DNA from: Cellulosilyticum lentocellum DSM 5427 | GTDB taxonomy: Bacteria; Bacillota; Clostridia; Lachnospirales; Cellulosilyticaceae | DNA: 64,000 nt | Reading direction: 5' to 3' | NCBI RefSeq assembly: GCF_000178835.2 | Contig: NC_015275.1 | Location: 2,439,001 to 2,503,000 of the forward strand | Shown here: one piece after another, positions 1-64,000 of the stretch | Numbering within the stretch: the stretch's first letter is position 1 | Layout: each line of letters begins with the position of its first letter | Position numbers and translations under genes: made by a program | Notes under the pieces: generated by a model | What the model was told of the DNA's origin: nothing | Databases searched by the model: none | What the model saw: only the letters and a program-made list of their open reading frames with translations

Positions 1-711
1 AGTGCAACCAATCAGGAAGTACTTGAAAAAGCAAAAAAAGAACTTGAGAAAATTGAAAGCTCCGCTAAAGTTGAAGTGTGTAAATGCAATGTAACAAGTG
101 AGGAGGACATACGAAATCTAATAAACTACTCTAAAAAGATATTTGGCTCTATTGATATATGGATCAATAATGCAGGTGTAAATCAACCAAACAAGCCTAT
201 TTGGGAGCTATCTGCAAAAGAAATCACATCCATACTGGATATTGATTTAAAGGGAACGATCAATGCATCACGACTAGTAATGCGTGAAATGGCAAAAGTA
301 CGTTCTGGAGCAATCTACAATATCGAAGGATATGGAAGTAATGATGCTAAAATGCTTGGTTTATCTATTTATGGAACCAGCAAAAGAGCTGTTACTTATT
401 TTACGGAAGCATTAGCCAAAGAATCGCAAGAACTTAAGACAGGTGTTATTGTTGGTAGATTAAGTCCTGGAATTATGATTACAGATTTTCTAACAAATGC
501 TTTTTCTTGCAATGAAAAGATAGAATTGCAGGAAAAGACAAAGAAAGTTTATAACATCTTGGGAGATTACCCACACGTGGTAGCTGAATTTTTGGTAAAT
601 AGAATGCTCAAGAATACTAAAAATAATGCTAAAATCCAGTGGTTAACAAATAAAAAAGCTACTTGGAGATTTATGACAGCTGGTTTTAATAAAAGAAACT
701 TTTTTTCATAA
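1..711 (+). CDS. SDR-family NAD(P)-dependent oxidoreductase, 5' truncated by window edge
   Basis: The reading frame is open from base 1, so the true start lies outside the window and the N-terminal nucleotide-binding glycine motif is missing. The visible 236 residues carry short-chain dehydrogenase signatures: the NNAG structural motif and the YGTSK catalytic Tyr-x-x-x-Lys motif, followed by the usual LSPG segment that packs against the cofactor. The usual catalytic Ser region is less clear (YNIEGYGS). Substrate cannot be told from sequence. The next gene, 34 bp downstream and co-directional, is a DUF1295 membrane protein of the steroid-reductase-like fold, so the two may act on a common lipid or terpenoid-like substrate; that link is inference. 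Confidence 0.85.
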   Translation, partial: SATNQEVLEKAKKELEKIESSAKVEVCKCNVTSEEDIRNLINYSKKIFGSIDIWINNAGVNQPNKPIWELSAKEITSILDIDLKGTINASRLVMREMAKVRSGAIYNIEGYGSNDAKMLGLSIYGTSKRAVTYFTEALAKESQELKTGVIVGRLSPGIMITDFLTNAFSCNEKIELQEKTKKVYNILGDYPHVVAEFLVNRMLKNTKNNAKIQWLTNKKATWRFMTAGFNKRNFFS

Positions 712-745
712 GAGAGAATTAATAAAGTAAAATGTGGAGGTTCTT

Positions 746-1561
746 ATGAATTTTACAAGTACATTTACACTTAGTTTTTTGATATTAATAGTTATAGCAT
801 TAGTGGTTAGTTCAGTTGGATTCTATAAATATGTTTACTTTATTTCTTTGGGATATGGTTTTTCTATTGCAGCAATGGGAATTGCTATGCCAATTCTATT
901 TTTCAATGATTTAAGCATAGGAACTATGGTTTCTTGTATGCTATTTGTGATTTATGGTTGTCGTCTAGGTGGATATTTGCTTGTTAGAGAACTAAAAAGT
1001 GCATCCTATCGTCATACGATGAAAAAAGAAATGAAAGATGGTAGTACCATGAAAATAGCTTCAAAAGTAAGTATTTGGGTTAGCTGTTCCTTGCTATATG
1101 CACTACAAATATCCCCGGTATTTTTACGTTTACAAAACGGAGTTAAGACAGACGTATTTAGCATAGTCGGTGCTATGATCATGGTATGTGGTATTTTATT
1201 AGAGTCTTTAGCTGATATACAAAAATCCAAAGCAAAAAAGAAGAATCCATCACGTTTTTGTGATAGTGGATTATATAAAATCGTGCGTTGCCCTAATTAC
1301 CTAGGAGAGGTATTATTTTGGACAGGTGTATTTGTTTCAAGCATAAACGTTTATGTTGGTGTATGGCAATGGACTATGGCATCATTTGGGTATATCTGTA
1401 TCGTCTATATTATGTTTGGTGGCGCTAGAAGATTGGAAATACGACAAAATAGAAATTATGGTGATAATCCTGAATATAAAACATATGTGAAGCAAACACC
1501 AATTCTTCTACCATTCATTCCATTATATAGTGTAGAAAAATATAAATGGCTAGTGGGATAG
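746..1561 (+). CDS. DUF1295 / steroid 5-alpha-reductase-like membrane protein
   Basis: A 271-residue polytopic membrane protein with about six to seven hydrophobic segments. The C-terminal half holds the family signature of DUF1295 and isoprenylcysteine-methyltransferase-like proteins, RCPNYLGEVLFWTG, where N, Y and GE belong to the cofactor-binding region. The frame is open from a GTG at 734, but the ATG at 746 has TGGAGG five bases upstream and is preferred. Family members are reductases or methyltransferases acting on lipid substrates in the membrane; the actual reaction is unknown. It follows an SDR oxidoreductase in the same direction, which suggests a two-step redox modification of a lipid, an inference only. 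Confidence 0.75.
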   Translation: MNFTSTFTLSFLILIVIALVVSSVGFYKYVYFISLGYGFSIAAMGIAMPILFFNDLSIGTMVSCMLFVIYGCRLGGYLLVRELKSASYRHTMKKEMKDGSTMKIASKVSIWVSCSLLYALQISPVFLRLQNGVKTDVFSIVGAMIMVCGILLESLADIQKSKAKKKNPSRFCDSGLYKIVRCPNYLGEVLFWTGVFVSSINVYVGVWQWTMASFGYICIVYIMFGGARRLEIRQNRNYGDNPEYKTYVKQTPILLPFIPLYSVEKYKWLVG

Positions 1562-1641
1562 AAAACTTGACAACTTGTAGTTACACTTATACAAAAGTAC
1601 TAGCATTATAAAATAGAATTTCAGTTTGATTAGAGGATAGA

Positions 1642-1669
1642 TTGACAACAACTCTATACATGTTAAAAT
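1642..1669 (+). promoter_or_regulatory. Sigma-A promoter for the YkgJ-type gene
   Basis: TTGACA at 1642-1647 and TAAAAT at 1664-1669 are separated by 16 bp, followed by a leader of about 30 bases and AAAGGA before the ATG at 1708. The match to the vegetative consensus is read directly; no test of activity is implied. Confidence 0.6.
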
Positions 1670-1707
1670 CATAATAGTTATAAGGTAAGATTTAAGAAAG
1701 GAAAATT

Positions 1708-2376
1708 ATGAGAACACTAAAGACATTAGAAGGTATTTCAGATGGTAAATTATATGATATAGAGGACTATGTAAAAGCAGATACATCTGGATGTAATGGG
1801 TGTTATACTTGTTGTCATAGAGTAGGAGACTTGGTTGAGCTTACACCATTTGATGTTTACGAAATAGTAAATCACACTAAAGTATCCTTTGATGAACTCT
1901 TGGGGAATAAACTTGCACTCCAAATAAGCAATAAAATGATGTTGCCTTATCTCAAGATGGAGGGAGAAACAGAGCGCTGTAGTTTTTTGAATGAAACAGG
2001 TAGATGTGGTATACATGAACATCGCCCCAATATTTGTAGACTGTTTCCACTTGGCAGAGTTTATGAGAATGATGATTTTAAATATTTCTTGCAAGTAGGA
2101 ACATGTGTTATGCCTAACTTAAAAGAAATCAAAGTAAAAGAATGGATTGGGATCGCCAATTATAATGAAAACAAGACTTTTATCTTGGCATGGTACAAAT
2201 TATTAAAAGCCCTTCATTTTAGATTGAAATTTGTATATGATAAAGCAGAATTAGAAGAAATGAATCAGTATGTATTAAATACCTTTTATCGTATACATAT
2301 AAACGCAGGAGAAGATTTTTATACTGTATTTTGGAGGGTCTTACCTGAGGCAAAAGAGAGATTAGGTATTTTATAA
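1708..2376 (+). CDS. YkgJ-family cysteine cluster protein
   Basis: 222 residues. The N-terminal part shows the metal-chelating cysteine pattern of the YkgJ/CxxCxxCC family: CNGCYTCC near residues 30-37, then ERCSFLNETGRCGIHEHRPNIC-type cysteines around residues 90-112 (segment at bases 1972-2040), ending in RLFPLG. These proteins are thought to bind zinc or an Fe-S cluster; no enzymatic activity is established. It starts at ATG 1708 after AAAGGA and has its own promoter and a putative terminator, so it is probably a single-gene unit. Confidence 0.8.
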   Translation: MRTLKTLEGISDGKLYDIEDYVKADTSGCNGCYTCCHRVGDLVELTPFDVYEIVNHTKVSFDELLGNKLALQISNKMMLPYLKMEGETERCSFLNETGRCGIHEHRPNICRLFPLGRVYENDDFKYFLQVGTCVMPNLKEIKVKEWIGIANYNENKTFILAWYKLLKALHFRLKFVYDKAELEEMNQYVLNTFYRIHINAGEDFYTVFWRVLPEAKERLGIL

Positions 2377-2434
2377 ATAGAGACCGAGAATATTGAAATA
2401 GTAAGTAAAAAATGAATCTATTATATTGAACATT

Positions 2435-2487
2435 ACTCACCGCGCTTGAATATTTTTGTGCTTGCAATGAACCTCGGTGAGTCTTTT
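2435..2487 (+). terminator. Putative intrinsic terminator after the YkgJ gene
   Basis: ACTCACCG (2435-2442) pairs with CGGTGAGT (2475-2482) and is followed by CTTTTT. The loop is long, about 32 nt. An alternative pairing exists between ACCGAG just after the stop codon (about 2384-2389) and CTCGGT (2474-2479), so the element could adopt two mutually exclusive folds. Confidence 0.5.
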
Positions 2488-2545
2488 TAGTTCAATTATC
2501 TAAGTATTTAAAATGTGATTAGGTAGAAATATACCCAAAATACAT

Positions 2546-3292
2546 TTAATCTATAAGAAATTGTCCTGTTTTTCCCATTTGATAAGCTACTTTAATAATG
2601 GCTTGTTCTTCTTCTGTCATAGGCCTATGATACATCTTCACAAATTGTTTTATTAAAGCGTCAAAATCAATATGTTTTTTAGCTGGTCTAGATAATTTAG
2701 AAGCTTCATAAGGATCATAGCAATTAGGTGTAATAGAAGGTTGATAAACCTTTTTAAAAATTTCAGCAGTATAATAAGCATCTGATAATGCAAGATGAAA
2801 AGCCGTACTTGTAGGAATTTGAAGCATATTGACGGCATCTTGTAAACGAAGTAATTTTTTTGAAGGCAAGCCTAAGTAAATAGAAGTGTAAGGTTGAATA
2901 TTAATGAACATTCTTGGAAAGGGTGCAGGATCTAATTTATGATATAGGATATTCTTAAATAGAATTTTCATATCAGATGTACCCCAAATACAACAAATTG
3001 CCTTCCTAGAACCAATAAATTCTATATACGCTTTATATACTTCAGAAAAACTTTCTTCTTGTGCTAATTGTTCTATTGTAATACCTGTTAGATAAGAAAC
3101 AAAAGGATTCATTTCTTCATAAATAGTAGGTTTAATCAAACGATTAAAAGTATCTATGGTATGAAAATTCTCATCTAGCTTAACAGCTCCAATTTGAATA
3201 ATTTCAAAAGTATAGGGATTTTCTTTGTTAACAACATCCTTTCGTGCTGAGAAATCTTGATTAAACTCTAGATCGAAAACAATATAATTCAT
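2546..3292 (-). CDS. DEDDh-family 3'-5' exonuclease domain protein
   Basis: 248 residues, a stand-alone RNase H-fold exonuclease of the KapD/ERI-1-like type. The first motif is FDLEFN (D and E near residues 6-8), followed by EIIQIGAV; a central D lies in WGTSDMKIL; and FHLALSDA supplies the terminal His and Asp. This is a complete DEDDh set. GGAG lies eight bases before the ATG. The substrate is unknown; family members trim single-stranded RNA or DNA 3' ends. It is transcribed convergently to the YkgJ gene and divergently from the phosphatase gene, so it appears monocistronic. Confidence 0.85.
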   Translation of the reverse strand: MNYIVFDLEFNQDFSARKDVVNKENPYTFEIIQIGAVKLDENFHTIDTFNRLIKPTIYEEMNPFVSYLTGITIEQLAQEESFSEVYKAYIEFIGSRKAICCIWGTSDMKILFKNILYHKLDPAPFPRMFINIQPYTSIYLGLPSKKLLRLQDAVNMLQIPTSTAFHLALSDAYYTAEIFKKVYQPSITPNCYDPYEASKLSRPAKKHIDFDALIKQFVKMYHRPMTEEEQAIIKVAYQMGKTGQFLID

Positions 3293-3443
3293 AGCAAGTC
3301 TCCTTTAACTATTTTCTTTTGATACTTTTTGCTAGTATTTAGTAAGCTATTCCATAAATGAAATAAAAGGAATTGGTATAGATTATAAATATACAAAAGT
3401 TATTGTACGTAGCTTAAAAGAGATGAAAGAAGGAAGATATAAA

Positions 3444-4238
3444 ATGCCAATAGATTTAGAAGAGATATCTCATGAATTCATGCAGCTAGAAAATAATAAA
3501 AGTAAGATACATGGTCCATTTGATATCATAGGTGATATTCATGGTTGTTATGATGAACTATGTGAATTGCTTGAGAAGTTAGGTTATATTATAGACAACT
3601 CACAAGGAGTATATTCTCCTCAACATAGAAAAGCAGTTTTTTTAGGCGACCTAGTAGATAGGGGACCTAAATCACCTGAAGTTTTAAAACTAGTCATGTC
3701 AATGGTAAAGAGTGAGAAGGGATTTTGTGTCACTGGTAATCACGATAATAAGTTACTACGTAAGCTAAAAGGTTCTAATGTACAAGTCCTTCATGGCCTT
3801 AAAGAAACTTTAGAGCAGTTAGGACAAGAACCTGAGTCTTTTAAAAAAGATGTTGAAATGTTTCTAGAACATTTGGTGGGACACTATGTATTTGATAATG
3901 GAAGATTAGTAGTAGCACATGCAGGATTAAGAGAACAATTTCACAGCATAGCATCTAAAAAAACACGAGATCTAGCAATGTTTGGAGAAACAACGGGTAA
4001 GATAGATGAATTAGGCTTACCTGTGCGTATAGATTGGAGTAGTGAGTATAAAGGAAGCGCATTGGTTGTTTATGGGCATACACCAAGAGCTCAAGCAATA
4101 ATGGTGAATCATACCATTAATATTGACACAGGCTGTGTGTTTGGAGGTAAACTAACTGCTTTTAGATATCCGGAAAAGGAAATTATGGAGGTTAAAGCTA
4201 AAGCGGTTTATTGTGAGCCAGTAAGACCTTTTTTATAA
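3444..4238 (+). CDS. PrpE-like metallophosphoesterase
   Basis: 264 residues. All metallophosphoesterase motifs are visible in order: GDIHGCYDE, GDLVDRGP, GNHDNK, AHAGLRE and YGHTPR, matching the branch that contains PrpE (asymmetric diadenosine tetraphosphatase) and the phosphatase domain of bacterial polynucleotide kinase-phosphatase. The likely role is hydrolysis of a phosphoanhydride or phosphoester with a dinuclear metal centre. The frame is open from an ATG at 3423, but the ATG at 3444 has AAGGAAG seven bases upstream and is preferred. Assigning it to Ap4A hydrolysis specifically is not supported. Confidence 0.8.
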   Translation: MPIDLEEISHEFMQLENNKSKIHGPFDIIGDIHGCYDELCELLEKLGYIIDNSQGVYSPQHRKAVFLGDLVDRGPKSPEVLKLVMSMVKSEKGFCVTGNHDNKLLRKLKGSNVQVLHGLKETLEQLGQEPESFKKDVEMFLEHLVGHYVFDNGRLVVAHAGLREQFHSIASKKTRDLAMFGETTGKIDELGLPVRIDWSSEYKGSALVVYGHTPRAQAIMVNHTINIDTGCVFGGKLTAFRYPEKEIMEVKAKAVYCEPVRPFL

Positions 4239-4333
4239 AGATACTTCTGTATGCCTTAGACTATTTGGAAAAGGTATACTTATAACCTCATATCCTTTAT
4301 ACTAATATCAAGTAATAAAATTGGAGGCAATAT

Positions 4334-4417
4334 ATGAGTAAAATAGTAATAATATTTTACAGAGTGAAGGGCCTATTTACTTTTAATAAATTAGCACAAA
4401 AAAGTAGCTTATCCTAA
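4334..4417 (+). pseudogene. Possible flavodoxin remnant, 27 codons
   Basis: A good Shine-Dalgarno (GGAGG) precedes an ATG that encodes MSKIVIIFYR and stops after 27 codons inside the left arm of a terminator hairpin. The first nine residues resemble the first beta strand of clostridial flavodoxins (MSKIVIIY/W), but the phosphate-binding loop and everything after are gone. I read it as the stub of a deleted flavodoxin gene; it could instead be a small expressed peptide. Confidence 0.3.
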
Positions 4418-4440
4418 ATTATAAGATAAGTTACTTTTTG
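4398..4440. terminator. Bidirectional intrinsic terminator
   Basis: AAAGTAGCTTATC (4401-4413) pairs with GATAAGTTACTTT (4425-4437) around an 11-nt loop, with A-tract before and T-tract after. It can serve the plus-strand phosphatase unit and the minus-strand dehydrogenase. Confidence 0.75.
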
Positions 4441-4492
4441 TATTCCAGATTCTGATTTAGCTTTATAACAATTACCTATTTCTTAAAAAAGA

Positions 4493-5527
4493 TTAAAAAC
4501 AACGTTCTGTATGATTTTTTTTGCATCCATTTAATTTTTTACATTGATAGCATATCTCATTTGGAAGAGGCTCACCTTCAAAGTACGCCTTTAAATTGTT
4601 CAGTGTTGTTTCTGCTATATGCTTTAAAGCCTCTTGAGTTAAAAAGGCTTGATGAGAAGTGACTACAACATTAGGTAAAGAGACTAATCTAGCCAAAACA
4701 TCATCTTGTATTATCACATTAGAAAAATCTTCAAAAAACAGTTCTGATTCTTCTTCATATACATCTAGTCCTGCAGCACCAACCTTATGTGACTTTAAGG
4801 CTTCTAACAAACTCTCACTTTCAATTAAAGCTCCTCTAGAAGTATTAATAATCACAACGCCATCTTTCATTTGATCAAAAGTTTCTTTCTTTAATAAATG
4901 ATGAGTCTGCTCTGTAAGAGGACAATGAAGTGAAATAATATCAGCTACTTGACAGAGTTGCTCAAAACCTACATATTCAAAGTCGACATTAGATATAGGG
5001 TAGGGATCATACGCAACTACTTTCATACCAAAGCCCTTGCATATATCGATAAACACTTGTCCAATCTTTCCTGTTCCTACAACACCTATAGTTTTTCCAT
5101 GTAAATCAAAACCTGTTAAGCCACTTAAGCTAAAATTAAAATCTCTGGTTCTGTTATATGCCTTGTGTGTTTTTCGATTAAGTGTTAAAAGAAGCGCCAT
5201 TGCATGTTCTGCAATAGCATAAGGTGAATAAGCAGGTACACGAACAACATGAATCTTATTAAACGCTGCTTTAAAATCAATATTATTATAGCCAGCACAA
5301 CGCATAGCAATAATAGATATACCTAAATCATCTAATTGTTTAATGACCTGTTCATTCAAGTTATCATTAACGAAAGCAACAATGCCTTCACATCCCTTTG
5401 CTAAAGCAACAGTATCCTCATTTAACTTATTCTCAAAATATTTAATTTCGAAATCATAATTCATTATAAAAGTATCAAACCATTCCTTATCATATGGTTT
5501 TGTATCAAAAAAAGCTATTTTTCTCAT
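4493..5527 (-). CDS. ldhA: D-2-hydroxyacid dehydrogenase, probable D-lactate dehydrogenase
   Basis: 344 residues of the NAD-dependent D-2-hydroxyacid dehydrogenase family, LdhA branch. The cofactor motif GVVGTGKIG lies near residues 148-156; catalytic Arg is in INTSRGAL, Glu in GLDVYEEE and His in VTSHQAFLT. The likely reaction is reduction of pyruvate to D-lactate with NADH in the cytoplasm. Oddly, the C-terminus carries four cysteines, CYQC, C and a final C before the last Phe, resembling a small metal-binding knot. GGGAG precedes the ATG. It diverges from the superoxide reductase gene across a short shared regulatory region. Confidence 0.85.
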   Translation of the reverse strand: MRKIAFFDTKPYDKEWFDTFIMNYDFEIKYFENKLNEDTVALAKGCEGIVAFVNDNLNEQVIKQLDDLGISIIAMRCAGYNNIDFKAAFNKIHVVRVPAYSPYAIAEHAMALLLTLNRKTHKAYNRTRDFNFSLSGLTGFDLHGKTIGVVGTGKIGQVFIDICKGFGMKVVAYDPYPISNVDFEYVGFEQLCQVADIISLHCPLTEQTHHLLKKETFDQMKDGVVIINTSRGALIESESLLEALKSHKVGAAGLDVYEEESELFFEDFSNVIIQDDVLARLVSLPNVVVTSHQAFLTQEALKHIAETTLNNLKAYFEGEPLPNEICYQCKKLNGCKKNHTERCF

Positions 5528-5569
5528 AATATCTCCCTTTCTTTAAATAAGTTTTATATTATATGTAAA

Positions 5570-5619
5570 TTGACAATACTAATGGTTATTGTATAATAGA
5601 ATTATATTACAATAATCAT
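5570..5619 (+). promoter_or_regulatory. Consensus promoter inside a palindrome, upstream of superoxide reductase
   Basis: TTGACA (5570-5575) and TATAAT (5592-5597) are spaced 16 bp, a perfect vegetative promoter. It is overlapped by an inverted repeat: ATGGTTATTGTA (5582-5593) against TACAATAATCAT (5608-5619), 11 of 12 positions paired. The -10 lies inside the palindrome, as expected of a repressor site. The inner core resembles a PerR box but has a three-base rather than one-base centre, so the regulator is not assigned. Confidence 0.65.
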
Positions 5620-5681
5620 TCAAAATATTCAATGAAAATTCTAGGGATTATTGTAATAAAATACATAATGGAGGGGTTCTT

Positions 5682-6068
5682 ATGTGTGGAGAACAAAAGT
5701 TTTATATTTGTAAGCACTGTGGTAATATTATTGGTGTCATACAAAATGGTGGTGGCAAACTCATTTGCTGTAATGAAGCTATGACAGAACTTGGCTCTAA
5801 TACTACAGAGGCGGCTACTGAAAAGCATTTGCCTATTATAACTATTTCAGGAAATGAAGTAACTATAACTGTAGGTAGCATAGCACACCCTATGACAGAA
5901 GAACATCTTATTAATTGGATTTACCTCCTAACAGAAAAGGGTGGACAAAGAAAATGCCTTTTACCAGGTCAAAAGCCTATTGCTAAATTTGTCCTAACTG
6001 AAGATGATCATGTTATTGCAGCCTTTGCTTATTGCAATCTTCATGGTTTATGGAGAACCGACATATAA
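5682..6068 (+). CDS. dfx: Superoxide reductase (desulfoferrodoxin)
   Basis: 128 residues, the two-iron desulfoferrodoxin form. Center I ligands C10, C13, C29 and C30 form the desulforedoxin-like FeCys4 site. Center II ligands H49 (EKHLP), H69 (AHPM), H75, C118 and H121 (CNLHGLW) form the FeHis4Cys active site, and K48 is in the expected place. The enzyme reduces superoxide to hydrogen peroxide in the cytoplasm of anaerobes without producing O2. TGGAGGGG precedes the ATG at 5682. A strong terminator ends the unit, and the next gene is an H-NOX chemoreceptor, so the locus looks devoted to oxygen exposure. Confidence 0.95.
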   Translation: MCGEQKFYICKHCGNIIGVIQNGGGKLICCNEAMTELGSNTTEAATEKHLPIITISGNEVTITVGSIAHPMTEEHLINWIYLLTEKGGQRKCLLPGQKPIAKFVLTEDDHVIAAFAYCNLHGLWRTDI

Positions 6069-6073
6069 ATGTT

Positions 6074-6107
6074 TTAAAGTACTATAGGTTAACTATAGTA
6101 CTTTTTT
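6074..6107 (+). terminator. Intrinsic terminator after superoxide reductase
   Basis: AAAGTACTATAG pairs perfectly with CTATAGTACTTT around a five-base loop and ends in a run of T. Confidence 0.85.
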
Positions 6108-6255
6108 ACTAACTAATTCTTTTTATGTATTAAATACTAGGTTTAGATTATGTAAAGATTTCATTTCCTGTCCTAGTATTCATTGTATTTATGCTAAAAT
6201 TGTGTTAATGAAATCTCATTTAAAATGATATAATGAGATAGAAGGAGTGTGTAAT

Positions 6256-8055
6256 ATGAAAGGAACCGTTGTATCGACTTGGATTAAAACCTGCCGTAAA
6301 CTTTATAATGAACAACATATTGACGAAGCTATGGAGCTCGTTAATTGGAAGAGGGATCGTGTTTTTTCCCCTATTGAAACAGTGGATGATACGCAAATTT
6401 TCAAAGTAATTCATGCCATTGCTGAAAAGGAAAAAGTAAACGAAAAAGAACTATGGAAAATTATTGGTCATGAAAATATTAAAACCTTTCATCATGATTT
6501 TCCTTCTTTTTTCAAAACCCAAAATTTGTTTTCTTTTTTAAGGGCGCTTTTTGACGTACATATTATTATGACAAAAAAATTTAAAGGTGCTAAACCGCCA
6601 CTTGTACAAATCAAAGCCATTTCTGATTATGAAGCATTATTAACCTATGAATCTGAACGTTCTATGTTTGATTATTTTTATGGCCTCTTTGAAGGTGCTA
6701 TGCAGTACTTTAGTGAAAAACCAAAAGTCGAAGAATTAGAACGCTCAAAGAATAGCTTAACGATAAAAATTACCTTTGAAGCACCTATCTATTTTAAAAA
6801 ACGCTATTTCTTTAATAACATCTTATCTCTAGGTTTTATAAGAAGCTTACCTATTAAAAATGCTATTTTTACAGGTGTCATATCTTTGGCTATTACTTTT
6901 CCTTTATTAGGGGCTAGTTTATGGGGAAAAAGTCTCGTTTTAAGTGGTATAATAGCTGTATTAAGTGGCTTAAGCACTCACTTGCTTTTAAAACCTCAAA
7001 AGATATTAGAAGAAGAATTAGAGTTACTCTGCAATAATGAATTTAGTACTTATGGCGAAATTAAAACGAATGATTCTTTTGAAAAACTTTATGGATTAAT
7101 CAATAACTATAAAGCACTCACTCGTAAGGATTTTACAGGTATTAAAAGCGTGGTAGATGAGATGAGTTCATTTACCTCTGCATTAGGTAATATCTCTGAT
7201 TCAATGAAAGGAACTTCTAATGATATTTCAGAGGTAGTAGAACAAGTAGCTGATGGTGCTACCGAGCAAGCTAAAAATACAGAACAAGCTGCCTTTGTGT
7301 TAAACCAAAATATTCAGGCACTTAAGGAAATTGTTGAAAGTGAGCATCAGAATAAAAATGAGCTAGAAAATGCATTATCTAAAGTTAATAATAGCTATCA
7401 AGGCGTTAAAAATACCAGTGACCATATTTTTAATACCTTAGGAGAATTCGATAAAATTAGAGAAAAGGGCCTCTACCTAGAAACAAAAGTACACGATATG
7501 ACTGCCATTATTGCTATTGTTTCTCAAATTGCAGAGCAAACAAATCTACTAGCACTTAATGCTTCTATTGAAGCTGCTAGAGCAGGAGAAAATGGTCGTG
7601 GTTTCTCTGTAGTAGCTGAATCTATTAGAAAGCTAGCTGAACAGTCTAAAGCAGCTGTTCAAGAGGTTAACGCTAATCTAGCTTTATTTATTTCAGAAAT
7701 AAAGCTATTTATAGAGGCTATACAAAAAGAATATCTAAAGCTTGAAAATGAAACCAAAAATCTAGAAAGTGTAAAAAATATTAGTTTCGAGGCTAATCAA
7801 TCTATACAAGCTGTATCAAGTTCCATGATTGAACTTATCCATAGTCTTACTAAGCAAGCTGATAGTATTGGCACAGCTTCTTCCACAGTAGAAGCTTTAG
7901 CTGCTATTGCGGAAGAGAACTCTGCTTCTTCAGAAGAAGTAAGTGCTAGTGTTATTAACTATTCTCATGAAATTGGTTCTTTAGTAGATAATATACAGTC
8001 CTTTAAAACAATTACAAGTGATTTTCAACATGATCTAGATCAGCACAAGCTTTAG
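6256..8055 (+). CDS. H-NOX (haem) domain methyl-accepting chemotaxis protein, predicted O2 sensor
   Basis: 599 residues from ATG 6256 (GAAGGAG eight bases upstream; the frame is open from GTG 6247). Residues 1-180 are an H-NOX haem domain: [11 protein letters not shown] start, proximal haem ligand H102, propionate-binding Y131-x-S133-x-R135, and P115. Distal W9, N74 and Y140 are all present, the hydrogen-bond network that lets Caldanaerobacter (T. tengcongensis) H-NOX bind O2. Two membrane helices follow (about 203-222 and 226-246), no obvious HAMP, then a chemoreceptor signalling domain with hairpin tip [20 protein letters not shown] near 424-443. It should pass ligand state to CheA. Its neighbour is superoxide reductase. 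The 3' end overlaps the convergent TRIC gene by 44 bp. Confidence 0.95.
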
Positions 8056-8704
8056 AAGGAATCTTAGGTAAATTCCAGCGGTATTTAGAAGCTAATAAAC
8101 GTATAAGGAAGGTAAGTAAACTGCCTATAGTCATGGCAATAACATTATTGATATCATACTTAATAAGTAAATAATAAGAAGTACTTCCTAATAAAGCAGC
8201 TAAAAAGTAAATATGCTTTTTTAAGAAAAATGGAATTTCTCCAACTAATACATCTCTAAGCATACCACCACCAACACCTGTAATGATTCCTACAAATAAT
8301 GTTAAAAAAGCATTTTCGAAAAAACCTCCTTGCATAGCTGTTTGAACACCGATAACAGCAAATATGCCTAGGCCTATAGCATCAGCTAAATTGAGTAGTG
8401 AACCGAAGGTTGAACTCAAATGATTTTTAAATTGATAATGATAATATTGCGTTATGTATGCTACGATAAAAGCTATTACAGTAGTTAATGCTGCAACTAT
8501 AACATAAATAGGATTAACAAATAATAGCGGAGGGTGAGAACCTAGCAAAATATCTCTTATTAACCCTCCTCCTGTAGCAGCCGTTACACCTAAAATAGTA
8601 ATACCTAATAAATCTAATTGCTTTTCAATACCTCTTAAAGCGCCAGAAAGAGCAAAAGCAATGGTACCTATGATTTCTATTGAAAAAATCAGAGTTTCAA
8701 TCAC
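8012..8704 (-). CDS. TRIC/UPF0126 family membrane protein, glycine-riboswitch controlled, probable glycine transporter
   Basis: 230 residues with two homologous halves, each containing a glycine-rich motif: [15 protein letters not shown] in the first and [14 protein letters not shown] in the second, diagnostic of UPF0126 (bacterial TRIC, YicG-like). About seven membrane helices. Structurally characterised TRIC proteins conduct cations, but the tandem glycine riboswitch directly upstream argues that this member handles glycine, possibly uptake or export. It starts with GTG at 8704, nine bases after GAGGT. The 3' 44 bp overlap the end of the convergent chemoreceptor gene. Confidence 0.9.
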
Positions 8705-8746
8705 AATTTTATAACCTCACATTCTTATTATTAAAGTTTTTCAAAC

Positions 8747-8798
8747 AAAAAAGAGGATAAAAAGCAATTATAAAAAATATAATTGCCTTTTATCCTCT
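8747..8798 (-). terminator. Riboswitch expression-platform terminator
   Basis: On the minus strand a stem of about 20 bp, starting AGAGGATAAAAGGCAATTAT and closed by its complement, ends in TTTTTT. Its 5' arm begins with the AGAG that also ends the second aptamer's closing helix, so ligand binding should compete with terminator formation, an ON-switch arrangement. Confidence 0.85.
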
Positions 8799-8973
8799 GT
8801 CCTTTTACCTGAAAGCTTACCTATTGGTTTTCCTCGTCGGTGGTGTCAATTCTACGCAGACACGCTCTCCAGATTTACGTCCCTTGACTGTATTGTACCT
8901 GAGAGTTTCAACATCTACCTGGCTTATAGCTGTTTTGCTTCTTCGGTTATTATGTAGTACATAATATCTCCAG
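8795..8973 (-). promoter_or_regulatory. Tandem glycine riboswitch (gcvT motif)
   Basis: Read on the minus strand, the region holds two glycine aptamers in series. Aptamer 1 begins GGAGATATTATG, contains AACCGAAGAAGCAAAA and closes with ACTCTCAGGTACA. Aptamer 2 begins CTGGAGAGCGTGTCTG, contains ACACCACCGACGAGGAAAAC and closes with TTTCAGGTAAAAGGACAGAG. The CCGA-purine-GCAAA and CAGGUAAAAGGACAGAG segments are hallmark conserved bases of the family. It lies between a promoter and the TRIC-family gene and feeds into an intrinsic terminator. A protein-like frame across it on the same strand is spurious. Confidence 0.95.
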
Positions 8974-9010
8974 TCAATTTCAACCGTTTGATTGTTATTA
9001 ATTCTCACTG

Positions 9011-9039
9011 AGTATATCAAAATTATAGTTGTATGTAAA
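9011..9039 (-). promoter_or_regulatory. Promoter of the glycine riboswitch transcript
   Basis: On the minus strand TTTACA (9039-9034) and TATACT (9016-9011) are separated by 17 bp, placing the transcription start about 30 bases before the first aptamer. Confidence 0.55.
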
Positions 9040-9225
9040 TCCCAAAATTGAACTTTATCCAAAAATAGGAATCAAAAGTGGAGGAGAGGAGTATCTATTT
9101 ACAAATTACACATAATTATATACAAGCATTTAAAATACTAGTATTATAATGAATTACTATATATAGGAGATACATTCCATTCAGATTACATTGTAAATAC
9201 TTATTTATATACCTAATATATCCAA

Positions 9226-9393
9226 ATTGAAGATTTTGTTTTACAACCTTAAGAAGTTGTAAATGTTAAATATGTATCATTGAATGAGATGCAAGATATG
9301 TATAACAAAAATGAAATAGTTGAATCTGTTTGAAAAAGATTTTCTCATTTTAAGGATAAATTATTATTCTTAAAAAGGAACAGAAAAAAATAG
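9226..9393 (+). pseudogene. Decayed Nudix hydrolase C-terminal fragment
   Basis: One plus-strand frame reads IEDFVLQP, stop, EVVNVKYVSLNEMQDMYNKN, EIVESV, stop, KRFSHFKDKL and then a final stop. This is the pattern after the Nudix box in Nudix hydrolases, where xEEVxDVKWVSLxEM is typical; the two internal stops (TAA 9250-9252, TGA 9331-9333) replace what would be Gln/Glu- and Trp-like positions. No start or Nudix box remains upstream. It is a relic inside the 670-bp gap. Confidence 0.5.
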
Positions 9394-9734
9394 TTATAAA
9401 ATGCCATTTTATTATAGTATTTTACTATTCGCGAAACACCGGTTTTACGAATAGTAATGTGAATAAAGATCAAACCTACTCTTAAGGCTTATAGTTCTGC
9501 TATTAATTTTGCGGTTGTAGCGGATATCATTTGCTTCCTCCTCCTAAATGCCTCTATACTTGAAAGTAAATTGATATTTACCAAAATATATCATAATATC
9601 AAATCAATATCAATAAAGTTATCTATACTGTATAGATTTAATATAGATAACTCTATTAATATCAATGCTTCTATAGATTTAGGCATAGATAACTAGGTTT
9701 TACAAATCAAATAAATACCAAGATTTTTAAGCAC
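9394..9734. other. Gene-free AT-rich region with palindromes
   Basis: No supportable gene. It holds a hairpin (ACTATTCG 9424-9431 against CGAATAGT 9448-9455), a minus-strand GGAGGAGG with a 13-codon frame starting at 9530, and a cluster of ATCTATA-type motifs at 9620-9694: a perfect 8-1-8 palindrome ATCTATACTGTATAGAT and two imperfect 22-bp direct repeats starting TATAGATTTA at 9631 and 9672. It appears to be a mix of a regulatory region and gene debris downstream of aspartate decarboxylase. Confidence 0.5.
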
Positions 9735-11366
9735 TTATTTTGTTTGCTTCCAAGCTTCTACATACTGATTAAAAATTGCATTAATAGCATCACCAATTTG
9801 TGCATAAGCTTCATCTGGTAAATTAGCCAATGAAACACGGATTGACCAATCAGGACCTTTAAAACCATTACCATTTAATAACACAATGGCATATTCTTGA
9901 GCGAGACGAAAAAGAATATCCTCCGGTGCATAATGTATTTCTAAATAATTAACAAACTCTTCATTGTATTTAACTCGAGCCCACACAAGTAAATCAATTT
10001 CACTATAATAAGCTGTATTATGAGGTTGCAAATAAAGTGGTAAATCTAAGTGATCATATAAGAGTTTAAGGCGTCTATGGCAAATTTCTTGCGTTTGTTT
10101 TTTATAGCAATTTTCTTTGTCAAGTAAGGCAAAGACAGAGAAAATTGCCATTTGTGCTTGCTGTGGTGTGGACAAACCAGCTGTATGATTTAAAGCTACT
10201 TGCCTACTATCTGCTACAATACGATCAATAAAAGTAATATCTCTTGGATTATTAGTTAATGCACCATAACGATGATCTAAATCAGAGATGACTTCTGGTG
10301 GTAACTCTCTAATAAGCTGATCAAATATATTTTTTTTGCTAATAGCAATAAGACCTAGTCTCCAACCTGTTACCCCAAAATACTTAGAATATGAATACAC
10401 ACCTATTGTTTGTTCTGGAATTTCTGTCATTAGTGATTTAAAGTTATTGGTAAACGTACCATAAACATCATCTGTAATAATCATTAATTTAGGATTTTTT
10501 TCTTTGATAATCTGCTTCATATAAATAATTGATTCGTCATTGATAGCTACTGAAGGAGGATTACTTGGATTAACTAAAAAAAGTGCTTTAACAGTTTTAT
10601 CTGCTATTTTATCTAGTTCTTCTTTTGGATATTGCCAGTTGTGTCTTCCTTCCTCATTAATTTCACTGGCATGAATATTAGTTACTTTAAGTGCATAGCG
10701 GCTTAAATGAGGAATTTCTAAATAAGGCGTAAAAATAGGAACCATTAGAGCAATATGATCCCCTTTTTCCAAAAGATGATTAGCCATCATACTATCAAAG
10801 ATATAGCACATTGCAGCCGTTCCACCTTCTACAGCGAATAGGTCGTGTGTTACTTCTTTAGGAATGACTCTTCCCATTTCTTGCATTAAATAATCATATA
10901 CTACTTTCTCTATACAATGAAGCATACGGTCTGGCATAGGATAATGATCGCCTATAATAGCATCCACTAATTCATAAATCCAACGATTTTTATTAAAACC
11001 ATGTACCTTAACACCGTATTCAATCACACCAGAAAGTAGATCTAAACCAGGTAAATGCTTATTATTAGCTACAAACTCATCAAAGTGCATATCAATATCT
11101 TTTACATAAGGCATTCCTGCTAAATCATTTTTTTCTACATCACGCTTCGTTTCTTCTACTGCAAATAAACCTAGTGTAAAAAAAGCCTGACGCGGTGTAG
11201 ATGCAGTCCAATTGGGATTTCCTCTTCCAGCATTTAAAAAAGTAGCCACGCCTTTCTTTTCTGTGCTTTTTGCCATAGCAATAAGTTTATTTTTTAGTTC
11301 AAAAGGGCTTAAATTTTTATATTCTTTTACAAGTTCTTTTATTTCTTCTGTTCCTTTTAAAATCAC
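9735..11366 (-). CDS. aspD: Bifunctional aspartate aminotransferase / aspartate 4-decarboxylase
   Basis: 543 residues, the full length expected for L-aspartate beta-decarboxylase of PLP fold-type I. Features include GRGNPNW near the N-terminus, the VEGGTAAMCY cofactor loop, FLVNPSNPPS, DDVYGTF and the PLP-binding Lys in YSYSKYFGVTGWR. The enzyme converts aspartate to alanine and CO2 in the cytoplasm and, with the AspT antiporter, can generate proton-motive force. It starts with GTG at 11366, eight bases after GAGG. The upstream gene, which would be aspT, is degraded here, so the energy-conserving cycle is probably lost unless another transporter exists. Confidence 0.93.
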   Translation of the reverse strand: MILKGTEEIKELVKEYKNLSPFELKNKLIAMAKSTEKKGVATFLNAGRGNPNWTASTPRQAFFTLGLFAVEETKRDVEKNDLAGMPYVKDIDMHFDEFVANNKHLPGLDLLSGVIEYGVKVHGFNKNRWIYELVDAIIGDHYPMPDRMLHCIEKVVYDYLMQEMGRVIPKEVTHDLFAVEGGTAAMCYIFDSMMANHLLEKGDHIALMVPIFTPYLEIPHLSRYALKVTNIHASEINEEGRHNWQYPKEELDKIADKTVKALFLVNPSNPPSVAINDESIIYMKQIIKEKNPKLMIITDDVYGTFTNNFKSLMTEIPEQTIGVYSYSKYFGVTGWRLGLIAISKKNIFDQLIRELPPEVISDLDHRYGALTNNPRDITFIDRIVADSRQVALNHTAGLSTPQQAQMAIFSVFALLDKENCYKKQTQEICHRRLKLLYDHLDLPLYLQPHNTAYYSEIDLLVWARVKYNEEFVNYLEIHYAPEDILFRLAQEYAIVLLNGNGFKGPDWSIRVSLANLPDEAYAQIGDAINAIFNQYVEAWKQTK

Positions 11367-11403
11367 TAGTTTATCCTCTCTTCTTTTGTAATAATCCTGA
11401 TGT

Positions 11404-11863
11404 CTATGAGAAAAATAATACGACTATTGATCCCCAAATAAGTGCGCCATTCCATGTTTGCCCTACATGATTTTCTGCAATAATAAAGCTACGGTATTCT
11501 ACAACAGAAGCACCAGAATAAATACCATAGCCTTCAATTACTTTTTGTGATTTTTCATCAATCTTCTTACATTCTTCTGGAAGGTTTATACCTAATAACT
11601 TGGGTGCAATTGTTGAAAGAAAAAAAAGCGCTACCAATGGTCCCCAAAATATAAGTAACGGCATAACCAATAGGTACAAAGTCTGACATAAGCTTGATAT
11701 CTGCTGGTGGCACCTTTAAACTTGCAATAGCCCCTTGCCCTACACCAATAACAGCTGATTGGGTTAAGACGACTACTGTAATCCCTGTTGCTTGTCCTGC
11801 ATTATACCCTAAAATCTTTCCTGCAATAATAACAAGAAAAGCGCTAATTCAGGATAATCTCTT
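11404..11863 (-). pseudogene. aspT: Aspartate-alanine antiporter (aspT) remnant
   Basis: Reading the minus strand from about 11846, one frame gives an AspT/YidE-type membrane segment (AGKILGYNAGQATGITVVVL, TQSAVIGVGQGAIASLKVPP, then PIGYAVTYILGTIG). An eight-T run at about 11629-11636 then shifts the frame, after which FLSTIAPKLLGINLPEECKK continues in the next frame. The usual RCK-type domain and second membrane half are missing, with only a WNGALIWGSIVVLFFS tail. The 5' part is cut off exactly where a 213-bp inverted repeat begins (11864). Position directly upstream of aspD matches the usual aspT-aspD operon. Confidence in loss of function is high; the family call is moderately high. Confidence 0.75.
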
Positions 11864-12076
11864 CGCCTACTAGAAGTATGTGGTATACGACTTTAAGCGT
11901 GTTTGAATGATAGGAGAAGAGATGACTTTTGAAGAACTAAAGGAACAAGCAAAAAATTTATCACTTACACCGGGTGTTTATTTAATGAAAGATCGAGAAG
12001 GCTATGTCATTTATGTTGGGAAATCTAAACACTTAAAAAATCGTGTAAGTTCTTATTTTGGAAGCTTAAAGCATGT
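11864..12076. repeat. 213-bp inverted repeat, left copy
   Basis: This segment is the reverse complement of 13076-13288, apparently without mismatch over 213 bp. It contains the last ten codons and stop of the amidohydrolase gene, the AGGAG ribosome site, and the first codons of the UvrC-like gene through LKHV. The two copies are separated by 999 bp. Confidence 0.9.
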
Positions 12077-12125
12077 TCCTATTTTAACCAATTTAATAAA
12101 CCTGTACATGATTACCACTCAATAA
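11922..12125 (+). pseudogene. Duplicate 5' fragment of the UvrC-like gene
   Basis: The first 52 codons, from ATG 11922 with its AGGAG, are identical to the start of the intact UvrC-like gene on the opposite strand, then the frame leaves homology at 12077 and ends after 15 unrelated residues. It retains the GIY-YIG core motif ([16 protein letters not shown]) but no catalytic glutamate. It is inert as it stands, but an inversion between the repeats would complete it. Confidence 0.8.
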
Positions 12126-12162
12126 GCTTTAGTTTTTCCGTATCAGTAAATTTTATTCTTTA

Positions 12163-13230
12163 TTACTCTCTCTGACTTAAATATGCCTTTAAAAGGCGAT
12201 TGCTTACTTTTTCAATAGCTCTCCTATCTTCAATTGTTTCATAAAAAGCTACTTGCTGATTCATTAAGTACGAATAGATAATTAAGCTTTGATCTATTTT
12301 TGTTTTATCTAAGTCGTAGCTCTTCTTAAAGGGTTTGCTTAGATAACTATTGCCCTGTTCAATAAAATTTTTTAATAATTGGTTTCTATCTTGTATGTTC
12401 CAATAAAAGCTTTGCAATATAGTTGTTCCTTTAAGTAAGTATAGCTTACATCCTCCCATTGGACATGGTAATACAGCCATTCCTCTGGTTTGTGCTAGAC
12501 TTAATGCTATGGCTTCCTGTCTATAACCTAAACGTTTTAGGGCATACCAATTCTGCCTATATATAATGGCTTTATTAAAATCTAGCTGCTCACTAGCTTC
12601 TTTCATGGCTGTTTCATAAAACACCAATGGTAATTGATTTTCTCCTTCTAAAAAAAGCACCAAGCTTTTTAATGCCTTTTGATGCTCTTCTCTATTAGAA
12701 TCCTGACAAGGTCCTACACATCTTTTTAGTTTATAAGTTAGACATCCTTCTACCCCTTCCCCTTGCTTACAAGACGGAAGCCGAAAATAATTCCTTAAAG
12801 CTTCTACTGCCGTTAACAAATCAGCACTTTGGTCATAGGGACCAAAATAAAGTCCCGTATTGCCCTTTTCATAAACAGCTGTGACAGAACCTAATGATTC
12901 TTCAATTCCTACATGAATATAGCGATACTTCTTTTCGTTTTTTAAAAGACGATTATACAACGGTTTATATTGCTTAATAAGTACACATTCTAAAATAAGT
13001 GCATCTAACTCTGTATCTGTATACTTACACTCAAAAGTATCTATAGCAGCTACCATTCGTTTAATTCTAGGTTTTACATGCTTTAAGCTTCCAAAATAAG
13101 AACTTACACGATTTTTTAAGTGTTTAGATTTCCCAACATAAATGACATAGCCTTCTCGATCTTTCATTAAATAAACACCCGGTGTAAGTGATAAATTTTT
13201 TGCTTGTTCCTTTAGTTCTTCAAAAGTCAT
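12163..13230 (-). CDS. UvrC-like GIY-YIG nuclease (N-terminal half of UvrC only)
   Basis: 355 residues. An N-terminal GIY-YIG domain (GVYLMKD near residue 18, [15 protein letters not shown], Glu in LDALILECVLIKQYKPLYN) is followed by four cysteines spaced as in the UvrC Fe-S site (SC, GC, RCVGPC near residues 150-175) and a UVR-like helical motif (ASEQLDFNKAIIYRQ). The RNase H-fold endonuclease and helix-hairpin-helix parts of full UvrC (about 600 residues) are absent, as in Cho. Predicted role: 3'-side incision in nucleotide excision repair. ATG 13230 is preferred because AGGAG lies five bases before it, inside an upstream in-frame ATG (13245). The gene sits between inverted repeats that include its own start. 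Confidence 0.85.
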   Translation of the reverse strand: MTFEELKEQAKNLSLTPGVYLMKDREGYVIYVGKSKHLKNRVSSYFGSLKHVKPRIKRMVAAIDTFECKYTDTELDALILECVLIKQYKPLYNRLLKNEKKYRYIHVGIEESLGSVTAVYEKGNTGLYFGPYDQSADLLTAVEALRNYFRLPSCKQGEGVEGCLTYKLKRCVGPCQDSNREEHQKALKSLVLFLEGENQLPLVFYETAMKEASEQLDFNKAIIYRQNWYALKRLGYRQEAIALSLAQTRGMAVLPCPMGGCKLYLLKGTTILQSFYWNIQDRNQLLKNFIEQGNSYLSKPFKKSYDLDKTKIDQSLIIYSYLMNQQVAFYETIEDRRAIEKVSNRLLKAYLSQRE

Positions 13231-13288
13231 CTCTTCTCCTATCATTCAAACACGCTTAAAGTCGTATACCACATACTTCTAGTAGGCG
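13076..13288. repeat. 213-bp inverted repeat, right copy
   Basis: Matches 11864-12076 in reverse complement. This copy is in the native context: it spans the amidohydrolase 3' end, the 25-bp junction and the UvrC-like gene start, so the left copy is the derived one. Confidence 0.9.
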
Positions 13289-14107
13289 TTTTGCATTACC
13301 TCCATAAATAGCATTTTGTTCCTGCTCTGTTAAAGTAGTTTCTTTTAAACCTTTATCATAGCGCTTAGGTGACACTAAAGGGTAATCACTTCCAAATAGC
13401 ACTTTATCTAATATTCCCATTGTCTTGGCAGTGTCATAAATAGCCGGTTCATACAAAAAGATCATTGCTGCTGTATCATAATAAACATTTTTGAATTTCT
13501 CCTTAATTTCTTTCATATGTTCATAAATAAAAATTCCCCCACCCCAATGAGCTAAAATAATAGGTTGATCTGGATGATGCTTGATAAATGCATCTATTTC
13601 TCTTAAAGAAGTTGAAGTCTTTCCTATATAGTCATGTCCAATTGGTTCATTGGTATGTACTATAATAGGCATGTGATAATGCTTACTACAATTTGCCATT
13701 GCTGCTGTTTGGTTGGCATCATCTATTTGAAAATTTTGTCCCGCTGGGAAAAGTTCTCCTATCCCTCTAAGGCCACCCTGATAGCATCTCTCAATCTCTT
13801 GTTCTACATGTGGATGTTGTGGCACAACAGCCGCAAATCCTACTAGCTTATCTTTATATTTTCGAGTTACTTCCATTACATAATCATTCACATATTGACA
13901 AAGTCCCATATCTTGAAAACTAAAGCCAAAAATAACAGAATGGTCAATCTTTGCTTCCTGCATATGTGTAAGTACTTCTTCTGCTGTTACAAATCGATTT
14001 TGAGGGCTATTAGATAGAAGCGTAAAGTAAGGTTCTTTTTCTCCAAATTTTTGATACTGCTTAATGATATCTGGTGGTGTTACATGAACGTGCATATCTA
14101 TTCTCAT
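13256..14107 (-). CDS. Amidohydrolase family protein (COG2159 type)
   Basis: 283 residues with a metal-dependent TIM-barrel hydrolase fold. The N-terminal DMHVHV gives metal ligands H6 and H8; further motifs are IVHTNEPIGHD, ILAHWGGG and the late FGSDYPL with the conserved Asp. This is the decarboxylase/amidohydrolase group that includes ACMSD- and 4-oxalomesaconate-like enzymes; the substrate cannot be named. The ATG at 14107 is preceded by GGAG. The UvrC-like gene follows 25 bp downstream in the same direction, and the last ten codons are duplicated in the inverted repeat. Confidence 0.8.
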   Translation of the reverse strand: MRIDMHVHVTPPDIIKQYQKFGEKEPYFTLLSNSPQNRFVTAEEVLTHMQEAKIDHSVIFGFSFQDMGLCQYVNDYVMEVTRKYKDKLVGFAAVVPQHPHVEQEIERCYQGGLRGIGELFPAGQNFQIDDANQTAAMANCSKHYHMPIIVHTNEPIGHDYIGKTSTSLREIDAFIKHHPDQPIILAHWGGGIFIYEHMKEIKEKFKNVYYDTAAMIFLYEPAIYDTAKTMGILDKVLFGSDYPLVSPKRYDKGLKETTLTEQEQNAIYGGNAKRLLEVCGIRL

Positions 14108-14287
14108 GGCATATCTCCTTCACTACTTAACCATTGAATTATTTTTCTATATTTAATGCATCCTTTTAGTTAGCTTATATTACTTGTATCATACCACAAA
14201 AACCAATGAGCTAACATCCGTTTAAGTTATAAGCAATCTGTGCTATACTAATAAAAACTTTAACGCATAGTTGATGGAGGATACACA

Positions 14288-15016
14288 ATGCAATTACAAC
14301 ATTTACTCAGCTACGTAAGACGTGCCGTTCAAGATTATAATATGATAGCGGAAGGTGACCGAATTGCTATTGGTATTTCTGGTGGAAAAGATAGCTTGAT
14401 ATTAGCTCTAGCACTTAGTCATCTTAAACGATTTTATCCAAAGTCTTTTGAGATCATGGGAATAACGGTGTCTTTAGGCTTTGATAACTTCGATTTATCT
14501 GAAGTAGGCTCTTTTTTTGATACGCTACAAGTCCCTTTTTATGTATGTAATACTCAAATTGCACAAATTATCTTTGAAGAACGTAAAGAGTCTAATCCTT
14601 GCTCCTTGTGTTCGAAAATGCGTAAGGGTGCCTTATATGAAGAAGCAAAAGAAATGGGGTGTACTAAAATTGCTCTAGGTCATAACAAGGATGATATTAA
14701 TGAGACCTTATTAATGTCTCTTTTTTATGAGGGACGTATTCATACAATGGCACCTGTTACTTACATGGATCAAGTCGATTTGCACATTATTCGTCCTCTG
14801 ATTTATGCACCAGAAAAAGATATTAGAGGATTTGTAAAAAAAGAGGGATTTCCAGTCGTTAAAAGTCCTTGTCCTGCTGACGGTCAGACTAAAAGAGAAA
14901 CAACAAAAGAACTTATTTCAAGTTTGCAAAGAGATATTCCAAGGCTGCCAGAACATTTGTTCGGCGCTATTCAAAGGAGCACTATTGAAGGCTGGAAAAC
15001 TAAGGAGGGAAAATAA
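14288..15016 (+). CDS. TtcA-like PP-loop ATPase, putative tRNA thiolation protein
   Basis: 242 residues. The PP-loop GISGGKDSL adenylates its substrate; CSLCSKMRKGALYEEA and LGHNKDD match the TtcA/TilS-like group that includes tRNA 2-thiolation enzymes. TtcA proper uses a CxxC plus another Cys to bind Fe-S; here CSLC and a later SPCPADGQ Cys are candidates. It acts in the cytoplasm on tRNA, by family inference. GATGGAGG precedes the ATG. The recombinase gene starts immediately after its stop codon, implying co-transcription. A second TtcA-like gene lies at 39470-40315. Confidence 0.8.
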   Translation: MQLQHLLSYVRRAVQDYNMIAEGDRIAIGISGGKDSLILALALSHLKRFYPKSFEIMGITVSLGFDNFDLSEVGSFFDTLQVPFYVCNTQIAQIIFEERKESNPCSLCSKMRKGALYEEAKEMGCTKIALGHNKDDINETLLMSLFYEGRIHTMAPVTYMDQVDLHIIRPLIYAPEKDIRGFVKKEGFPVVKSPCPADGQTKRETTKELISSLQRDIPRLPEHLFGAIQRSTIEGWKTKEGK

Positions 15017-16124
15017 ATGGCTAGTTATCAAGAACGTCGTCAAAAATATGTAACGCTTAAAACAAGGGAATTACTCCAAACGCTTCCCCCCTATATTTTT
15101 GACTTTTTTTAGAGGAATAGAACATACTAGTAGCGCTAATACAAGACTCGCTTATGCTTATGACATTAGAGTTTATTTAAACTTCCTACATGAATCTATT
15201 CCTGGTTTAAAAGACTTACCTTCTATTGCTGCTATTACACTAGAACAATTAGAATCTATTACACCAAGAGATATCGAACGTTATTTAGAATACTTATCCT
15301 ACTACGAAATAAGTAATAAAGATCATACGCATCATGCACCACTTTCACCTGCTGCAGCTCAGGAGAATTTGAATAATGGACAATATCATCAAAATGGGCA
15401 AACAGGAAAAGCAAGAAAATTGGCATCCATTAAAACGCTATACAATTACTTTTACAAACAGCAACGTATTCTACATAATCCAACTTCCTTAGTAGATATG
15501 CCTAAAATCTATGAAAAACCCATTATTAAACTCGATGTAGATGAAATCGCAAAGTTATTAGACGTGGTTGAATCTGGTGAACAATTAACCGATAAGCAAA
15601 AGATTTATCATGAGTTTACTCGAAAAAGAGATTTAGCTATTGTAGCCGTTCTTCTTGGAACAGGCATTCGTGTTTCAGAATGTGTAGGTATTAATATAGA
15701 AGATATTGACTTCAACTATAATGGTATTAAAATCACTCGCAAGGGTGGTAATGAAACTATTATTTACTTTAGTAAAGAAGTAGAAAAGATTTTAAGAGAC
15801 TATTTAACCAATAGGCGTACTAAAACTTGTAAGGATATTGATCATCCTCTATTTCTTTCTTTGCAAAATAAACGTATTTCTGTACGTAGTGTACAGTTAC
15901 TAGTTAAAAAATATAGTAGTTTAGTAACTCAATTAAAGAAAATAACACCTCATAAACTTCGTTCTACCTATGGTACCCAACTTTATCAAGAAACTGGTGA
16001 TATTTATTTAGTTGCTGATGTCCTAGGACATAAGGATGTGAATACCACTAAAAAACATTATGCCCAAATGGATGATGCCCGCAAACGTTATGCTGCTTCT
16101 ATTATTAAACTCCGCGAAGAATAA
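15017..16124 (+). CDS. xerS: XerS-like tyrosine recombinase, interrupted by a one-base frameshift
   Basis: The gene starts at ATG 15017 after AAGGAGGG, directly behind the TtcA-like stop. The first frame reads MASYQERRQKYVTLKTRELL and then QTLPPYIFDFF before hitting TAG after seven T (15104-15110). Dropping one T joins FDFF to RGIEHTSSANTRLAYAYDIR and a complete recombinase, total 368 residues, normal for the family. The catalytic set is present: Arg in TGIRVSE, Lys in TRKGGNE, HKLRSTYG, and GHKDVNTTKKHY with the nucleophilic Tyr. Role: chromosome-dimer resolution or site-specific recombination. The break may be a sequencing error, phase variation, or +1 recoding (UUU-UAG). Downstream TTG at 15099 has no ribosome site. 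Confidence 0.8.
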
Positions 16125-16157
16125 ATTATACGCCTAAAATATGTAGAACATATATAA

Positions 16158-16186
16158 TTGACTGATTTGTTTAAATATAGTATCAT
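16158..16186 (+). promoter_or_regulatory. Promoter of the DUF4234-DUF2752 pair
   Basis: TTGACT (16158-16163) and TATCAT (16181-16186) with a 17-bp spacer, about 30 bases before the ribosome site AAGGAGG and the ATG at 16218. Confidence 0.5.
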
Positions 16187-16217
16187 TTTAATATATTAAA
16201 ATCCAAGGAGGTTTTCA

Positions 16218-16556
16218 ATGATTAAAGAGAAGAACATCGCAATATGTATTATTTTATCAATTGTTACTTGTGGGATTTATGGTTTATACTGGTTTGTATG
16301 TTTAACAGATGATGTAAGTACCGCTTCTGGTGAATATTCTACTTCTGGTATAATGGCTCTTATACTTACTATCGTAACATGTGGCATTTACGGTTTATTT
16401 TGGGCATTTAAAATGGGGGATAGATTAGACATTGCTAAACAAAAACGCGGCATTCCAGCTAGTAATGGTGGTATTCTTTACTTAATCTTATTCCTCTTTG
16501 GTGGCATTATCACTTATGCACTTATTCAATATGAACTTAATAAGCTAGCTGTTTAA
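16218..16556 (+). CDS. DUF4234 small membrane protein
   Basis: 112 residues with three predicted membrane helices. Two internal repeats share VTCGIYGLYWF and VTCGIYGLFWAF, the hallmark of DUF4234. Function is unknown; the family is common in Gram-positive membranes. A strong AAGGAGG precedes the ATG. One base separates its stop from the next ATG, so it is translationally coupled to a DUF2752 protein; in many clostridia these two families neighbour each other. Confidence 0.85.
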   Translation: MIKEKNIAICIILSIVTCGIYGLYWFVCLTDDVSTASGEYSTSGIMALILTIVTCGIYGLFWAFKMGDRLDIAKQKRGIPASNGGILYLILFLFGGIITYALIQYELNKLAV

Positions 16557-16557
16557 A

Positions 16558-16953
16558 ATGACCTCTAAAAAGAAAAGAGCTATAAATGTTTTACAGTTTG
16601 CTATCTGTATAGTGGTTTTAGGCTTACTATATGTTATATGGTGTCATTTTAGTACTTTACATATTCCGTGTCTCTTTCATCATATTACAGGCTGGTATTG
16701 CCCAGGATGTGGTGTGACTAGGATGTGTTTGGCTATACTCTCACTAGATTTTGATACAGCTTTTTATTATAATAAAGCCATCTTTATCCTATTGCCTTTT
16801 TATATTCTAATAGGCATTAAGTATATACTACTCTATATCAAAATAGGCAAAATTTCATTTACTCAAATTGAAAACATAGGATTAATTATTTCTATTGTTA
16901 TTTTGCTAGTGTATGGCTTAATCAGAAATATTTTACCATATAACTACTTTTAA
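16558..16953 (+). CDS. DUF2752 membrane protein
   Basis: 131 residues with three or four membrane helices. The family signature GWYCPGCGVTRMCLAIL, with its CPGC motif, is present near residues 48-64. Function is unknown. It starts one base after the preceding stop with no independent Shine-Dalgarno, indicating translational coupling with the DUF4234 gene, and is followed by a very strong terminator. Confidence 0.85.
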   Translation: MTSKKKRAINVLQFAICIVVLGLLYVIWCHFSTLHIPCLFHHITGWYCPGCGVTRMCLAILSLDFDTAFYYNKAIFILLPFYILIGIKYILLYIKIGKISFTQIENIGLIISIVILLVYGLIRNILPYNYF

Positions 16954-16964
16954 TAAAAAAATAG

Positions 16965-17017
16965 TAAAAGGAAGGATGGTGAAATGAGTTATCTTATTTC
17001 ACCATCCTTCCTTTTAT
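16965..17017. terminator. Strong intrinsic terminator
   Basis: A 21-bp perfect stem (TAAAAGGAAGGATGGTGAAA and its complement, ends 16965 and 17017) closes a ten-base loop. It terminates the DUF4234-DUF2752 unit. Confidence 0.85.
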
Positions 17018-17135
17018 TTATAATTTGCTTCTACTTCTTAATTAGAAATAACAGATAGTTCCTCATCTAATATACAAGACGGCTAGTGCATACTATGCGG
17101 AAATTAGACAATATGTAACTCTTTTCTCCCCTATT

Positions 17136-17175
17136 AGAACGTATGTTTGCTATCCTATAGAAAATATGCTATAAT
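17136..17175 (+). promoter_or_regulatory. lexA promoter with SOS box
   Basis: AGAACGTATGTTTGC (17136-17150) matches the Gram-positive LexA site GAAC-N4-GTTC at seven of eight positions. Its right half overlaps the -35 TTGCTA (17147-17152), which is 17 bp from TATAAT (17170-17175). This is classic autorepression geometry. Confidence 0.8.
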
Positions 17176-17207
17176 GAACTATATTTTAGTAAAGATGAGG
17201 GATACGT

Positions 17208-17819
17208 ATGGATCAAACATTAACAGCCAAACAACAACAGATTTTGTCATGTATTAAACAAAACTTAAAGGAAAAAGGCTATCCACCATCAGTACGTGAA
17301 CTTTGTATTGCAGTAGGTTTAAGTTCCACCTCTACTGTTCATAGCCATTTAAATACCTTAGAAAAAAAAGGATTTATTAAACGCGACCCTAGTAAACCTC
17401 GTACCATTGAAATCTTAGACGAGGAAATGAATTGGCTAGAGGATCATGTTAGTGCTGTTCCTATTGTAGGTAAAGTAACAGCTGGTGCACCTATTTTAGC
17501 TGTTGAAAACATTGAAGAATACTTTCCTCTCCCTAAACACCTTACTCGCCATGAAGAAACTTTCATGCTTAATGTCAAAGGAACCAGTATGATTAATGCA
17601 GGGATTTTAGATGGAGATCAAATCATCGTTCGTCATCAGGATTCTGCTCGTAACGGCGAAATTGTTGTCGCCTTAATTGAGGATGAGGTAACTGTTAAAC
17701 GTTTTTTCAAGGAAAAAGATTGCTTCAGACTTCAGCCAGAAAATGACACGATGGATCCGATCTATTGTCAGGATGTTAAAATTCTTGGTAAAGTTATTGG
17801 ACTTTTTAGAGAGTTTTAA
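17208..17819 (+). CDS. lexA: LexA SOS repressor
   Basis: 203 residues. An N-terminal winged helix-turn-helix ([20 protein letters not shown]) binds SOS boxes. The C-terminal S24 domain has the Ala-Gly self-cleavage site in KVTAGAP (near residue 90), the catalytic Ser in [14 protein letters not shown] and the catalytic Lys in EVTVKRFF. Cleavage is stimulated by RecA filaments after DNA damage. The GTSM variant replaces the more usual GDSM without touching the Ser. The ATG follows GAGGG. The gene has its own SOS-controlled promoter and terminator. Confidence 0.96.
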
Positions 17820-17843
17820 TGTCTTAAGCGTTATTCTAATACG

Positions 17844-17890
17844 ATACACCATACCTATCTAATTTTAGATAGGTATGGTGTATTTTTTTT
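17844..17890 (+). terminator. lexA terminator
   Basis: ACACCATACCTATCTAA pairs with its complement around a TTTT-containing loop and ends in eight T. Confidence 0.85.
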
Positions 17891-18017
17891 GAACTAAATC
17901 CTCTGTTAGAGTGATACCGTTTAGCTATCCTCTTTGTAACTGGATATATTCTTCTTATTTGTGGCATATTAAGACTATTGATGTTACTTTTCTATCGCAT
18001 TAAATGGAGGTTTTTTA

Positions 18018-19952
18018 ATGACAAATCACTTTATTAAAGTTTGTACAATTACACCTAAATTATCTGTCGGTGACTGCAACTACAATCTGAAGCAAATATA
18101 CAACTGTATAAAAGAAAGTGAAACTGCAGGTGCTTCTATTGCTGTATTTCCCGAGTTATGTTTAACAGGATATACCTGCGGTGATCTCTTTTATCAAAGT
18201 AATTTACTAGCTGAAACTGAAAAAAATATAAAACAGCTTTTAGATGCAACTGCTACTAGTGAGCAGCTTATTCTTGTAGGTGCCCCAATTGCCCATGAAG
18301 GTCATTTATTTAATACAGCCTGTGTCTTATTTAAAGGAAAATTATTAGGTATTGTACCTAAAAGTTTTCTGCCTAATTACAATGAGTTTAATGAAAAGCG
18401 TTGGTTTAGTGCGGCCCATGAAATTCTACATTCTAAAATGGTTTATGCAGGTCAAAATGTTACTATCTCTTCTTACTTACTTTTTAAAGCCAAGCACATT
18501 CCCTATTTTTGTTTAGGTATCGATATATGTGAGGATTTATGGTCTCCTTTATCTCCTAGTACCTGCCATACTATTTATGGTGCTACCATTATAGCTAATC
18601 TATCTGCAAGTAATGAATGTGTTGGTAAGATGAATCAGCGTAAAACATTAGTAGCCCAACATTCTTTAAAAACAATGTGTAGTTATTTATATACATCTTC
18701 TGGTATTTATGAGTCTACTAGTGACCTTGTTTTTAGTGGTCATCAATTGATATATGAAGGAGGTTCCTTACTAGCTGAGTCTGAGCTCTTTTCAAGAGAG
18801 AATTTAATTACTTACGCCACTTTAGATCTTGAACGCCTTTATAATCAACGTTTACGCCTTAACTATGCAACTTCGCCTCTACCCTTTAAAGAACTTAATT
18901 ATCAAATCATTGAATTTGATTTAGCTTTACAGACTAAGGAACTAGAAAAGAACATTACGCCTCATCCCTTTATCCCTAAAGAAGAAAAAACACGTACACA
19001 GCGTTGCAAGAGTATTTTTGCCATTCAAACTCATGGGTTAGCTAGGCGAATGGAACATACACATGCAGAGCATCTTATTATTGGGGTTTCTGGAGGCTTA
19101 GATTCTACTTTAGCCCTTTTAGTCTGTGTAAGATCTGTTAAACTTCTTAATAGACCCCCTTGCCACATTATAGGGGTAACAATGCCTGGTTTTGGTACTT
19201 CTGACCGTACTTATCAAAATGCTATTAACCTAATGAAATTACTTGGTATCACTCAAAAAGAGATTTCCATTGTACCCTCTACCTTACAACATCTTAAAGA
19301 TATCGAACATGATATTAGTATCCATGATACGACCTACGAAAATGCTCAGGCGAGAGAACGTACTCAAATCTTAATGGATTTAGCTAATCAATATAATGGC
19401 CTTGTAGTTGGAGCAGGTGATCTTTCTGAACTTGCTTTAGGGTGGGCAACATATAATGGTGACCATATGTCTATGTATGGCGTTAATGCTTCTGTCCCTA
19501 AGACATTAATACGCTATTTAATTGAATATGTCGCTTACTATGAAAGTGAACCTTTGGTTCAAGAAATTTTATTTGATATACTTGCTACACCTGTTAGCCC
19601 TGAATTGCTTCCTACAAGCGATAGTGGTGATATTACTCAAAAAACTGAAGATCTAGTAGGTCCCTATGAGCTCCATGACTTCTTCATTTATTACATGCTT
19701 CGCTTTGGCTATGCGCCTTCTAAAATCTATCATCTCGCACAAATGGCATTTAACAATCAGTATAGTAATGAAACTTTACTTAAATGGTTAAAAGTCTTTT
19801 ATAAGCGTTTCTTTGCTCAGCAGTTTAAACGCTCTTGTTTACCAGACGGACCTAAAGTTGGCTCTATTGGTTTATCACCTCGTGGTGATTGGCGCATGCC
19901 ATCAGATGCAAGTAGTGCTCTTTGGTTAGTTGAGATTGAGTCTCTTAAGTAA
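18018..19952 (+). CDS. nadE: Glutamine-dependent NAD+ synthase
   Basis: 644 residues, two domains. Residues 1 to about 290 form a nitrilase-type glutaminase: Glu in FPELCLTGYTC, Lys in VPKSFLPNYNEF and the nucleophile Cys in GIDICEDLW. The remainder is the NAD synthase PP-loop domain with GVSGGLDSTLALL and AGDLSELALGWATYNGDHM. Ammonia released from glutamine is channelled to amidate NaAD to NAD+. TGGAGG precedes the ATG. It is monocistronic between two terminators. Length and motifs are complete, and no anomaly is seen. Confidence 0.95.
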   Translation: MTNHFIKVCTITPKLSVGDCNYNLKQIYNCIKESETAGASIAVFPELCLTGYTCGDLFYQSNLLAETEKNIKQLLDATATSEQLILVGAPIAHEGHLFNTACVLFKGKLLGIVPKSFLPNYNEFNEKRWFSAAHEILHSKMVYAGQNVTISSYLLFKAKHIPYFCLGIDICEDLWSPLSPSTCHTIYGATIIANLSASNECVGKMNQRKTLVAQHSLKTMCSYLYTSSGIYESTSDLVFSGHQLIYEGGSLLAESELFSRENLITYATLDLERLYNQRLRLNYATSPLPFKELNYQIIEFDLALQTKELEKNITPHPFIPKEEKTRTQRCKSIFAIQTHGLARRMEHTHAEHLIIGVSGGLDSTLALLVCVRSVKLLNRPPCHIIGVTMPGFGTSDRTYQNAINLMKLLGITQKEISIVPSTLQHLKDIEHDISIHDTTYENAQARERTQILMDLANQYNGLVVGAGDLSELALGWATYNGDHMSMYGVNASVPKTLIRYLIEYVAYYESEPLVQEILFDILATPVSPELLPTSDSGDITQKTEDLVGPYELHDFFIYYMLRFGYAPSKIYHLAQMAFNNQYSNETLLKWLKVFYKRFFAQQFKRSCLPDGPKVGSIGLSPRGDWRMPSDASSALWLVEIESLK

Positions 19953-19988
19953 TAATCCTTAACTTATATCTTTCGCCCTTTAATCTAC

Positions 19989-20030
19989 TAAAAAGGTGCC
20001 ATAATAGTCTATCAACTATGGCACCTTTTA
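19989..20030. terminator. Bidirectional terminator between nadE and the convergent lyase gene
   Basis: AAAAGGTGCCATA pairs with TATGGCACCTTTT around a loop of about 15 nt; A and T tracts flank both sides. Confidence 0.75.
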
Positions 20031-20075
20031 ACTTTATATGCTATTTATATATATTTTTTTTAAAATACACATGTC

Positions 20076-21353
20076 TTAGGAAAGTTGAATATGTCCGTGA
20101 TCAATCATGGTTTGTAAGGCTTTCATCATTCCTAATCTGGCGTGATAAAAAGTTAATCCTCCTTGGAAAAAAGCTGTATAAGGTGGCTTAATAGGTGCAT
20201 CCGCACTCATTTCAATAGAAGCACCTTGAATAAAAGCACCTGCTGCCATAATAACCGGTGCATCATAACCTGGCATATCCCATGGCTCAGGTGTTACAAA
20301 GCTATCCACTGGTGCACCTTTTTGAATTCCTTGACAAAAGCTAATAACTTTCTCAGGCGTTTGCATATTAATAGCTTGAATAATATCATGTCTAGTTTCC
20401 TTTGAACTAGGCATAACATCAAAACCTAATTTTTCAAACATAGCCGCTGCTAAAATGGCTCCCTTTAAAGCATTTGCTACCACTTCTGGTGCTAAAAAAA
20501 GTCCTTGAAGAACAGGTTGATTCAATCCTAATGTAGCGCCTACTTCTTTTCCCAGTCCAGGTGCTGTTAGTCTCATAGCAGCATTTTCTACATATTGCTC
20601 TTTTCCTACGATATAGCCACCTATAGGAGCAAGGCCACCACCTGGATTTTTAATGAGTGAGCCTACACATAAATCAGCCCCTACTTCTGTTGGTTCAATA
20701 GTTTCCACAAATTCACCATAACAATTATCTACCATACAAATAACGTCTGGTTTAATGTCTTTAATAAAAGTAATAAGCTCTCCTATTTGTGCTACTGAAA
20801 AAGTTGGTCTATAACTATACCCTTTTGAACGCTGAATGGTTACTAGTTTTGTTTTTTCAGTTATGGCTGCTTTAATACCTTCATAATCAAAACTAAAATC
20901 CTCTCTTAAATCCACTTGTTTATAAGTAATACCATATTCGGCTAAACTTCCTGGTGTTTCACGTATACCAATAACACCTTCTAAAGTATCATAAGGTTTT
21001 CCTACTGGTGATAGTAATTCATCACCTGGTCTTAAGTTACCAAATAAAGCTACGGTTAAAGCATGTGTACCTGACATAAGCTGAGGTCTTACAAGTCCTG
21101 CCTCTGCCTTAAAGATATCTGCATAAATTTGTTCTACTGTATCACGACCTAAATCATTGTAGCCATAACCCGTTGTCGCTGCAAAATGAATATCACTTAA
21201 CTTATTTTTTTGCATCGCATGTAATACTTTAGCACCATTTAAATGCATTATCTCATTAATTTCCGCATATATAGATTGCAACTCCTGTTCACAAACTTTG
21301 CAAAATGCTTCTGTTTCTGGTGATATACCTAATAAATCCTCTAAAATACCCAT
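20076..21353 (-). CDS. Methionine gamma-lyase family PLP enzyme (YnbB-like)
   Basis: 425 residues from ATG 21353, which has AAAGGAG five bases upstream; an in-frame ATG further up lacks one. This is the clostridial/Bacillus branch long annotated as aluminium-resistance protein: TGYGYNDLGRD, QLMSGTHALT, VDNCYGEFVE and the PLP Lys in GSLIKNPGGGLAPIGGYI. Probably a C-S lyase of the cystathionine gamma-synthase superfamily; the natural substrate is unverified. In other Firmicutes it adjoins hfq and miaA, and the same neighbourhood (20-24 kb) is seen here. Confidence 0.88.
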   Translation of the reverse strand: MGILEDLLGISPETEAFCKVCEQELQSIYAEINEIMHLNGAKVLHAMQKNKLSDIHFAATTGYGYNDLGRDTVEQIYADIFKAEAGLVRPQLMSGTHALTVALFGNLRPGDELLSPVGKPYDTLEGVIGIRETPGSLAEYGITYKQVDLREDFSFDYEGIKAAITEKTKLVTIQRSKGYSYRPTFSVAQIGELITFIKDIKPDVICMVDNCYGEFVETIEPTEVGADLCVGSLIKNPGGGLAPIGGYIVGKEQYVENAAMRLTAPGLGKEVGATLGLNQPVLQGLFLAPEVVANALKGAILAAAMFEKLGFDVMPSSKETRHDIIQAINMQTPEKVISFCQGIQKGAPVDSFVTPEPWDMPGYDAPVIMAAGAFIQGASIEMSADAPIKPPYTAFFQGGLTFYHARLGMMKALQTMIDHGHIQLS

Positions 21354-21380
21354 AGTATCTCCTTTATATGTATTCATCAA

Positions 21381-21406
21381 TTAAGCCCTCTATAGAGAGG
21401 GCTTAA
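21381..21406 (-). promoter_or_regulatory. Leader hairpin upstream of the PLP lyase gene
   Basis: TTAAGCCCTCT and AGAGGGCTTAA form an almost perfect 26-bp palindrome 27 bases before the preferred start codon. No T-run follows on either strand, so it is not a standard terminator; it may be a 5' UTR structure or operator. Confidence 0.4.
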
Positions 21407-21475
21407 TCAGCGAATTTTGTCTGATTTTAAATGTAATTTCATTATAACATCTTTTTGTATGAGTTCAAGTTTTTG

Positions 21476-21733
21476 TTACCCCTGGTCCTTAATAGATTCC
21501 AATAACCTCATACTTGCTTCTGTACTTTCAGTTTTCAAAACACCATCTATTAATTCTACTGCAACCTGTTCTTCATAGCTTTCTTTTGTCTGGCGTGCTA
21601 ATTTCAAAAAAATACCAGCTTCTATCCAATTTTCCTTTTCCATATAAGCTAAACTAATAGATAAATAAATACTACAATCACTACGACTACCTTTCTCACG
21701 AATAACACGTTTAAGAATATATTCCAAGGACAT
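21476..21733 (-). CDS. Small hypothetical protein, tetratricopeptide-like helices
   Basis: 85 residues, not recognised. It is predicted all-helical with a pattern (SISLAYMEKENWIEAGIFLK and ARQTKESYEE) reminiscent of one to two TPR-like helix pairs, though too short to assign. AAGGA lies seven bases before the ATG. It is co-directional with the GNAT gene upstream and the PLP lyase downstream, with gaps of about 115-120 bp on each side, so a shared transcript is possible. Confidence 0.65.
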   Translation of the reverse strand: MSLEYILKRVIREKGSRSDCSIYLSISLAYMEKENWIEAGIFLKLARQTKESYEEQVAVELIDGVLKTESTEASMRLLESIKDQG

Positions 21734-21849
21734 AAGTTAATCCTTTCATTTTGAGGATTTTTCTTATGCTAAGTATTGCCTCAATCTAAAAAAATCTATA
21801 CGTTCTTGTATAGACTTTTAAAGTATTGGTATCTTTTTCATTAATATTT

Positions 21850-22476
21850 CTATCGAATCATACAGTATTGCTTTAAATGAATAGATTTTTCTACCACCTC
21901 AAAAAGTTTAAACCCGAAGTGCTGATAAAAAGCTACATTTTTATCATTATGTGTTTCTAAAGAAACTAATAAACTATGTGCATCTGCATAATCTAAAACT
22001 TCTGTAAGCAAGAGTTTTGAAATACCACAATGTTGTTTTAATGGATGTACTGCTAAATAAATAATATGTAAACGTTCTTTTTGTTTAATATGTTCTGTCC
22101 ACCTAGAATTTAAATAATCTTTTCCTTTTAAGAAATGCCAAAGTACTCTTAGAGAAGGATCCTCTTTAATTAAGTAACAGTCTGTTTTAAAAGTAGCATA
22201 ATAAGTACTTATCAAATATCTTAAAATATGAAATGGCTCCGTTTCATCAGATACAATAATAATACCATTCATATCTTCACTATCAGCATAAACCTTACAA
22301 GTATTAAAAAATTCATCTAAATCACACTTAAATAGTTCAGGTAATAACTTCTTTCTTATTTCTTCATCAGGAATAAGAAGCGTATATAACGGGTCATTCT
22401 CAAAACAAGCTGTCAACAGATTTTCTAGTACTGGAAAATCTGTTTTTTTAACACAATACAATTGATCAAGCTCCAA
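21850..22476 (-). CDS. GNAT-family N-acetyltransferase
   Basis: 208 residues. The C-terminal part carries the acetyl-CoA-binding fold: IIYLAVHPLKQHCGISKLLL (motif A, with a degenerate Q/RxxGxG/A loop) followed by VSLETHNDKNVAFYQHFGFK (motif B). The N-terminal third (ENDPLYTLLIPDEE) resembles acetyltransferases acting on small amines or antibiotics, but the substrate is unknown. The start codon is TTG at 22476, seven bases after AAAGGTG. It lies alone between a terminator and the small helical gene. Confidence 0.8.
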   Translation of the reverse strand: MELDQLYCVKKTDFPVLENLLTACFENDPLYTLLIPDEEIRKKLLPELFKCDLDEFFNTCKVYADSEDMNGIIIVSDETEPFHILRYLISTYYATFKTDCYLIKEDPSLRVLWHFLKGKDYLNSRWTEHIKQKERLHIIYLAVHPLKQHCGISKLLLTEVLDYADAHSLLVSLETHNDKNVAFYQHFGFKLFEVVEKSIHLKQYCMIR

Positions 22477-22551
22477 AATTCCACACCTTTCATTACTTAT
22501 TCCGTATCAATTATAGAGATATTTCAGCTTTAATACAAGATATTATTCAAT

Positions 22552-22605
22552 AAAAAAGCGTAACTAATGACTAAAGGTAGTTTTCACTAAAATCATTTGT
22601 TACGC
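22552..22605 (-). terminator. hfq transcript terminator
   Basis: On the minus strand GCGTAACAAATGA pairs (12 of 13) with TCATTAGTTACGC around a loop of about 22 nt, followed by TTTTTTATT. Confidence 0.75.
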
Positions 22606-22680
22606 ATCTATCTTGTTCTTAAAATCAAAAGATCATGGCATAAATAATATGCTTCTGAAAGCCTTTGCTTTCAAAAATTA

Positions 22681-22908
22681 TTACTCTGCTGCATTTAAAT
22701 TAACTGGTTTTGATGGTACCAAAGTAGAAATGGCATGCTTATAGATCATTTGTTGTTTGCCTTCACTTTCTAGAATCACAACAAAATTATCAAATCCTTT
22801 AATGATTCCTTTAAGTTGGAATCCATTAGTAAGGAATACAATAATTGATATTTTATCTTTTCTTAATTGATTTAATAAGACGTCTTGTAAATTAATAACT
22901 TTACTCAT
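22681..22908 (-). CDS. hfq: RNA chaperone Hfq
   Basis: 75 residues, a typical short Gram-positive Hfq. [14 protein letters not shown] forms the N-terminal helix; the Sm1 motif is [20 protein letters not shown] and the Sm2 motif contains IYKHAIST. The hexamer binds U-rich and A-rich RNA and supports sRNA regulation. GGAGGGG lies eight bases before the ATG. It follows miaA in the same direction, the conserved miaA-hfq arrangement, and a terminator follows. Confidence 0.97.
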
Positions 22909-23034
22909 AGTCGGTGTTCCCCTCCTAAAGGCTTGAATGAATTGATTTCATTGTATATTATATTTTATTGCTTGTCCAGTAAATTACATAATTTTGCAAT
23001 AATATATTGTAATTATGGCCTATCTTTTAAAGGA

Positions 23035-24000
23035 TTATACTTCCAAATCCTTATTATTTAGATTAATTTTTGATAACATTTCTGACACGATTGTCTCGGG
23101 ATTAAATCCTAGCTGATCAACTGATAAGAAAATAGGATTAGCTTGGTGTTTAAACCAAGTCAGCTGTCTTTTAGCATAGCGTCTTGTATTTTGCTTAAGC
23201 TGTTCAATAGAGGCTTCTAGGGTCTCCTCTCCTTTAAAATAAGGAAAGAATTCTTTATAACCAATGGCTTTCATAGAAGGTAAGTCTTCACTATAACCTG
23301 CTTCAAAAAAGTGTCTGACTTCTTCAACTAAACCTTCTTCTACCATTTGGTCAATGCGCAAGTTAATTCTTTCATATAACTTGCTACGTTCCATAGTTAA
23401 TGCAAAGAAAGTATAGGCATAAGGTGATTCATTCCCCTTACGCTTTTCCTTTTCCTCCTCATTATGGGCTGAAATAGGATGTCCCGTTTCTTTATAATAT
23501 TCTAAAGCACGAATTACACGTTTAATGTTGTTAGCATGAATATTTTCAGCACTAATCGGGTCTACTTCTCTCAGCATCTCATGAAGCTTATCTACACCAT
23601 TTTCATTTACAAAATGCTGAAGCTCTTCTCTATAGTCTTCATCTGGTGAAGTTTCTTCAAATTGGGTATCAAATAAAATAGCATTTATATAAAAACCTGT
23701 ACCTCCTACTAAAATAGGTATCTTCCCTTTTTGATAAATCTCTTCTAAATAACTTTTGACACGCTCTTTAAAAGTAGCTACGCTACAAGGAAAATCTGCT
23801 TCCCATTCATCAATCATATAATGAGGAATACCTTGCATTTCTTCTGGCTTTACTTTAGCCGTTCCAATATCCATTCCTTTATAAATTTGCATAGAATCAG
23901 CTGATATAATTTCTCCATTAATTGCTTTTGCCAACAGAACACTCGTTTGTGTTTTACCTGAAGCAGTAGGTCCTGCAATTAAAATAAGTGGTCGTTTCAT
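23035..24000 (-). CDS. miaA: tRNA dimethylallyltransferase
   Basis: 321 residues. P-loop GPTASGKTQTS near the N-terminus; DSMQIYKGMDIGTAK, GGTGFYINA and KRQLTWFKHQ are family signatures. It transfers the dimethylallyl group to A37 of tRNAs reading UNN codons, the step before MiaB methylthiolation. AAGGTAGA precedes the ATG. It is 22 bp downstream of mutL and upstream of hfq in what looks like one transcript with mutS and miaB. Confidence 0.96.
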   Translation of the reverse strand: MKRPLILIAGPTASGKTQTSVLLAKAINGEIISADSMQIYKGMDIGTAKVKPEEMQGIPHYMIDEWEADFPCSVATFKERVKSYLEEIYQKGKIPILVGGTGFYINAILFDTQFEETSPDEDYREELQHFVNENGVDKLHEMLREVDPISAENIHANNIKRVIRALEYYKETGHPISAHNEEEKEKRKGNESPYAYTFFALTMERSKLYERINLRIDQMVEEGLVEEVRHFFEAGYSEDLPSMKAIGYKEFFPYFKGEETLEASIEQLKQNTRRYAKRQLTWFKHQANPIFLSVDQLGFNPETIVSEMLSKINLNNKDLEV

Positions 24001-24022
24001 AAATCTACCTTTCTAGATTACA

Positions 24023-26014
24023 TTAAATTCTCTTAAACATTTTCTCAATATCAACTTGAGTGAGTGCAACCAATGTTGGTCTACCATGAGGGCAAGTAAA
24101 CGGATTATCTAAAGCTAATAATAACTCGATTAGCTTACGACACTCACGATCTGATATTTGGTCATGAGCTTTAATAGCACTACGACATGACATACGAATA
24201 ATGGCTTCTGCTTTAAGCTCTGCAATATCCTGAAGCTTATCATGAGTTAAACGATCTAATACTTCTTTGAATACAGCCGGTGATAATGGCTCATTCAAAA
24301 TAAAAGGTACTTCTCTAATGGCAACTGCATTTTCTCCAAAAGCTTCAAATTGAAATCCTAATTTTTTAAAAAGTTCTTCATGTTCATTTAAAAGAGTCAT
24401 TTCTACCGGTGTTACCATTAAAGTCTCAGGCATTAAAAGCAGCTGCGTTGCGACCTCATTTGCTTTAAACTCTGCCATAAATTGCTCATATAATACTCTT
24501 TCATGAGCTGCATGTTGGTCAATAATAAATACCTTCTCATGATATTCGATTAACCAATAGGTTTTAAATACTTGTCCTACAATACGATAATCTGTAGGTA
24601 AAATGGCTGGTGAAGTAGGTTTTTCTTCAACTTGAATCTTAGGTGGTAAAGGTACATCTTCAAAACGACTAATACCATATTCTTTATTAGGCTTCTCTAG
24701 TTCGTGAATCATTTCATCAGTCGGTTCTGTAGTACTTTGATGAATCATTTCTTCTTTAAAAACTTGACTCAGCTGTTTCTCATAAGTATCAATCGATTGA
24801 GGAGAAACATGATGACTATCTCTATTGCCAAATAACCGACTAATAGAAGGGGGATTTACATCTTCTCTTTGAAAATCAGTAGGATTATGTTTTAAAAGAC
24901 TTTGAGGTGTTACTTCTTCCTTTTCTTTACGTGGTGCAAAAAAAGTATCTATGATACCTTGCTCAATAACCGGTTCAACTTTAGCTTCCTTTGGCCCTGG
25001 CTCAGTAGCCACTTGTGGTACTAAATAAGCTTCCCTTAACGCATGGCTAACCCCTTCATAAACCGCTTTATAAATAGTATCTGGGTTTTTAAAACGGACT
25101 TGCAATTTAGTAGGATGAACATTAACGTCTACTAAAGAAGGGTCCAAATACAAGTGAAGCACTGAAAAAGGAAATTTACCTACCATCACTAAAGTTTTAT
25201 AAGCATCTTCTACAGCACCTTGTAATAATTGACTTTTAATATAGCGGCCATTAATGAAAAAATGCTCATAATTACGATTTCCCCTATTTAAAACTGGCTT
25301 TCCAATTAACCCCATACATTCTATAGTATCGCTTTTATAGTAGCATTCTAGCGTATTTCTAGCATATTCTTTTCCATAAATATTTAAAATAGCATGCTTT
25401 AACTCATGGTCTCCTGAAGTCGTAAATATAGTTTTTCCATTTTGAATATATTTAAAACTTACCTCCGGATGTGCTAATGCTAATTTATACATATAATCTG
25501 AAATTTTTGCTCCCTCTGAACTACTACTACTTAAAAAAGCTTTTCTAGCAGGAACATTAAAAAACAAGTGACGCATAATGAAGGTAGTCCCATTAGGACA
25601 GGCAACTTCTTCTGCAGCTGACATCTTCCCTCCACTTATCTCTATACGTTTACCGGTTAACTCTTGCTCTTCCTTGGTTAAAAGTTCTACATTGGAAACA
25701 GCTGCAATACTTGCTAACGCTTCACCTCTAAACCCTAAACTTATCACTTCATACAAATCTTCTGCCGAAGTAATCTTACTTGTTGCATGACGTAAAAAAG
25801 CTACTTCTACTTGATCTTTTGGAATACCTACCCCATTATCTGTCACACGAATTAAGTCAATACCACCATTTTTTATTTCTACTGTAATGGAACTAGCTTT
25901 GGCATCAATACTATTTTCTACTAATTCTTTAACAACAGAACAAGGTCTTTCCACTACTTCTCCTGCCGCAATTTTATTAATGGTATGTGTATCGAGTATT
26001 TTAATTGCTCTCAT
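24023..26014 (-). CDS. mutL: DNA mismatch repair protein MutL
   Basis: 663 residues from ATG 26014, which has AAAGGAGG six bases upstream; the open frame extends to 26056 without a ribosome site. The GHKL ATPase domain shows ELVENSIDAKAS, DNGVGI and GFRGEAL. The C-terminal domain keeps the endonuclease motif DQHAAHERVLYEQF, plus MSCRSAIKAHD and CPHGRPTLV, so it is a nicking MutL as in Gram-positives lacking MutH. A low-complexity linker spans about residues 340-470. It lies 47 bp after mutS. Confidence 0.96.
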   Translation of the reverse strand: MRAIKILDTHTINKIAAGEVVERPCSVVKELVENSIDAKASSITVEIKNGGIDLIRVTDNGVGIPKDQVEVAFLRHATSKITSAEDLYEVISLGFRGEALASIAAVSNVELLTKEEQELTGKRIEISGGKMSAAEEVACPNGTTFIMRHLFFNVPARKAFLSSSSSEGAKISDYMYKLALAHPEVSFKYIQNGKTIFTTSGDHELKHAILNIYGKEYARNTLECYYKSDTIECMGLIGKPVLNRGNRNYEHFFINGRYIKSQLLQGAVEDAYKTLVMVGKFPFSVLHLYLDPSLVDVNVHPTKLQVRFKNPDTIYKAVYEGVSHALREAYLVPQVATEPGPKEAKVEPVIEQGIIDTFFAPRKEKEEVTPQSLLKHNPTDFQREDVNPPSISRLFGNRDSHHVSPQSIDTYEKQLSQVFKEEMIHQSTTEPTDEMIHELEKPNKEYGISRFEDVPLPPKIQVEEKPTSPAILPTDYRIVGQVFKTYWLIEYHEKVFIIDQHAAHERVLYEQFMAEFKANEVATQLLLMPETLMVTPVEMTLLNEHEELFKKLGFQFEAFGENAVAIREVPFILNEPLSPAVFKEVLDRLTHDKLQDIAELKAEAIIRMSCRSAIKAHDQISDRECRKLIELLLALDNPFTCPHGRPTLVALTQVDIEKMFKRI

Positions 26015-26061
26015 TTGTATCCTCCTTTCTTCGCTGTATAATAAGGAGGAAGGCAAACCTC

Positions 26062-28809
26062 TTAAAGAGATTTAACCTTCCTTTGTAATTCATATAAAAG
26101 TTCTAAAGCTTTAAATGGTGTTGTATTCATTAAATCCGCTTCTTTTAAAGCAGTAATGACCTCATGTTCACCTTGATCAAATAAATTAAGTTGGCCAAAA
26201 CCATTTTGTTTTTCTTTATGGTCTTTAGAGGCTTTTTTAGATGTAACTTCTGTTTCATTGATCTGATAAGCCTCTGTCGTTATTACCTGTTCTTTTACTA
26301 CATCCTTAATCTTATCTACCTTTTCAGATAGCTGCCCCGAAGTCCCTTGAACACTAGGTGGTATAATCACTTGCTTCTCACCACTATCCAGTTGCTTTAA
26401 AATAGCTTTTGCACGCTCTAAAACAGCACTAGGTACACCCGCTAACTTAGCCACTTGAATCCCATAGCTATGGTCAACACTACCTTTTACGATTTGGTGA
26501 AGGAAAATAATATCTTCTCCTATTTCTTTAACTGCAATACAATAGTTCTTAAGATTTGGCATAGTTTCTTCTAAAACAGTGAGCTCATGATAATGGGTGG
26601 CAAATAAAGTTTTTGCACCTATTTCAGTCGTAATATGTTCTATAATAGACCAAGCAATACTTAAACCATCTAATGTACTTGTTCCTCTTCCAATCTCGTC
26701 TAAGATGAGTAAGCTATTCTTTGTTGCATGATGCAAAATATTTGCCACCTCCATCATTTCCACCATAAAGGTACTTTGTCCTGATGCCAAATCATCTGAA
26801 GCACCTACACGTGTGAAAATACGATCAACAACACCAATAGTTGCTGAATCCGCTGGCACAAAGCTTCCTATTTGAGCCATTAAAACAATCAGAGCTACTT
26901 GACGCATATAAGTGGATTTACCAGCCATATTAGGCCCTGTTAATAGCATCATCTCGGCATGCTCTTCTTCTAAAATAACGTCATTGGCAATAAAGTGTTG
27001 TTCTCCTAGCATTTTTTCTACAACTGGATGACGCCCTTTTTCAATACAAAGATTATAGCCAGTTGTCATCTCTGGCTTTACATATCCATAAGTATCTGCT
27101 ACATCCGCTAAAGAACAAAACATATCTAAAGCTGCAATTTGAGCCGAAGTCGTTAATAAACGTGGCATCTCTTTTAAAACTGCATCTCTTATTTCTGTAA
27201 ATAACTGATACTCTAATAAATTAAGTTTATCATCTGCACCTAATACTTCTTCTTCTACTTTTTTCAGCTCTTCTGTGATATAGCGTTCACAGTTAGAAAG
27301 GGTTTGTTTGCGAATAAAGTAATCAGGTACTAAATGATTATAGGACTGTGTCACTTCTAAAAAGTATCCAAAAACTTTATTGTATTTTATTTTAAGATTC
27401 TTAATACCTGTTTTTTCTTTTTCTCTAGCTTCTATTTCCATAAGCCAAGAAGCACCTTCGGTCTTGACTTGACGTAAATGATCGACTTCTTCATTATAGC
27501 CGGTTTTAATCATGTTTCCTTCTCTCACAGAAATAGGTGCTTCCTCTATAAGTGCCTTGTCAACTAGCTGGTAAAGATCACTCATGTCATCTAACTGACG
27601 GTTAAGGGAGATTAACCCTGGCGCCTGGCAGTCTACTAATAAACCCTTAATAGTTGGCAGTACCTCTAAAGATTGTTTTAAAGCAATCATATCTTTAGCA
27701 TTACACGTTCCAAAAGAAACTTTACTCATTAAACGTTCAATATCATAAATATGATCTAATGCCTCAAATAAATCCGCACGTAATAAAGGAGCTTCCTTAA
27801 GTTCCTTTGTGGCATCTAGACGATGATTAATTTCTTCTGCATTAATAAGAGGCTGCTCTATACATTTTCGAATATAACGAGAACCCATAGCTGTTTTGGT
27901 ATGATCAAGTACCCACAAAAGGGAACCTTTTCTTCTTTTTTCACGCAACGTTTCTGTTAATTCAAGATTACGCCTTGTGGCGATATCTAATAACATAAAA
28001 GCATCCACATTATAAATAGATAACGTCATCAAGTGAGATAAATCCGTTTTTTGCGTTTCTTGTAAATAAGCAAGCAAACTAGCTGTAGCTAAAGTTTCCA
28101 CACCGTCTTCACTTAAGCCAATTCCACCTAAAGATAAAATATTAAAATGTTTCAGTAAAATACGTTGTGCTAAAGTAGTATCTAAAGTATGGGCTGGTAT
28201 TTGCTCGGTTAAGCAATTAAAACGTGTACGCATAAATTCACGAATCTCATCATCTTGATAGAGAGTTTCTGATAATAAGCATTCTACAGGTGCAAATTTC
28301 GCTAATTCATCTAGTAATTTTCGCTTACTTTGATCTCCTATAATAGTCGTCGTAAGCCACTCACCTGTTGTCACATCACAAACACTTAATCCATAGCTTC
28401 CTTCCATACCAACAATGCTAGTGATATAGTTGTTTTTACCCTCACTTACTGTGGCACCCTCTAATATAGTCCCAGGTGTTACAATACGAATAACGCCGCG
28501 TTTTACTAAGCCCTTGGCTTGCTTAGGATCTTCAATTTGCTCACATATAGCTACTTTATAACCTTTTTCTACTAAACGTGAAATATACGTTTCTGCTGAA
28601 TGAAAAGGTACACCACACATAGGTGCCCTTTCCTCTAAGCCACAATCTTTTCCTGTTAAAGTAATTTCTAATTCTCTTGAACAAGTTTTAGCATCTTCAA
28701 AGAACATTTCATAAAAATCCCCTAGTCTGAAAAAAAGTAAGCAGTCTGGGTTTTCTTCTTTTATAGTTAAATACTGCGCCATCATAGGCGTTACTTGTGT
28801 TTTTAACAT
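26062..28809 (-). CDS. mutS: DNA mismatch recognition ATPase MutS
   Basis: 915 residues. The mismatch-binding FxE motif lies in FRLGDFYEMFFEDAK near residues 27-41; Walker A is LTGPNMAGKSTYMRQ and Walker B LLILDEIGRGTSTLDG, with the FATHYHEL motif behind. It recognises mispairs and recruits MutL. The stop codon of miaB is two bases upstream of its ATG, so miaB-mutS is a tight operon. Slightly longer than average because of a Lys/Glu-rich region before the C-terminal helices. Confidence 0.97.
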   Translation of the reverse strand: MLKTQVTPMMAQYLTIKEENPDCLLFFRLGDFYEMFFEDAKTCSRELEITLTGKDCGLEERAPMCGVPFHSAETYISRLVEKGYKVAICEQIEDPKQAKGLVKRGVIRIVTPGTILEGATVSEGKNNYITSIVGMEGSYGLSVCDVTTGEWLTTTIIGDQSKRKLLDELAKFAPVECLLSETLYQDDEIREFMRTRFNCLTEQIPAHTLDTTLAQRILLKHFNILSLGGIGLSEDGVETLATASLLAYLQETQKTDLSHLMTLSIYNVDAFMLLDIATRRNLELTETLREKRRKGSLLWVLDHTKTAMGSRYIRKCIEQPLINAEEINHRLDATKELKEAPLLRADLFEALDHIYDIERLMSKVSFGTCNAKDMIALKQSLEVLPTIKGLLVDCQAPGLISLNRQLDDMSDLYQLVDKALIEEAPISVREGNMIKTGYNEEVDHLRQVKTEGASWLMEIEAREKEKTGIKNLKIKYNKVFGYFLEVTQSYNHLVPDYFIRKQTLSNCERYITEELKKVEEEVLGADDKLNLLEYQLFTEIRDAVLKEMPRLLTTSAQIAALDMFCSLADVADTYGYVKPEMTTGYNLCIEKGRHPVVEKMLGEQHFIANDVILEEEHAEMMLLTGPNMAGKSTYMRQVALIVLMAQIGSFVPADSATIGVVDRIFTRVGASDDLASGQSTFMVEMMEVANILHHATKNSLLILDEIGRGTSTLDGLSIAWSIIEHITTEIGAKTLFATHYHELTVLEETMPNLKNYCIAVKEIGEDIIFLHQIVKGSVDHSYGIQVAKLAGVPSAVLERAKAILKQLDSGEKQVIIPPSVQGTSGQLSEKVDKIKDVVKEQVITTEAYQINETEVTSKKASKDHKEKQNGFGQLNLFDQGEHEVITALKEADLMNTTPFKALELLYELQRKVKSL

Positions 28810-28811
28810 AG

Positions 28812-30224
28812 TTATCTCGCCAACTCTCCAATTAAATAGTGGGTTTTATTATCCACAATATGAACTTTAACAAATTTACCAACATATTCCTTAGGGGCTG
28901 GTGTATTGACTAAAAGTCCTGTATCTGTACGTCCACTTAAAACATTGTCATCTTGTTTACTTACTTCTTCAAAGAGTACTTCTACAGTTTGTCCAACATA
29001 CTTATGAAGGGTAGCAGCAGACTGTTTATTTACAAGTGCTAATAATCTATTAAAACGTTCTTTTGTCACATCTTCTGGCACTTGGTCTTCCATAGTAGCT
29101 GCTGGTGTTCCTGTACGTTTTGAATAAATAAAAGTAAAGGCACTTGCATAATGTACTTTTTCTACAACTTCCATGGTATCTAAAAAGTCTTCTTCTGTTT
29201 CACCAGGGAAACCTACAATAATATCTGTCGTTAGTTCTACTCTAGGAATAGCTGCTTTAATTTTCCTTACTAATTCTAAATAGCTTTCTTTTGTATAATG
29301 ACGATTCATTTTCTTTAATAATTTAGTACTTCCTGATTGGAAAGGTAAATGAACGCTTGGACAAATCTTATCACAGCTAGCCATTACTTCAATCAGTTCA
29401 TCACTTAAATCTTTTGGGTGAGATGTCATAAAACGAATACGTTTTAATCCCTCAATAGCGTTAATTTGTTTTAAAAGCTCAGCAAAGCTTATTGGTTCAT
29501 CTAATGTCTTTCCATAAGAATTTACATTTTGTCCTAAAAGCATAATCTCCTTAACACCTTCAGATACTAATGCCTTGATTTCTGTAACAATATCTTCTGG
29601 CTTTCTACTACGCTCTCTCCCTCTTACATAAGGAACAATACAATAAGTGCAGAAGTTATTGCAGCCATACATAATATTAACGCAAGCTTTAAAATCATAT
29701 TTTCTAGAATCTGGAAGGTCTTCTACAATATCTTGATAAGAATCCCAAATATCTATGACATTTTGCTTTGTTTCTAAACGTGTTTGTAAAAGTTCTGGTA
29801 ATTTATAAATATTATACGTTCCAAAAATAATATCAATAAAATTAAATTTCTTTTTAAGCGTATCCAATACTATGTCTTGCTGCATCATACAACCACATAG
29901 GGCAATCATAAAGTTTGGATTTTTTTTTCTTCTTCCCTTAAGAGCTCCTAAACGGCCATAAATTTTTAGTTCTGCATTTTCACGTACACAACAAGTATTA
30001 TAAATAATAAAATCAGCTTCTTCTTCATTTTCTGTTTTAGTGTAACCAATTTGCTCTAACATACCTTCAATCTTTTCTGAGTCTCTTGCATTCATTTGAC
30101 ATCCAAAGGTTGAAATACAATACTGAAGACCTTTCCCGCTTATGTGTTGTGCAAGTATATTGATAATCTCATTTTGGCGTTGTGCTTCCTTTGTTGAGAC
30201 ATTAATGACTTTTCTCTCGCTCAT
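28812..30224 (-). CDS. miaB: tRNA-2-methylthio-N6-dimethylallyladenosine synthase
   Basis: 470 residues with the three MiaB domains: N-terminal UPF0004 with cysteines in FGCQMN, YNTCCVRE and LCGCMMQ; radical-SAM core with CNNFCTYCIVPYVRGRERSR; and a C-terminal TRAM domain ending VHIVDNKTHYLIGE. It methylthiolates i6A37 made by MiaA, whose gene is in the same operon. GGAGG precedes the ATG. This gene is the operon's first member, with about 200 bp of non-coding DNA upstream. Confidence 0.96.
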   Translation of the reverse strand: MSERKVINVSTKEAQRQNEIINILAQHISGKGLQYCISTFGCQMNARDSEKIEGMLEQIGYTKTENEEEADFIIYNTCCVRENAELKIYGRLGALKGRRKKNPNFMIALCGCMMQQDIVLDTLKKKFNFIDIIFGTYNIYKLPELLQTRLETKQNVIDIWDSYQDIVEDLPDSRKYDFKACVNIMYGCNNFCTYCIVPYVRGRERSRKPEDIVTEIKALVSEGVKEIMLLGQNVNSYGKTLDEPISFAELLKQINAIEGLKRIRFMTSHPKDLSDELIEVMASCDKICPSVHLPFQSGSTKLLKKMNRHYTKESYLELVRKIKAAIPRVELTTDIIVGFPGETEEDFLDTMEVVEKVHYASAFTFIYSKRTGTPAATMEDQVPEDVTKERFNRLLALVNKQSAATLHKYVGQTVEVLFEEVSKQDDNVLSGRTDTGLLVNTPAPKEYVGKFVKVHIVDNKTHYLIGELAR

Positions 30225-30431
30225 GTCGTTTTCCTCCTAGCGCGTTTCATCTAATCGTTGTTTCTTTCTCATTTTACATGATAAAACATCATCTTTCAAT
30301 GTCTACCGGGTACTTGTGACATATAAAAACAAAAATTAATACGAGATGAACTGATCTAAGAGAAAAAGATAACCCAATTGGTAAAGGAATAGCAGTATAG
30401 AAATATACTGAACACATTTCCCCTTCCCCCT

Positions 30432-31226
30432 CTATACTTCTATTACGCGATAAATAAAATTCTCACTTTCATACTGAGTCTCATTTTGAAATGCACCTAA
30501 AATTTTGAAGCCTTCTTTTCTAAAATACTGTATGCTTACCTTTTTTTCTTGCTCAGAAAGTTCATCTAATTTTCCATATATACTTATTACTTTAGGAACA
30601 TCTTCCTTTATTTCTTTTAATAATTCATACAAGCACTTTAGCTTAAATCCACTATTTTCATCCATCCAACTTATTAATTGGCATAACTGAATCAATTCTC
30701 CTCTCTTATCTAAATAAAGTTCTCCTGTCTTTTCAAGTGCCGTATAAGCATTTTCCTTTTTTATTCGGAGTTGATACCTTTGATAGTCATTTTTTTGTTG
30801 GCTTTTTTCAAAAATTACCATATCGTTAATTTCTTTGCCATCTAATTGCTTTGAATAAAACGGATAATAAAATGCCATATTATGATGTAATTCAAAAGAA
30901 AAACGTACAAAAAAGGAAGATATATTCCTTTGCTGCTGATGATAATACATAATGGATTCATAAAGATATAAAGTATCATTATAATTATGCAATTCTACCG
31001 TTAATTTACTAGATAAAAAAGACTTCATACTCTTTTTAGCCAAAAGTTGTGCCTCACAATTTTGATTACAAAAAGAACATACTTTACTATGCCAACCTCT
31101 TTCACCTATACTGAATCTTTGTAAATAAGTAGGTACTCCTAGATTCTCTTGGTCATTTCCCCAAGAATAACCATCTAAATAGAGCATTCCTTTATCATAA
31201 GGCTTAAAAAATTGCATCTGTTGCAT
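30432..31226 (-). CDS. Uncharacterised protein, downstream partner of an overlapping small gene
   Basis: 264 residues, not recognised. It is cytoplasmic by composition, with a CSFCNQNC cysteine cluster near residues 50-57 that could bind a metal, followed by aromatic-rich and Glu/Lys-rich segments. Its ATG at 31226 has no Shine-Dalgarno; it overlaps the last codons of a 55-codon gene in another frame (31204-31371), so translation is probably coupled by re-initiation. An internal ATG three codons later is an alternative start. No transposon or phage context is visible. Confidence 0.65.
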   Translation of the reverse strand: MQQMQFFKPYDKGMLYLDGYSWGNDQENLGVPTYLQRFSIGERGWHSKVCSFCNQNCEAQLLAKKSMKSFLSSKLTVELHNYNDTLYLYESIMYYHQQQRNISSFFVRFSFELHHNMAFYYPFYSKQLDGKEINDMVIFEKSQQKNDYQRYQLRIKKENAYTALEKTGELYLDKRGELIQLCQLISWMDENSGFKLKCLYELLKEIKEDVPKVISIYGKLDELSEQEKKVSIQYFRKEGFKILGAFQNETQYESENFIYRVIEV

Positions 31227-31371
31227 CTGATTTATTAATACTACGTATTGCTGATTTAAATATTTCCTCGCCTTTTTTTAAACGCTCAATATCATCACTT
31301 ATTTGCATCAGTATGTCATAAGGGCATCTTCCTAATTTCTTTTTCATATAGCAAGCCAATAGCTTATGCAT
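31204..31371 (-). CDS. Small 55-residue protein overlapping the next gene
   Basis: Starts at ATG 31371 (MHKLLACYMKKKLGRCPYDI) and ends with a TAA inside the start region of the following gene, a 23-bp overlap. The protein is basic, probably helical, and unrecognised. The upstream ribosome site is weak (GGTG). Support for reality comes from the overlap: the downstream gene lacks its own Shine-Dalgarno and would depend on this frame. Confidence 0.5.
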   Translation of the reverse strand: MHKLLACYMKKKLGRCPYDILMQISDDIERLKKGEEIFKSAIRSINKSDATDAIF

Positions 31372-31481
31372 TTTATTTCACCATTTCTATAAGTACTCTA
31401 TTTATTTTATGAACCACTTATCATTCATTATGCCTTGATTAGAAAAGCATTTACTTTGCCTCTCCCATTATCGTATCTAAT

Positions 31482-32897
31482 TTAAACTCTTTCTATTTCC
31501 TTGTTTATTCTCCAAAAACAAAGTTGATATCGCTTACAAATATCTCGAATCACTATGCCAGCTACAACTACCGCCATTATCCCTACTAAAATATTACTAA
31601 CCATCATAACAATTCCTACACTTTTGCTACCAATTTGAGTAAATTGTTGTAACCCCCATAAAATTGGAATACGAAATACAAATACCCTACAAAAATTAAT
31701 CAGTAATGTTAGTTTAGTATAACCAAAACCATATAGTAGAGCCATAACAGCTGCATTTATTCCTAAAGGAATGGCACCAAATGCTTCAAAACTATAGACT
31801 TCTTCAATAAACTGCCTGAATACAAGATCATTACCTGCAAATAGACCACTTAAAACATGAAGAAAACCAGTAGTTAAACCATAACCAATGCATCCAATAA
31901 TCGTATTAATGACAAATAACTTTTTAAAGGCATCTAAAGCACGGTCTAATTGATGCGCACCTATATTCTGACTAATAACGGCTGCGCCCCCTTCTTGAAA
32001 ACCATTTTGAGGCATAGTAGTTAAGCCTCCCATATTATTCGAAATACCTAATGCCCCTACTGTTAAAACACCATAAGCCGTACTCATAGAGTTAATAACG
32101 ACTTTTCCAAATTGAAATGCAACCTTTTCAATAATAACCGGTATGGATAGTCTTATCATAGGTTTTGTCACCTTGCCTTTTAAAGTAATACTTTTAAAAG
32201 AAAAACTAAAAATACTGTGACGGTCTAACATGTGATAGATGGCACATCCAAACATTGCTAGTTGTGATATTAAAGTAGCCACTGCAATCATTGTAATGCC
32301 TGACTTAAGCGCATAAATAAAAAATGCCGTTAGTGATAATTTAATAACGATAACTCCAAAATTTAAATATAAAATACGTTTTGAATTACCTCGGGCTCTT
32401 TCAATAGCTATGTAAACATTATTAAAGAAACTAACAACCATTCCCATTAACTCAATTTTAAAATACTGGCTCCCTAAATCAATAAGCTCATTTGGTGTAT
32501 TGGCTAGCTTTAAAAGAGGTGTTGTAAACGGCAAAATAAAAAATAAAACGCCTAACCCTAGTATACCGCATAAGCCAAATAAACTACTCACTCTTGCCTT
32601 AACTAGGTCATAGTCACCTGCCCCATAAGCTTCACTTATTTTGAGACTTGCACCTACAGCTAACCCACCACCAACAGCTGTTAACATTAAATTAATTTGA
32701 GATAAATAAGCAACTGCAGAAACAGATTCGCCGCTAATATGAGAAGCCATCATAGAGTCTAAAATCTTGAAAATTTGATTTAAACTTTGATAAAGTGCTA
32801 ATGGTACACAAACATGAAAAATAACACGCCACATATTTCCTGTTAAAGCAAACTCTCTAAACTTTTTGTCTTTAGTAGATAGTTTTGATTCTCCCAT
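31482..32897 (-). CDS. MATE-family efflux transporter
   Basis: 471 residues with twelve hydrophobic segments in two six-helix bundles. Start ATG 32897 is chosen for AAGGGA five bases upstream. Family features include GNMWRVIFHVCVPLALYQSL near the N-terminus and repeated G/A-rich helices (VSAVAYLSQINLMLTAVGGG). It belongs to the NorM/DinF-like group of cation-coupled drug or metabolite exporters; the substrate is unknown. A single-gene unit with flanking non-coding DNA; a strong terminator lies upstream on the other side (33037-33093). Confidence 0.88.
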   Translation of the reverse strand: MGESKLSTKDKKFREFALTGNMWRVIFHVCVPLALYQSLNQIFKILDSMMASHISGESVSAVAYLSQINLMLTAVGGGLAVGASLKISEAYGAGDYDLVKARVSSLFGLCGILGLGVLFFILPFTTPLLKLANTPNELIDLGSQYFKIELMGMVVSFFNNVYIAIERARGNSKRILYLNFGVIVIKLSLTAFFIYALKSGITMIAVATLISQLAMFGCAIYHMLDRHSIFSFSFKSITLKGKVTKPMIRLSIPVIIEKVAFQFGKVVINSMSTAYGVLTVGALGISNNMGGLTTMPQNGFQEGGAAVISQNIGAHQLDRALDAFKKLFVINTIIGCIGYGLTTGFLHVLSGLFAGNDLVFRQFIEEVYSFEAFGAIPLGINAAVMALLYGFGYTKLTLLINFCRVFVFRIPILWGLQQFTQIGSKSVGIVMMVSNILVGIMAVVVAGIVIRDICKRYQLCFWRINKEIERV

Positions 32898-33036
32898 CTT
32901 GTTCCCTTCTTTCAAGTCATCATTTTGTTATACTGAAGCCTATTGTAACTGAAAAACAATTTGTATTGAAGTAGCTCACCTAACTAATATCAACTTTTGT
33001 TGAAAACCTTACTCGTTTTATCTATTTTTATCGAAA

Positions 33037-33093
33037 AACATACAAAAAGAAGCAGCTAAGGAAATATTCTTATACTGCTTCTTTTTGTATGTT
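33037..33093. terminator. Long-stem bidirectional terminator
   Basis: AACATACAAAAAGAAGCAG pairs perfectly with its complement (19 bp) around a 19-nt loop, just after the cytidylate-kinase-like gene. Confidence 0.8.
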
Positions 33094-33106
33094 CTAAATT
33101 TTACTT

Positions 33107-33733
33107 TTACTCATCTGGACATTTTATATCGATATAAGCTTTTACTAAGGCCACACACTGTTCTCTCTTTAAGCTACTACTATTAATACACAAATCATAA
33201 TTAGCAGCATCATTCCATTCTTTACCCGTAAAGTAACGATAATATGCTGCTCTTCTTTTATCCGTTGTTTGAATAAAATTCTTAACATTCTTCTTCGAAC
33301 AGACCTTCATTTGTTCTACTGTCCGAATACAATCTTCTAAAGGTGCATGTACGTATATTCTAATGACATTATTCATATCTTTTAAAATATAATCTGCACA
33401 ACGTCCAATAATAACACAAGATTCTTTTTCTGCTAACTGTTTAATCATCTTAGCTTGATAATTAAACAAATTCTCATTAGAGATAAAATCATCGCGATCT
33501 GGTGGAATAATTTCTCCTTTATACACATTTTTAGCCACATTAAATAATAGGTTATTCTTAACCTTTTCGTCTGCATTAGCAAAAAGGGCTTCGTTAATAC
33601 CACTTTCATCTGATGCTAATCTTAATAATTGACGATCATAAAAACTAATCCCCAGTTCATCAGCTAATAATTTACCTATGGCACGCCCACCACTACCATA
33701 GCCTCTGGCGATTGTTATAACAAAGTGTTTCAT
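33107..33733 (-). CDS. Cytidylate kinase-like family protein
   Basis: 208 residues of the cytidylate-kinase-like P-loop family common in Clostridia. The N-terminus is ITIARGYGSGGRAIGKLLAD, a glycine-rich loop differing from canonical GxxxxGKS in lacking the GK[ST] ending, followed by ISFYDRQLL and IIGRCADYIL. The nucleotide substrate is uncertain; true Cmk is encoded separately at 51244-51915. A strong GGGGGGAT precedes the ATG. Monocistronic, ending in a long terminator. Confidence 0.82.
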   Translation of the reverse strand: MKHFVITIARGYGSGGRAIGKLLADELGISFYDRQLLRLASDESGINEALFANADEKVKNNLLFNVAKNVYKGEIIPPDRDDFISNENLFNYQAKMIKQLAEKESCVIIGRCADYILKDMNNVIRIYVHAPLEDCIRTVEQMKVCSKKNVKNFIQTTDKRRAAYYRYFTGKEWNDAANYDLCINSSSLKREQCVALVKAYIDIKCPDE

Positions 33734-33858
33734 GACTATCCCCCCAATTTAATAAACTATTGGATTTTTCAAACATCTATTGCTTAAACTTATTATAAAG
33801 CCTTTGGAGATAGAAAACAAGATTTGCCTATTCTTAACGTTATATTTATTGATTAGTT

Positions 33859-33888
33859 TTGGCATTTTTGTAAGAGATATAGTATAAT
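33859..33888 (+). promoter_or_regulatory. Promoter of the kdpD-like/kdpE operon
   Basis: TTGGCA (33859-33864) and TATAAT (33883-33888), 18-bp spacer, followed by a 70-base leader and AAAGGA before the start codon. Confidence 0.55.
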
Positions 33889-33961
33889 AAAACATAATAT
33901 TTGCATCAACTAAAAACAATATTATAAGAACTGTAGATTACATGCAGAGAAAGGATTTTAT

Positions 33962-35500
33962 ATGAGTGTCCTGCGTAATAGTATCAAAACATTTAGTCTC
34001 TTAGTGGGTGCTACACTTCTAGCTTACCTTTATACTAAGGTAACTGCAAATCATACAAATGTAGCTATTATTTATATACTAGCTATTTTTTTAACAGCAC
34101 GTTTCACATCGGGATACTTTTGGGGAATATTAGCTTCTATTATTGGAGTTGTTGGAGTCAATTACTTTTTTACATATCCTTTTTTACAAATTGATTTTAC
34201 AATTAATGGCTATCCTATTACATTCTTAGGTCTACTGACTATTGCATTCATTACAAGTGGTATGACAGCTCATGTTACAGAACGTAATAAAATTATTTCC
34301 GAACGTGAAGAAATGACACATAAACTTAATGATATTAATAATCAGCTATTGATAAGTGATCATGTGGATCAGATTATAGAACTTACTTTAAATACAGTAA
34401 TCGATTTTACTAAAAGCTCAGTTATTTTTCATAAAACTGATCCTTTAAAAAAAATAAATTATATAGAAAAACTTTATTCTGATGAAGATCGTGAGATGTT
34501 AACAACCCCCCATGAACTAGAAAGGGCACATTGGGCCTTTTCTAAGGTACAAAATTCAGACTTTTCATCATCAGATATTGCCTATGGCAGCGGTCTTTAT
34601 CTTCCACTGATTTCTCATGAACACATTTGGGGGGTTATTGGTATTTATCATTTTCCTACTACTCTCTATAAAAATAATACATTGACTTTATTAAAGCTCA
34701 TGCTTACACAAGTAGCTATGGCTATTGAACGTCAGCATTTAGTGGATGAACATCATCAACTAGCATTGGAGACAGAAAAAGAAAAAATGAGAGCCAATTT
34801 ACTTCGTGCTGTATCTCATGATTTGCGTACTCCTTTAACAAGTATTATTGGTGCTGGAGCAACTTATTTGGAAAATAAGACTTACTTAAATGATGAAGAA
34901 CAAGACGACTTAGTTAAACATATTCTTGAAGATGCTAATTGGCTTCTTCATATGGTTGAAAATTTACTATCTATCACTCGTATTAAAGAAGGTCAAGTTA
35001 AAGTGAATAAAACACCTGAACCATTAGAAGAAGTGGTCTCTGAGGCTATTTTAAGATTAAAAAAGCGTTATCCTAAAAGCAATGTTAATGTTAAAGTCCC
35101 TGATACTTTTTTAATGATTCCTATGGATGCTACACTTATTGAACAAGTGATTCTCAACTTGTTAGAAAATGCCCTTAAATATGCTCATAGTAAAGAACCT
35201 ATTGAGCTTATTGTAACGGATGATACTACTTATGTAACCTTTAGAATTATTGATCATGGCATAGGATTAGCTGAAGAACAGTTAGAAGGTATTTTTGATG
35301 GAAATGCTCTTAATCCAAAAGCTCAAAGTGATTCTTCTAAAGGTATGGGAATAGGCTTATCTATTTGTAAAACTATAGTTTGCGCTCATGGTGGAAAAAT
35401 TTCTGCTCAAAATCATATTGCTGGTGGTGCTGAATTCATCTTTACACTACCAAGCCAAGGAGGAAATATTCATGAACAAAACATCTATACTCATTGTTGA
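33962..35500 (+). CDS. KdpD-like sensor histidine kinase lacking the N-terminal KdpD domain
   Basis: 512 residues. Four membrane helices of a DUF4118 module occupy residues 1-105, followed by a GAF-like region, a HisKA dimerisation helix with the phospho-acceptor His in AVSHDLRTPLTSI, and an HATPase domain with N box NLLENALKYAH and G boxes DHGIGLA and GMGIGLSI. The roughly 370-residue cytoplasmic KdpD and USP domains of full KdpD (about 900 residues) are absent, so this is the short KdpD form. No kdpFABC genes occur nearby. The 3' end overlaps kdpE by 29 bp. Confidence 0.88.
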   Translation: MSVLRNSIKTFSLLVGATLLAYLYTKVTANHTNVAIIYILAIFLTARFTSGYFWGILASIIGVVGVNYFFTYPFLQIDFTINGYPITFLGLLTIAFITSGMTAHVTERNKIISEREEMTHKLNDINNQLLISDHVDQIIELTLNTVIDFTKSSVIFHKTDPLKKINYIEKLYSDEDREMLTTPHELERAHWAFSKVQNSDFSSSDIAYGSGLYLPLISHEHIWGVIGIYHFPTTLYKNNTLTLLKLMLTQVAMAIERQHLVDEHHQLALETEKEKMRANLLRAVSHDLRTPLTSIIGAGATYLENKTYLNDEEQDDLVKHILEDANWLLHMVENLLSITRIKEGQVKVNKTPEPLEEVVSEAILRLKKRYPKSNVNVKVPDTFLMIPMDATLIEQVILNLLENALKYAHSKEPIELIVTDDTTYVTFRIIDHGIGLAEEQLEGIFDGNALNPKAQSDSSKGMGIGLSICKTIVCAHGGKISAQNHIAGGAEFIFTLPSQGGNIHEQNIYTHC

Positions 35501-36185
35501 AGATGAACAAAATATTTGTAATTTCATTGCTACAACTCTTAATGCCCATGAATATAAAACATTAAGATGTCAAACAGGTAAGGAAGCACTGGCTATTATC
35601 CCTTCACACTGTCCAGATCTTATTTTGCTAGATTTAGGCCTACCTGATATGGATGGGCTAGAGGTATTAACTTCTGTACGCGAATGGTCTTCTACGCCTA
35701 TTATAGTCATTTCAGCTAGATCACAGGAAGCAGAAAAAGTTCAAGCCCTTGATTTAGGGGCAGACGACTATATTACCAAACCCTTTGGCACTTCTGAACT
35801 TTTAGCAAGAATTCGTACAGCTATTCGCCATAGCTTAAAGATCAGTAAAACCAATCAAGGTGCTAATATTTTCAAAGCTAGTGATTTAACCATTGATTAT
35901 GATAAGCATATGCTCTTAGTTGGAGATGAAAAAGTTCACCTCACCCAAATTGAGTTCAAGCTCATTTCTCTTTTAGCACAACACGCAGGTAAAGTACTTA
36001 CTTATGACTATATGATAAAAAAAATCTGGGGGCCATATGCTGGTAGTAATAATCAAATCCTACGTGTTAATATGGCTAATATTCGAAGAAAAATTGAACA
36101 AAATCCAGGCGATCCTAAGTACATTTTTACAGAAGTAGGTATTGGTTACCGTATGATAGAAGAAGAAGGAGAAAGCACACATTAA
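35472..36185 (+). CDS. kdpE: KdpE-like OmpR-family response regulator
   Basis: 237 residues from ATG 35472, six to eight bases after AGGAGG that lies inside the kinase gene. Receiver domain: acidic VEDEQN, phospho-acceptor Asp in PDLILLDLGLPDMDG, then ISARSQE and the conserved Lys in DYITKPF. The C-terminal winged helix contains LTQIEFKLISLLAQHAGKVL and RVNMANIRRKIE. It pairs with the kinase upstream. Targets are unknown; the usual kdpFABC potassium-pump operon is not in the window. Its last codons form the 5' arm of the terminator. Confidence 0.9.
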   Translation: MNKTSILIVEDEQNICNFIATTLNAHEYKTLRCQTGKEALAIIPSHCPDLILLDLGLPDMDGLEVLTSVREWSSTPIIVISARSQEAEKVQALDLGADDYITKPFGTSELLARIRTAIRHSLKISKTNQGANIFKASDLTIDYDKHMLLVGDEKVHLTQIEFKLISLLAQHAGKVLTYDYMIKKIWGPYAGSNNQILRVNMANIRRKIEQNPGDPKYIFTEVGIGYRMIEEEGESTH

Positions 36186-36213
36186 AATAGTGCTTTCTCC
36201 TTCTTCTTTTATC
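36161..36213 (+). terminator. Terminator overlapping the 3' end of kdpE
   Basis: AGAAGAAGGAGAAAGCAC, which is still coding sequence of kdpE, pairs with GTGCTTTCTCCTTCTTCT after the stop codon, then TTTTAT. An 18-bp stem built partly from coding bases. Confidence 0.8.
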
Positions 36214-36215
36214 AA

Positions 36216-37955
36216 TTAATTACATGAAACTACGCCCGTTTCTCCATCTAATGTGACAATTGCTCCAGATTTTAATATTTCAGTTGCTCCCTGTGCCCCC
36301 AAAATAATAGGAATGTCTAAGCTTAAACTAACAATAGCCGCGTGTGAATTCATGCCATCTTCTTCTATAATTAAGCCAGCAGCTTGTTTAAGTTCTTCTA
36401 TAATATGATTACTTGTTTTAGGCATTACTAAAATATCTCCCGGTTTAAAATCATTTTTCACTTCTTCTTCATCTTTACAAACACATAAGCTGGCACAAAC
36501 AGTCTTATGAATCATTCCTCTCCCCTTTAAAAGAATATGTCCTATGACTTGTACCTTAATAAGATTGGTCGTTCCAGCTATACCTAAAGGTACTCCGGCT
36601 GTTAATACCACAATTTCTCCTGGCTTTACATAGCCTACTCTTTCAACTGCTTCAGCAGCATGCTCAAATAAGTCATCTGTATTTTTTTCTTCTTTTATAA
36701 GTAATGGCATGACACCCCATGATAAATTAATTTGTCTACAAACATATTCATATGTGCTACAACCAATAATGGGACAATCCGGTTTATACTTTGCAATCAT
36801 TCGAGCAGTTTTACCAGATTTTGTTACTGTAATAATAGCTGCTGCATTAATATCATGTGCAGTTGTGCAAGTAGCATGAGAAATAGCGTTAGTTACATCG
36901 GGATTAGTCAAACAATCTCTATTTTTAAAACGCTGTCTATAATTAATATCTTGTTCTGCTCTTTCTGTAATTTTAATCATTGTTTGTAATGCTTCAACTG
37001 GATATTTACCTGCCGCTGTTTCGCCTGATAACATAATAGCACTGGTTCCATCATAAATAGCATTGGCAACATCTGTAACTTCTGCACGTGTAGGTCTAGG
37101 ATTTTTCATCATAGAATCTAACATCTGTGTAGCAGTAATAACAGGTTTCTCTGCATTACATACCTTGCTAATAATTTTCTTCTGAATAACTGGAATTTCT
37201 TCAATAGGTACTTCTACCCCTAAATCTCCTCTGGCTACCATAATACCATCTGATACACGAATAATATCATCTATATTTTCAATACCTTGTCTATTTTCTA
37301 TCTTAGCAATAATATTAATGGTATTACATTGATAATCACTTAGTATTTTCCGAATCTGTATAATATCCTCAGCTGTTCTTGTGAAAGAAGCGGCTATAAA
37401 GTCTACACCTTGCTCAATTCCAAATACAATATCTGAGTAATCTTGCTTGCTGATAAAAGGCATAGATAAATGAGCCCCTGGAATATTAACTCCCTTATGA
37501 CTAGATAAAATTCCCCCATTTTCAACATGACAAATAATATCTTTATTTGTTTTACTGGTTACTTTAAGTTCAATAAGCCCATCATCTAATAAAATCGTCA
37601 TGCCTTCTGAAACATCCTTAATAAGTTCGTTATAGGTAATTGATACTTTTGTTTCATTTCCTTTAAGTGCTTCTGTTGTCAATGTAAAAACTTGATCCTT
37701 TTTAAGCTCTACTTCTCTTTCCTCAAAATCACCAATACGAATTTCAGGCCCTTTTGTATCTAATAATAAAGCAACTGGTAAATTCAGTTCTTGTCTTAAC
37801 TTTTTCACTAATGAAATAGTTTGTTGATGTTTTTCGTAAGTACCATGTGAAAAATTGATACGCGCAACATTCATACCTTCAAGCATTAACTCTCTTAATA
37901 TTTGTTCATCATCTGTAGCAGGTCCTAGTGTACAAACTATTTTCGTTTTTCTCAT
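36216..37955 (-). CDS. pyk: Pyruvate kinase with C-terminal PEP-utiliser domain
   Basis: 579 residues. ATG 37955 is chosen for AAGGA seven bases upstream. The catalytic barrel holds RINFSHG, the catalytic Lys in IIAKIENRQG and VARGDLGVEV with MLDSM downstream. After the allosteric C domain there is an extra domain of about 100 residues (GDILVMPKTSN, NSHAAIVSLSLDIPIILG, VTLDGETGVV) like the PEP-synthase/PPDK swivelling domain found in Bacillus and clostridial pyruvate kinases. It makes pyruvate and ATP from PEP at the end of glycolysis. Confidence 0.96.
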   Translation of the reverse strand: MRKTKIVCTLGPATDDEQILRELMLEGMNVARINFSHGTYEKHQQTISLVKKLRQELNLPVALLLDTKGPEIRIGDFEEREVELKKDQVFTLTTEALKGNETKVSITYNELIKDVSEGMTILLDDGLIELKVTSKTNKDIICHVENGGILSSHKGVNIPGAHLSMPFISKQDYSDIVFGIEQGVDFIAASFTRTAEDIIQIRKILSDYQCNTINIIAKIENRQGIENIDDIIRVSDGIMVARGDLGVEVPIEEIPVIQKKIISKVCNAEKPVITATQMLDSMMKNPRPTRAEVTDVANAIYDGTSAIMLSGETAAGKYPVEALQTMIKITERAEQDINYRQRFKNRDCLTNPDVTNAISHATCTTAHDINAAAIITVTKSGKTARMIAKYKPDCPIIGCSTYEYVCRQINLSWGVMPLLIKEEKNTDDLFEHAAEAVERVGYVKPGEIVVLTAGVPLGIAGTTNLIKVQVIGHILLKGRGMIHKTVCASLCVCKDEEEVKNDFKPGDILVMPKTSNHIIEELKQAAGLIIEEDGMNSHAAIVSLSLDIPIILGAQGATEILKSGAIVTLDGETGVVSCN

Positions 37956-38172
37956 CTTTTCATCCTTCTTGTTATAATAATTTATTATATTATTAATTTT
38001 CATGGAATTATATCATATGTTTTTGAATGTCTCAATAGAACGAATTTATCCTTAACATTTTCTTGATGTTGGTTTTAAATTAATTATTTATAAGTTTTAT
38101 ATAAATTGAGGAGAGAAAATCCTTGTGTTTGATTTATTTATATCTTCTTAAACTGTTCGCGAAACACAATTA

Positions 38173-38225
38173 TTAGACAATTAATAAAAGGATATCTAAC
38201 TGATACCCTTTTATTAATTGTCTAA
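38173..38225 (-). terminator. Hairpin terminator after the HD-GYP gene
   Basis: TTAGACAATTAATAAAAGG pairs with its complement in a 19-bp stem around a 15-nt centre that is itself partly paired (GATATC/GATACC). The T-run is weak, so the call rests on position just after the HD-GYP stop. Confidence 0.6.
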
Positions 38226-38229
38226 CTAC

Positions 38230-39309
38230 TTATAAAATAGCTCTAATATGAAGACCTGGACGTTGTGACAAATCTATAAATTGCTGTGAGACTTGTACGA
38301 CTGGTTTTGATAGCGCCGCTTTGTTAATCATAATCACTCTCGCTTTTTGTCCATTACTCAGATACACATCATGATTAATATAGGATTCAGATGTACGCTC
38401 TAAAAAAGGAAGCAAAAATTTAGGATCGAATTTTTGCAATCCATCGGATTCGAAAAGTTCTATAACATCAAATGGACAAAGCCCTGCTCTATAGACCCTG
38501 TTAGCTGTCATTGCATCGTATACATCAGCTACTGCTACAATCTTAGCAAAATCAATGATTTGCTCACTTTTCAAACCATCTGGATATCCTGTACCGTCAC
38601 ATTTTTCGTGATGCATTAGTGCAGCCAACTTAATACGTTCATCAATATTTTGTTTCTTTAAAATTTCATATCCCCTATAGGCATGAGCTTTAACAGTAGT
38701 AAATTCTTCTGCTGTTAGTTTACCAGGCTTTGTAATCAATTTCTTAGGAATGCATAACTTCCCAACATCATGTAGCAGTCCACATAAACTTAATAGATAG
38801 TTATCTTCCTTCGAGAAATTGAGCCACCCTCCAATAACATGACAAATCAATCCTACATTCAGGGAGTGTACATACGTTAAATCATCATACTCTCGCATAC
38901 ACTGTAGCATTTCAAACATACTTGATCCCGTTACATTTTGAGCTAGTAATCGATCTAGTTCATGTGTCAATTTAGGAATATTAATTTCTTTATTATTAGT
39001 AACAACTTCATTAATATCCTTTCTGAATTCATCAACTGATTTAGAAAAATCAACCTGAAAGCTCTTAAATGTTTTAGTCTGTCGAACACGATCTAAATAA
39101 GTCATTTGTTCATCAACAAATATGTCTATTTCTTTTCTATAATCATAAACACCTATTTGATTAACACCATGAAGCTTTAATTTTATAATGATTCTAGGAG
39201 TCAATGCGGTATCTTCAGTAACAAGCAAAAGTCCCATACTATCATAGATATTTTCTGCTATCGTCATATTGGCTCTGGCATAGTGTATAGGTATCTTTCT
39301 AATCTGCAT
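38230..39309 (-). CDS. HD-GYP domain protein, putative cyclic-di-GMP phosphodiesterase
   Basis: 359 residues. The HD-GYP catalytic domain has HSLNVG, LLHDVGKLCIP, the distal HAYRGYEIL and MHHEKCDGTGYPDGL, and the final VADVYDAMTANRVYR. All HD and GYP residues needed for a metal-dependent phosphodiesterase are present. The N-terminal 130 residues resemble the DUF3391-like lead region of such proteins. It probably hydrolyses cyclic di-GMP. GGGAGG precedes the ATG. Neighbours are unrelated, pyk and the thiolation pair. Confidence 0.9.
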   Translation of the reverse strand: MQIRKIPIHYARANMTIAENIYDSMGLLLVTEDTALTPRIIIKLKLHGVNQIGVYDYRKEIDIFVDEQMTYLDRVRQTKTFKSFQVDFSKSVDEFRKDINEVVTNNKEINIPKLTHELDRLLAQNVTGSSMFEMLQCMREYDDLTYVHSLNVGLICHVIGGWLNFSKEDNYLLSLCGLLHDVGKLCIPKKLITKPGKLTAEEFTTVKAHAYRGYEILKKQNIDERIKLAALMHHEKCDGTGYPDGLKSEQIIDFAKIVAVADVYDAMTANRVYRAGLCPFDVIELFESDGLQKFDPKFLLPFLERTSESYINHDVYLSNGQKARVIMINKAALSKPVVQVSQQFIDLSQRPGLHIRAIL

Positions 39310-39423
39310 ATCTTCCTCCCATTCACGATGTATAGATTCAATCTTACATTTATTTTATACTTTTCAAAATTAAACTTCAATAAATTTAAGTTTTTCTATT
39401 TAAAATCCACTTTATATAAAACA

Positions 39424-39468
39424 AAAATAGACATATATTGCCTATAAGTAGCAATATATGTCTATTTT
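39424..39468 (-). terminator. Terminator after the thiolation pair
   Basis: AAAATAGACATATATTGC pairs with GCAATATATGTCTATTTT, 18 bp perfect, loop nine nt; on the minus strand it ends in T-rich sequence. Confidence 0.85.
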
Positions 39469-39469
39469 A

Positions 39470-40315
39470 TTAATCATTTTCATTTAGTATTTTCTCATAA
39501 TCATCTAAGAATTGGTAGGATTTTTCTTTTTTATGATATCCAATAACAGTTTCTAAATTAATGTCATGTACACTTCTAAAAATATTCATTTCAATATGAG
39601 GATTAATTTGCCTAAATTTCTTAATTAGATTTTTCATTTCTTGACGCTTAGATCCTCCTCCTTGCCCACTTACACTGCAGTGTTCAGTTAAGCGACAAGC
39701 ACATTGAATAAAACTTAATTCATTGTATCGCACCCATGCAACAATATCTGCTTCTTTAACTAAGTAAAGTGGTCTAATAAGTTCCATACCTTCATAATTA
39801 GTACTATGAAGTTTTGGCATCATCGTTTTAATTTGCCCACTATAAAGCATACTCATCAAAATAGTTTCTATTACATCATCAAAATGATGCCCTAATGCAA
39901 TCTTATTACATCCCAAGTCTTTAGCTTCTTTATATAAGTAACCTCTTCTCATTCTGGCACATAAATAGCAAGGTGTATCCTCAACTTCAGCTACCACATC
40001 AAATATAGGTGATTCGAAAATAGTAATAGGAATATTTAACAGCTTTGCATTATCTTCTATTACTTTTCTATTATAAGGATTATAACCAGGATCCATAACC
40101 AAGAACACTAACTCAAACTTAACTTGCCAATGCCTCTGAAGTTCCTGCATGCACTTAGCTAGGAGCATTGAATCCTTACCACCGGAAATACATACAGCTA
40201 TTTTATCTCCATTCTGAATAAGGTTATAATCATTAATACCATTTACAAAACGCTTCCATATCTCTTTACGATATTTTTTTATAATACTTTTTTCTATTTC
40301 TTTATATTTTTCCAT
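39470..40315 (-). CDS. TtcA-family PP-loop protein, putative tRNA 2-thiolation enzyme
   Basis: 281 residues from ATG 40315 (AAGGA seven bases upstream), clear of the upstream gene; a longer frame would overlap it. PP-loop CISGGKDSML, CYLCARMRRGYLYKEA and LGHHFDDVIETIL are TtcA-type; CACRLTEHC near residue 215 adds clustered cysteines that could hold an Fe-S centre. It likely activates a tRNA base for sulfur insertion. Ten bases upstream in the same operon is a cysteine desulfurase, a natural sulfur donor, which supports the role. Paralogue of the gene at 14288-15016. Confidence 0.85.
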   Translation of the reverse strand: MEKYKEIEKSIIKKYRKEIWKRFVNGINDYNLIQNGDKIAVCISGGKDSMLLAKCMQELQRHWQVKFELVFLVMDPGYNPYNRKVIEDNAKLLNIPITIFESPIFDVVAEVEDTPCYLCARMRRGYLYKEAKDLGCNKIALGHHFDDVIETILMSMLYSGQIKTMMPKLHSTNYEGMELIRPLYLVKEADIVAWVRYNELSFIQCACRLTEHCSVSGQGGGSKRQEMKNLIKKFRQINPHIEMNIFRSVHDINLETVIGYHKKEKSYQFLDDYEKILNEND

Positions 40316-40325
40316 TATTTCATCC

Positions 40326-41447
40326 TTACTTTTTAAGTTCATTATAGCATTGTTCAAAAATCTGAATAAAAGCTTCTACTTCTTCCTCTGTTGTCAAGTA
40401 GCTTAAACTAATCCTTAATGTAGCCAGTGCTCGTTTACGGTCTTTTGTTAAAGCATAAACTGGACGTGAAGGTGTATTAGCTGTAGAACAAGCAGATTTT
40501 GTTGAAACAAAAACCTCTCTATCCGCTAGTTTCTGTTGAAACACATAAGGTTTAATGCCTTTAATACTCAAATTCAAAATAAAAGGTGAGGCTGCTTCAG
40601 GACTATTAACCATAACATCATTATATCCTTTTAGCTTTTTTCTTATCAACTGATTTAACATCATTACCTTATTATAATATATCTTTTGATCTTCTTTTAT
40701 TAAATGTATTGCCTTTTCAGCTGATAAAATAAGAGCAGCTGTAGGTGTTCCGCTACGATAGGTTGTTGTACTAATACCGCCGTGAATCAATGGCTCTATA
40801 TGAATTGTTTCCTTTTTAATAAGAATACCTATACCATGTAATCCAAAAAATTTGTGAGGTGCTAGTGTTATTAAATCAACCTTTTCTAAATCCACTTGTA
40901 TTTTTCCTATAGCTTGCGTTGCATCTACATGAAAATGACAATTAGGATACTCTGAAATCATTTCCCCTAAGTCTGATATATCTTGACAAACACCTAACTC
41001 ACTATCAACAGCACCAATAGAAACTAAAATAGTATCAGGTCTTAATAGCTCTTTTAAGTGATCTGTATCTACTTTACCATTAGGTAACAGATCAACATAA
41101 TCAATTTCATAACCTTGCTGCTCCAAATAAAGCATAGGCCCAGTTACAGATGAATGTTCTAAATAAGTAGTAATCATATGCTTTCCATAACGTTTATATT
41201 CATTAACTATTCCTTTAATAGCTAAATTATTGGCTTCTGTTGCTCCAGAAGTATATATAATTTCTTCTGGTTTAACCTTTAGATAGCTAGCTATCTTTTC
41301 TGTTGCTTCTGTAATAGCTAATTTTGCTTCTTTTCCCAACTTATGGCCTGCATTAGGATTAGCTACATAAGTTTTTGTTGCTTCACAGAAGGTTTTCAAT
41401 ACTTCCTCTCGTACAGGTGTATCTGCTGCATAATCTAAATAAATCAT
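40326..41447 (-). CDS. Cysteine desulfurase (NifS/IscS-like)
   Basis: 373 residues of the class V aminotransferase fold. The PLP Lys lies in LITLAPHKFFGLHGIGIL, the cofactor site HVDATQAIG upstream, and the catalytic Cys in STKSACSTANTPSRPV near residue 320. It removes sulfur from cysteine as a persulfide. AGAGGA precedes the ATG. No iscU or Fe-S scaffold gene adjoins; the next gene is a TtcA-like thiolase, so the persulfide is probably for tRNA modification, though supply to Fe-S assembly is possible. Confidence 0.9.
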   Translation of the reverse strand: MIYLDYAADTPVREEVLKTFCEATKTYVANPNAGHKLGKEAKLAITEATEKIASYLKVKPEEIIYTSGATEANNLAIKGIVNEYKRYGKHMITTYLEHSSVTGPMLYLEQQGYEIDYVDLLPNGKVDTDHLKELLRPDTILVSIGAVDSELGVCQDISDLGEMISEYPNCHFHVDATQAIGKIQVDLEKVDLITLAPHKFFGLHGIGILIKKETIHIEPLIHGGISTTTYRSGTPTAALILSAEKAIHLIKEDQKIYYNKVMMLNQLIRKKLKGYNDVMVNSPEAASPFILNLSIKGIKPYVFQQKLADREVFVSTKSACSTANTPSRPVYALTKDRKRALATLRISLSYLTTEEEVEAFIQIFEQCYNELKK

Positions 41448-41558
41448 TTTAGTTCCTCTCTTACGCTTAGTAACTTTAAATTACTTCTGCTTTAAATCAT
41501 ACGTTTCTTCTAGATTTTTGTCAATCTACTTATAGATCCCTCTAAATATCCTGCATAC

Positions 41559-41593
41559 TAAAAGCGCTAGCAGATTATCTACTAGCGCTTTTG
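41559..41593 (-). terminator. pflB terminator
   Basis: AAAAGCGCTAG and CTAGCGCTTTT form an 11-bp stem around an 11-nt loop 20 bases after the pflB stop codon. Confidence 0.8.
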
Positions 41594-41613
41594 AAATTGC
41601 TTCATTTTTAACC

Positions 41614-43839
41614 TTACATTTTTTCATGGAAAGTACGGCTAAGAACATCTAATTGTTGTTCTCTTGTAAGCTTAATAAAGTTTACAGCGTATCCTGATAC
41701 ACGAATTGTAAGTTGTGGATATTTTTCTGGGTGATCCATTGCATCAAGTAATACTTCTTTATTAAGAACGTTTACGTTGATGTGTTGTCCTGTTTGGCCA
41801 AAGTAACCATCTAGGATACCTACCATATTTGTAATACGGTCTGCTTCATTATTACCAAGTGTTGATGGTACTAATGAGAATGTATATGAAATACCATCAT
41901 TAGCATGTTCGAATGGTAATTTAGCTACTGATGCACATGCTGCAAGAACACCTTTTGTTTCTCTACCATTCATTGGGTTTGCACCTGGTGAGAATGGCAC
42001 ACCAGCTTTACGTCCATCTGGAGTAGATCCTGTTTTCTTACCATATACTACGTTTGATGTAATTGTAAGAACAGATTGTGTGTATACAGAGTCTCTGTAT
42101 GGTGTGTGTTTTCTGATTTCTTGCATGAAGTCTTCTACTAATGATACAGCAATTGAGTCAGCACGGTCGTCATTGTTTCCGTATGCTGGGTATTCCCCTT
42201 CGATTTCGAAGTCAATTGCAATACCTTCTTCGTTTCTGATAGGTTTAACTTTAGCATGTTTAATAGCTGATAATGAGTCAGCTGCTACTGCAAGACCTGC
42301 AATACCACATGCCATTGTTCTTAAAATGTCTGTATCATGAAGTGCCATTTCAATTCTTTCGTAAGCATATTTATCATGCATGAAGTGAATGATGTTAAGG
42401 GCATCTGTGTAAACTTTAGCAACCCATGCTTTAGTAATTTGGTAGTTTTTCATTACTTTATCGTAATCTAAGTATTCATCACCTGTCATTGGCTCGATAC
42501 CTGGTACTACTTTGATACCAGTTTTTTCATCTACCCCACCATTGATTGCATAAAGTACAGCTTTAGCAAGGTTAGCACGAGCTCCAAAGAATTGCATTTG
42601 TTTACCAATTCTCATTGGAGATACACAACAAGCAATACCGTAGTCATCACCAAATTGTGGTCTCATTAAATCATCGCTTTCATATTGGATAGCTGATGTA
42701 TCAATAGATACTTTTGCACAGAAGTTTTTGTAACCTTGTGGGAAATGTTCACTCCAAAGTACTGTTAAGTTTGGTTCTGGAGCTGGTCCAATGTTATAAA
42801 GTGTGTGAAGGTAACGGAAACTATTTTTAGTTACAAGTGAAGCACTCATATCTTCTAACATACCACCAAGTGATTCTGTTACCCATGTTGGGTCTCCTGA
42901 GAATAATTCGTTGTATTCTGGCGTTCTAAGGAATCTGATGATACGAAGTTTCATGATAAATTGATCAATGATTTCTTGAACTTCTTGTTCTGTAAGTTTA
43001 CCTTCTTGTAAATCTCTTTCTGCATAAATATCAAGGAATGTAGATGTACGTCCGATTGACATAGCTGCACCATCTTGTTCTTTAGTTGCTGCAAGATAAG
43101 CTAAGTATAACCATTGAGTCGCTTCTCTAAAGTTTTCAGCTGGTCTAGATAAATCAAATCCGTACATTTGGCCTAATTCTTTAAGTTCATTTAAGGCTTT
43201 GATTTGTTCTGCTAATTCTTCACAGTCTCTCATTGTTTCTGCTGTAAATACTTTAGAACGTTCTTCTTTATCTTTCATTTTGAATTCGATTAATTTATCG
43301 ATTCCGTAAAGAGCAACTCTTCTGTAATCACCAATAATACGTCCACGACCGTAAGCATCTGGAAGACCAGTAACAACACCTACTTTACGTGCTGTACGAA
43401 TATCTTTATTGTAAACATCGAATACACCTTGGTTATGTGTTTTTCTGTATTTTGTAAAGATTTCTTTCATTTCTGGATCTACTTCATAGTCGTATGCTTT
43501 TAAAGCATTTTCTACAACTCTCATCCCACCAAATGGATGACAGCTTCTTACAAGTGGTGCATCTGTTTGAAGACCAACGATTTTTTCTTTGTCTTTATTA
43601 ATATAACCTGCTGCATGAGAAGTGATTGTTGCTACTGTTTTAGTATCTGCAAAACAACCTCTTTCTCTTTCTTTTACCATAAGTTCACTAAGTTCATTCC
43701 AAAGATCTAATGTGTCTTGTGTAGGACCAGCTAAGAAACTATCGTCACCTGTATATTCTGTATAGTTGTTAACGATGAAATCTCTTACATTAATTTCGTT
43801 TTCCCATGCACCTGATTTGAAATTTCTCCAGTATGTCAT
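41614..43839 (-). CDS. pflB: Pyruvate formate-lyase
   Basis: 741 residues from ATG 43839. The adjacent catalytic cysteines lie in [13 protein letters not shown] and the glycyl-radical site in [13 protein letters not shown] near the C-terminus, both intact. The N-terminus ([20 protein letters not shown]) aligns with standard PFL, fixing the start. The enzyme converts pyruvate and CoA to acetyl-CoA and formate under anaerobiosis. No pflA activase gene adjoins. Codon use is GC-richer and repetitive compared with neighbours, as for a highly expressed gene. The leader is unusual: the only good Shine-Dalgarno lies about 45 nt upstream behind a predicted hairpin. Confidence 0.97.
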
Positions 43840-43846
43840 ATGCACT

Positions 43847-43895
43847 GTAGAAGTGATTAGCCGATTGACTGACCTCTTCTACTTCACCCCCTTTG
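43847..43895 (-). promoter_or_regulatory. pflB distant Shine-Dalgarno and intervening hairpin
   Basis: On the minus strand AAAGGGGGTGA (43895-43885) is followed by GTAGAAG (43882-43876), a 22-nt loop, and CTTCTAC (43853-43847), then AGTGCAT and the ATG. Folding the 7-bp stem would bring the ribosome site to about eight bases from the start codon. Confidence 0.45.
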
Positions 43896-43920
43896 AAGTA
43901 ATTTATAATGTCAATTAATT

Positions 43921-43967
43921 AAGTATAGATAATTTTTGTATACAGTATACATAAATTATCTATACTT
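43921..43967. promoter_or_regulatory. 47-bp palindrome upstream of pflB, candidate operator
   Basis: AAGTATAGATAATTT (43921-43935) and AAATTATCTATACTT (43953-43967) are exact reverse complements; the centre GTATACAGTATAC is also palindromic, so only one mismatch exists over 23-bp arms. It is too AT-rich and lacks a T-tail for a terminator and lies about 80-130 bases before the pflB start. Confidence 0.6.
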
Positions 43968-44047
43968 ATGTTATCATAGAAGGCATTATTTGTGCAATAG
44001 AAAGTACTAATTAACAATAATTTTAAATTAATAGAATCATCTATTAT

Positions 44048-44539
44048 TTACTTTAATTCTTCCTTGTTTGCATAGGCTTGTGTACGCGAATGAATGCGCT
44101 TTGCGTAGTCAATAATCTTGCGATCATAAGTTTCTACCATTAATGGAGATTGGATTAAAAAGTCTGCTGTCGATTGATTAGTTGCTACAGGGATATCATA
44201 AAGTGCAGCAATACGAAGCAAGGCTTTTACATCAGGATCATGTGGTTGTGATGCAAGAGGATCCCAAAAGAAGATCATAAAATCTATTTTGCACTCTACA
44301 ATACGACAACCTATTTGTTGATCTCCGCCTAGTGGACCACTATTAAATGCAGTAACAGGTAAATCTGTTTCTGCAGCAATAAGCTTAGCTGTGGTACCAG
44401 TCCCACATAGAAAATGCCTACTCAATTTATCCTTATTATTTTGTACCCATTCGATAATATCTCTTTTTCTATTGTCATGAGCAATAAGTGCTATGCTTTT
44501 TTGTTTTTCCATTTTTACAATCTTATAGTCTTTATCCAC
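44048..44539 (-). CDS. mgsA: Methylglyoxal synthase
   Basis: 163 residues. Motifs ALIAHDNRK (substrate-binding His and Asp), CGTGTTAKLI, FNSGPLGGDQQIG with the catalytic region, FFWDPLASQPHDPDVKALLR and the final VATNQSTADFLI are all present. It converts dihydroxyacetone phosphate to methylglyoxal and phosphate, a bypass of lower glycolysis at low phosphate. The start is GTG 44539, seven bases after AAGGAG. It lies between pflB and the helicase gene; 53 bp separate it from the helicase stop, so co-transcription with the helicase is likely. Confidence 0.95.
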   Translation of the reverse strand: MDKDYKIVKMEKQKSIALIAHDNRKRDIIEWVQNNKDKLSRHFLCGTGTTAKLIAAETDLPVTAFNSGPLGGDQQIGCRIVECKIDFMIFFWDPLASQPHDPDVKALLRIAALYDIPVATNQSTADFLIQSPLMVETYDRKIIDYAKRIHSRTQAYANKEELK

Positions 44540-44592
44540 TTTTCTTCTCCTTATTCATTTCCTTTATTTGCTTCATTTTTTTACTATTTACA

Positions 44593-47106
44593 TTATATCG
44601 TATTTTTCGATATTCCTCCATATCTTTTCAGCGTTTTATAGTCCTCACTAATCTGATCAATAAAAATGCTTTTTGGTGCTTCTTGATGATAAGAAATATA
44701 CAGTTTCTTTTTGGCTCTTGTAAGCGCTACATAAAAAAGCCTCATTTCTTCTCCTAATTGGTGTTCCTTAAGACTCCTGTAAGAAGGAAAAGTTTTATCA
44801 TTACATCCTGCAATATACACTTCATCAAATTCTAAGCCTTTGGCTTGATGTACTGTAATAATAGGAATACGCCCTTTAAATAAATCACTTTGTTCTATTT
44901 CACTATAATGTAATGCTGAAAAAGCTAATAGATTAATAATGTTATCTTCATACGAAAGTGTTTGGTCCTCTAGTTCATTGATGATGCGATATAAATTTCT
45001 GATGGTTTCAATCTGAGATGAATGATAATAGCCTTTAAAATCACACTCATTCATTAAGAAGGTTAATCCATCAGTTAAATTGTGTGTTAATAAATAACTT
45101 TTGATAGTAGCTAGCTTTTCTCTGTATTCATTGACATAACAGCCATAAGCTTCTATCTTTTCTAAGCGTTCCTGCTTTTTCTCTTCGATATGCTTTAAAA
45201 GATGGCTAAGCACTTCACTGGTAGCCAAAATATCTTGCATGGCATTATGTGTAGGTATTGTTTCTGTTACAATCAATTTTGAGAGTGTTTCTAATTTGTG
45301 ATTACTTAACTTAGGATAAACCTTATAAGCCAAATCTAAAGTATCATATACTTGATATTCTCCTATAGGCTCTAACTTATAACGACTCATCATACTTTTG
45401 ATAATCTGCAAATCATAATTCACATTATGCCCTACAAGAACTGCACCTTGAATAAAATGAACGAACTGCTTTAAGGCTTCCTTCGGTTCCATTCCTTCTT
45501 TTTGTAATAGATCATCAGAGAACCCATGAACATAATACGACTCTCCAACCGACTTTGTCGGTTTTAATAAAATATCAAGCTGATCTACTACACCTTCTTT
45601 ACCATAACGAATGGCTGCAATTTGAATAACATCATCTTTAATTGTTGATAACCCCGTAGATTCTACATCTAGTACAACAATGTTATTATGAGTATATGCC
45701 TCAAATAAAATAGTATAAGGATCTTTTGAATCACTTTTAAACCAATCATGAAGATACATATAACATGATTTTGAGTTTCTTAACTCTCCTAATAACCAAT
45801 TAGGCATATTTAAATAAGGATGTTGTCCTAACTTCAATAAAGCATGGCCATTTCTGTCATTTATACTATAATCATAAAAAGCTAATAGCTCCTTGACTTC
45901 TTTCTTTCTGAAAAACTTAGTATCTTCTATAACTGTACATTCAATCCCTCTTTTATTAAAGGAATAGGCAATTTTCTTTGCATATTCGTTGGTTCTAGTA
46001 AGTACTGCTATACTATTGGTATTTTCCATACTTTCCTTAATAGCTATTTCTAATAAACTGATTTCTTCTTCTTTTGTTCCTGCCTCTAGAATTGTAATCT
46101 TTTCTCCTTCATTACTTGCCTTAGCAATACATTGCATAGGATATAACCTACTACTAGAAATATAGCCATTAGCAGCTTCTAAGAGATTTTTAGTAGAACG
46201 ATAATTAATCTTTAGATGAATTTCTAATGGACTAAAGTCCCGTCTGTATTCTGCCGTCATTTGATGAGGATTAGAACCTCGCCATTCATAAATGGTTTGA
46301 TTAAAATCTCCAAATAAAGAAAGCTGTCTGCCAGCTAATAATTTTAAGATATCATACTCTCTACTACTAGTATCCTGCATTTCATCAACCTGAATCACAT
46401 CGTATTGTTTTCTCCATTTAGCTAATATTTCCGGCTGTTCTAATAAGTATTTTGCCTCCACAATAAGATCCATAAAGTCAATACAATTATTTTCTAACAA
46501 ATAACGTCTATACGTATTTAAGAGCTTTAAACCAAAACGTCTTAAAAATGAATCTTCTCTTCTTCTCCCTAATTGTCCTAACTGGTCTTGAGACTTAAAA
46601 TAATCTTCTACAATCATCTTATAATGATAGCGTTCTTCTAGTGGAAAAGTTAAACTATGCCTTTTTATATTTTCAAAAAAACTTATGATTTGTTGATAAT
46701 ATACAGAGTCATCATTAAGCTTATTAGTTTGTATAATCTTTTCTATAATCGCTAAGCTATCCGCTTCATCAATTAGCGTACATGGAAAGGAAAAGTGAGA
46801 GTTCTCTTTTTCATGGTTAATAAGATGATAACAAAACGAATGAAAAGTTTTAATCGTCATCTTTTTTATTTGTTCGGGTATGTAAAGCTGAATACGCTCT
46901 TTCATTTCCTTAGCTGCTTTATTGGTAAAGGTTAAACACAGAATTTTTTCCGGTTCTTGTTGATGCTGTACTAAATAAGCTGTACGTAAGGCAATTACTT
47001 TTGTTTTACCTGTTCCTGCTGGTGCCAGAACTAATAGGTTTTGATCTAATGTATCCACTACTTGCTTTTGTTCATTATTTAATGCTCTATAGTCTGCATC
47101 AAACAT
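44593..47106 (-). CDS. UvrD/PcrA-like helicase with embedded DEDDh exonuclease domain
   Basis: 837 residues. Superfamily 1 helicase motifs: Walker A APAGTGKT (28-35), TFTNKAAKEMKERI, VDEMQDTS (240-247), GDFNQTIYEWRG, NYRST, and near the C-terminus VHQAKGLEFDEV and FYVALTRAKKKLY. Between the halves, about residues 475-635, sits a complete DnaQ-type exonuclease: D480 and E482 in LDVESTGL, D565 in GHNVNYD, and H620/D625 in THNAMQD. Insertion is where subdomain 2B usually lies. A helicase that unwinds and trims 3' ends is implied. GAGGTG precedes the ATG. Confidence 0.9.
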   Translation of the reverse strand: MFDADYRALNNEQKQVVDTLDQNLLVLAPAGTGKTKVIALRTAYLVQHQQEPEKILCLTFTNKAAKEMKERIQLYIPEQIKKMTIKTFHSFCYHLINHEKENSHFSFPCTLIDEADSLAIIEKIIQTNKLNDDSVYYQQIISFFENIKRHSLTFPLEERYHYKMIVEDYFKSQDQLGQLGRRREDSFLRRFGLKLLNTYRRYLLENNCIDFMDLIVEAKYLLEQPEILAKWRKQYDVIQVDEMQDTSSREYDILKLLAGRQLSLFGDFNQTIYEWRGSNPHQMTAEYRRDFSPLEIHLKINYRSTKNLLEAANGYISSSRLYPMQCIAKASNEGEKITILEAGTKEEEISLLEIAIKESMENTNSIAVLTRTNEYAKKIAYSFNKRGIECTVIEDTKFFRKKEVKELLAFYDYSINDRNGHALLKLGQHPYLNMPNWLLGELRNSKSCYMYLHDWFKSDSKDPYTILFEAYTHNNIVVLDVESTGLSTIKDDVIQIAAIRYGKEGVVDQLDILLKPTKSVGESYYVHGFSDDLLQKEGMEPKEALKQFVHFIQGAVLVGHNVNYDLQIIKSMMSRYKLEPIGEYQVYDTLDLAYKVYPKLSNHKLETLSKLIVTETIPTHNAMQDILATSEVLSHLLKHIEEKKQERLEKIEAYGCYVNEYREKLATIKSYLLTHNLTDGLTFLMNECDFKGYYHSSQIETIRNLYRIINELEDQTLSYEDNIINLLAFSALHYSEIEQSDLFKGRIPIITVHQAKGLEFDEVYIAGCNDKTFPSYRSLKEHQLGEEMRLFYVALTRAKKKLYISYHQEAPKSIFIDQISEDYKTLKRYGGISKNTI

Positions 47107-47236
47107 ACTTTCACCTCTTTTCCTTAGTATTATAGCACAGCTATTTAGCTGTAGCTAATTATTGCTATCACTATGAATTTATGCTATAATTTGCACCATA
47201 AAATTCTAATATTTTACAAAGATAACGGAGAAATTT

Positions 47237-48400
47237 ATGAATACATTAATAGACCTTATTTCACAGGTAACAGAAAATCAGACTTTTATTCGTTGCATAT
47301 GGAGTAATCCACGTCAAACGTCTGACTGTAAAAAAATTGTTATGCGACCTATACTGATTAAAGAAACTTTATTTTATCAAATATCCAAAACAATAGGTAC
47401 CAAAGAATATCATCAAAATCTTTCTTTAGCTGAACTCCAAATTTGGATTCCTGAAAACTGTCACATTTTCAAACAGTTTCAACTCTTCACTACAACTGAA
47501 GACTACCATGCTTTAATTAATAAGAAGGGAAAAGCCACGATAAAAAAATCTCCACCTAGTTTAACTCTTCCTGCTTCTCTTTCTCATAATAGACAAAAAA
47601 AATATATTTTAGACACGCCCTCTTCTATGCCTTTTTTAAAAGAACTGGGACTCATGGATGACCAGGGGCAAATTAAGCCTTCAAAATATGATAAATATAA
47701 ACAAATTAATCGTTACCTAGAAATAGTAGCTGATAGTATTACCGAAGTACCTGAAAAAAAGCTACGTATTATTGATTTTGGTTGTGGAAAATCTTATTTG
47801 ACCTTTGCCTTATATCATTATTTAACTGTTCTTTTAGAAAAGGAAGTAGAAGTGATTGGGCTTGATTTAAAAGCAGATGTTATTGCCTTCTGTAATGACT
47901 TAGCCAAAAAGCTTGGTTATACAAAACTTTACTTTCAAGTAGGTGATATTGGAAAATATACAACCAATCAACCCATAGATATGGTAGTTTCCCTTCATGC
48001 TTGTAACATAGCAACAGATGCAGCTCTTGAAAAAGCTATTCGTTGGGGAAGTAAGATTATTCTCGCCGTTCCTTGTTGCCATCATGAAGCCTATACGCAA
48101 ATTCAGAATGATGACTTAAATCCTATTTTAAAGCATGGGATTTTAAAGGAGCGAATTGCAGCCCTTGTAACAGATGGACTTCGTGCACAAATTTTAGAAA
48201 CTGTTGGTTATAAAGTAAATATGATTGAATTCATCGATATGGCACATACACCTAAGAATATTTTAATCAAAGCTATTCTAAAGAAAAACTACCAGTTTGA
48301 TTCTACTGCTTATAAAGACTATCAAGATGCCTCACATATGCTTCATCTAGACTTAAGCCTTGCTAATATGCTAAATGACCTTCTAGATAAAGAGGTGTAA
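47237..48400 (+). CDS. Class I SAM-dependent methyltransferase (METTL25-like fold)
   Basis: 387 residues. The C-terminal two-thirds is a Rossmann methyltransferase: IIDFGCGKSYLTFALYHYL (SAM motif I), VIGLDLKADV, then SLHACNIATDAAL and AVPCCHHEAY, motifs shared with the methyltransferase-32/METTL25 family. The N-terminal 140 residues are an unassigned, probably RNA-binding, region. The substrate may be RNA; unproven. CGGAG precedes the ATG. The next gene, an RNase H-fold nuclease, starts five bases after its stop, so the two are co-translated. Confidence 0.82.
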   Translation: MNTLIDLISQVTENQTFIRCIWSNPRQTSDCKKIVMRPILIKETLFYQISKTIGTKEYHQNLSLAELQIWIPENCHIFKQFQLFTTTEDYHALINKKGKATIKKSPPSLTLPASLSHNRQKKYILDTPSSMPFLKELGLMDDQGQIKPSKYDKYKQINRYLEIVADSITEVPEKKLRIIDFGCGKSYLTFALYHYLTVLLEKEVEVIGLDLKADVIAFCNDLAKKLGYTKLYFQVGDIGKYTTNQPIDMVVSLHACNIATDAALEKAIRWGSKIILAVPCCHHEAYTQIQNDDLNPILKHGILKERIAALVTDGLRAQILETVGYKVNMIEFIDMAHTPKNILIKAILKKNYQFDSTAYKDYQDASHMLHLDLSLANMLNDLLDKEV

Positions 48401-48404
48401 AATA

Positions 48405-49412
48405 ATGTTCCCTCCCCTACTTCATAAAAAACATTTTTTACTTGATATAGAAACAAGTGGTTTGAATAAGCACATAGATTACATTGTTTGTATTGGCGTT
48501 ACCTTTCTCAATGAAACTGATGAACTAACTCACCATCAATGGATGCTTCAATTACCAGAAGAAGAAAAGGAAATTTTAAGCTGTTTTTTAGAATTTACTC
48601 AAAGGTTTTCTCACGTTTATACCTACGGTGGTAAGCATTTCGATTGGCCCTTTCTATTAGCCAGATGTGCTTTTCACCAACTCAACCCATCCATGCTCCA
48701 AAGTCTTCACCTTATTGATATGAAAAAAAGTTTACAACACTTTGGTGCTACTAGGATTAACTTAGAAGATGCTTTAGGTGTTATACGTCATTCTACTACT
48801 TCTGGAAAAGCTTTAGTTAAAGTTTATAGGACTTATCAAGCCTGTGGTGAAACTATTTATAAAACGATTATTTTGGCTCATAACAAAGATGAACTCTCTG
48901 CTCTATTAAGTTTTTATGAACTTTATCAAACACTCTATCATCTAAAGCATTTTCACTTCATTGATACGCTAAAATCATCTGTCTCTTTGGATTTTTCTGC
49001 GAAGGTGCCTTACCTCTTTACTACGAACTTCCAAGGTTGCTATAAGAATATAACCTTATGTTGGGAATCAGGAACACAAATACTAGGTATTAAAGTAGCA
49101 TTTTCCTATCTTAAACTAAAGCAGTATCTTACGCCTTATAAGGACTACTATTATATTCCTTCTCAAGGACAGCTACTTCATCGTACACTTGCGCATTTTG
49201 TAGCTTCATCAGATAAGAGAAAAGCTACTAAAGAAGAATGTACTATATACAAAGAAGATGATTACATTCCTCTTTATACAACTTATAAGCTTGATATTCC
49301 TATTTGGTATGATTCAGTTAATAGCCCTTATCTAAGAGTAAATGATTTTTCTGCCTCTATTTTAGCAGCTCAAGTCTTTTACTTACTTTTTTCCAACAAA
49401 AAAACTTCTTAA
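48405..49412 (+). CDS. YprB-like ribonuclease H-fold exonuclease
   Basis: 335 residues. The RNase_H_2 domain has FLLDIETSGL (D and E), TYGGKHFDWPFLLARC (central D) and, later, KALVKVYRTYQACG with HNKDELSALLSFYELY, the YprB pattern. It probably degrades a nucleic acid 3' end. The C-terminal 140 residues are unassigned. Tightly coupled to the methyltransferase upstream. Its stop codon lies inside the left arm of the terminator that follows. Confidence 0.8.
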   Translation: MFPPLLHKKHFLLDIETSGLNKHIDYIVCIGVTFLNETDELTHHQWMLQLPEEEKEILSCFLEFTQRFSHVYTYGGKHFDWPFLLARCAFHQLNPSMLQSLHLIDMKKSLQHFGATRINLEDALGVIRHSTTSGKALVKVYRTYQACGETIYKTIILAHNKDELSALLSFYELYQTLYHLKHFHFIDTLKSSVSLDFSAKVPYLFTTNFQGCYKNITLCWESGTQILGIKVAFSYLKLKQYLTPYKDYYYIPSQGQLLHRTLAHFVASSDKRKATKEECTIYKEDDYIPLYTTYKLDIPIWYDSVNSPYLRVNDFSASILAAQVFYLLFSNKKTS

Positions 49413-49446
49413 GTATAAGGGCATTTCCTTTCTTAAGAAGTTTTTA
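49398..49446. terminator. Bidirectional terminator between convergent units
   Basis: AAAACTTCTTAAG pairs with CTTAAGAAGTTTT around an 18-nt loop, with A- and T-tracts either side; it overlaps the stop codon of the YprB-like gene. Confidence 0.8.
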
Positions 49447-49449
49447 ATT

Positions 49450-49572
49450 TTATTCAGCTTTACTTTCTTGCTGTTGTTCTTGTTCCTTTGAAGCCTTAAT
49501 GAATGCACCTAATTCTTTAATTGCTTCATCCCATGTTTTAGGCTTTTTGTCTAATTGATTGTCCTCACTCAC
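49450..49572 (-). CDS. Small 40-residue protein at the end of the cheR operon
   Basis: Starts with GTG at 49572, eight bases after AAGGAG, 24 bp behind the cheR stop, and encodes MSEDNQLDKKPKTWDEAIKE followed by LGAFIKASKEQEQQQESKAE. The protein is hydrophilic with one probable amphipathic helix (TWDEAIKELGAFIKAS) and a Gln/Glu-rich tail. No family recognised. The strong ribosome site, tight operon spacing and terminator immediately after support a real gene. Confidence 0.65.
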   Translation of the reverse strand: MSEDNQLDKKPKTWDEAIKELGAFIKASKEQEQQQESKAE

Positions 49573-49596
49573 TTGATTTACTCCTTTTAATCATTC

Positions 49597-50379
49597 CTAC
49601 TTTTTTGATTTGCTTTTTTGATAGAAAAAAATTTTATTAGGTTCAAATCCATAATCTTGACACATAATAATTTGTTCTGTACTTCCTACAAATAAAATTC
49701 CTTCATCCACTAAAGCTTCATTGAATTTATGATAAATCTCTTTTTTAGCTTCTTCTGTAAAATAAATAAGTACATTACGGCAAACAATAAGATCCATTCC
49801 TATCGGATAAGGGTCTTTTAACAAATTATGTTGCTTAAAAGTGATACACTTTTTTATCTGATCAGAAATACGATAACCACCATTTTCTTCTTTTATATAT
49901 AAGTCCCTAAATGTTTTGGGCATATTAGTCATATTACGATTGGTATAAAATCCCTCTTGTGCTTTAGCCAATACTTCTTTATCAATATCTGTAGCCAGAA
50001 TTTGAATCTGATTAAGTGGCACTATTTTAGAAAGTACCATAGCTAAAGAGTACGGTTCATCTCCTGTAGAACAAGCCGCACTCCATATTTTAAGTGTTCG
50101 CTTCTTTTCTAATAAAAGTGGAAAAATATGTTTCTCTAAAATGTCCCATTGTGAAGGATTTCTAAAAAACTCCGTTACATTAATAGTTAAATAAGCCACA
50201 AAATCTTCAAGTACCTTGCGGTCTTTCTTTAACACATGTAAGTATTCATCGTAACCTGAACATAAATGCTTTCTAATAAGCGCATCTATTCGCCTCTTCA
50301 TTTGATTCTCTTTATAAGCTGACAGGTCAATTCCTGTTAAAATTAAAACCTGTTCTTTAAACCCCTCATAGTTCATCAT
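49597..50379 (-). CDS. cheR: CheR chemoreceptor methyltransferase
   Basis: 260 residues. An N-terminal helical domain (ENQMKRRIDALIRKH) precedes a SAM-binding domain: NVTEFFRNP, IWSAACSTGDEPYSLAM, ATDIDKEVLAKAQ, LIVCRNVLIYF and LFVGSTE are all CheR hallmarks. It methylates glutamates of chemoreceptors such as the H-NOX receptor at 6256-8055. It sits unusually in an operon with aroH, cmk and ispH rather than with other che genes. AAAGGGG precedes two tandem ATGs; either could be the start. Confidence 0.94.
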   Translation of the reverse strand: MMNYEGFKEQVLILTGIDLSAYKENQMKRRIDALIRKHLCSGYDEYLHVLKKDRKVLEDFVAYLTINVTEFFRNPSQWDILEKHIFPLLLEKKRTLKIWSAACSTGDEPYSLAMVLSKIVPLNQIQILATDIDKEVLAKAQEGFYTNRNMTNMPKTFRDLYIKEENGGYRISDQIKKCITFKQHNLLKDPYPIGMDLIVCRNVLIYFTEEAKKEIYHKFNEALVDEGILFVGSTEQIIMCQDYGFEPNKIFFYQKSKSKK

Positions 50380-50388
50380 TCTACCCCT

Positions 50389-51231
50389 TTAGTGTGTTAT
50401 TTTTTCTAAAAAACTAATCACTTCTTGAATGACAGAGGCAGGCGTAGATGCCCCTGCTGTAATTCCTATTTTTTCACAGTCATTAAATAGTTCTGACATT
50501 AGCTCACTTACATCTCCTATAAAATAACTTTTATCACAGTGTCTTTGACTCAATTCAAAAAGCTTCAAAGAATTAGAACTCTTTTTACTTCCTAAAACAA
50601 GCATCACATCTACCTGTTTAGCAATTTCTACCACTTCTTCTTGTCTTTCTTTAGTAGCATTACATATAGTATTAATGTATTCAAAATCAATGCCTTTTTC
50701 CTTTAATACACCTACTATCTCATCTACTACCTGCTTTTTATAAGTAGTTTGAGCCACTAAAAGGTATTTTTTATTTGTATGTTCTAACTGAAGCTCATTT
50801 AAAGCTTCTTTATCTTTTACGATAAAACAACTTTCATTAGCCCATCCATTAATCCCTTGAATTTCAGGATGATCTTTATTTCCTGCTATAATAATCCCAT
50901 AGCCCTTTTCAAAATACTGTTGTACATAACGGTGAATCTTTTTTACATAAGGGCAAGTTGCATCTACAATTGCTATCCCCTTTTCTTTGCCTTCTATATA
51001 AACTTTAGGACTAACACCATGAGAACGAATAATCAAATTCTTAACTGGTTCATCTCCTATGGTCTCAATTGGCTTTATCCCTTTATCTTCTAATGACTTA
51101 ATAACTACCTCATTATGAATAATAGGCCCATACGTATAAGTCCCTTGACTACTTGCATATTCAAACGCCATATCAACAGCCCGCTTTACACCAAAACAAA
51201 ATCCAGCTGTTTTTGCAATAATAATTTCCAA
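50389..51231 (-). CDS. ispH: 4-hydroxy-3-methylbut-2-enyl diphosphate reductase
   Basis: 280 residues. The three Fe-S cysteines are in GFCFGVKRA (C12), DATCPYVKK (about C95) and NTICNATKERQ (about C192), with conserved SHG-type motifs (IIRSHGVSP, GNKDHPE). It makes IPP and DMAPP in the MEP isoprenoid pathway. The start codon is TTG at 51231, eight bases after AGGAGG. Many clostridia carry ispH fused to an S1 RNA-binding domain after cmk; here it is the short stand-alone form nine bases before cheR. Confidence 0.95.
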   Translation of the reverse strand: MEIIIAKTAGFCFGVKRAVDMAFEYASSQGTYTYGPIIHNEVVIKSLEDKGIKPIETIGDEPVKNLIIRSHGVSPKVYIEGKEKGIAIVDATCPYVKKIHRYVQQYFEKGYGIIIAGNKDHPEIQGINGWANESCFIVKDKEALNELQLEHTNKKYLLVAQTTYKKQVVDEIVGVLKEKGIDFEYINTICNATKERQEEVVEIAKQVDVMLVLGSKKSSNSLKLFELSQRHCDKSYFIGDVSELMSELFNDCEKIGITAGASTPASVIQEVISFLEKITH

Positions 51232-51243
51232 CTATCTACCCTC

Positions 51244-51915
51244 CTATAAACGTCTCTTTAATAAATCTATAATTTGTTTTACAATTTCATCAATTGTCAT
51301 ATAAGTTGTATCTACTTCTATTGCATCTTCGGCTTTTTTTAAAGGCGAAATCTTACGATGAGAATCTTGATAATCTCTTTCTTTAATTTCAACTTTTAAT
51401 GTTTCTAAACAAGGCTTTTCACCTTTTTGTACATACTCCTTATATCGTCTTTGAGCCCTTTCTTCTACAGATGCGGTTAAAAAGATTTTTAATGTCGCAT
51501 GAGGTAATACAACTGTTCCTATATCACGTCCATCCATTACAACTGATGTGCTCTTAGACATCTCTTGTTGCATTTTAACAAGAGCCTTACGTACTGCGGC
51601 ATAAGTAGCTACTTTAGATGCAGCAGCCGCTACTTGATTATTTCGAATAAGTAAACTTATATTTTTTTCATTTAGAAAAATTTGTTGTCCCTCTTCTTCT
51701 AAAGTAAGTTTTAAATGCAATTCACTTAAGGCCTGTTCTACCTGTTCTTCATTAGCATAGTCAATCCCTTGACTAATACAATAGTAACCAACTGAACGAT
51801 ACATAGCTCCTGTATCAATATAAATACACTGCAGTTGGTTTGCTAACTCCTTTGCAATACTACTTTTCCCTGCGCCTGCAGGTCCATCTATGGCAATTGA
51901 AAATGTGCTCATCAT
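51244..51915 (-). CDS. cmk: Cytidylate kinase
   Basis: 223 residues. P-loop IDGPAGAGKSSIAKEL, YIDTGAMYRSVGYY for CMP binding, VVMDGRDIGTVVLP and the RRYKEY arginine segment are all present. It phosphorylates CMP and dCMP. GGAG lies seven bases before the first of two ATGs. Four bases separate it from aroH and 12 from ispH, placing it centrally in the operon. Confidence 0.96.
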   Translation of the reverse strand: MMSTFSIAIDGPAGAGKSSIAKELANQLQCIYIDTGAMYRSVGYYCISQGIDYANEEQVEQALSELHLKLTLEEEGQQIFLNEKNISLLIRNNQVAAAASKVATYAAVRKALVKMQQEMSKSTSVVMDGRDIGTVVLPHATLKIFLTASVEERAQRRYKEYVQKGEKPCLETLKVEIKERDYQDSHRKISPLKKAEDAIEVDTTYMTIDEIVKQIIDLLKRRL

Positions 51916-51919
51916 ATTT

Positions 51920-52291
51920 CTACTCCTTATTCACTAAATCCGGCCTTAAATTAGTCGCTTTTCTTAAATATTGATGTTTTACAGTCTTTTTGCTCAAATG
52001 TGCTGCATCTACTAAAACATCTACACGTATACATTGATTAAGCGAATTAACTACATACATCTCCTGAAAACACATAAGTGATGCTTCTGTAATTCCTAGT
52101 ACTCTAGCAGCTACTGCTGGATATGCTGCATCCAAATCTTTAGTACAACTAAAATGCAATTGGATAAGTTCATCTAACCTAAGCTCATTATTCTTTAAAA
52201 TAGCTTCTAACATCTCATGAGTTGCTTCCAAAATAGCTTCTCTTGTATTTTCTTCTACTGTAATCGCACCACGTATGCTTACCAAGCTCAT
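51920..52291 (-). CDS. aroH: Chorismate mutase, AroH type
   Basis: 123 residues, the trimeric monofunctional AroH fold. SIRGAITVEENT carries the conserved Arg near residue 7; FSCTKDLDAAYPAVAAR gives the 57-63 region; and MYVVNSLNQCIRVDVLV supplies the catalytic Arg near residue 90. It converts chorismate to prephenate for Phe and Tyr synthesis. It starts at ATG 52291 after AGTGAGGGG. It is downstream of an RpiR regulator by 22 bp. Confidence 0.93.
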   Translation of the reverse strand: MSLVSIRGAITVEENTREAILEATHEMLEAILKNNELRLDELIQLHFSCTKDLDAAYPAVAARVLGITEASLMCFQEMYVVNSLNQCIRVDVLVDAAHLSKKTVKHQYLRKATNLRPDLVNKE

Positions 52292-52313
52292 TATATCCCC
52301 TCACTTTAATTCA

Positions 52314-53225
52314 TTAATCAAATTTTTCTTTTTGTTCTTCTTGAGGTACAGTCCACAAATCCCGTTCGGTATCGTCATATACTTCATATTCTACCCATAT
52401 ATTTTCCAGTTTCTCAAGGTTAACTGATATTTCATCTTTTTTACGTAAACTAATAGCCACAATAATAGCATTAATAATACTTAGAGGTGCTACTAAAGAA
52501 TCTACAAAGGAAACCATCTCACTACATCCTATAAGTGCATAATCGGAATAGCTGGCAATAGGAGAAATATAACTATCTGTAATAGCAATAACAGTTGCTT
52601 TTTTGCTTTGTGCAAACTCTAAACACTTCATAACACGCTTTGAATATCTTGGAAAACTAATCCCAATCACAACATCTTTTTCATCTATACGGTGAATGCC
52701 TTCAAACATTTCACTAATACTATTTGTATTAATCACTTTAATATTATCAAATATAATATTAAGATAAAAACCTAAAAAGCTAGCAAGTCCAGCACAACTT
52801 CTTACTCCTAATACATAGATCGTTTTAGCACCTATTATTTTTTCAACGGCTTGATTAAACGCTTCATTGTCTATTTGTTCTCTCGTATAACGAATTTTCT
52901 CCTCATCCATTTGAAGAACGCTTTTCAGTACTTCATTAGTATTAATACGGTCTGTAGTCACTTCTAAACGTTGCATAGCCGTTAACTTACTTTTTACTAA
53001 TTCTTCTAATGCATCTTGAAATTTTGGGTAACCATCATAGCCTAATTCATTAGCAAATCTTACAACGGTTGATTCACTTACGCCTACAATTGAACCTAAT
53101 TTAGCTGCTGTTAAAAACACAGCCTTTTCATAATGTTCTAATATATAATTGGCAATTAATTTTTGACCTTTACTTAACTTTGGCATATTCTTTCTAATCC
53201 TATGGATTAAATCATTCTTACTCAT
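52314..53225 (-). CDS. MurR/RpiR-family transcriptional regulator
   Basis: 303 residues. N-terminal helix-turn-helix (LGSIVGVSESTVVRFANELG, GYDGYPKFQDAL) followed by a SIS sugar-phosphate-binding domain (IYVLGVRSCAGLASFLGFYL and VIGISFPRYSKRVM). Such regulators sense phosphosugars, for example amino-sugar phosphates; the ligand here is unknown. It is the first gene of the aroH-cmk-ispH-cheR operon, preceded by AAGGAAGGGC. No sugar-catabolic genes adjoin, so the regulon lies elsewhere or the co-transcription is incidental. Confidence 0.9.
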   Translation of the reverse strand: MSKNDLIHRIRKNMPKLSKGQKLIANYILEHYEKAVFLTAAKLGSIVGVSESTVVRFANELGYDGYPKFQDALEELVKSKLTAMQRLEVTTDRINTNEVLKSVLQMDEEKIRYTREQIDNEAFNQAVEKIIGAKTIYVLGVRSCAGLASFLGFYLNIIFDNIKVINTNSISEMFEGIHRIDEKDVVIGISFPRYSKRVMKCLEFAQSKKATVIAITDSYISPIASYSDYALIGCSEMVSFVDSLVAPLSIINAIIVAISLRKKDEISVNLEKLENIWVEYEVYDDTERDLWTVPQEEQKEKFD

Positions 53226-53342
53226 TTTATAAGCCCTTCCTTAGCCTTCTCGCCTAAATAATATTTTTAATCTATTATATCATATCTTGATTACAAAATA
53301 AATTAATACCCTCTTTATTTTACATAGTTTTGCGCCCATAGC

Positions 53343-53395
53343 AAAGGGGTAACTGAAAGTTTATAAACTTTCGGTTACCCCTTTTAATAATAAAG
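53343..53395. terminator. Terminator after the oad operon
   Basis: AAAGGGGTAACTGAAAGTTT pairs with its complement (one mismatch, about 20 bp) and ends in TTTT; it closes the decarboxylase operon. Confidence 0.85.
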
Positions 53396-53403
53396 TATCT
53401 TAT

Positions 53404-54819
53404 TTATACTGGATAAGCCGCATTTTTTGTATCTGCAACTTGCATATCTACCTTTGTTTGTTGTGCTTCTCTGTACTTGAAGAAATCAGTAGCTACTTGT
53501 GGGAATAAAGCATATGATAAAACATCCTCGTCTTGTTGTTTATACATAGCCATCTCTTTTTCAAGCTTATCTAATTCTGGTTCGAGAAGATCGGCTGGTC
53601 TACAAGTAATGCGTTTTTCGTCTCCAATAATCTTCTTAACAATTTCATCTGAAATAGGTACAGGTGTTTGACCATATTCACCTCTTACAATACCTTTTGA
53701 CTCCTTTGAAACCATTTTATAGCGCTCGCCAGCAAGTACATTTAGTACAGCTTGCGTACCAACAATTTGACTTGTTGGGGTAACAAGTGGTAAATAGCCA
53801 AAATCTGCACGTACTCTTGGAATCTCTTTTAATACTTCATAATATTTATCTTCAGCATTTTGCTCTTTTAATTGTGATACAAGATTAGAAAGCATGCCTC
53901 CTGGTACTTGATAACGTAATGTATTAATATCTACTTCTAATACTTTTGTACTCATTAACCCACTAGCAAGAGCTTCTTGACGTATAGGTCTAAAGTATTC
54001 AGTAATTTCACTAAGCGCTTCTGAATTAATCCCTGTATCATAAGGTGTACCTTCAAAAGTTTTAACAAGTACTTCTGTTGCTGGTTGTGAGGTTCCCATA
54101 GCAAGTGGAGACATAGCTGTATCAATAATATCACAACCTGCTTCAATCGCTTTCATGTAAGTCATTGCTGCAACCCCACTTGTATAGTGTGTATGAAGTT
54201 GAATAGGCAATGTTGGGACCGCTTCTTTAAGAGCACTTACTAGCTCTGCTGCACGATAAGGTACTAATAATCCTGCCATATCTTTAATACAGATAGAATT
54301 AGCACCCATTTCTTCTATTTCTTTTGCTAATCCAACATAATAATCAATGGTATGTACATCACTAATCGTGTAAGAAATCGCAACTTGTGCATGGGCTTTT
54401 TCTTTATTAGCTGCTTTTACAGCCGTTTGTAAGTTACGCATGTCATTAAGTGCATCAAAAATACGAATGATATTAATACCATTAGCTACACTTTTTTGTA
54501 CAAAGTATTCTACAACATCATCGGCATAGTGACGATAACCTAAAATATTCTGACCTCTAAATAACATTTGAAGTGGTGTGTTAGGTGCCTGGTCTTTAAT
54601 TTTACGAAGTCTTTCCCATGGATCTTCTTTTAAAAAGCGAAGACAAGCATCAAAGGTTGCACCGCCCCATACTTCAAGTGCATGGAATCCTACTTTATCC
54701 ATTTTAGATACAATAGGTAAAATCTGCTCTGTTGTCATTCTCGTTGCAATTAAGGATTGATGGGCATCACGAAGTGTTGTGTCCATGATTTTAACTGGTC
54801 TTGGATTAATATTAGCCAT
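53404..54819 (-). CDS. oadA: Carboxyltransferase subunit, oxaloacetate decarboxylase alpha / pyruvate-type (5S-like)
   Basis: 471 residues of the HMGL-like TIM barrel: TTLRDAHQSLIATRM start, VWGGATFDACLRFL, LQMLFRGQNILGY, DALNDMRN, ICIKDMAGLL with the carbamylated-Lys site and IQLHTHYTSG metal ligands. A conserved C-terminal domain follows, but no biotin domain; biotin is on a separate carrier two genes upstream. It transfers carboxyl between oxaloacetate or pyruvate and biotin. AGGAGG precedes the ATG. Last gene of the operon, before the terminator. Alternative name: pyruvate carboxylase subunit B. Confidence 0.92.
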   Translation of the reverse strand: MANINPRPVKIMDTTLRDAHQSLIATRMTTEQILPIVSKMDKVGFHALEVWGGATFDACLRFLKEDPWERLRKIKDQAPNTPLQMLFRGQNILGYRHYADDVVEYFVQKSVANGINIIRIFDALNDMRNLQTAVKAANKEKAHAQVAISYTISDVHTIDYYVGLAKEIEEMGANSICIKDMAGLLVPYRAAELVSALKEAVPTLPIQLHTHYTSGVAAMTYMKAIEAGCDIIDTAMSPLAMGTSQPATEVLVKTFEGTPYDTGINSEALSEITEYFRPIRQEALASGLMSTKVLEVDINTLRYQVPGGMLSNLVSQLKEQNAEDKYYEVLKEIPRVRADFGYLPLVTPTSQIVGTQAVLNVLAGERYKMVSKESKGIVRGEYGQTPVPISDEIVKKIIGDEKRITCRPADLLEPELDKLEKEMAMYKQQDEDVLSYALFPQVATDFFKYREAQQTKVDMQVADTKNAAYPV

Positions 54820-54869
54820 CTTATAACCTCCTATATATGTATATGCTCATATGCTATTTTCTCATTCAA

Positions 54870-56063
54870 TCAATTACCATAAATAGATAACAAAATGCCG
54901 GCTGCAATGGCTGAACCAATAACACCTGCTACGTTTGGTCCCATAGCATGCATTAAAAGGAAGTTGCTTGGGCATTCTTCTTGTCCGACCTTCTGAGCTA
55001 CACGTGCTGCCATTGGAACTGCAGATACACCAGCTGCTCCAATAAGTGGATTGATTTTCTTACCACTTGTATAATACATGATTTTCCCAAATAAAACACC
55101 ACCTGCAGTTCCTACACAGAATGCGGTAAGTCCAAGAATAACAACTTTAATAGTATCCCATGTAATAAAGGTATCTCCAGAAGTTGTTGCACCTACTACA
55201 AGGCCTAACATAATTGTAATAACAGACATAAGACCATTACTAGCTACTTCAGCTAGACGATTAGTACAACCTGCTTCTTTTAATAAATTACCAAACATTA
55301 ACATACCTACCAAGGTTCCTGCTGAAGGTAAAAGTAAAGAAACAATAACAGTCACCGCAACGGGGAATACAATTTTTTCCAATCGAGATACTTGCCTAAG
55401 TTGTTCCATTTTAACCATACGTTGCTCTTTAGTTGTTAATGCTTTCATAATAGGTGGTTGAATAACTGGTACAAGTGCCATATAGGAATAGGCCGCTACA
55501 GCCACAGATCCTAATAGATGTGGTGCCAATTTAGTTGTTAAATAAATAGCTGTTGGACCATCTGCACCACCAATAATACCAATTGAAGAGGCTTCACTAG
55601 GATCAAATCCTAGAAGGAGTGCTCCCAAGAATGCAAAGAAAATACCTAATTGTGCGGCACCACCAAGTAATAAACTTTTAGGGTTCGCAATAAGTGGACC
55701 AAAGTCTGTCATAGCACCAATACCAACAAAAATGAGTGGTGGGAAAATACCTAATTCTTTTCCGAGTCCAAGGTAATCTAGTAATCCACCATTACCCTCA
55801 CCTAGAAATTCAAAGAGGTCTTTAACTCCTCCATGCCCGTTGTACATATGAATCCCCGTGTTAGGAAGATTAACTAGCAACATACCAAATGCAATAGGAA
55901 CTAATAATAAAGGTTCAAAACCTTTAGCAATAGCTAGATAAAGTAACACGCAAGCTACGCCAATCATTACAATATATTTCCAGCCGTCATTCGTTGTTAC
56001 AATAGTGGTAATCCCCATCTCACTAATGAACTTTTGTATAGCTGTTGCAAATTCACTAAACAT
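54870..56063 (-). CDS. oadB: Na+-translocating decarboxylase beta subunit
   Basis: 397 residues, about ten membrane helices. Motifs include IANPKSLLLGGAAQLGIF, GGADGPTAIYLTTKLAPHLL with the Asp used for Na+ transport, and NFLLMHAMGPNVAGVIGSAI near the C-terminus. It decarboxylates carboxybiotin and pumps Na+ outward. An early insertion of about 25 residues (GHGGVKDLFEFLGEGNGG) is typical of the OadB/MmdB/GcdB family. Shared by the two carboxyltransferases encoded in this operon. It starts after GGAGG. Confidence 0.95.
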   Translation of the reverse strand: MFSEFATAIQKFISEMGITTIVTTNDGWKYIVMIGVACVLLYLAIAKGFEPLLLVPIAFGMLLVNLPNTGIHMYNGHGGVKDLFEFLGEGNGGLLDYLGLGKELGIFPPLIFVGIGAMTDFGPLIANPKSLLLGGAAQLGIFFAFLGALLLGFDPSEASSIGIIGGADGPTAIYLTTKLAPHLLGSVAVAAYSYMALVPVIQPPIMKALTTKEQRMVKMEQLRQVSRLEKIVFPVAVTVIVSLLLPSAGTLVGMLMFGNLLKEAGCTNRLAEVASNGLMSVITIMLGLVVGATTSGDTFITWDTIKVVILGLTAFCVGTAGGVLFGKIMYYTSGKKINPLIGAAGVSAVPMAARVAQKVGQEECPSNFLLMHAMGPNVAGVIGSAIAAGILLSIYGN

Positions 56064-56098
56064 AGAAACGTTCCTCCTTCTTTTTGAGTCGTTTGGAA

Positions 56099-56485
56099 CT
56101 AATTGAGTGTAACAATGACATCGTTAGTTTCAACTGCTGTACCTGCTGATACGTTAACAGAAGCTACAGTTCCTGCACTTGGTGCAAATATTTCGTTCTC
56201 CATTTTCATAGCTTCAAGAATAGCTACTAAATCTCCTTCTTTTACACTTTGTCCTATTGAAACTTTAACATCTACAATTTTACCTGGCATTGGTGCAACA
56301 ATCTTAGTTGCATTAGCAGGCACTACAGTTGCCTTAGGTGCTACCATTTTAGGTGTTACTGCAGCTACTGGTGTCGCAGCTACCGGAGTTACTGGTGTTG
56401 CTACTGGTGTAAAGCTTCCTCCTAATTCTTCTACTTCTACTTCATATGTATTACCATTTACAGTTACTTGAAATTTTCTCATCAT
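56099..56485 (-). CDS. Biotin carboxyl carrier protein of the Na+ pump complex
   Basis: 128 residues. An Ala/Pro/Val-rich linker (about residues 28-58, repeats of TPVAA type) precedes a biotinyl domain with the attachment Lys in EAMKMENEI near residue 93. The layout matches GcdC/MmdC and the 1.3S subunit of Propionibacterium transcarboxylase. The biotin arm must move between OadA-type or MmdA-type carboxyltransferase and OadB. AAGGAGG lies six bases before the first of two ATGs. Sixteen bases separate it from oadG. Confidence 0.93.
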   Translation of the reverse strand: MMRKFQVTVNGNTYEVEVEELGGSFTPVATPVTPVAATPVAAVTPKMVAPKATVVPANATKIVAPMPGKIVDVKVSIGQSVKEGDLVAILEAMKMENEIFAPSAGTVASVNVSAGTAVETNDVIVTLN

Positions 56486-56501
56486 TAACGGCCTCCTTAA
56501 A

Positions 56502-56831
56502 TTAAAGTGCTTTTCTTTGAACTTTTCTTAATGATCTTACTTGAAGTTGGTCACTAGTTGTTCCCATACTTGCAGCAATAGCGGCAGTAATAACTGCTAT
56601 TAACTCAAGTTCATCTTGGCTGTTTTCTTCTATAGCTACAACTACTTCTTCTATAACACTAGCTTCAGATTCAACTACTTTTACATTGTTAGACTTATTC
56701 GCAAACATTCCCACCATTTTCCCTAATAAGACGATGGCACCGATAAGCAGTGCAAGCATTGTAAATACAATTACAATACTAAGTATAAATGTAGGAATCC
56801 CTTCTAAAAAAGCGCTGATACTTTGATTCAT
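56502..56831 (-). CDS. oadG: OadG-type small membrane subunit
   Basis: 109 residues. One membrane helix (ILSIVIVFTMLALLIGAIVL, about residues 16-35) followed by GKMVGMF, an acidic linker and a soluble tail with ITAAIAASMGTTSDQLQVRS that resembles the MmdD/OadG C-terminal domain. It anchors and stabilises the decarboxylase complex at the membrane. It lies between the carboxyltransferase gene and the biotin carrier in the operon. Confidence 0.88.
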   Translation of the reverse strand: MNQSISAFLEGIPTFILSIVIVFTMLALLIGAIVLLGKMVGMFANKSNNVKVVESEASVIEEVVVAIEENSQDELELIAVITAAIAASMGTTSDQLQVRSLRKVQRKAL

Positions 56832-56871
56832 CTTTTTTCACCTACCTTTATGTTGGGTGCTTTACATACCT

Positions 56872-58353
56872 TTAACGTTCTTTAGTTGCAAGAACTTCCA
56901 AAGCAGCAATAATACGTTTACGCGTTGCTGCTGGCTCAATAATATCATCTACTAATCCTCTAGCTGCCGCTGCGTAGGCACTTGCTTGTATTTCATCATA
57001 TTCTGCAGCTTTTTCAGCAAATGCTTCATTGGATAATGTACCTTCTGCTAATTCTTTTGCATACATAATCTTCATAGCACTTTCTGTATTTAAACTTGCT
57101 ACTGTTGCAGTTGGCCATGCATAAGTCATATCGCAACCTAATGACTTACTATTCATAGCTAAATAACCACTTCCAAAAGCATGATTAAGAATTACATTTA
57201 CTTTTGGCACACTTGCCTCTGTGAACGCCTTCGTCATCTCACTACATGCTTTAATGATTCCTAACTTTTCTGTTGCAACCGTAGAAGTAAAACCTTCTAT
57301 ATCTGTAAGTGTTATAATCGGTATATTATAGGTATCACATACTCTAACAAAATGAGCTATTTTCTTTACCCCTGAATAATCCATACGAGTATCTGTATTG
57401 GCTATAATACCAACTGTTCCACCGTCCATACGTGCAAAAGCTGTTAATGCTGTTTTTCCATAAGCTTCATTTAATACGAATAGTTCTCCTTCATCTATAA
57501 TAGAGGTAACAATATCTTTTACTTCTTGTGTTTCAAAATTAAAACCATTAAGACTTGCATCTACGCGGTTAATATCATCTATCACTTCATAAAATGGTCC
57601 TTCTTCCCCACTGTTTTGAGGTAAGTAAGAAAGTAAGCGTATAACATCTTCAATTAAAACTTCTTCTTGCTCTTCGATAATGGTAGCAAGTCCACTTTCT
57701 TCAAAATGTACTTTAGCTGTTGCAATAGCATCAAAACTAGCTGTTTTATCATCTAAAGTATTAGGACTATTTAAAAAGACACGAGCTGATTTACTGCTCA
57801 TAAATACAAAATCAGATAAACCTGCAATAAAAGCTGCACCGCCAGCACAATCACCTGCAATAACTGCTATTTGCGGAATAATTTCTGATGCTTCTACCAT
57901 TTTTTCATAAATCATGCCATAACCTTCTAAAGCATCTACACTTTCTTGTAATCTGACACCTACTGTGTCTATGAATCCTACTACTGGCGCACCTACTTTT
58001 AGGGCTTCTTCGTAAATTCTAACTATTTTTTTTGCATGCATTTCACCTAGTGCACCACCTAAAACGCTTGCATCTTGGCTGTACACATAAACAGGATTAC
58101 CATTAACTGTCCCATAACCTGTTACAACACCATCAGCAGGTGTTTCATTATTTCTCATGTTAAAAGCAGTACTTCTACTTGTTATGAAAGTACCTACTTC
58201 CACAAAGCTATTTTCATCTAGCAATATACTAATACGTTCTCTTGCAGCTAATTTCCCCTGTGCAAGTGCTACTTTTTTAGCTACGTCATTGCTTTTTGTG
58301 ATTATAGCGGCCCTACGAGATTCTAATTCAGATAATTTTTCTAAAGTGCTCAT
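56872..58353 (-). CDS. mmdA: Acyl-CoA carboxyltransferase, methylmalonyl-CoA decarboxylase alpha / 12S-like subunit
   Basis: 493 residues of the carboxyl transferase fold. N-half motifs: KLAARERISILLD, ASVLGGALGEMHAKKIVR and GDCAGGAAFIAGLSDF; C-half: TDIEGFTSTVATEKLG, HAFGSGYLAMNSKSLG and the AWPTATVA segment of CoA-binding members. It moves carboxyl between an acyl-CoA (methylmalonyl-, malonyl- or glutaconyl-CoA) and biotin. Length and layout match MmdA and the transcarboxylase 12S subunit. First gene of the five-gene operon that also encodes an OadA-type enzyme, a rare double set. Confidence 0.92.
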   Translation of the reverse strand: MSTLEKLSELESRRAAIITKSNDVAKKVALAQGKLAARERISILLDENSFVEVGTFITSRSTAFNMRNNETPADGVVTGYGTVNGNPVYVYSQDASVLGGALGEMHAKKIVRIYEEALKVGAPVVGFIDTVGVRLQESVDALEGYGMIYEKMVEASEIIPQIAVIAGDCAGGAAFIAGLSDFVFMSSKSARVFLNSPNTLDDKTASFDAIATAKVHFEESGLATIIEEQEEVLIEDVIRLLSYLPQNSGEEGPFYEVIDDINRVDASLNGFNFETQEVKDIVTSIIDEGELFVLNEAYGKTALTAFARMDGGTVGIIANTDTRMDYSGVKKIAHFVRVCDTYNIPIITLTDIEGFTSTVATEKLGIIKACSEMTKAFTEASVPKVNVILNHAFGSGYLAMNSKSLGCDMTYAWPTATVASLNTESAMKIMYAKELAEGTLSNEAFAEKAAEYDEIQASAYAAAARGLVDDIIEPAATRKRIIAALEVLATKER

Positions 58354-58376
58354 CTGGTACCCTCCATTGAAAAATT

Positions 58377-58618
58377 TTTAAAACAAAGTGTAAAAATCGC
58401 CATCTTTATTTTACTAAACTAACAATCAACATTCAAGCTAAATATAGAATTTTATAAGTTTTTACTAAAATAATGTAATATTATATTTTTTATCAATAGC
58501 AATTTTCAATCAAAAACTATATTTTTGATTGATTTTTTGTAATCTTTACACATCCTTAACAAATTTATCTGATTATTTACTCCTATATCTTTTTAGATTT
58601 TATTAATCAATAATTTTA
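58377..58618. other. Non-coding upstream region of the Na+ pump operon
   Basis: Very AT-rich with no supportable gene. It should contain the mmdA operon promoter on the minus strand. A plus-strand hairpin, CAATCAAAAA (58507-58516) against TTTTTGATTG (58522-58531) followed by ATTTTTTG, looks terminator-like in the antisense direction; its role is unclear. Confidence 0.4.
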
Positions 58619-58676
58619 TAACTAAAACACCAGTATTAGCAGAGAAACAATCTACTGATACTGGTGTTTTAGTTAT
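58619..58676. terminator. Terminator after the rluB operon
   Basis: AACTAAAACACCAGTAT and its complement form a stem of more than 17 bp extended by AGCAGA/TCTACT-like pairing; it overlaps the stop codon of the pseudouridine synthase. Confidence 0.8.
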
Positions 58677-59395
58677 ACTTCTTCTATTATTGCAATACTT
58701 TTTAAATAATCCACTTCTTCTTTTGTTAAAGCCCTATATTCTCCCACTTTAAGTGAACCTAGCTGAATACTTCCCACTGACAACCTTTTTAGTTGTACTA
58801 CCGGATAGCCTACTGCTTCACACATTTTTCTAATTTGACGATTACGACCTTCATGAATAGTTATCTTAAGCCATGTATGCTTTGCATTTTGTTTTACTAC
58901 TTCTACTTCAGCCGGATAAGTTTTTCGGTGGTCAATCATAACCCCTTTTCTTAACATATCCAAGCTACGTTCAGTAACTTTTCCACTAAGCTTAACTTCA
59001 TAAGTTTTATTAACGTGATGCTTTGGATGGGTAAGTCCATAAGTTAAAGCACCATCACTGGTCAATAATAATAGACCTGAGGTATTATAATCCAGTCTCC
59101 CCACCGGAAAAATTCTTGTTTTAACACCTTTCATTAAATCCAAAACCGTTGCTCTTTGTTTTTCATCTTGCACTGTTGTTACATATCCTGCCGGCTTATT
59201 TAACATATAATAAACATGCTTTTCTTCTAATTGCACACGCTTATGATTATAGTAGACCTCATCATCTTCTTCTACTTGTGTTCCTAAAGTCTGTATGATT
59301 TGTCCGTTAACCGATACTTTCCCTTCTAAAATAAGTTCTTCACATTTTCTTCTAGATGCAATGCCACAGCTTGCTAAATATTTTTGTAATCTCAT
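58673..59395 (-). CDS. rluB: Ribosomal RNA pseudouridine synthase (RluB/RsuA family)
   Basis: 240 residues. An N-terminal S4 RNA-binding domain (RLQKYLASCGIASRRKCEEL) is followed by the catalytic domain with the nucleophilic Asp in FPVGRLDYNTSGLLLLT and the GRNRQIRKMCEAVG signature. It isomerises a uridine in 23S rRNA. RBS AAGAAGGGG precedes the ATG. It is last in a likely scpA-scpB-dac-rluB transcript, the conserved Firmicute arrangement around scpAB. Confidence 0.94.
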   Translation of the reverse strand: MRLQKYLASCGIASRRKCEELILEGKVSVNGQIIQTLGTQVEEDDEVYYNHKRVQLEEKHVYYMLNKPAGYVTTVQDEKQRATVLDLMKGVKTRIFPVGRLDYNTSGLLLLTSDGALTYGLTHPKHHVNKTYEVKLSGKVTERSLDMLRKGVMIDHRKTYPAEVEVVKQNAKHTWLKITIHEGRNRQIRKMCEAVGYPVVQLKRLSVGSIQLGSLKVGEYRALTKEEVDYLKSIAIIEEV

Positions 59396-59411
59396 AATAC
59401 CCCTTCTTTAT

Positions 59412-60560
59412 TTAGTCATTTCCTTTAATCCATTTTTTAATATAATCAAGTAGTGTCGCCTTTGGTACTTCCTCACTTGCTAGAAGTGGTACTTTAGCTA
59501 AAGTAACCCCTTCACATATGACTTGTACTTCTCCTATTATATCCCTTTTATGAACGGGTGCTACTAATTGCGTTGGTACTACTTTTTTTATATAAACATT
59601 TGCTTTTTCTACCTCTGTTAAGGGAAGTATAATCGTCTCATCACAATCTAAAGACAAACTTTCTATCAGTGCCTTTTCAATTGCAACCTTGGCTATATTT
59701 CTTTGTGGCTCAACAAGCGTATATTTTTTATAATACTTAAAGCCATAGTTCATCATGTTAATGACATCTGTATACTTTTGTGTTTTACCAGCTTTTCCCC
59801 AACCAGATCCTAAAGCAGCTCCTATGAGTTGCATGTCATTTTTATAGGCTGCACCTACAAAACAATGACCTGCTTTATTAGTAAAGCCTGTTTTAATACC
59901 GTTAGCTCCCTCATAAGAATAAAAAAAACGATTCTTATTTTGTAACCCATAAGTATGGCTTCCTTCTGTAGGAATAGTAGGAATTTGAATGGTAGCCGTT
60001 GTTATAATCTTAACGAATTCTGGATTTTTTAGTGCATAAGCTCCAATTAAAGTCATATCATAAGCGCTTGCATAATGTCCTTCAGCATCTAAACCATTAG
60101 GTGTTTTAAAAGAAGTATGTTCAGCTCCTATCTCTTTAGCTTTCTCGGTCATTTGTTCACAGAATGCTTCTACCGATCCTGCAATATGTTCTGCTACTGC
60201 TACTGCTGCATCATTATCAGATTGTAGCATCAAAGCATAGAGCAAATCTCCTAACCTTTGTTTTTCTCCTACCTTTAAATGTAGCTTAACTGGTGGGGCA
60301 CTACTTGCTCTCTTGGATATTGTTACAACATCTAAGAGATTACCTTTTTCTATAGCAAGGATACAAGTCATTATCTTTGTAGTGCTTGCCATAGCTAAGG
60401 GTTCATAACCGTTTTTTTCATATAAAACACGTCCACTTTCTTGTTCGATTAAAACAGCACCCTTAGCACGCACTTTTGGCAGTTCACTATTTGCATAGCA
60501 TAGTGAGCTTACTAACATACTGCCTATTAATATAAAAGATAAGATGATTTTCTTTTTCAT
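59412..60560 (-). CDS. dacF: D-alanyl-D-alanine carboxypeptidase (DacF-like)
   Basis: 382 residues. A signal peptide (KKKIILSFILIGSMLVSSLC, cleavage likely after CYA near residue 23) sends it outside. Penicillin-binding motifs: STTK (S59-K62), SDN (about 114-116) and KTG in NGIKTGFTNKAGHC. It trims the terminal D-Ala of peptidoglycan stem peptides. A C-terminal beta domain follows, with a basic tail near the end for membrane contact. The motif is SDN instead of the usual SxN with Gly; still permissible. Paralogue of the gene at 62143-63333. Confidence 0.93.
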   Translation of the reverse strand: MKKKIILSFILIGSMLVSSLCYANSELPKVRAKGAVLIEQESGRVLYEKNGYEPLAMASTTKIMTCILAIEKGNLLDVVTISKRASSAPPVKLHLKVGEKQRLGDLLYALMLQSDNDAAVAVAEHIAGSVEAFCEQMTEKAKEIGAEHTSFKTPNGLDAEGHYASAYDMTLIGAYALKNPEFVKIITTATIQIPTIPTEGSHTYGLQNKNRFFYSYEGANGIKTGFTNKAGHCFVGAAYKNDMQLIGAALGSGWGKAGKTQKYTDVINMMNYGFKYYKKYTLVEPQRNIAKVAIEKALIESLSLDCDETIILPLTEVEKANVYIKKVVPTQLVAPVHKRDIIGEVQVICEGVTLAKVPLLASEEVPKATLLDYIKKWIKGND

Positions 60561-60653
60561 GCTTTCACTCCTCTAGTTTCATTGAAGCACTCAATATTGT
60601 CTCATTCTAAATCTTCCCTTATATTATAGACTTTATGCATTTTTTAAATAGTG

Positions 60654-61268
60654 CTATTCCTCAACATCTAAAGCCAAATTTACTTCTTCTTTCATAGCCT
60701 CATGATCTTCATAATAACTCATTTCTTCTCTTACTTCTTCTTTAAACTTCTCTAAAAGCTCTTCTTTAATTTTAGGTAGTTCTTCTAAATTTCTAAATCC
60801 AAAATGACGTAGGAATTCATTAGTTGTACCAAATAAAATCGGTCTCCCTATAACATTCAATCTTCCAACCTCTTCAATAAGTCCATATTCCATCAACTTA
60901 CTCATAGCATGCTCACATCGTACACCTCTTATATCCTCAATCTGTGTTCTTGTAATAGGCTGCGAATAAGCAATAATAGCTAGTGTCTCAATCAATGCTT
61001 GTGTTAAAAGATTTTTAACCGGCTTCTGTCTATAAAGTTGAATGATTTCTGTGTGCTTAGGTGATGTACACATTTGATAGCCATCATCAACTTCTATAAT
61101 TTCAATCCCACTATTCGTTTGTCCATAATAATCATTTAAGTGATTAATGGCCATGTGGACCGAAAAAGCTTCTGTATTACAAATTTCACACAATCTTTTT
61201 TGTGAGATAATGTCTCCTGCATAAAAAAGCAGGGCTTCAATACTACTTTCAAGCTCTGTCTTCTTCAT
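60654..61268 (-). CDS. scpB: Segregation and condensation protein B
   Basis: 204 residues with two winged-helix domains: SSIEALLFYAGDIISQKRLC and ETLAIIAYSQPITRTQIEDI, the latter near-invariant in ScpB, with RPILFGTTNEFLRHFGF towards the end. It dimerises and binds ScpA in the SMC condensin complex. It overlaps scpA by 20 bp, which implies coupled translation. The C-terminal tail is Glu-rich. Confidence 0.95.
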   Translation of the reverse strand: MKKTELESSIEALLFYAGDIISQKRLCEICNTEAFSVHMAINHLNDYYGQTNSGIEIIEVDDGYQMCTSPKHTEIIQLYRQKPVKNLLTQALIETLAIIAYSQPITRTQIEDIRGVRCEHAMSKLMEYGLIEEVGRLNVIGRPILFGTTNEFLRHFGFRNLEELPKIKEELLEKFKEEVREEMSYYEDHEAMKEEVNLALDVEE

Positions 61269-62019
61269 CCACTATTCCTCCTTTTATAACAATATCACCT
61301 GTGGGTTCTTCTTGTAAAACAGTTACTTCTTTCTTATGAATCAGCTCTAATAAAGCCATAAAAGTAACAATAAGTTCTATTTTAGGCATTTCCTTTTTAC
61401 AAATGGTAAAAAAGGTCGTCTTTCCCTCTAAAGCAATAAGATTACGTATGTAGATACTTTTTTGCTCGATGGTATAAGTATCCTTCTTTAAAATGTTATG
61501 ATCAATTTTACGTTCTTCTTTTGTATGTTGTTCCCATTCCTTTTGCTTCATGAGTTGCTCAAAAGTGTCATACAATAATTTTAAACTAACATTTTCTAGA
61601 ATGGCATCGTAATCAATTGCACTCTCTGGAATATCAATTTCTGCTGGCTTATTTCTAAAACAATACTGACTACTCTCTCCTTGACATGCATTTAATTTTT
61701 CCGATACATATTTTACCTTCTTATATTCTAATAATTTTCGTACCAGTTCTTCTCTTGGGTCTTCTTCTACTTCTTCTCCTGGTTTTGGATGTTTTGGTAA
61801 AAGCATGCGTGATTTAATATAAAGCAATGTAGCAGCCATCACAATAAAATCACTCATTTGATCCAATTCAACTTCTTCCGCTTCATCTAAATAGGTCATA
61901 TACTGATCTGTAATAGAAGATATTTCTATATCATAAATATTCATTTTATTTTTATCTATTAAATAAAGTAATAAATCTAATGGACCTTCAAAATCCTGTA
62001 ACTTAAACAATACAGCCAC
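61249..62019 (-). CDS. scpA: Segregation and condensation protein A
   Basis: 256 residues, the kleisin of the SMC complex. DFEGPLDLLLYLIDKNKMNI is the canonical N-terminus; FIVMAATLLYIKSRMLLP and the C-terminal LIVTFMALLELIHKKEV match the SMC-binding ends. The start codon is GTG at 62019, eight bases after GGAGG. The middle is rich in Glu/Lys as usual. It sits directly upstream of scpB. Confidence 0.95.
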   Translation of the reverse strand: MAVLFKLQDFEGPLDLLLYLIDKNKMNIYDIEISSITDQYMTYLDEAEEVELDQMSDFIVMAATLLYIKSRMLLPKHPKPGEEVEEDPREELVRKLLEYKKVKYVSEKLNACQGESSQYCFRNKPAEIDIPESAIDYDAILENVSLKLLYDTFEQLMKQKEWEQHTKEERKIDHNILKKDTYTIEQKSIYIRNLIALEGKTTFFTICKKEMPKIELIVTFMALLELIHKKEVTVLQEEPTGDIVIKGGIVDEEDRA

Positions 62020-62100
62020 TTAAGGAGCCTCCTGTCAACTTTTGTTATATACTAAGTGTAGTCGCTTGTCACTATTTATGCAAGCATTAAATATAACGTC

Positions 62101-62142
62101 AGAAAAAGCATAATAAGAGTTACTCTCTTATTATGCTTTTTC
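62101..62142 (-). terminator. Terminator after the second carboxypeptidase gene
   Basis: AGAAAAAGCATAATAAGAG pairs perfectly with its complement around a short loop, directly against the stop codon of the upstream gene. Confidence 0.85.
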
Positions 62143-63333
62143 TCACTTGGATAATTTAAAAAAGCGTTTACACATATAAGGAACCATCTGTTTAAGTGTA
62201 GCCTTCTTAACATCTGTTGCAGATATAAGCTGTCCCTTTCCCACTTCATTTCCATCTAAATAATAGGTCATTTCTCCTACTATAGCCCCTTTAGAAATAG
62301 GTGCTATCAGTGGCTCTCTATAATGAGCTTCATAAGTGAGTTCACTATTTGTATTACTCTTAGGTACGACAAAAGCTTTCGTTTCTTTAGTAGCTACATT
62401 TATTTTAGAAACATCGCCTTTTTTAATAGGTGCCTCACCTATAATTGTACCAATAGTTGGCCCAACTTTTACTTTGTAATTAGCAAAACCATAGTCTAAA
62501 AGCTGCCCTGCTTCTTGAAAACGTGTTTTACCATCTGCAGCACCCATAATAACTGCGATTAATCCCATATTATCTCTTGTTGCAGTAGCACTTACACAAT
62601 GTTTTGCTTCTGGGGTATAACCCGTTTTTAACCCTGTAATCCCTTTATACCATTTAAGCATTTTATTGGTATTGGATAAACCAAACTCTGACTCTCCTCT
62701 TCTTGTTCTATGAGTAATTGTATCCATCCAAGTTGTTAGCGTTTTGGTGATTTCAGGATGCCCATTTACTAACGCTCTTGACATTAAGGCAATATCCCTT
62801 GCCGTTGATACATGTCCTTCTGTATGAAGACCACAAGCATTCTTAAAAACAGTATGGGTCATTCCTAACTCTGCGGCACGTTTATTCATAAGCTCTACAA
62901 ACTGCTCTTCACTTCCAGCAATATATTCACTCATAGCAACAGCAGCATCATTAGCTGAAGCAATACAAATACATTTTACTAAATCACGTACAGTCTGTTC
63001 TTCTCCAGGTTCCATAAAGACTTGAGAGCCACCCATATGTGCTGCATGCTCACTAATAGTTACTTTATCTTCCCAGTTAATTTTTCCGGTATCTACTGCT
63101 TCATTAATGAGTAACAAGGTCATTACTTTTGTAATGCTCGCCGGTGGTAAAGGCTCATCTGCATTTCGCTCTAATAAAATTTTACCACTCGATTCCTCCA
63201 TGAGTATATAACTTCTAGCTGTTGCTGCTAAAGTTTGATTGGTATTCTTCTTAGGTGTTGCAGCTGCAAAAACCTGAGAACAACACATGATGATAAGTAA
63301 TAAAAAGATAACTCCTACACGTTTACTTTTCAT
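62143..63333 (-). CDS. D-alanyl-D-alanine carboxypeptidase
   Basis: 396 residues. Signal peptide KRVGVIFLLLIIMCCSQVFA (cleavage near residue 23). Active-site motifs SITK (in PPASITKVMTLL), SAN (IASANDAAVAMSEY) and KTG (GLKTGYTPEAKHC). The C-terminal beta domain and a final basic-amphipathic helix (TLKQMVPYMCKRFFKLSK) suggest attachment to the membrane's outer face, as in DacA. It trims peptidoglycan peptides. GGAGG precedes the ATG. Upstream, co-directional, is pyrimidine-nucleoside phosphorylase; a terminator separates it from scpA. Confidence 0.93.
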   Translation of the reverse strand: MKSKRVGVIFLLLIIMCCSQVFAAATPKKNTNQTLAATARSYILMEESSGKILLERNADEPLPPASITKVMTLLLINEAVDTGKINWEDKVTISEHAAHMGGSQVFMEPGEEQTVRDLVKCICIASANDAAVAMSEYIAGSEEQFVELMNKRAAELGMTHTVFKNACGLHTEGHVSTARDIALMSRALVNGHPEITKTLTTWMDTITHRTRRGESEFGLSNTNKMLKWYKGITGLKTGYTPEAKHCVSATATRDNMGLIAVIMGAADGKTRFQEAGQLLDYGFANYKVKVGPTIGTIIGEAPIKKGDVSKINVATKETKAFVVPKSNTNSELTYEAHYREPLIAPISKGAIVGEMTYYLDGNEVGKGQLISATDVKKATLKQMVPYMCKRFFKLSK

Positions 63334-63425
63334 AACTGTCCTCCTTATTATCTTTTGTCTGTAGTATTTGTAATTCCATACAATTTATACCTATAGACTT
63401 ATATAAGAGAACAGTATTGTTATCT

Positions 63426-64000
63426 TTAATGAATAATATCGTAAATTAAATCCGGTTTTTCTATTTGTTGATCACTTATTTTATAAGCTTTTTCTAAGAT
63501 TGAAGTTGCTAAATTATATTTTTGTTCATTATTATAATAGATGGTTGCAACTGGTTCATCGACATTTATTTTATCACCTATTTTTTTATGAATAACAATG
63601 CCTACTGCTAAATCAATACTACTTTCTTTTGTTTCTCTACCTGCACCTAATACAAGCGCAGCTTTTCCTACTGCTTCTGCATTGATAGCTTCTACATAAC
63701 CTATTTGATTCAAACAAAAATCTCTATGGTATGGTGCTTGTGGTAAGTAGCTAAAATCGTCTACTGCTCGCTCATCTCCCCCTTGTAACTTAATCCATTC
63801 CTTTAACTTATCGATAGCAGCTCCTGTAGATAATAAGTCTTGAATCTGATTTTTAGCAGCTTCCACATCTTTTGCCAAACCAGCTAGCATAAGCATATGG
63901 CTAGCTAAGGTAATCGTTAATAAAGTTAAATCTTCAGGTCCTTTACCTCTTAATGTATTAATCGCCTCCATTACTTCTAAGGCATTACCTACTGCATATC
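63426..64000 (-). CDS. pdp: Pyrimidine-nucleoside phosphorylase, C-terminal part (window edge)
   Basis: The frame is still open at base 64000, so the N-terminal half lies beyond the window. The visible 190 residues begin AVGNALEVMEAINTLRGKGP, the family motif before the hinge, and include the C-terminal alpha/beta domain (GYVEAINAEAVGKAALVLGA and VGIVIHKKIGDKINVDEP) that resembles a biotinyl-domain fold. The enzyme phosphorolyses uridine, thymidine and deoxyuridine. It ends 92 bp before the carboxypeptidase gene start and may share its transcript. Confidence 0.93.
   Translation of the reverse strand, partial: YAVGNALEVMEAINTLRGKGPEDLTLLTITLASHMLMLAGLAKDVEAAKNQIQDLLSTGAAIDKLKEWIKLQGGDERAVDDFSYLPQAPYHRDFCLNQIGYVEAINAEAVGKAALVLGAGRETKESSIDLAVGIVIHKKIGDKINVDEPVATIYYNNEQKYNLATSILEKAYKISDQQIEKPDLIYDIIH

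Follow-up and report, generated by a model that had tools for sequence, protein, structure and literature searches.

The H-NOX chemoreceptor of Cellulosilyticum lentocellum: oxygen-type pocket residues, relationships within its family and the question of haem supply

H-NOX proteins that bear a distal tyrosine, are bound to the membrane and are fused to an MCP have been described as likely O2 sensors for chemotaxis, according to the available text of one review (PMC8738867). The H-NOX of Caldanaerobacter subterraneus (Thermoanaerobacter tengcongensis; hereafter Tt), with structures 1xbn, 1u4h and 1u55, is fused to an MCP in this way in the accessible parts of PMC8738867 and PMC9814294, and even for this protein the second of these, in the same accessible part, calls the presumed function not yet demonstrated. 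A reference title listed there claims femtomolar sensitivity for an NO sensor of Clostridium botulinum. The residues nearest the ligand are identical in the C. botulinum and Caldanaerobacter proteins according to PMC7356049 (citing Wu et al. 2015), which gives them KD values for O2 of 5.3e-5 M and 4.4e-8 M, respectively, a gap of approximately 1200-fold between these two relatives; the likeness of the C. botulinum protein to the receptor studied here is taken from that description, and its published O2 affinity is weak. In contrast, the H-NOX proteins of facultative anaerobes (Shewanella, Vibrio) share the fold, but they are stand-alone proteins located beside kinase or cyclic-di-GMP genes, and are NO-specific without a stable O2 complex, as far as the available sections of PMC8738867 and PMC9814294 describe them.

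The gene analysed here lies in a window of 64,000 nt from C. lentocellum DSM 5427 (Clostridia, Lachnospirales, Cellulosilyticaceae), to which all positions below refer (Table 1). Its product matches HNOB (PF07700) over residues 2-159, covering profile positions 1-162 of 163 (147.4 bits, cut-off 25.5), and MCPsignal (PF00015) over residues 394-550 (98.9 bits, cut-off 34.6). The sequence AGAAGGAG stands just before the ATG start. The open reading frame listing also offers a GTG at 6247, three codons earlier; M1 of the opening MKGT is invariant across 18 aligned domains, and the ATG at 6256 is therefore favoured. At its 3' end, the gene overlaps a convergent gene for a PF03458 membrane protein (8012-8704, minus strand) tail to tail by 44 bp (8012-8055).

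Table 1. Positions in the window of the receptor gene, its parts and the upstream features.
Feature	Position	Strand	Basis and remarks
H-NOX chemoreceptor gene	6256..8055	+	599 aa; translation, Pfam HNOB and MCPsignal
H-NOX haem domain, residues 1-182	6256..6801	+	Alignment to 1xbn/1u4h, gapless to about residue 165; Foldseek
Two predicted transmembrane helices, tight hairpin, residues 198-244 in the model	6847..6987	+	Hydropathy and AlphaFold2
Linker helix and break ahead of the signalling coil, residues 246-273	6991..7074	+	AlphaFold2 secondary structure, conservation
Chemoreceptor coiled-coil hairpin with signalling tip, residues 274-595	7075..8040	+	MCPsignal, AlphaFold2 model
Superoxide reductase (desulfoferrodoxin) gene	5682..6068	+	PF01880 and PF06397 over cut-off
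Promoter-like TTGACA-16-TATAAT ahead of the superoxide reductase gene	5570..5597	+	12/12 match
Terminator-like hairpin between the superoxide reductase and receptor genes	6076..6107	+	12-pair stem, 3' arm running into six T

The hydropathy maxima of the receptor (residues 204-222 and 227-245) coincide broadly with two helices of the AlphaFold2 model (198-218 and 220-244), which are followed by coiled-coil arms at 274-442 and 444-595. The model was built from an alignment of 49 sequences and reached a mean pLDDT of 79.3 and a pTM of 0.51, a low value that makes the relative placing of the domains unreliable. In a Foldseek search with the full-length model, the top PDB match was 1u4h (TM-score by target 0.90), in line with the H-NOX fold; Shewanella structures were also among the matches. 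The two membrane helices turn back on each other with scarcely any loop between them, which should place the haem domain as well as the signalling tip in the cytoplasm. The linker has a HAMP-like layout (helix-break-helix, with P247 and D273 conserved), and no Pfam HAMP match was obtained in the receptor protein at E up to 1, nor was HAMP among the 25 commonest families in 49 scanned members. The stretch linking the haem domain to the first membrane helix contains an S-x-G-F-I-K/R segment (residues 190-201, positions 6823-6858), in which S191, G193 and K201 are each conserved in at least 95% of 123 full-length rows; it is a candidate for the element passing the signal. HNOB, MCPsignal, hydropathy and the AlphaFold2 model thus agree with the original prediction of an H-NOX chemoreceptor with two membrane helices and a chemoreceptor tip.

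The haem domain is readily compared with that of Caldanaerobacter. Phmmer matches the receptor to 1xbn/1u4h at E values of about 3e-46 to 4e-46, and 70 of 165 residues are identical (42%), with no gap up to approximately residue 165, so that the Tt numbering can be transferred directly. W9, N74, H102, P115, Y131, S133, R135 and Y140 are all present, and D45, I75, F78, F82 and L144 are likewise kept, while V5, F85 and L98 replace I5, Y85 and M98 of Tt. The receptor therefore carries the proximal His102 and the Y-x-S-x-R haem motif (Y131, S133, R135) by which H-NOX proteins are recognised, the distal Tyr140, Trp9 and Asn74 of the O2-binding H-NOX of obligate anaerobes, and, like the latter, a chemoreceptor fusion with a membrane anchor (MCPsignal and two hydrophobic helices). 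The eight positions had been correctly named beforehand from the receptor sequence, and Tyr140, whose distal placement had been singled out as decisive, aligns with the distal residue of 1xbn/1u4h.

This residue set is, nevertheless, a property of the family. HNOB was matched in 38 of 391 genomes of the class, and all eight residues were found in 35 of these; the exceptions are a gene split over two contigs, whose readable residues are as expected (G170), a sequence with a gap at H102 (G364) and a 75-residue fragment with only W9 (G226). Tyr140 is present in 37/37 class genomes whose H-NOX covers that column. In a set of 146 genomes of relatives, 22 (C. lentocellum included) have an HNOB match, and 19 of the 22 carry the whole set, two having Ala at 115 and one being a fragment. 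Counted over alignment rows other than Tt, some of which represent the same gene twice, the set is complete in 128/131 and Tyr140 present in 130/130 of those covering the column. HNOB and MCPsignal occur together in all 49 full-length aligned relatives scanned. The near-invariance of the eight residues among relatives makes them a family trait that does not single out the C. lentocellum receptor, which is a typical representative of a receptor class already described. Within the sets searched, the distribution is patchy, with H-NOX matches in 2/7 genomes of the genus and 8/24 of the family. The closest named relative of the domain, among the best 80 of 126 relatives, is that of Cellulosilyticum sp. 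SIG270 (72% identity), and the H-NOX chemoreceptors of Clostridium, Tissierella and Sporanaerobium, with frames of mostly about 600 residues and the same eight residues, belong to the same clade with domain identities of up to 57%.

In a tree of 90 domains, 14 rows grouped with Tt and 76 with Clostridium, Tissierella and Cellulosilyticum, the split being supported at 100/100; Tt itself was flagged as a long branch, making its own placing less sure. The C. lentocellum domain falls in the 76-row half, paired with SIG270 (100/100) and thus on the opposite side of the split from the Caldanaerobacter domain. Every row of the genus name Clostridium also belongs to this half. The C. botulinum domain (SONO), whose sequence is outside the 90-domain set, would be expected on the C. 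lentocellum side. Twelve positions separate the two halves when 25 Caldanaerobacter-side rows (14 in the tree and 11 assigned by resemblance) are compared with 75 named rows from the opposite half. At seven of them (37, 81, 85, 90, 105, 108 and 109), C. lentocellum has the majority letter of the second half, at 92, 97 and 104 it has letters found only on the Clostridium side, and at 35 and 84 it has the majority letter of the Tt side. The Caldanaerobacter and C. lentocellum domains differ from each other at 37, 81, 85, 97, 104, 105, 108 and 109, among others. Taken together, the position on the Clostridium side, the splitting positions and the published affinities suggest that a micromolar O2 affinity is at least as likely for this receptor as a nanomolar one. 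The expectation that the full residue set would bring stable O2 binding of the Caldanaerobacter kind is therefore not sustained, as C. botulinum shares the residues closest to the ligand and yet differs about 1200-fold, and the domain lies on the Clostridium side.

The same observations lend some weight to a different ligand. It is possible, if somewhat unlikely, that the receptor is mainly an NO repellent receptor, in which the distal Tyr is kept for the structure of the pocket and O2 is bound too weakly to play a part in the habitat of an anaerobe. The grouping with Clostridium rather than Caldanaerobacter is consistent with this, as are the 53 micromolar KD of the C. botulinum protein for O2 (in the accessible part of PMC7356049), the naming of a C. 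botulinum protein as a femtomolar NO sensor in the title cited in the available part of PMC9814294, and a flavodiiron-type protein encoded near the receptor of SIG270, described below. However, a pure NO sensor has no obvious need for near-invariant Tyr140, Trp9 and Asn74, and the Tyr-bearing, MCP-fused class is assigned to O2 in the review text available to us (PMC8738867).

Regarding the output, the C. lentocellum genome (4,714,237 bases, one contig) has a single match for CheA, four for flagellin and 36 for MCPs. Of 30 MCP loci compared among these matches, 28 have a recognisable signalling tip, and 11 of these, among them the receptor, are identical over a 17-residue stretch of the tip. 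With CheA, flagellin and further MCPs encoded in the genome, several of them sharing this stretch, a role in chemotaxis is possible, and the receptor may work with the cell's own CheA. No SigD-type promoter (TAAA-N12-17-CGATAA) was found upstream of the receptor gene; the pattern occurs three times in the window, a number reached in 19 of 100 shuffles.

On this basis, we consider the protein to be a membrane-anchored chemoreceptor with a cytoplasmic H-NOX domain on His102-ligated haem, for which O2 is the likeliest ligand and acts as a repellent at micromolar levels, with a probability of roughly 0.6. The domain identity, the residues, the predicted architecture, the occurrence in the genome of CheA, flagellin and further MCPs, and the family membership are established directly, and from them we infer the gas ligand, its affinity range, the direction of the response, the signal path and the outside origin of the haem. 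A diatomic gas would bind the His102-ligated haem in the cytoplasmic N-terminal domain, the membrane helices serving as an anchor and not as the stem of an outside sensor. The ligand, on the side of Tyr140, Trp9 and Asn74, would alter the distortion of the haem, on the side of Pro115 and Arg135; this distortion could be relayed by the conserved S-x-G-F-I-K/R segment, then by the membrane hairpin and the linker, until it reaches the coiled coil, whose change would alter CheA activity and swimming. O2, most likely the physiological ligand, would be sensed at micromolar rather than nanomolar levels, and NO would also be expected to bind. A repellent response to O2 is plausible; from the sequence data, the best reading is a repellent receptor likely sensing O2 and perhaps also NO.

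The gene order at the locus had suggested a link with superoxide reductase. The adjacency itself holds, since the superoxide reductase gene lies 187 bp upstream on the same strand. Its product scores 138.9 bits with TIGR00320, below the cut-off of 146.9, and the domain models TIGR00332 and TIGR00319 are over their cut-offs. That the two genes form one oxidative-stress module is, in contrast, highly improbable. The adjacency on the same strand in C. lentocellum would fit such a module, as would the SIG270 locus, where the receptor gene has superoxide reductase 4.4 kb downstream and, 1.6 kb upstream, a flavodiiron-type protein (with ODP, flavodoxin, flavin reductase and rubredoxin-like domains). 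Flavodiiron proteins are a class of O2 or NO reductases. However, the T-run hairpin separates the two genes in C. lentocellum, and the perfect promoter-like site precedes superoxide reductase. The fold of 6068-6110 has an energy of -15.5 kcal/mol (z -4.95), equalled in stability by 0/200 shuffles, and the terminator scan did not include this hairpin among its calls; promoter-like sites of this kind number 18 in 5500-8800 against a shuffle mean of 14.8, that is, near chance. The superoxide reductase gene is thus probably a transcription unit separate from the receptor. In SIG270, moreover, the gene lies on the other side of the receptor, and superoxide reductase was detected at none of the remaining 79 named loci. 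The 80 loci compared are the best among 126 relatives drawn by one peptide pattern; 61 span at least 10 kb and 19 are shorter. Among six loci of the family with wider flanks, it was found only at the SIG270-type locus. What remains of the proposed context is the adjacency, superoxide reductase not being a conserved partner at the loci compared.

These counts come from phmmer searches with the C. lentocellum superoxide reductase against open reading frames of at least 60 residues (E up to 1e-4, then 1e-2), which a very divergent superoxide reductase could escape; over loci L001-L136, they returned only C. lentocellum and SIG270, and a conserved link between receptor and superoxide reductase was rejected. 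A flavodiiron neighbour as a family trait was likewise rejected, being found within L001-L136 only at L057 and, with E 3.8e-49, at L028. Some other genes are repeatedly found next to the receptor (in as many as 35 of the 80 loci), and no oxidative-stress gene was recognised by eye among the commonest groups (first 120 residues). Farther downstream in the window, an apparent decayed remnant of an aspartate-alanine antiporter gene (11404-11679, minus strand; TIGR03802 match over residues 167-234 of 562, E 6.6e-5, far under cut-off) lies upstream of an intact aspartate 4-decarboxylase gene (9735-11366; TIGR03801, 800 bits), the rest of the antiporter frame (11680-12162) being full of stops, and a tyrosine recombinase gene (Phage_integrase, PF00589) is located at 15099-16124 on the plus strand.

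Markers of haem synthesis, haem use and haem uptake were searched in 48 of 59 H-NOX-bearing genomes, leaving out G093, G132, G133, G170, G226, G310, G364, G411, G413, G417 and G442, which are less complete or have the gene split or only as a fragment. Cytochrome bd was matched in none of the 48, C. lentocellum included (10/14 controls match), which fits a non-respiring anaerobe. Ferrochelatase was also matched in 0/48 genomes, compared with 8/14 controls. Its lack was rejected as a trait of H-NOX carriers, as only 8 of 291 genomes of the class at large, a draw that includes H-NOX carriers, match at E up to 0.001, seven of them over cut-off. For AhbD, scores alone are meaningful, because radical-SAM relatives give every one of the 48 genomes and of the 14 controls some match at E up to 0.001: none of the 48 exceeds the cut-off of 500 bits and 41 have no match above 340 bits, C. 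lentocellum reaching 173 bits. The matches of the other seven (341-362 bits) each lie next to a second related gene and are possible Ahb pairs. ALAD is present in 32/48 genomes, including C. lentocellum, as corrinoid or sirohaem synthesis would require. By these markers, C. lentocellum appears to start tetrapyrrole synthesis and not to finish haem by a recognised route. With neither ferrochelatase nor a convincing alternative, the haem would come from elsewhere, probably scavenged from outside, or be made by an unknown route, and the haem occupancy of the receptor in the cell is thus not assured.

The uptake marker used, the IsdE model, was over cut-off in 2/48 genomes, with three more at 243-278 bits and C. 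lentocellum at 102 bits. In three genomes of one family (G081, G155 and G199), the region about 2.3-2.5 kb past the end of the H-NOX gene gives IsdE-model matches of 105-122 bits (cut-off 298.65), and a fourth genome, G132, shows the same arrangement. At loci L183, L184 and L185 (of G155, G081 and G132, respectively), the receptor stands tail to tail with a FecCD-type ABC importer operon. The best models for the L183 permease and ATPase are B12/corrinoid transporters, both under cut-off; the ATPase barely passes a haem-ABC model (261.3 bits, cut-off 261), an argument for haem, and the binding protein is over cut-off only for a broad metal-receptor model. The models point to corrinoid or haem as the substrate. 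A precedent for Clostridia using outside haem is provided by Clostridioides difficile, which has haem-sensing regulators, the accessible part of PMC12670364 citing a paper titled as the hijacking of host haem.

These results bear on a further reading, in which the receptor is largely haem-free unless haem is scavenged, and so reports haem together with gas (coincidence detection), or else uses another tetrapyrrole. We find this doubtful. It would agree with the missing ferrochelatase in all 48 genomes, with the weak AhbD scores and with the 16/48 genomes that have no ALAD. Nevertheless, the lack of ferrochelatase is class-wide and not tied to H-NOX, the near-invariant His102 and Y-S-R triad argue that haem is used, and uptake was probed by the IsdE model alone. 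Equally improbable, in our estimate, is the broader idea that Clostridia, mostly unable to make haem by a known route, use their H-NOX chemoreceptors as haem sensors, the receptor output being set jointly by scavenged haem and O2 or NO. If it were true, gas taxis would occur only where environmental haem (from decaying tissue, the host gut or mixed communities) has loaded the receptor. A literature search, mostly outside subscription journals, found no paper on H-NOX in haem non-producers.

By itself, the C. lentocellum receptor adds one more uncharacterised member to a known class, and the useful yield of the comparison lies in a caution and a question that concern the whole family. The caution is that the Tyr/Trp/Asn set, being near-invariant, cannot rank family members by O2 affinity, and positions 37, 81, 85, 97, 104, 105, 108 and 109 are better candidates for an affinity difference between the two halves of the tree. 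The question is where bacteria without ferrochelatase obtain the haem of their H-NOX proteins.
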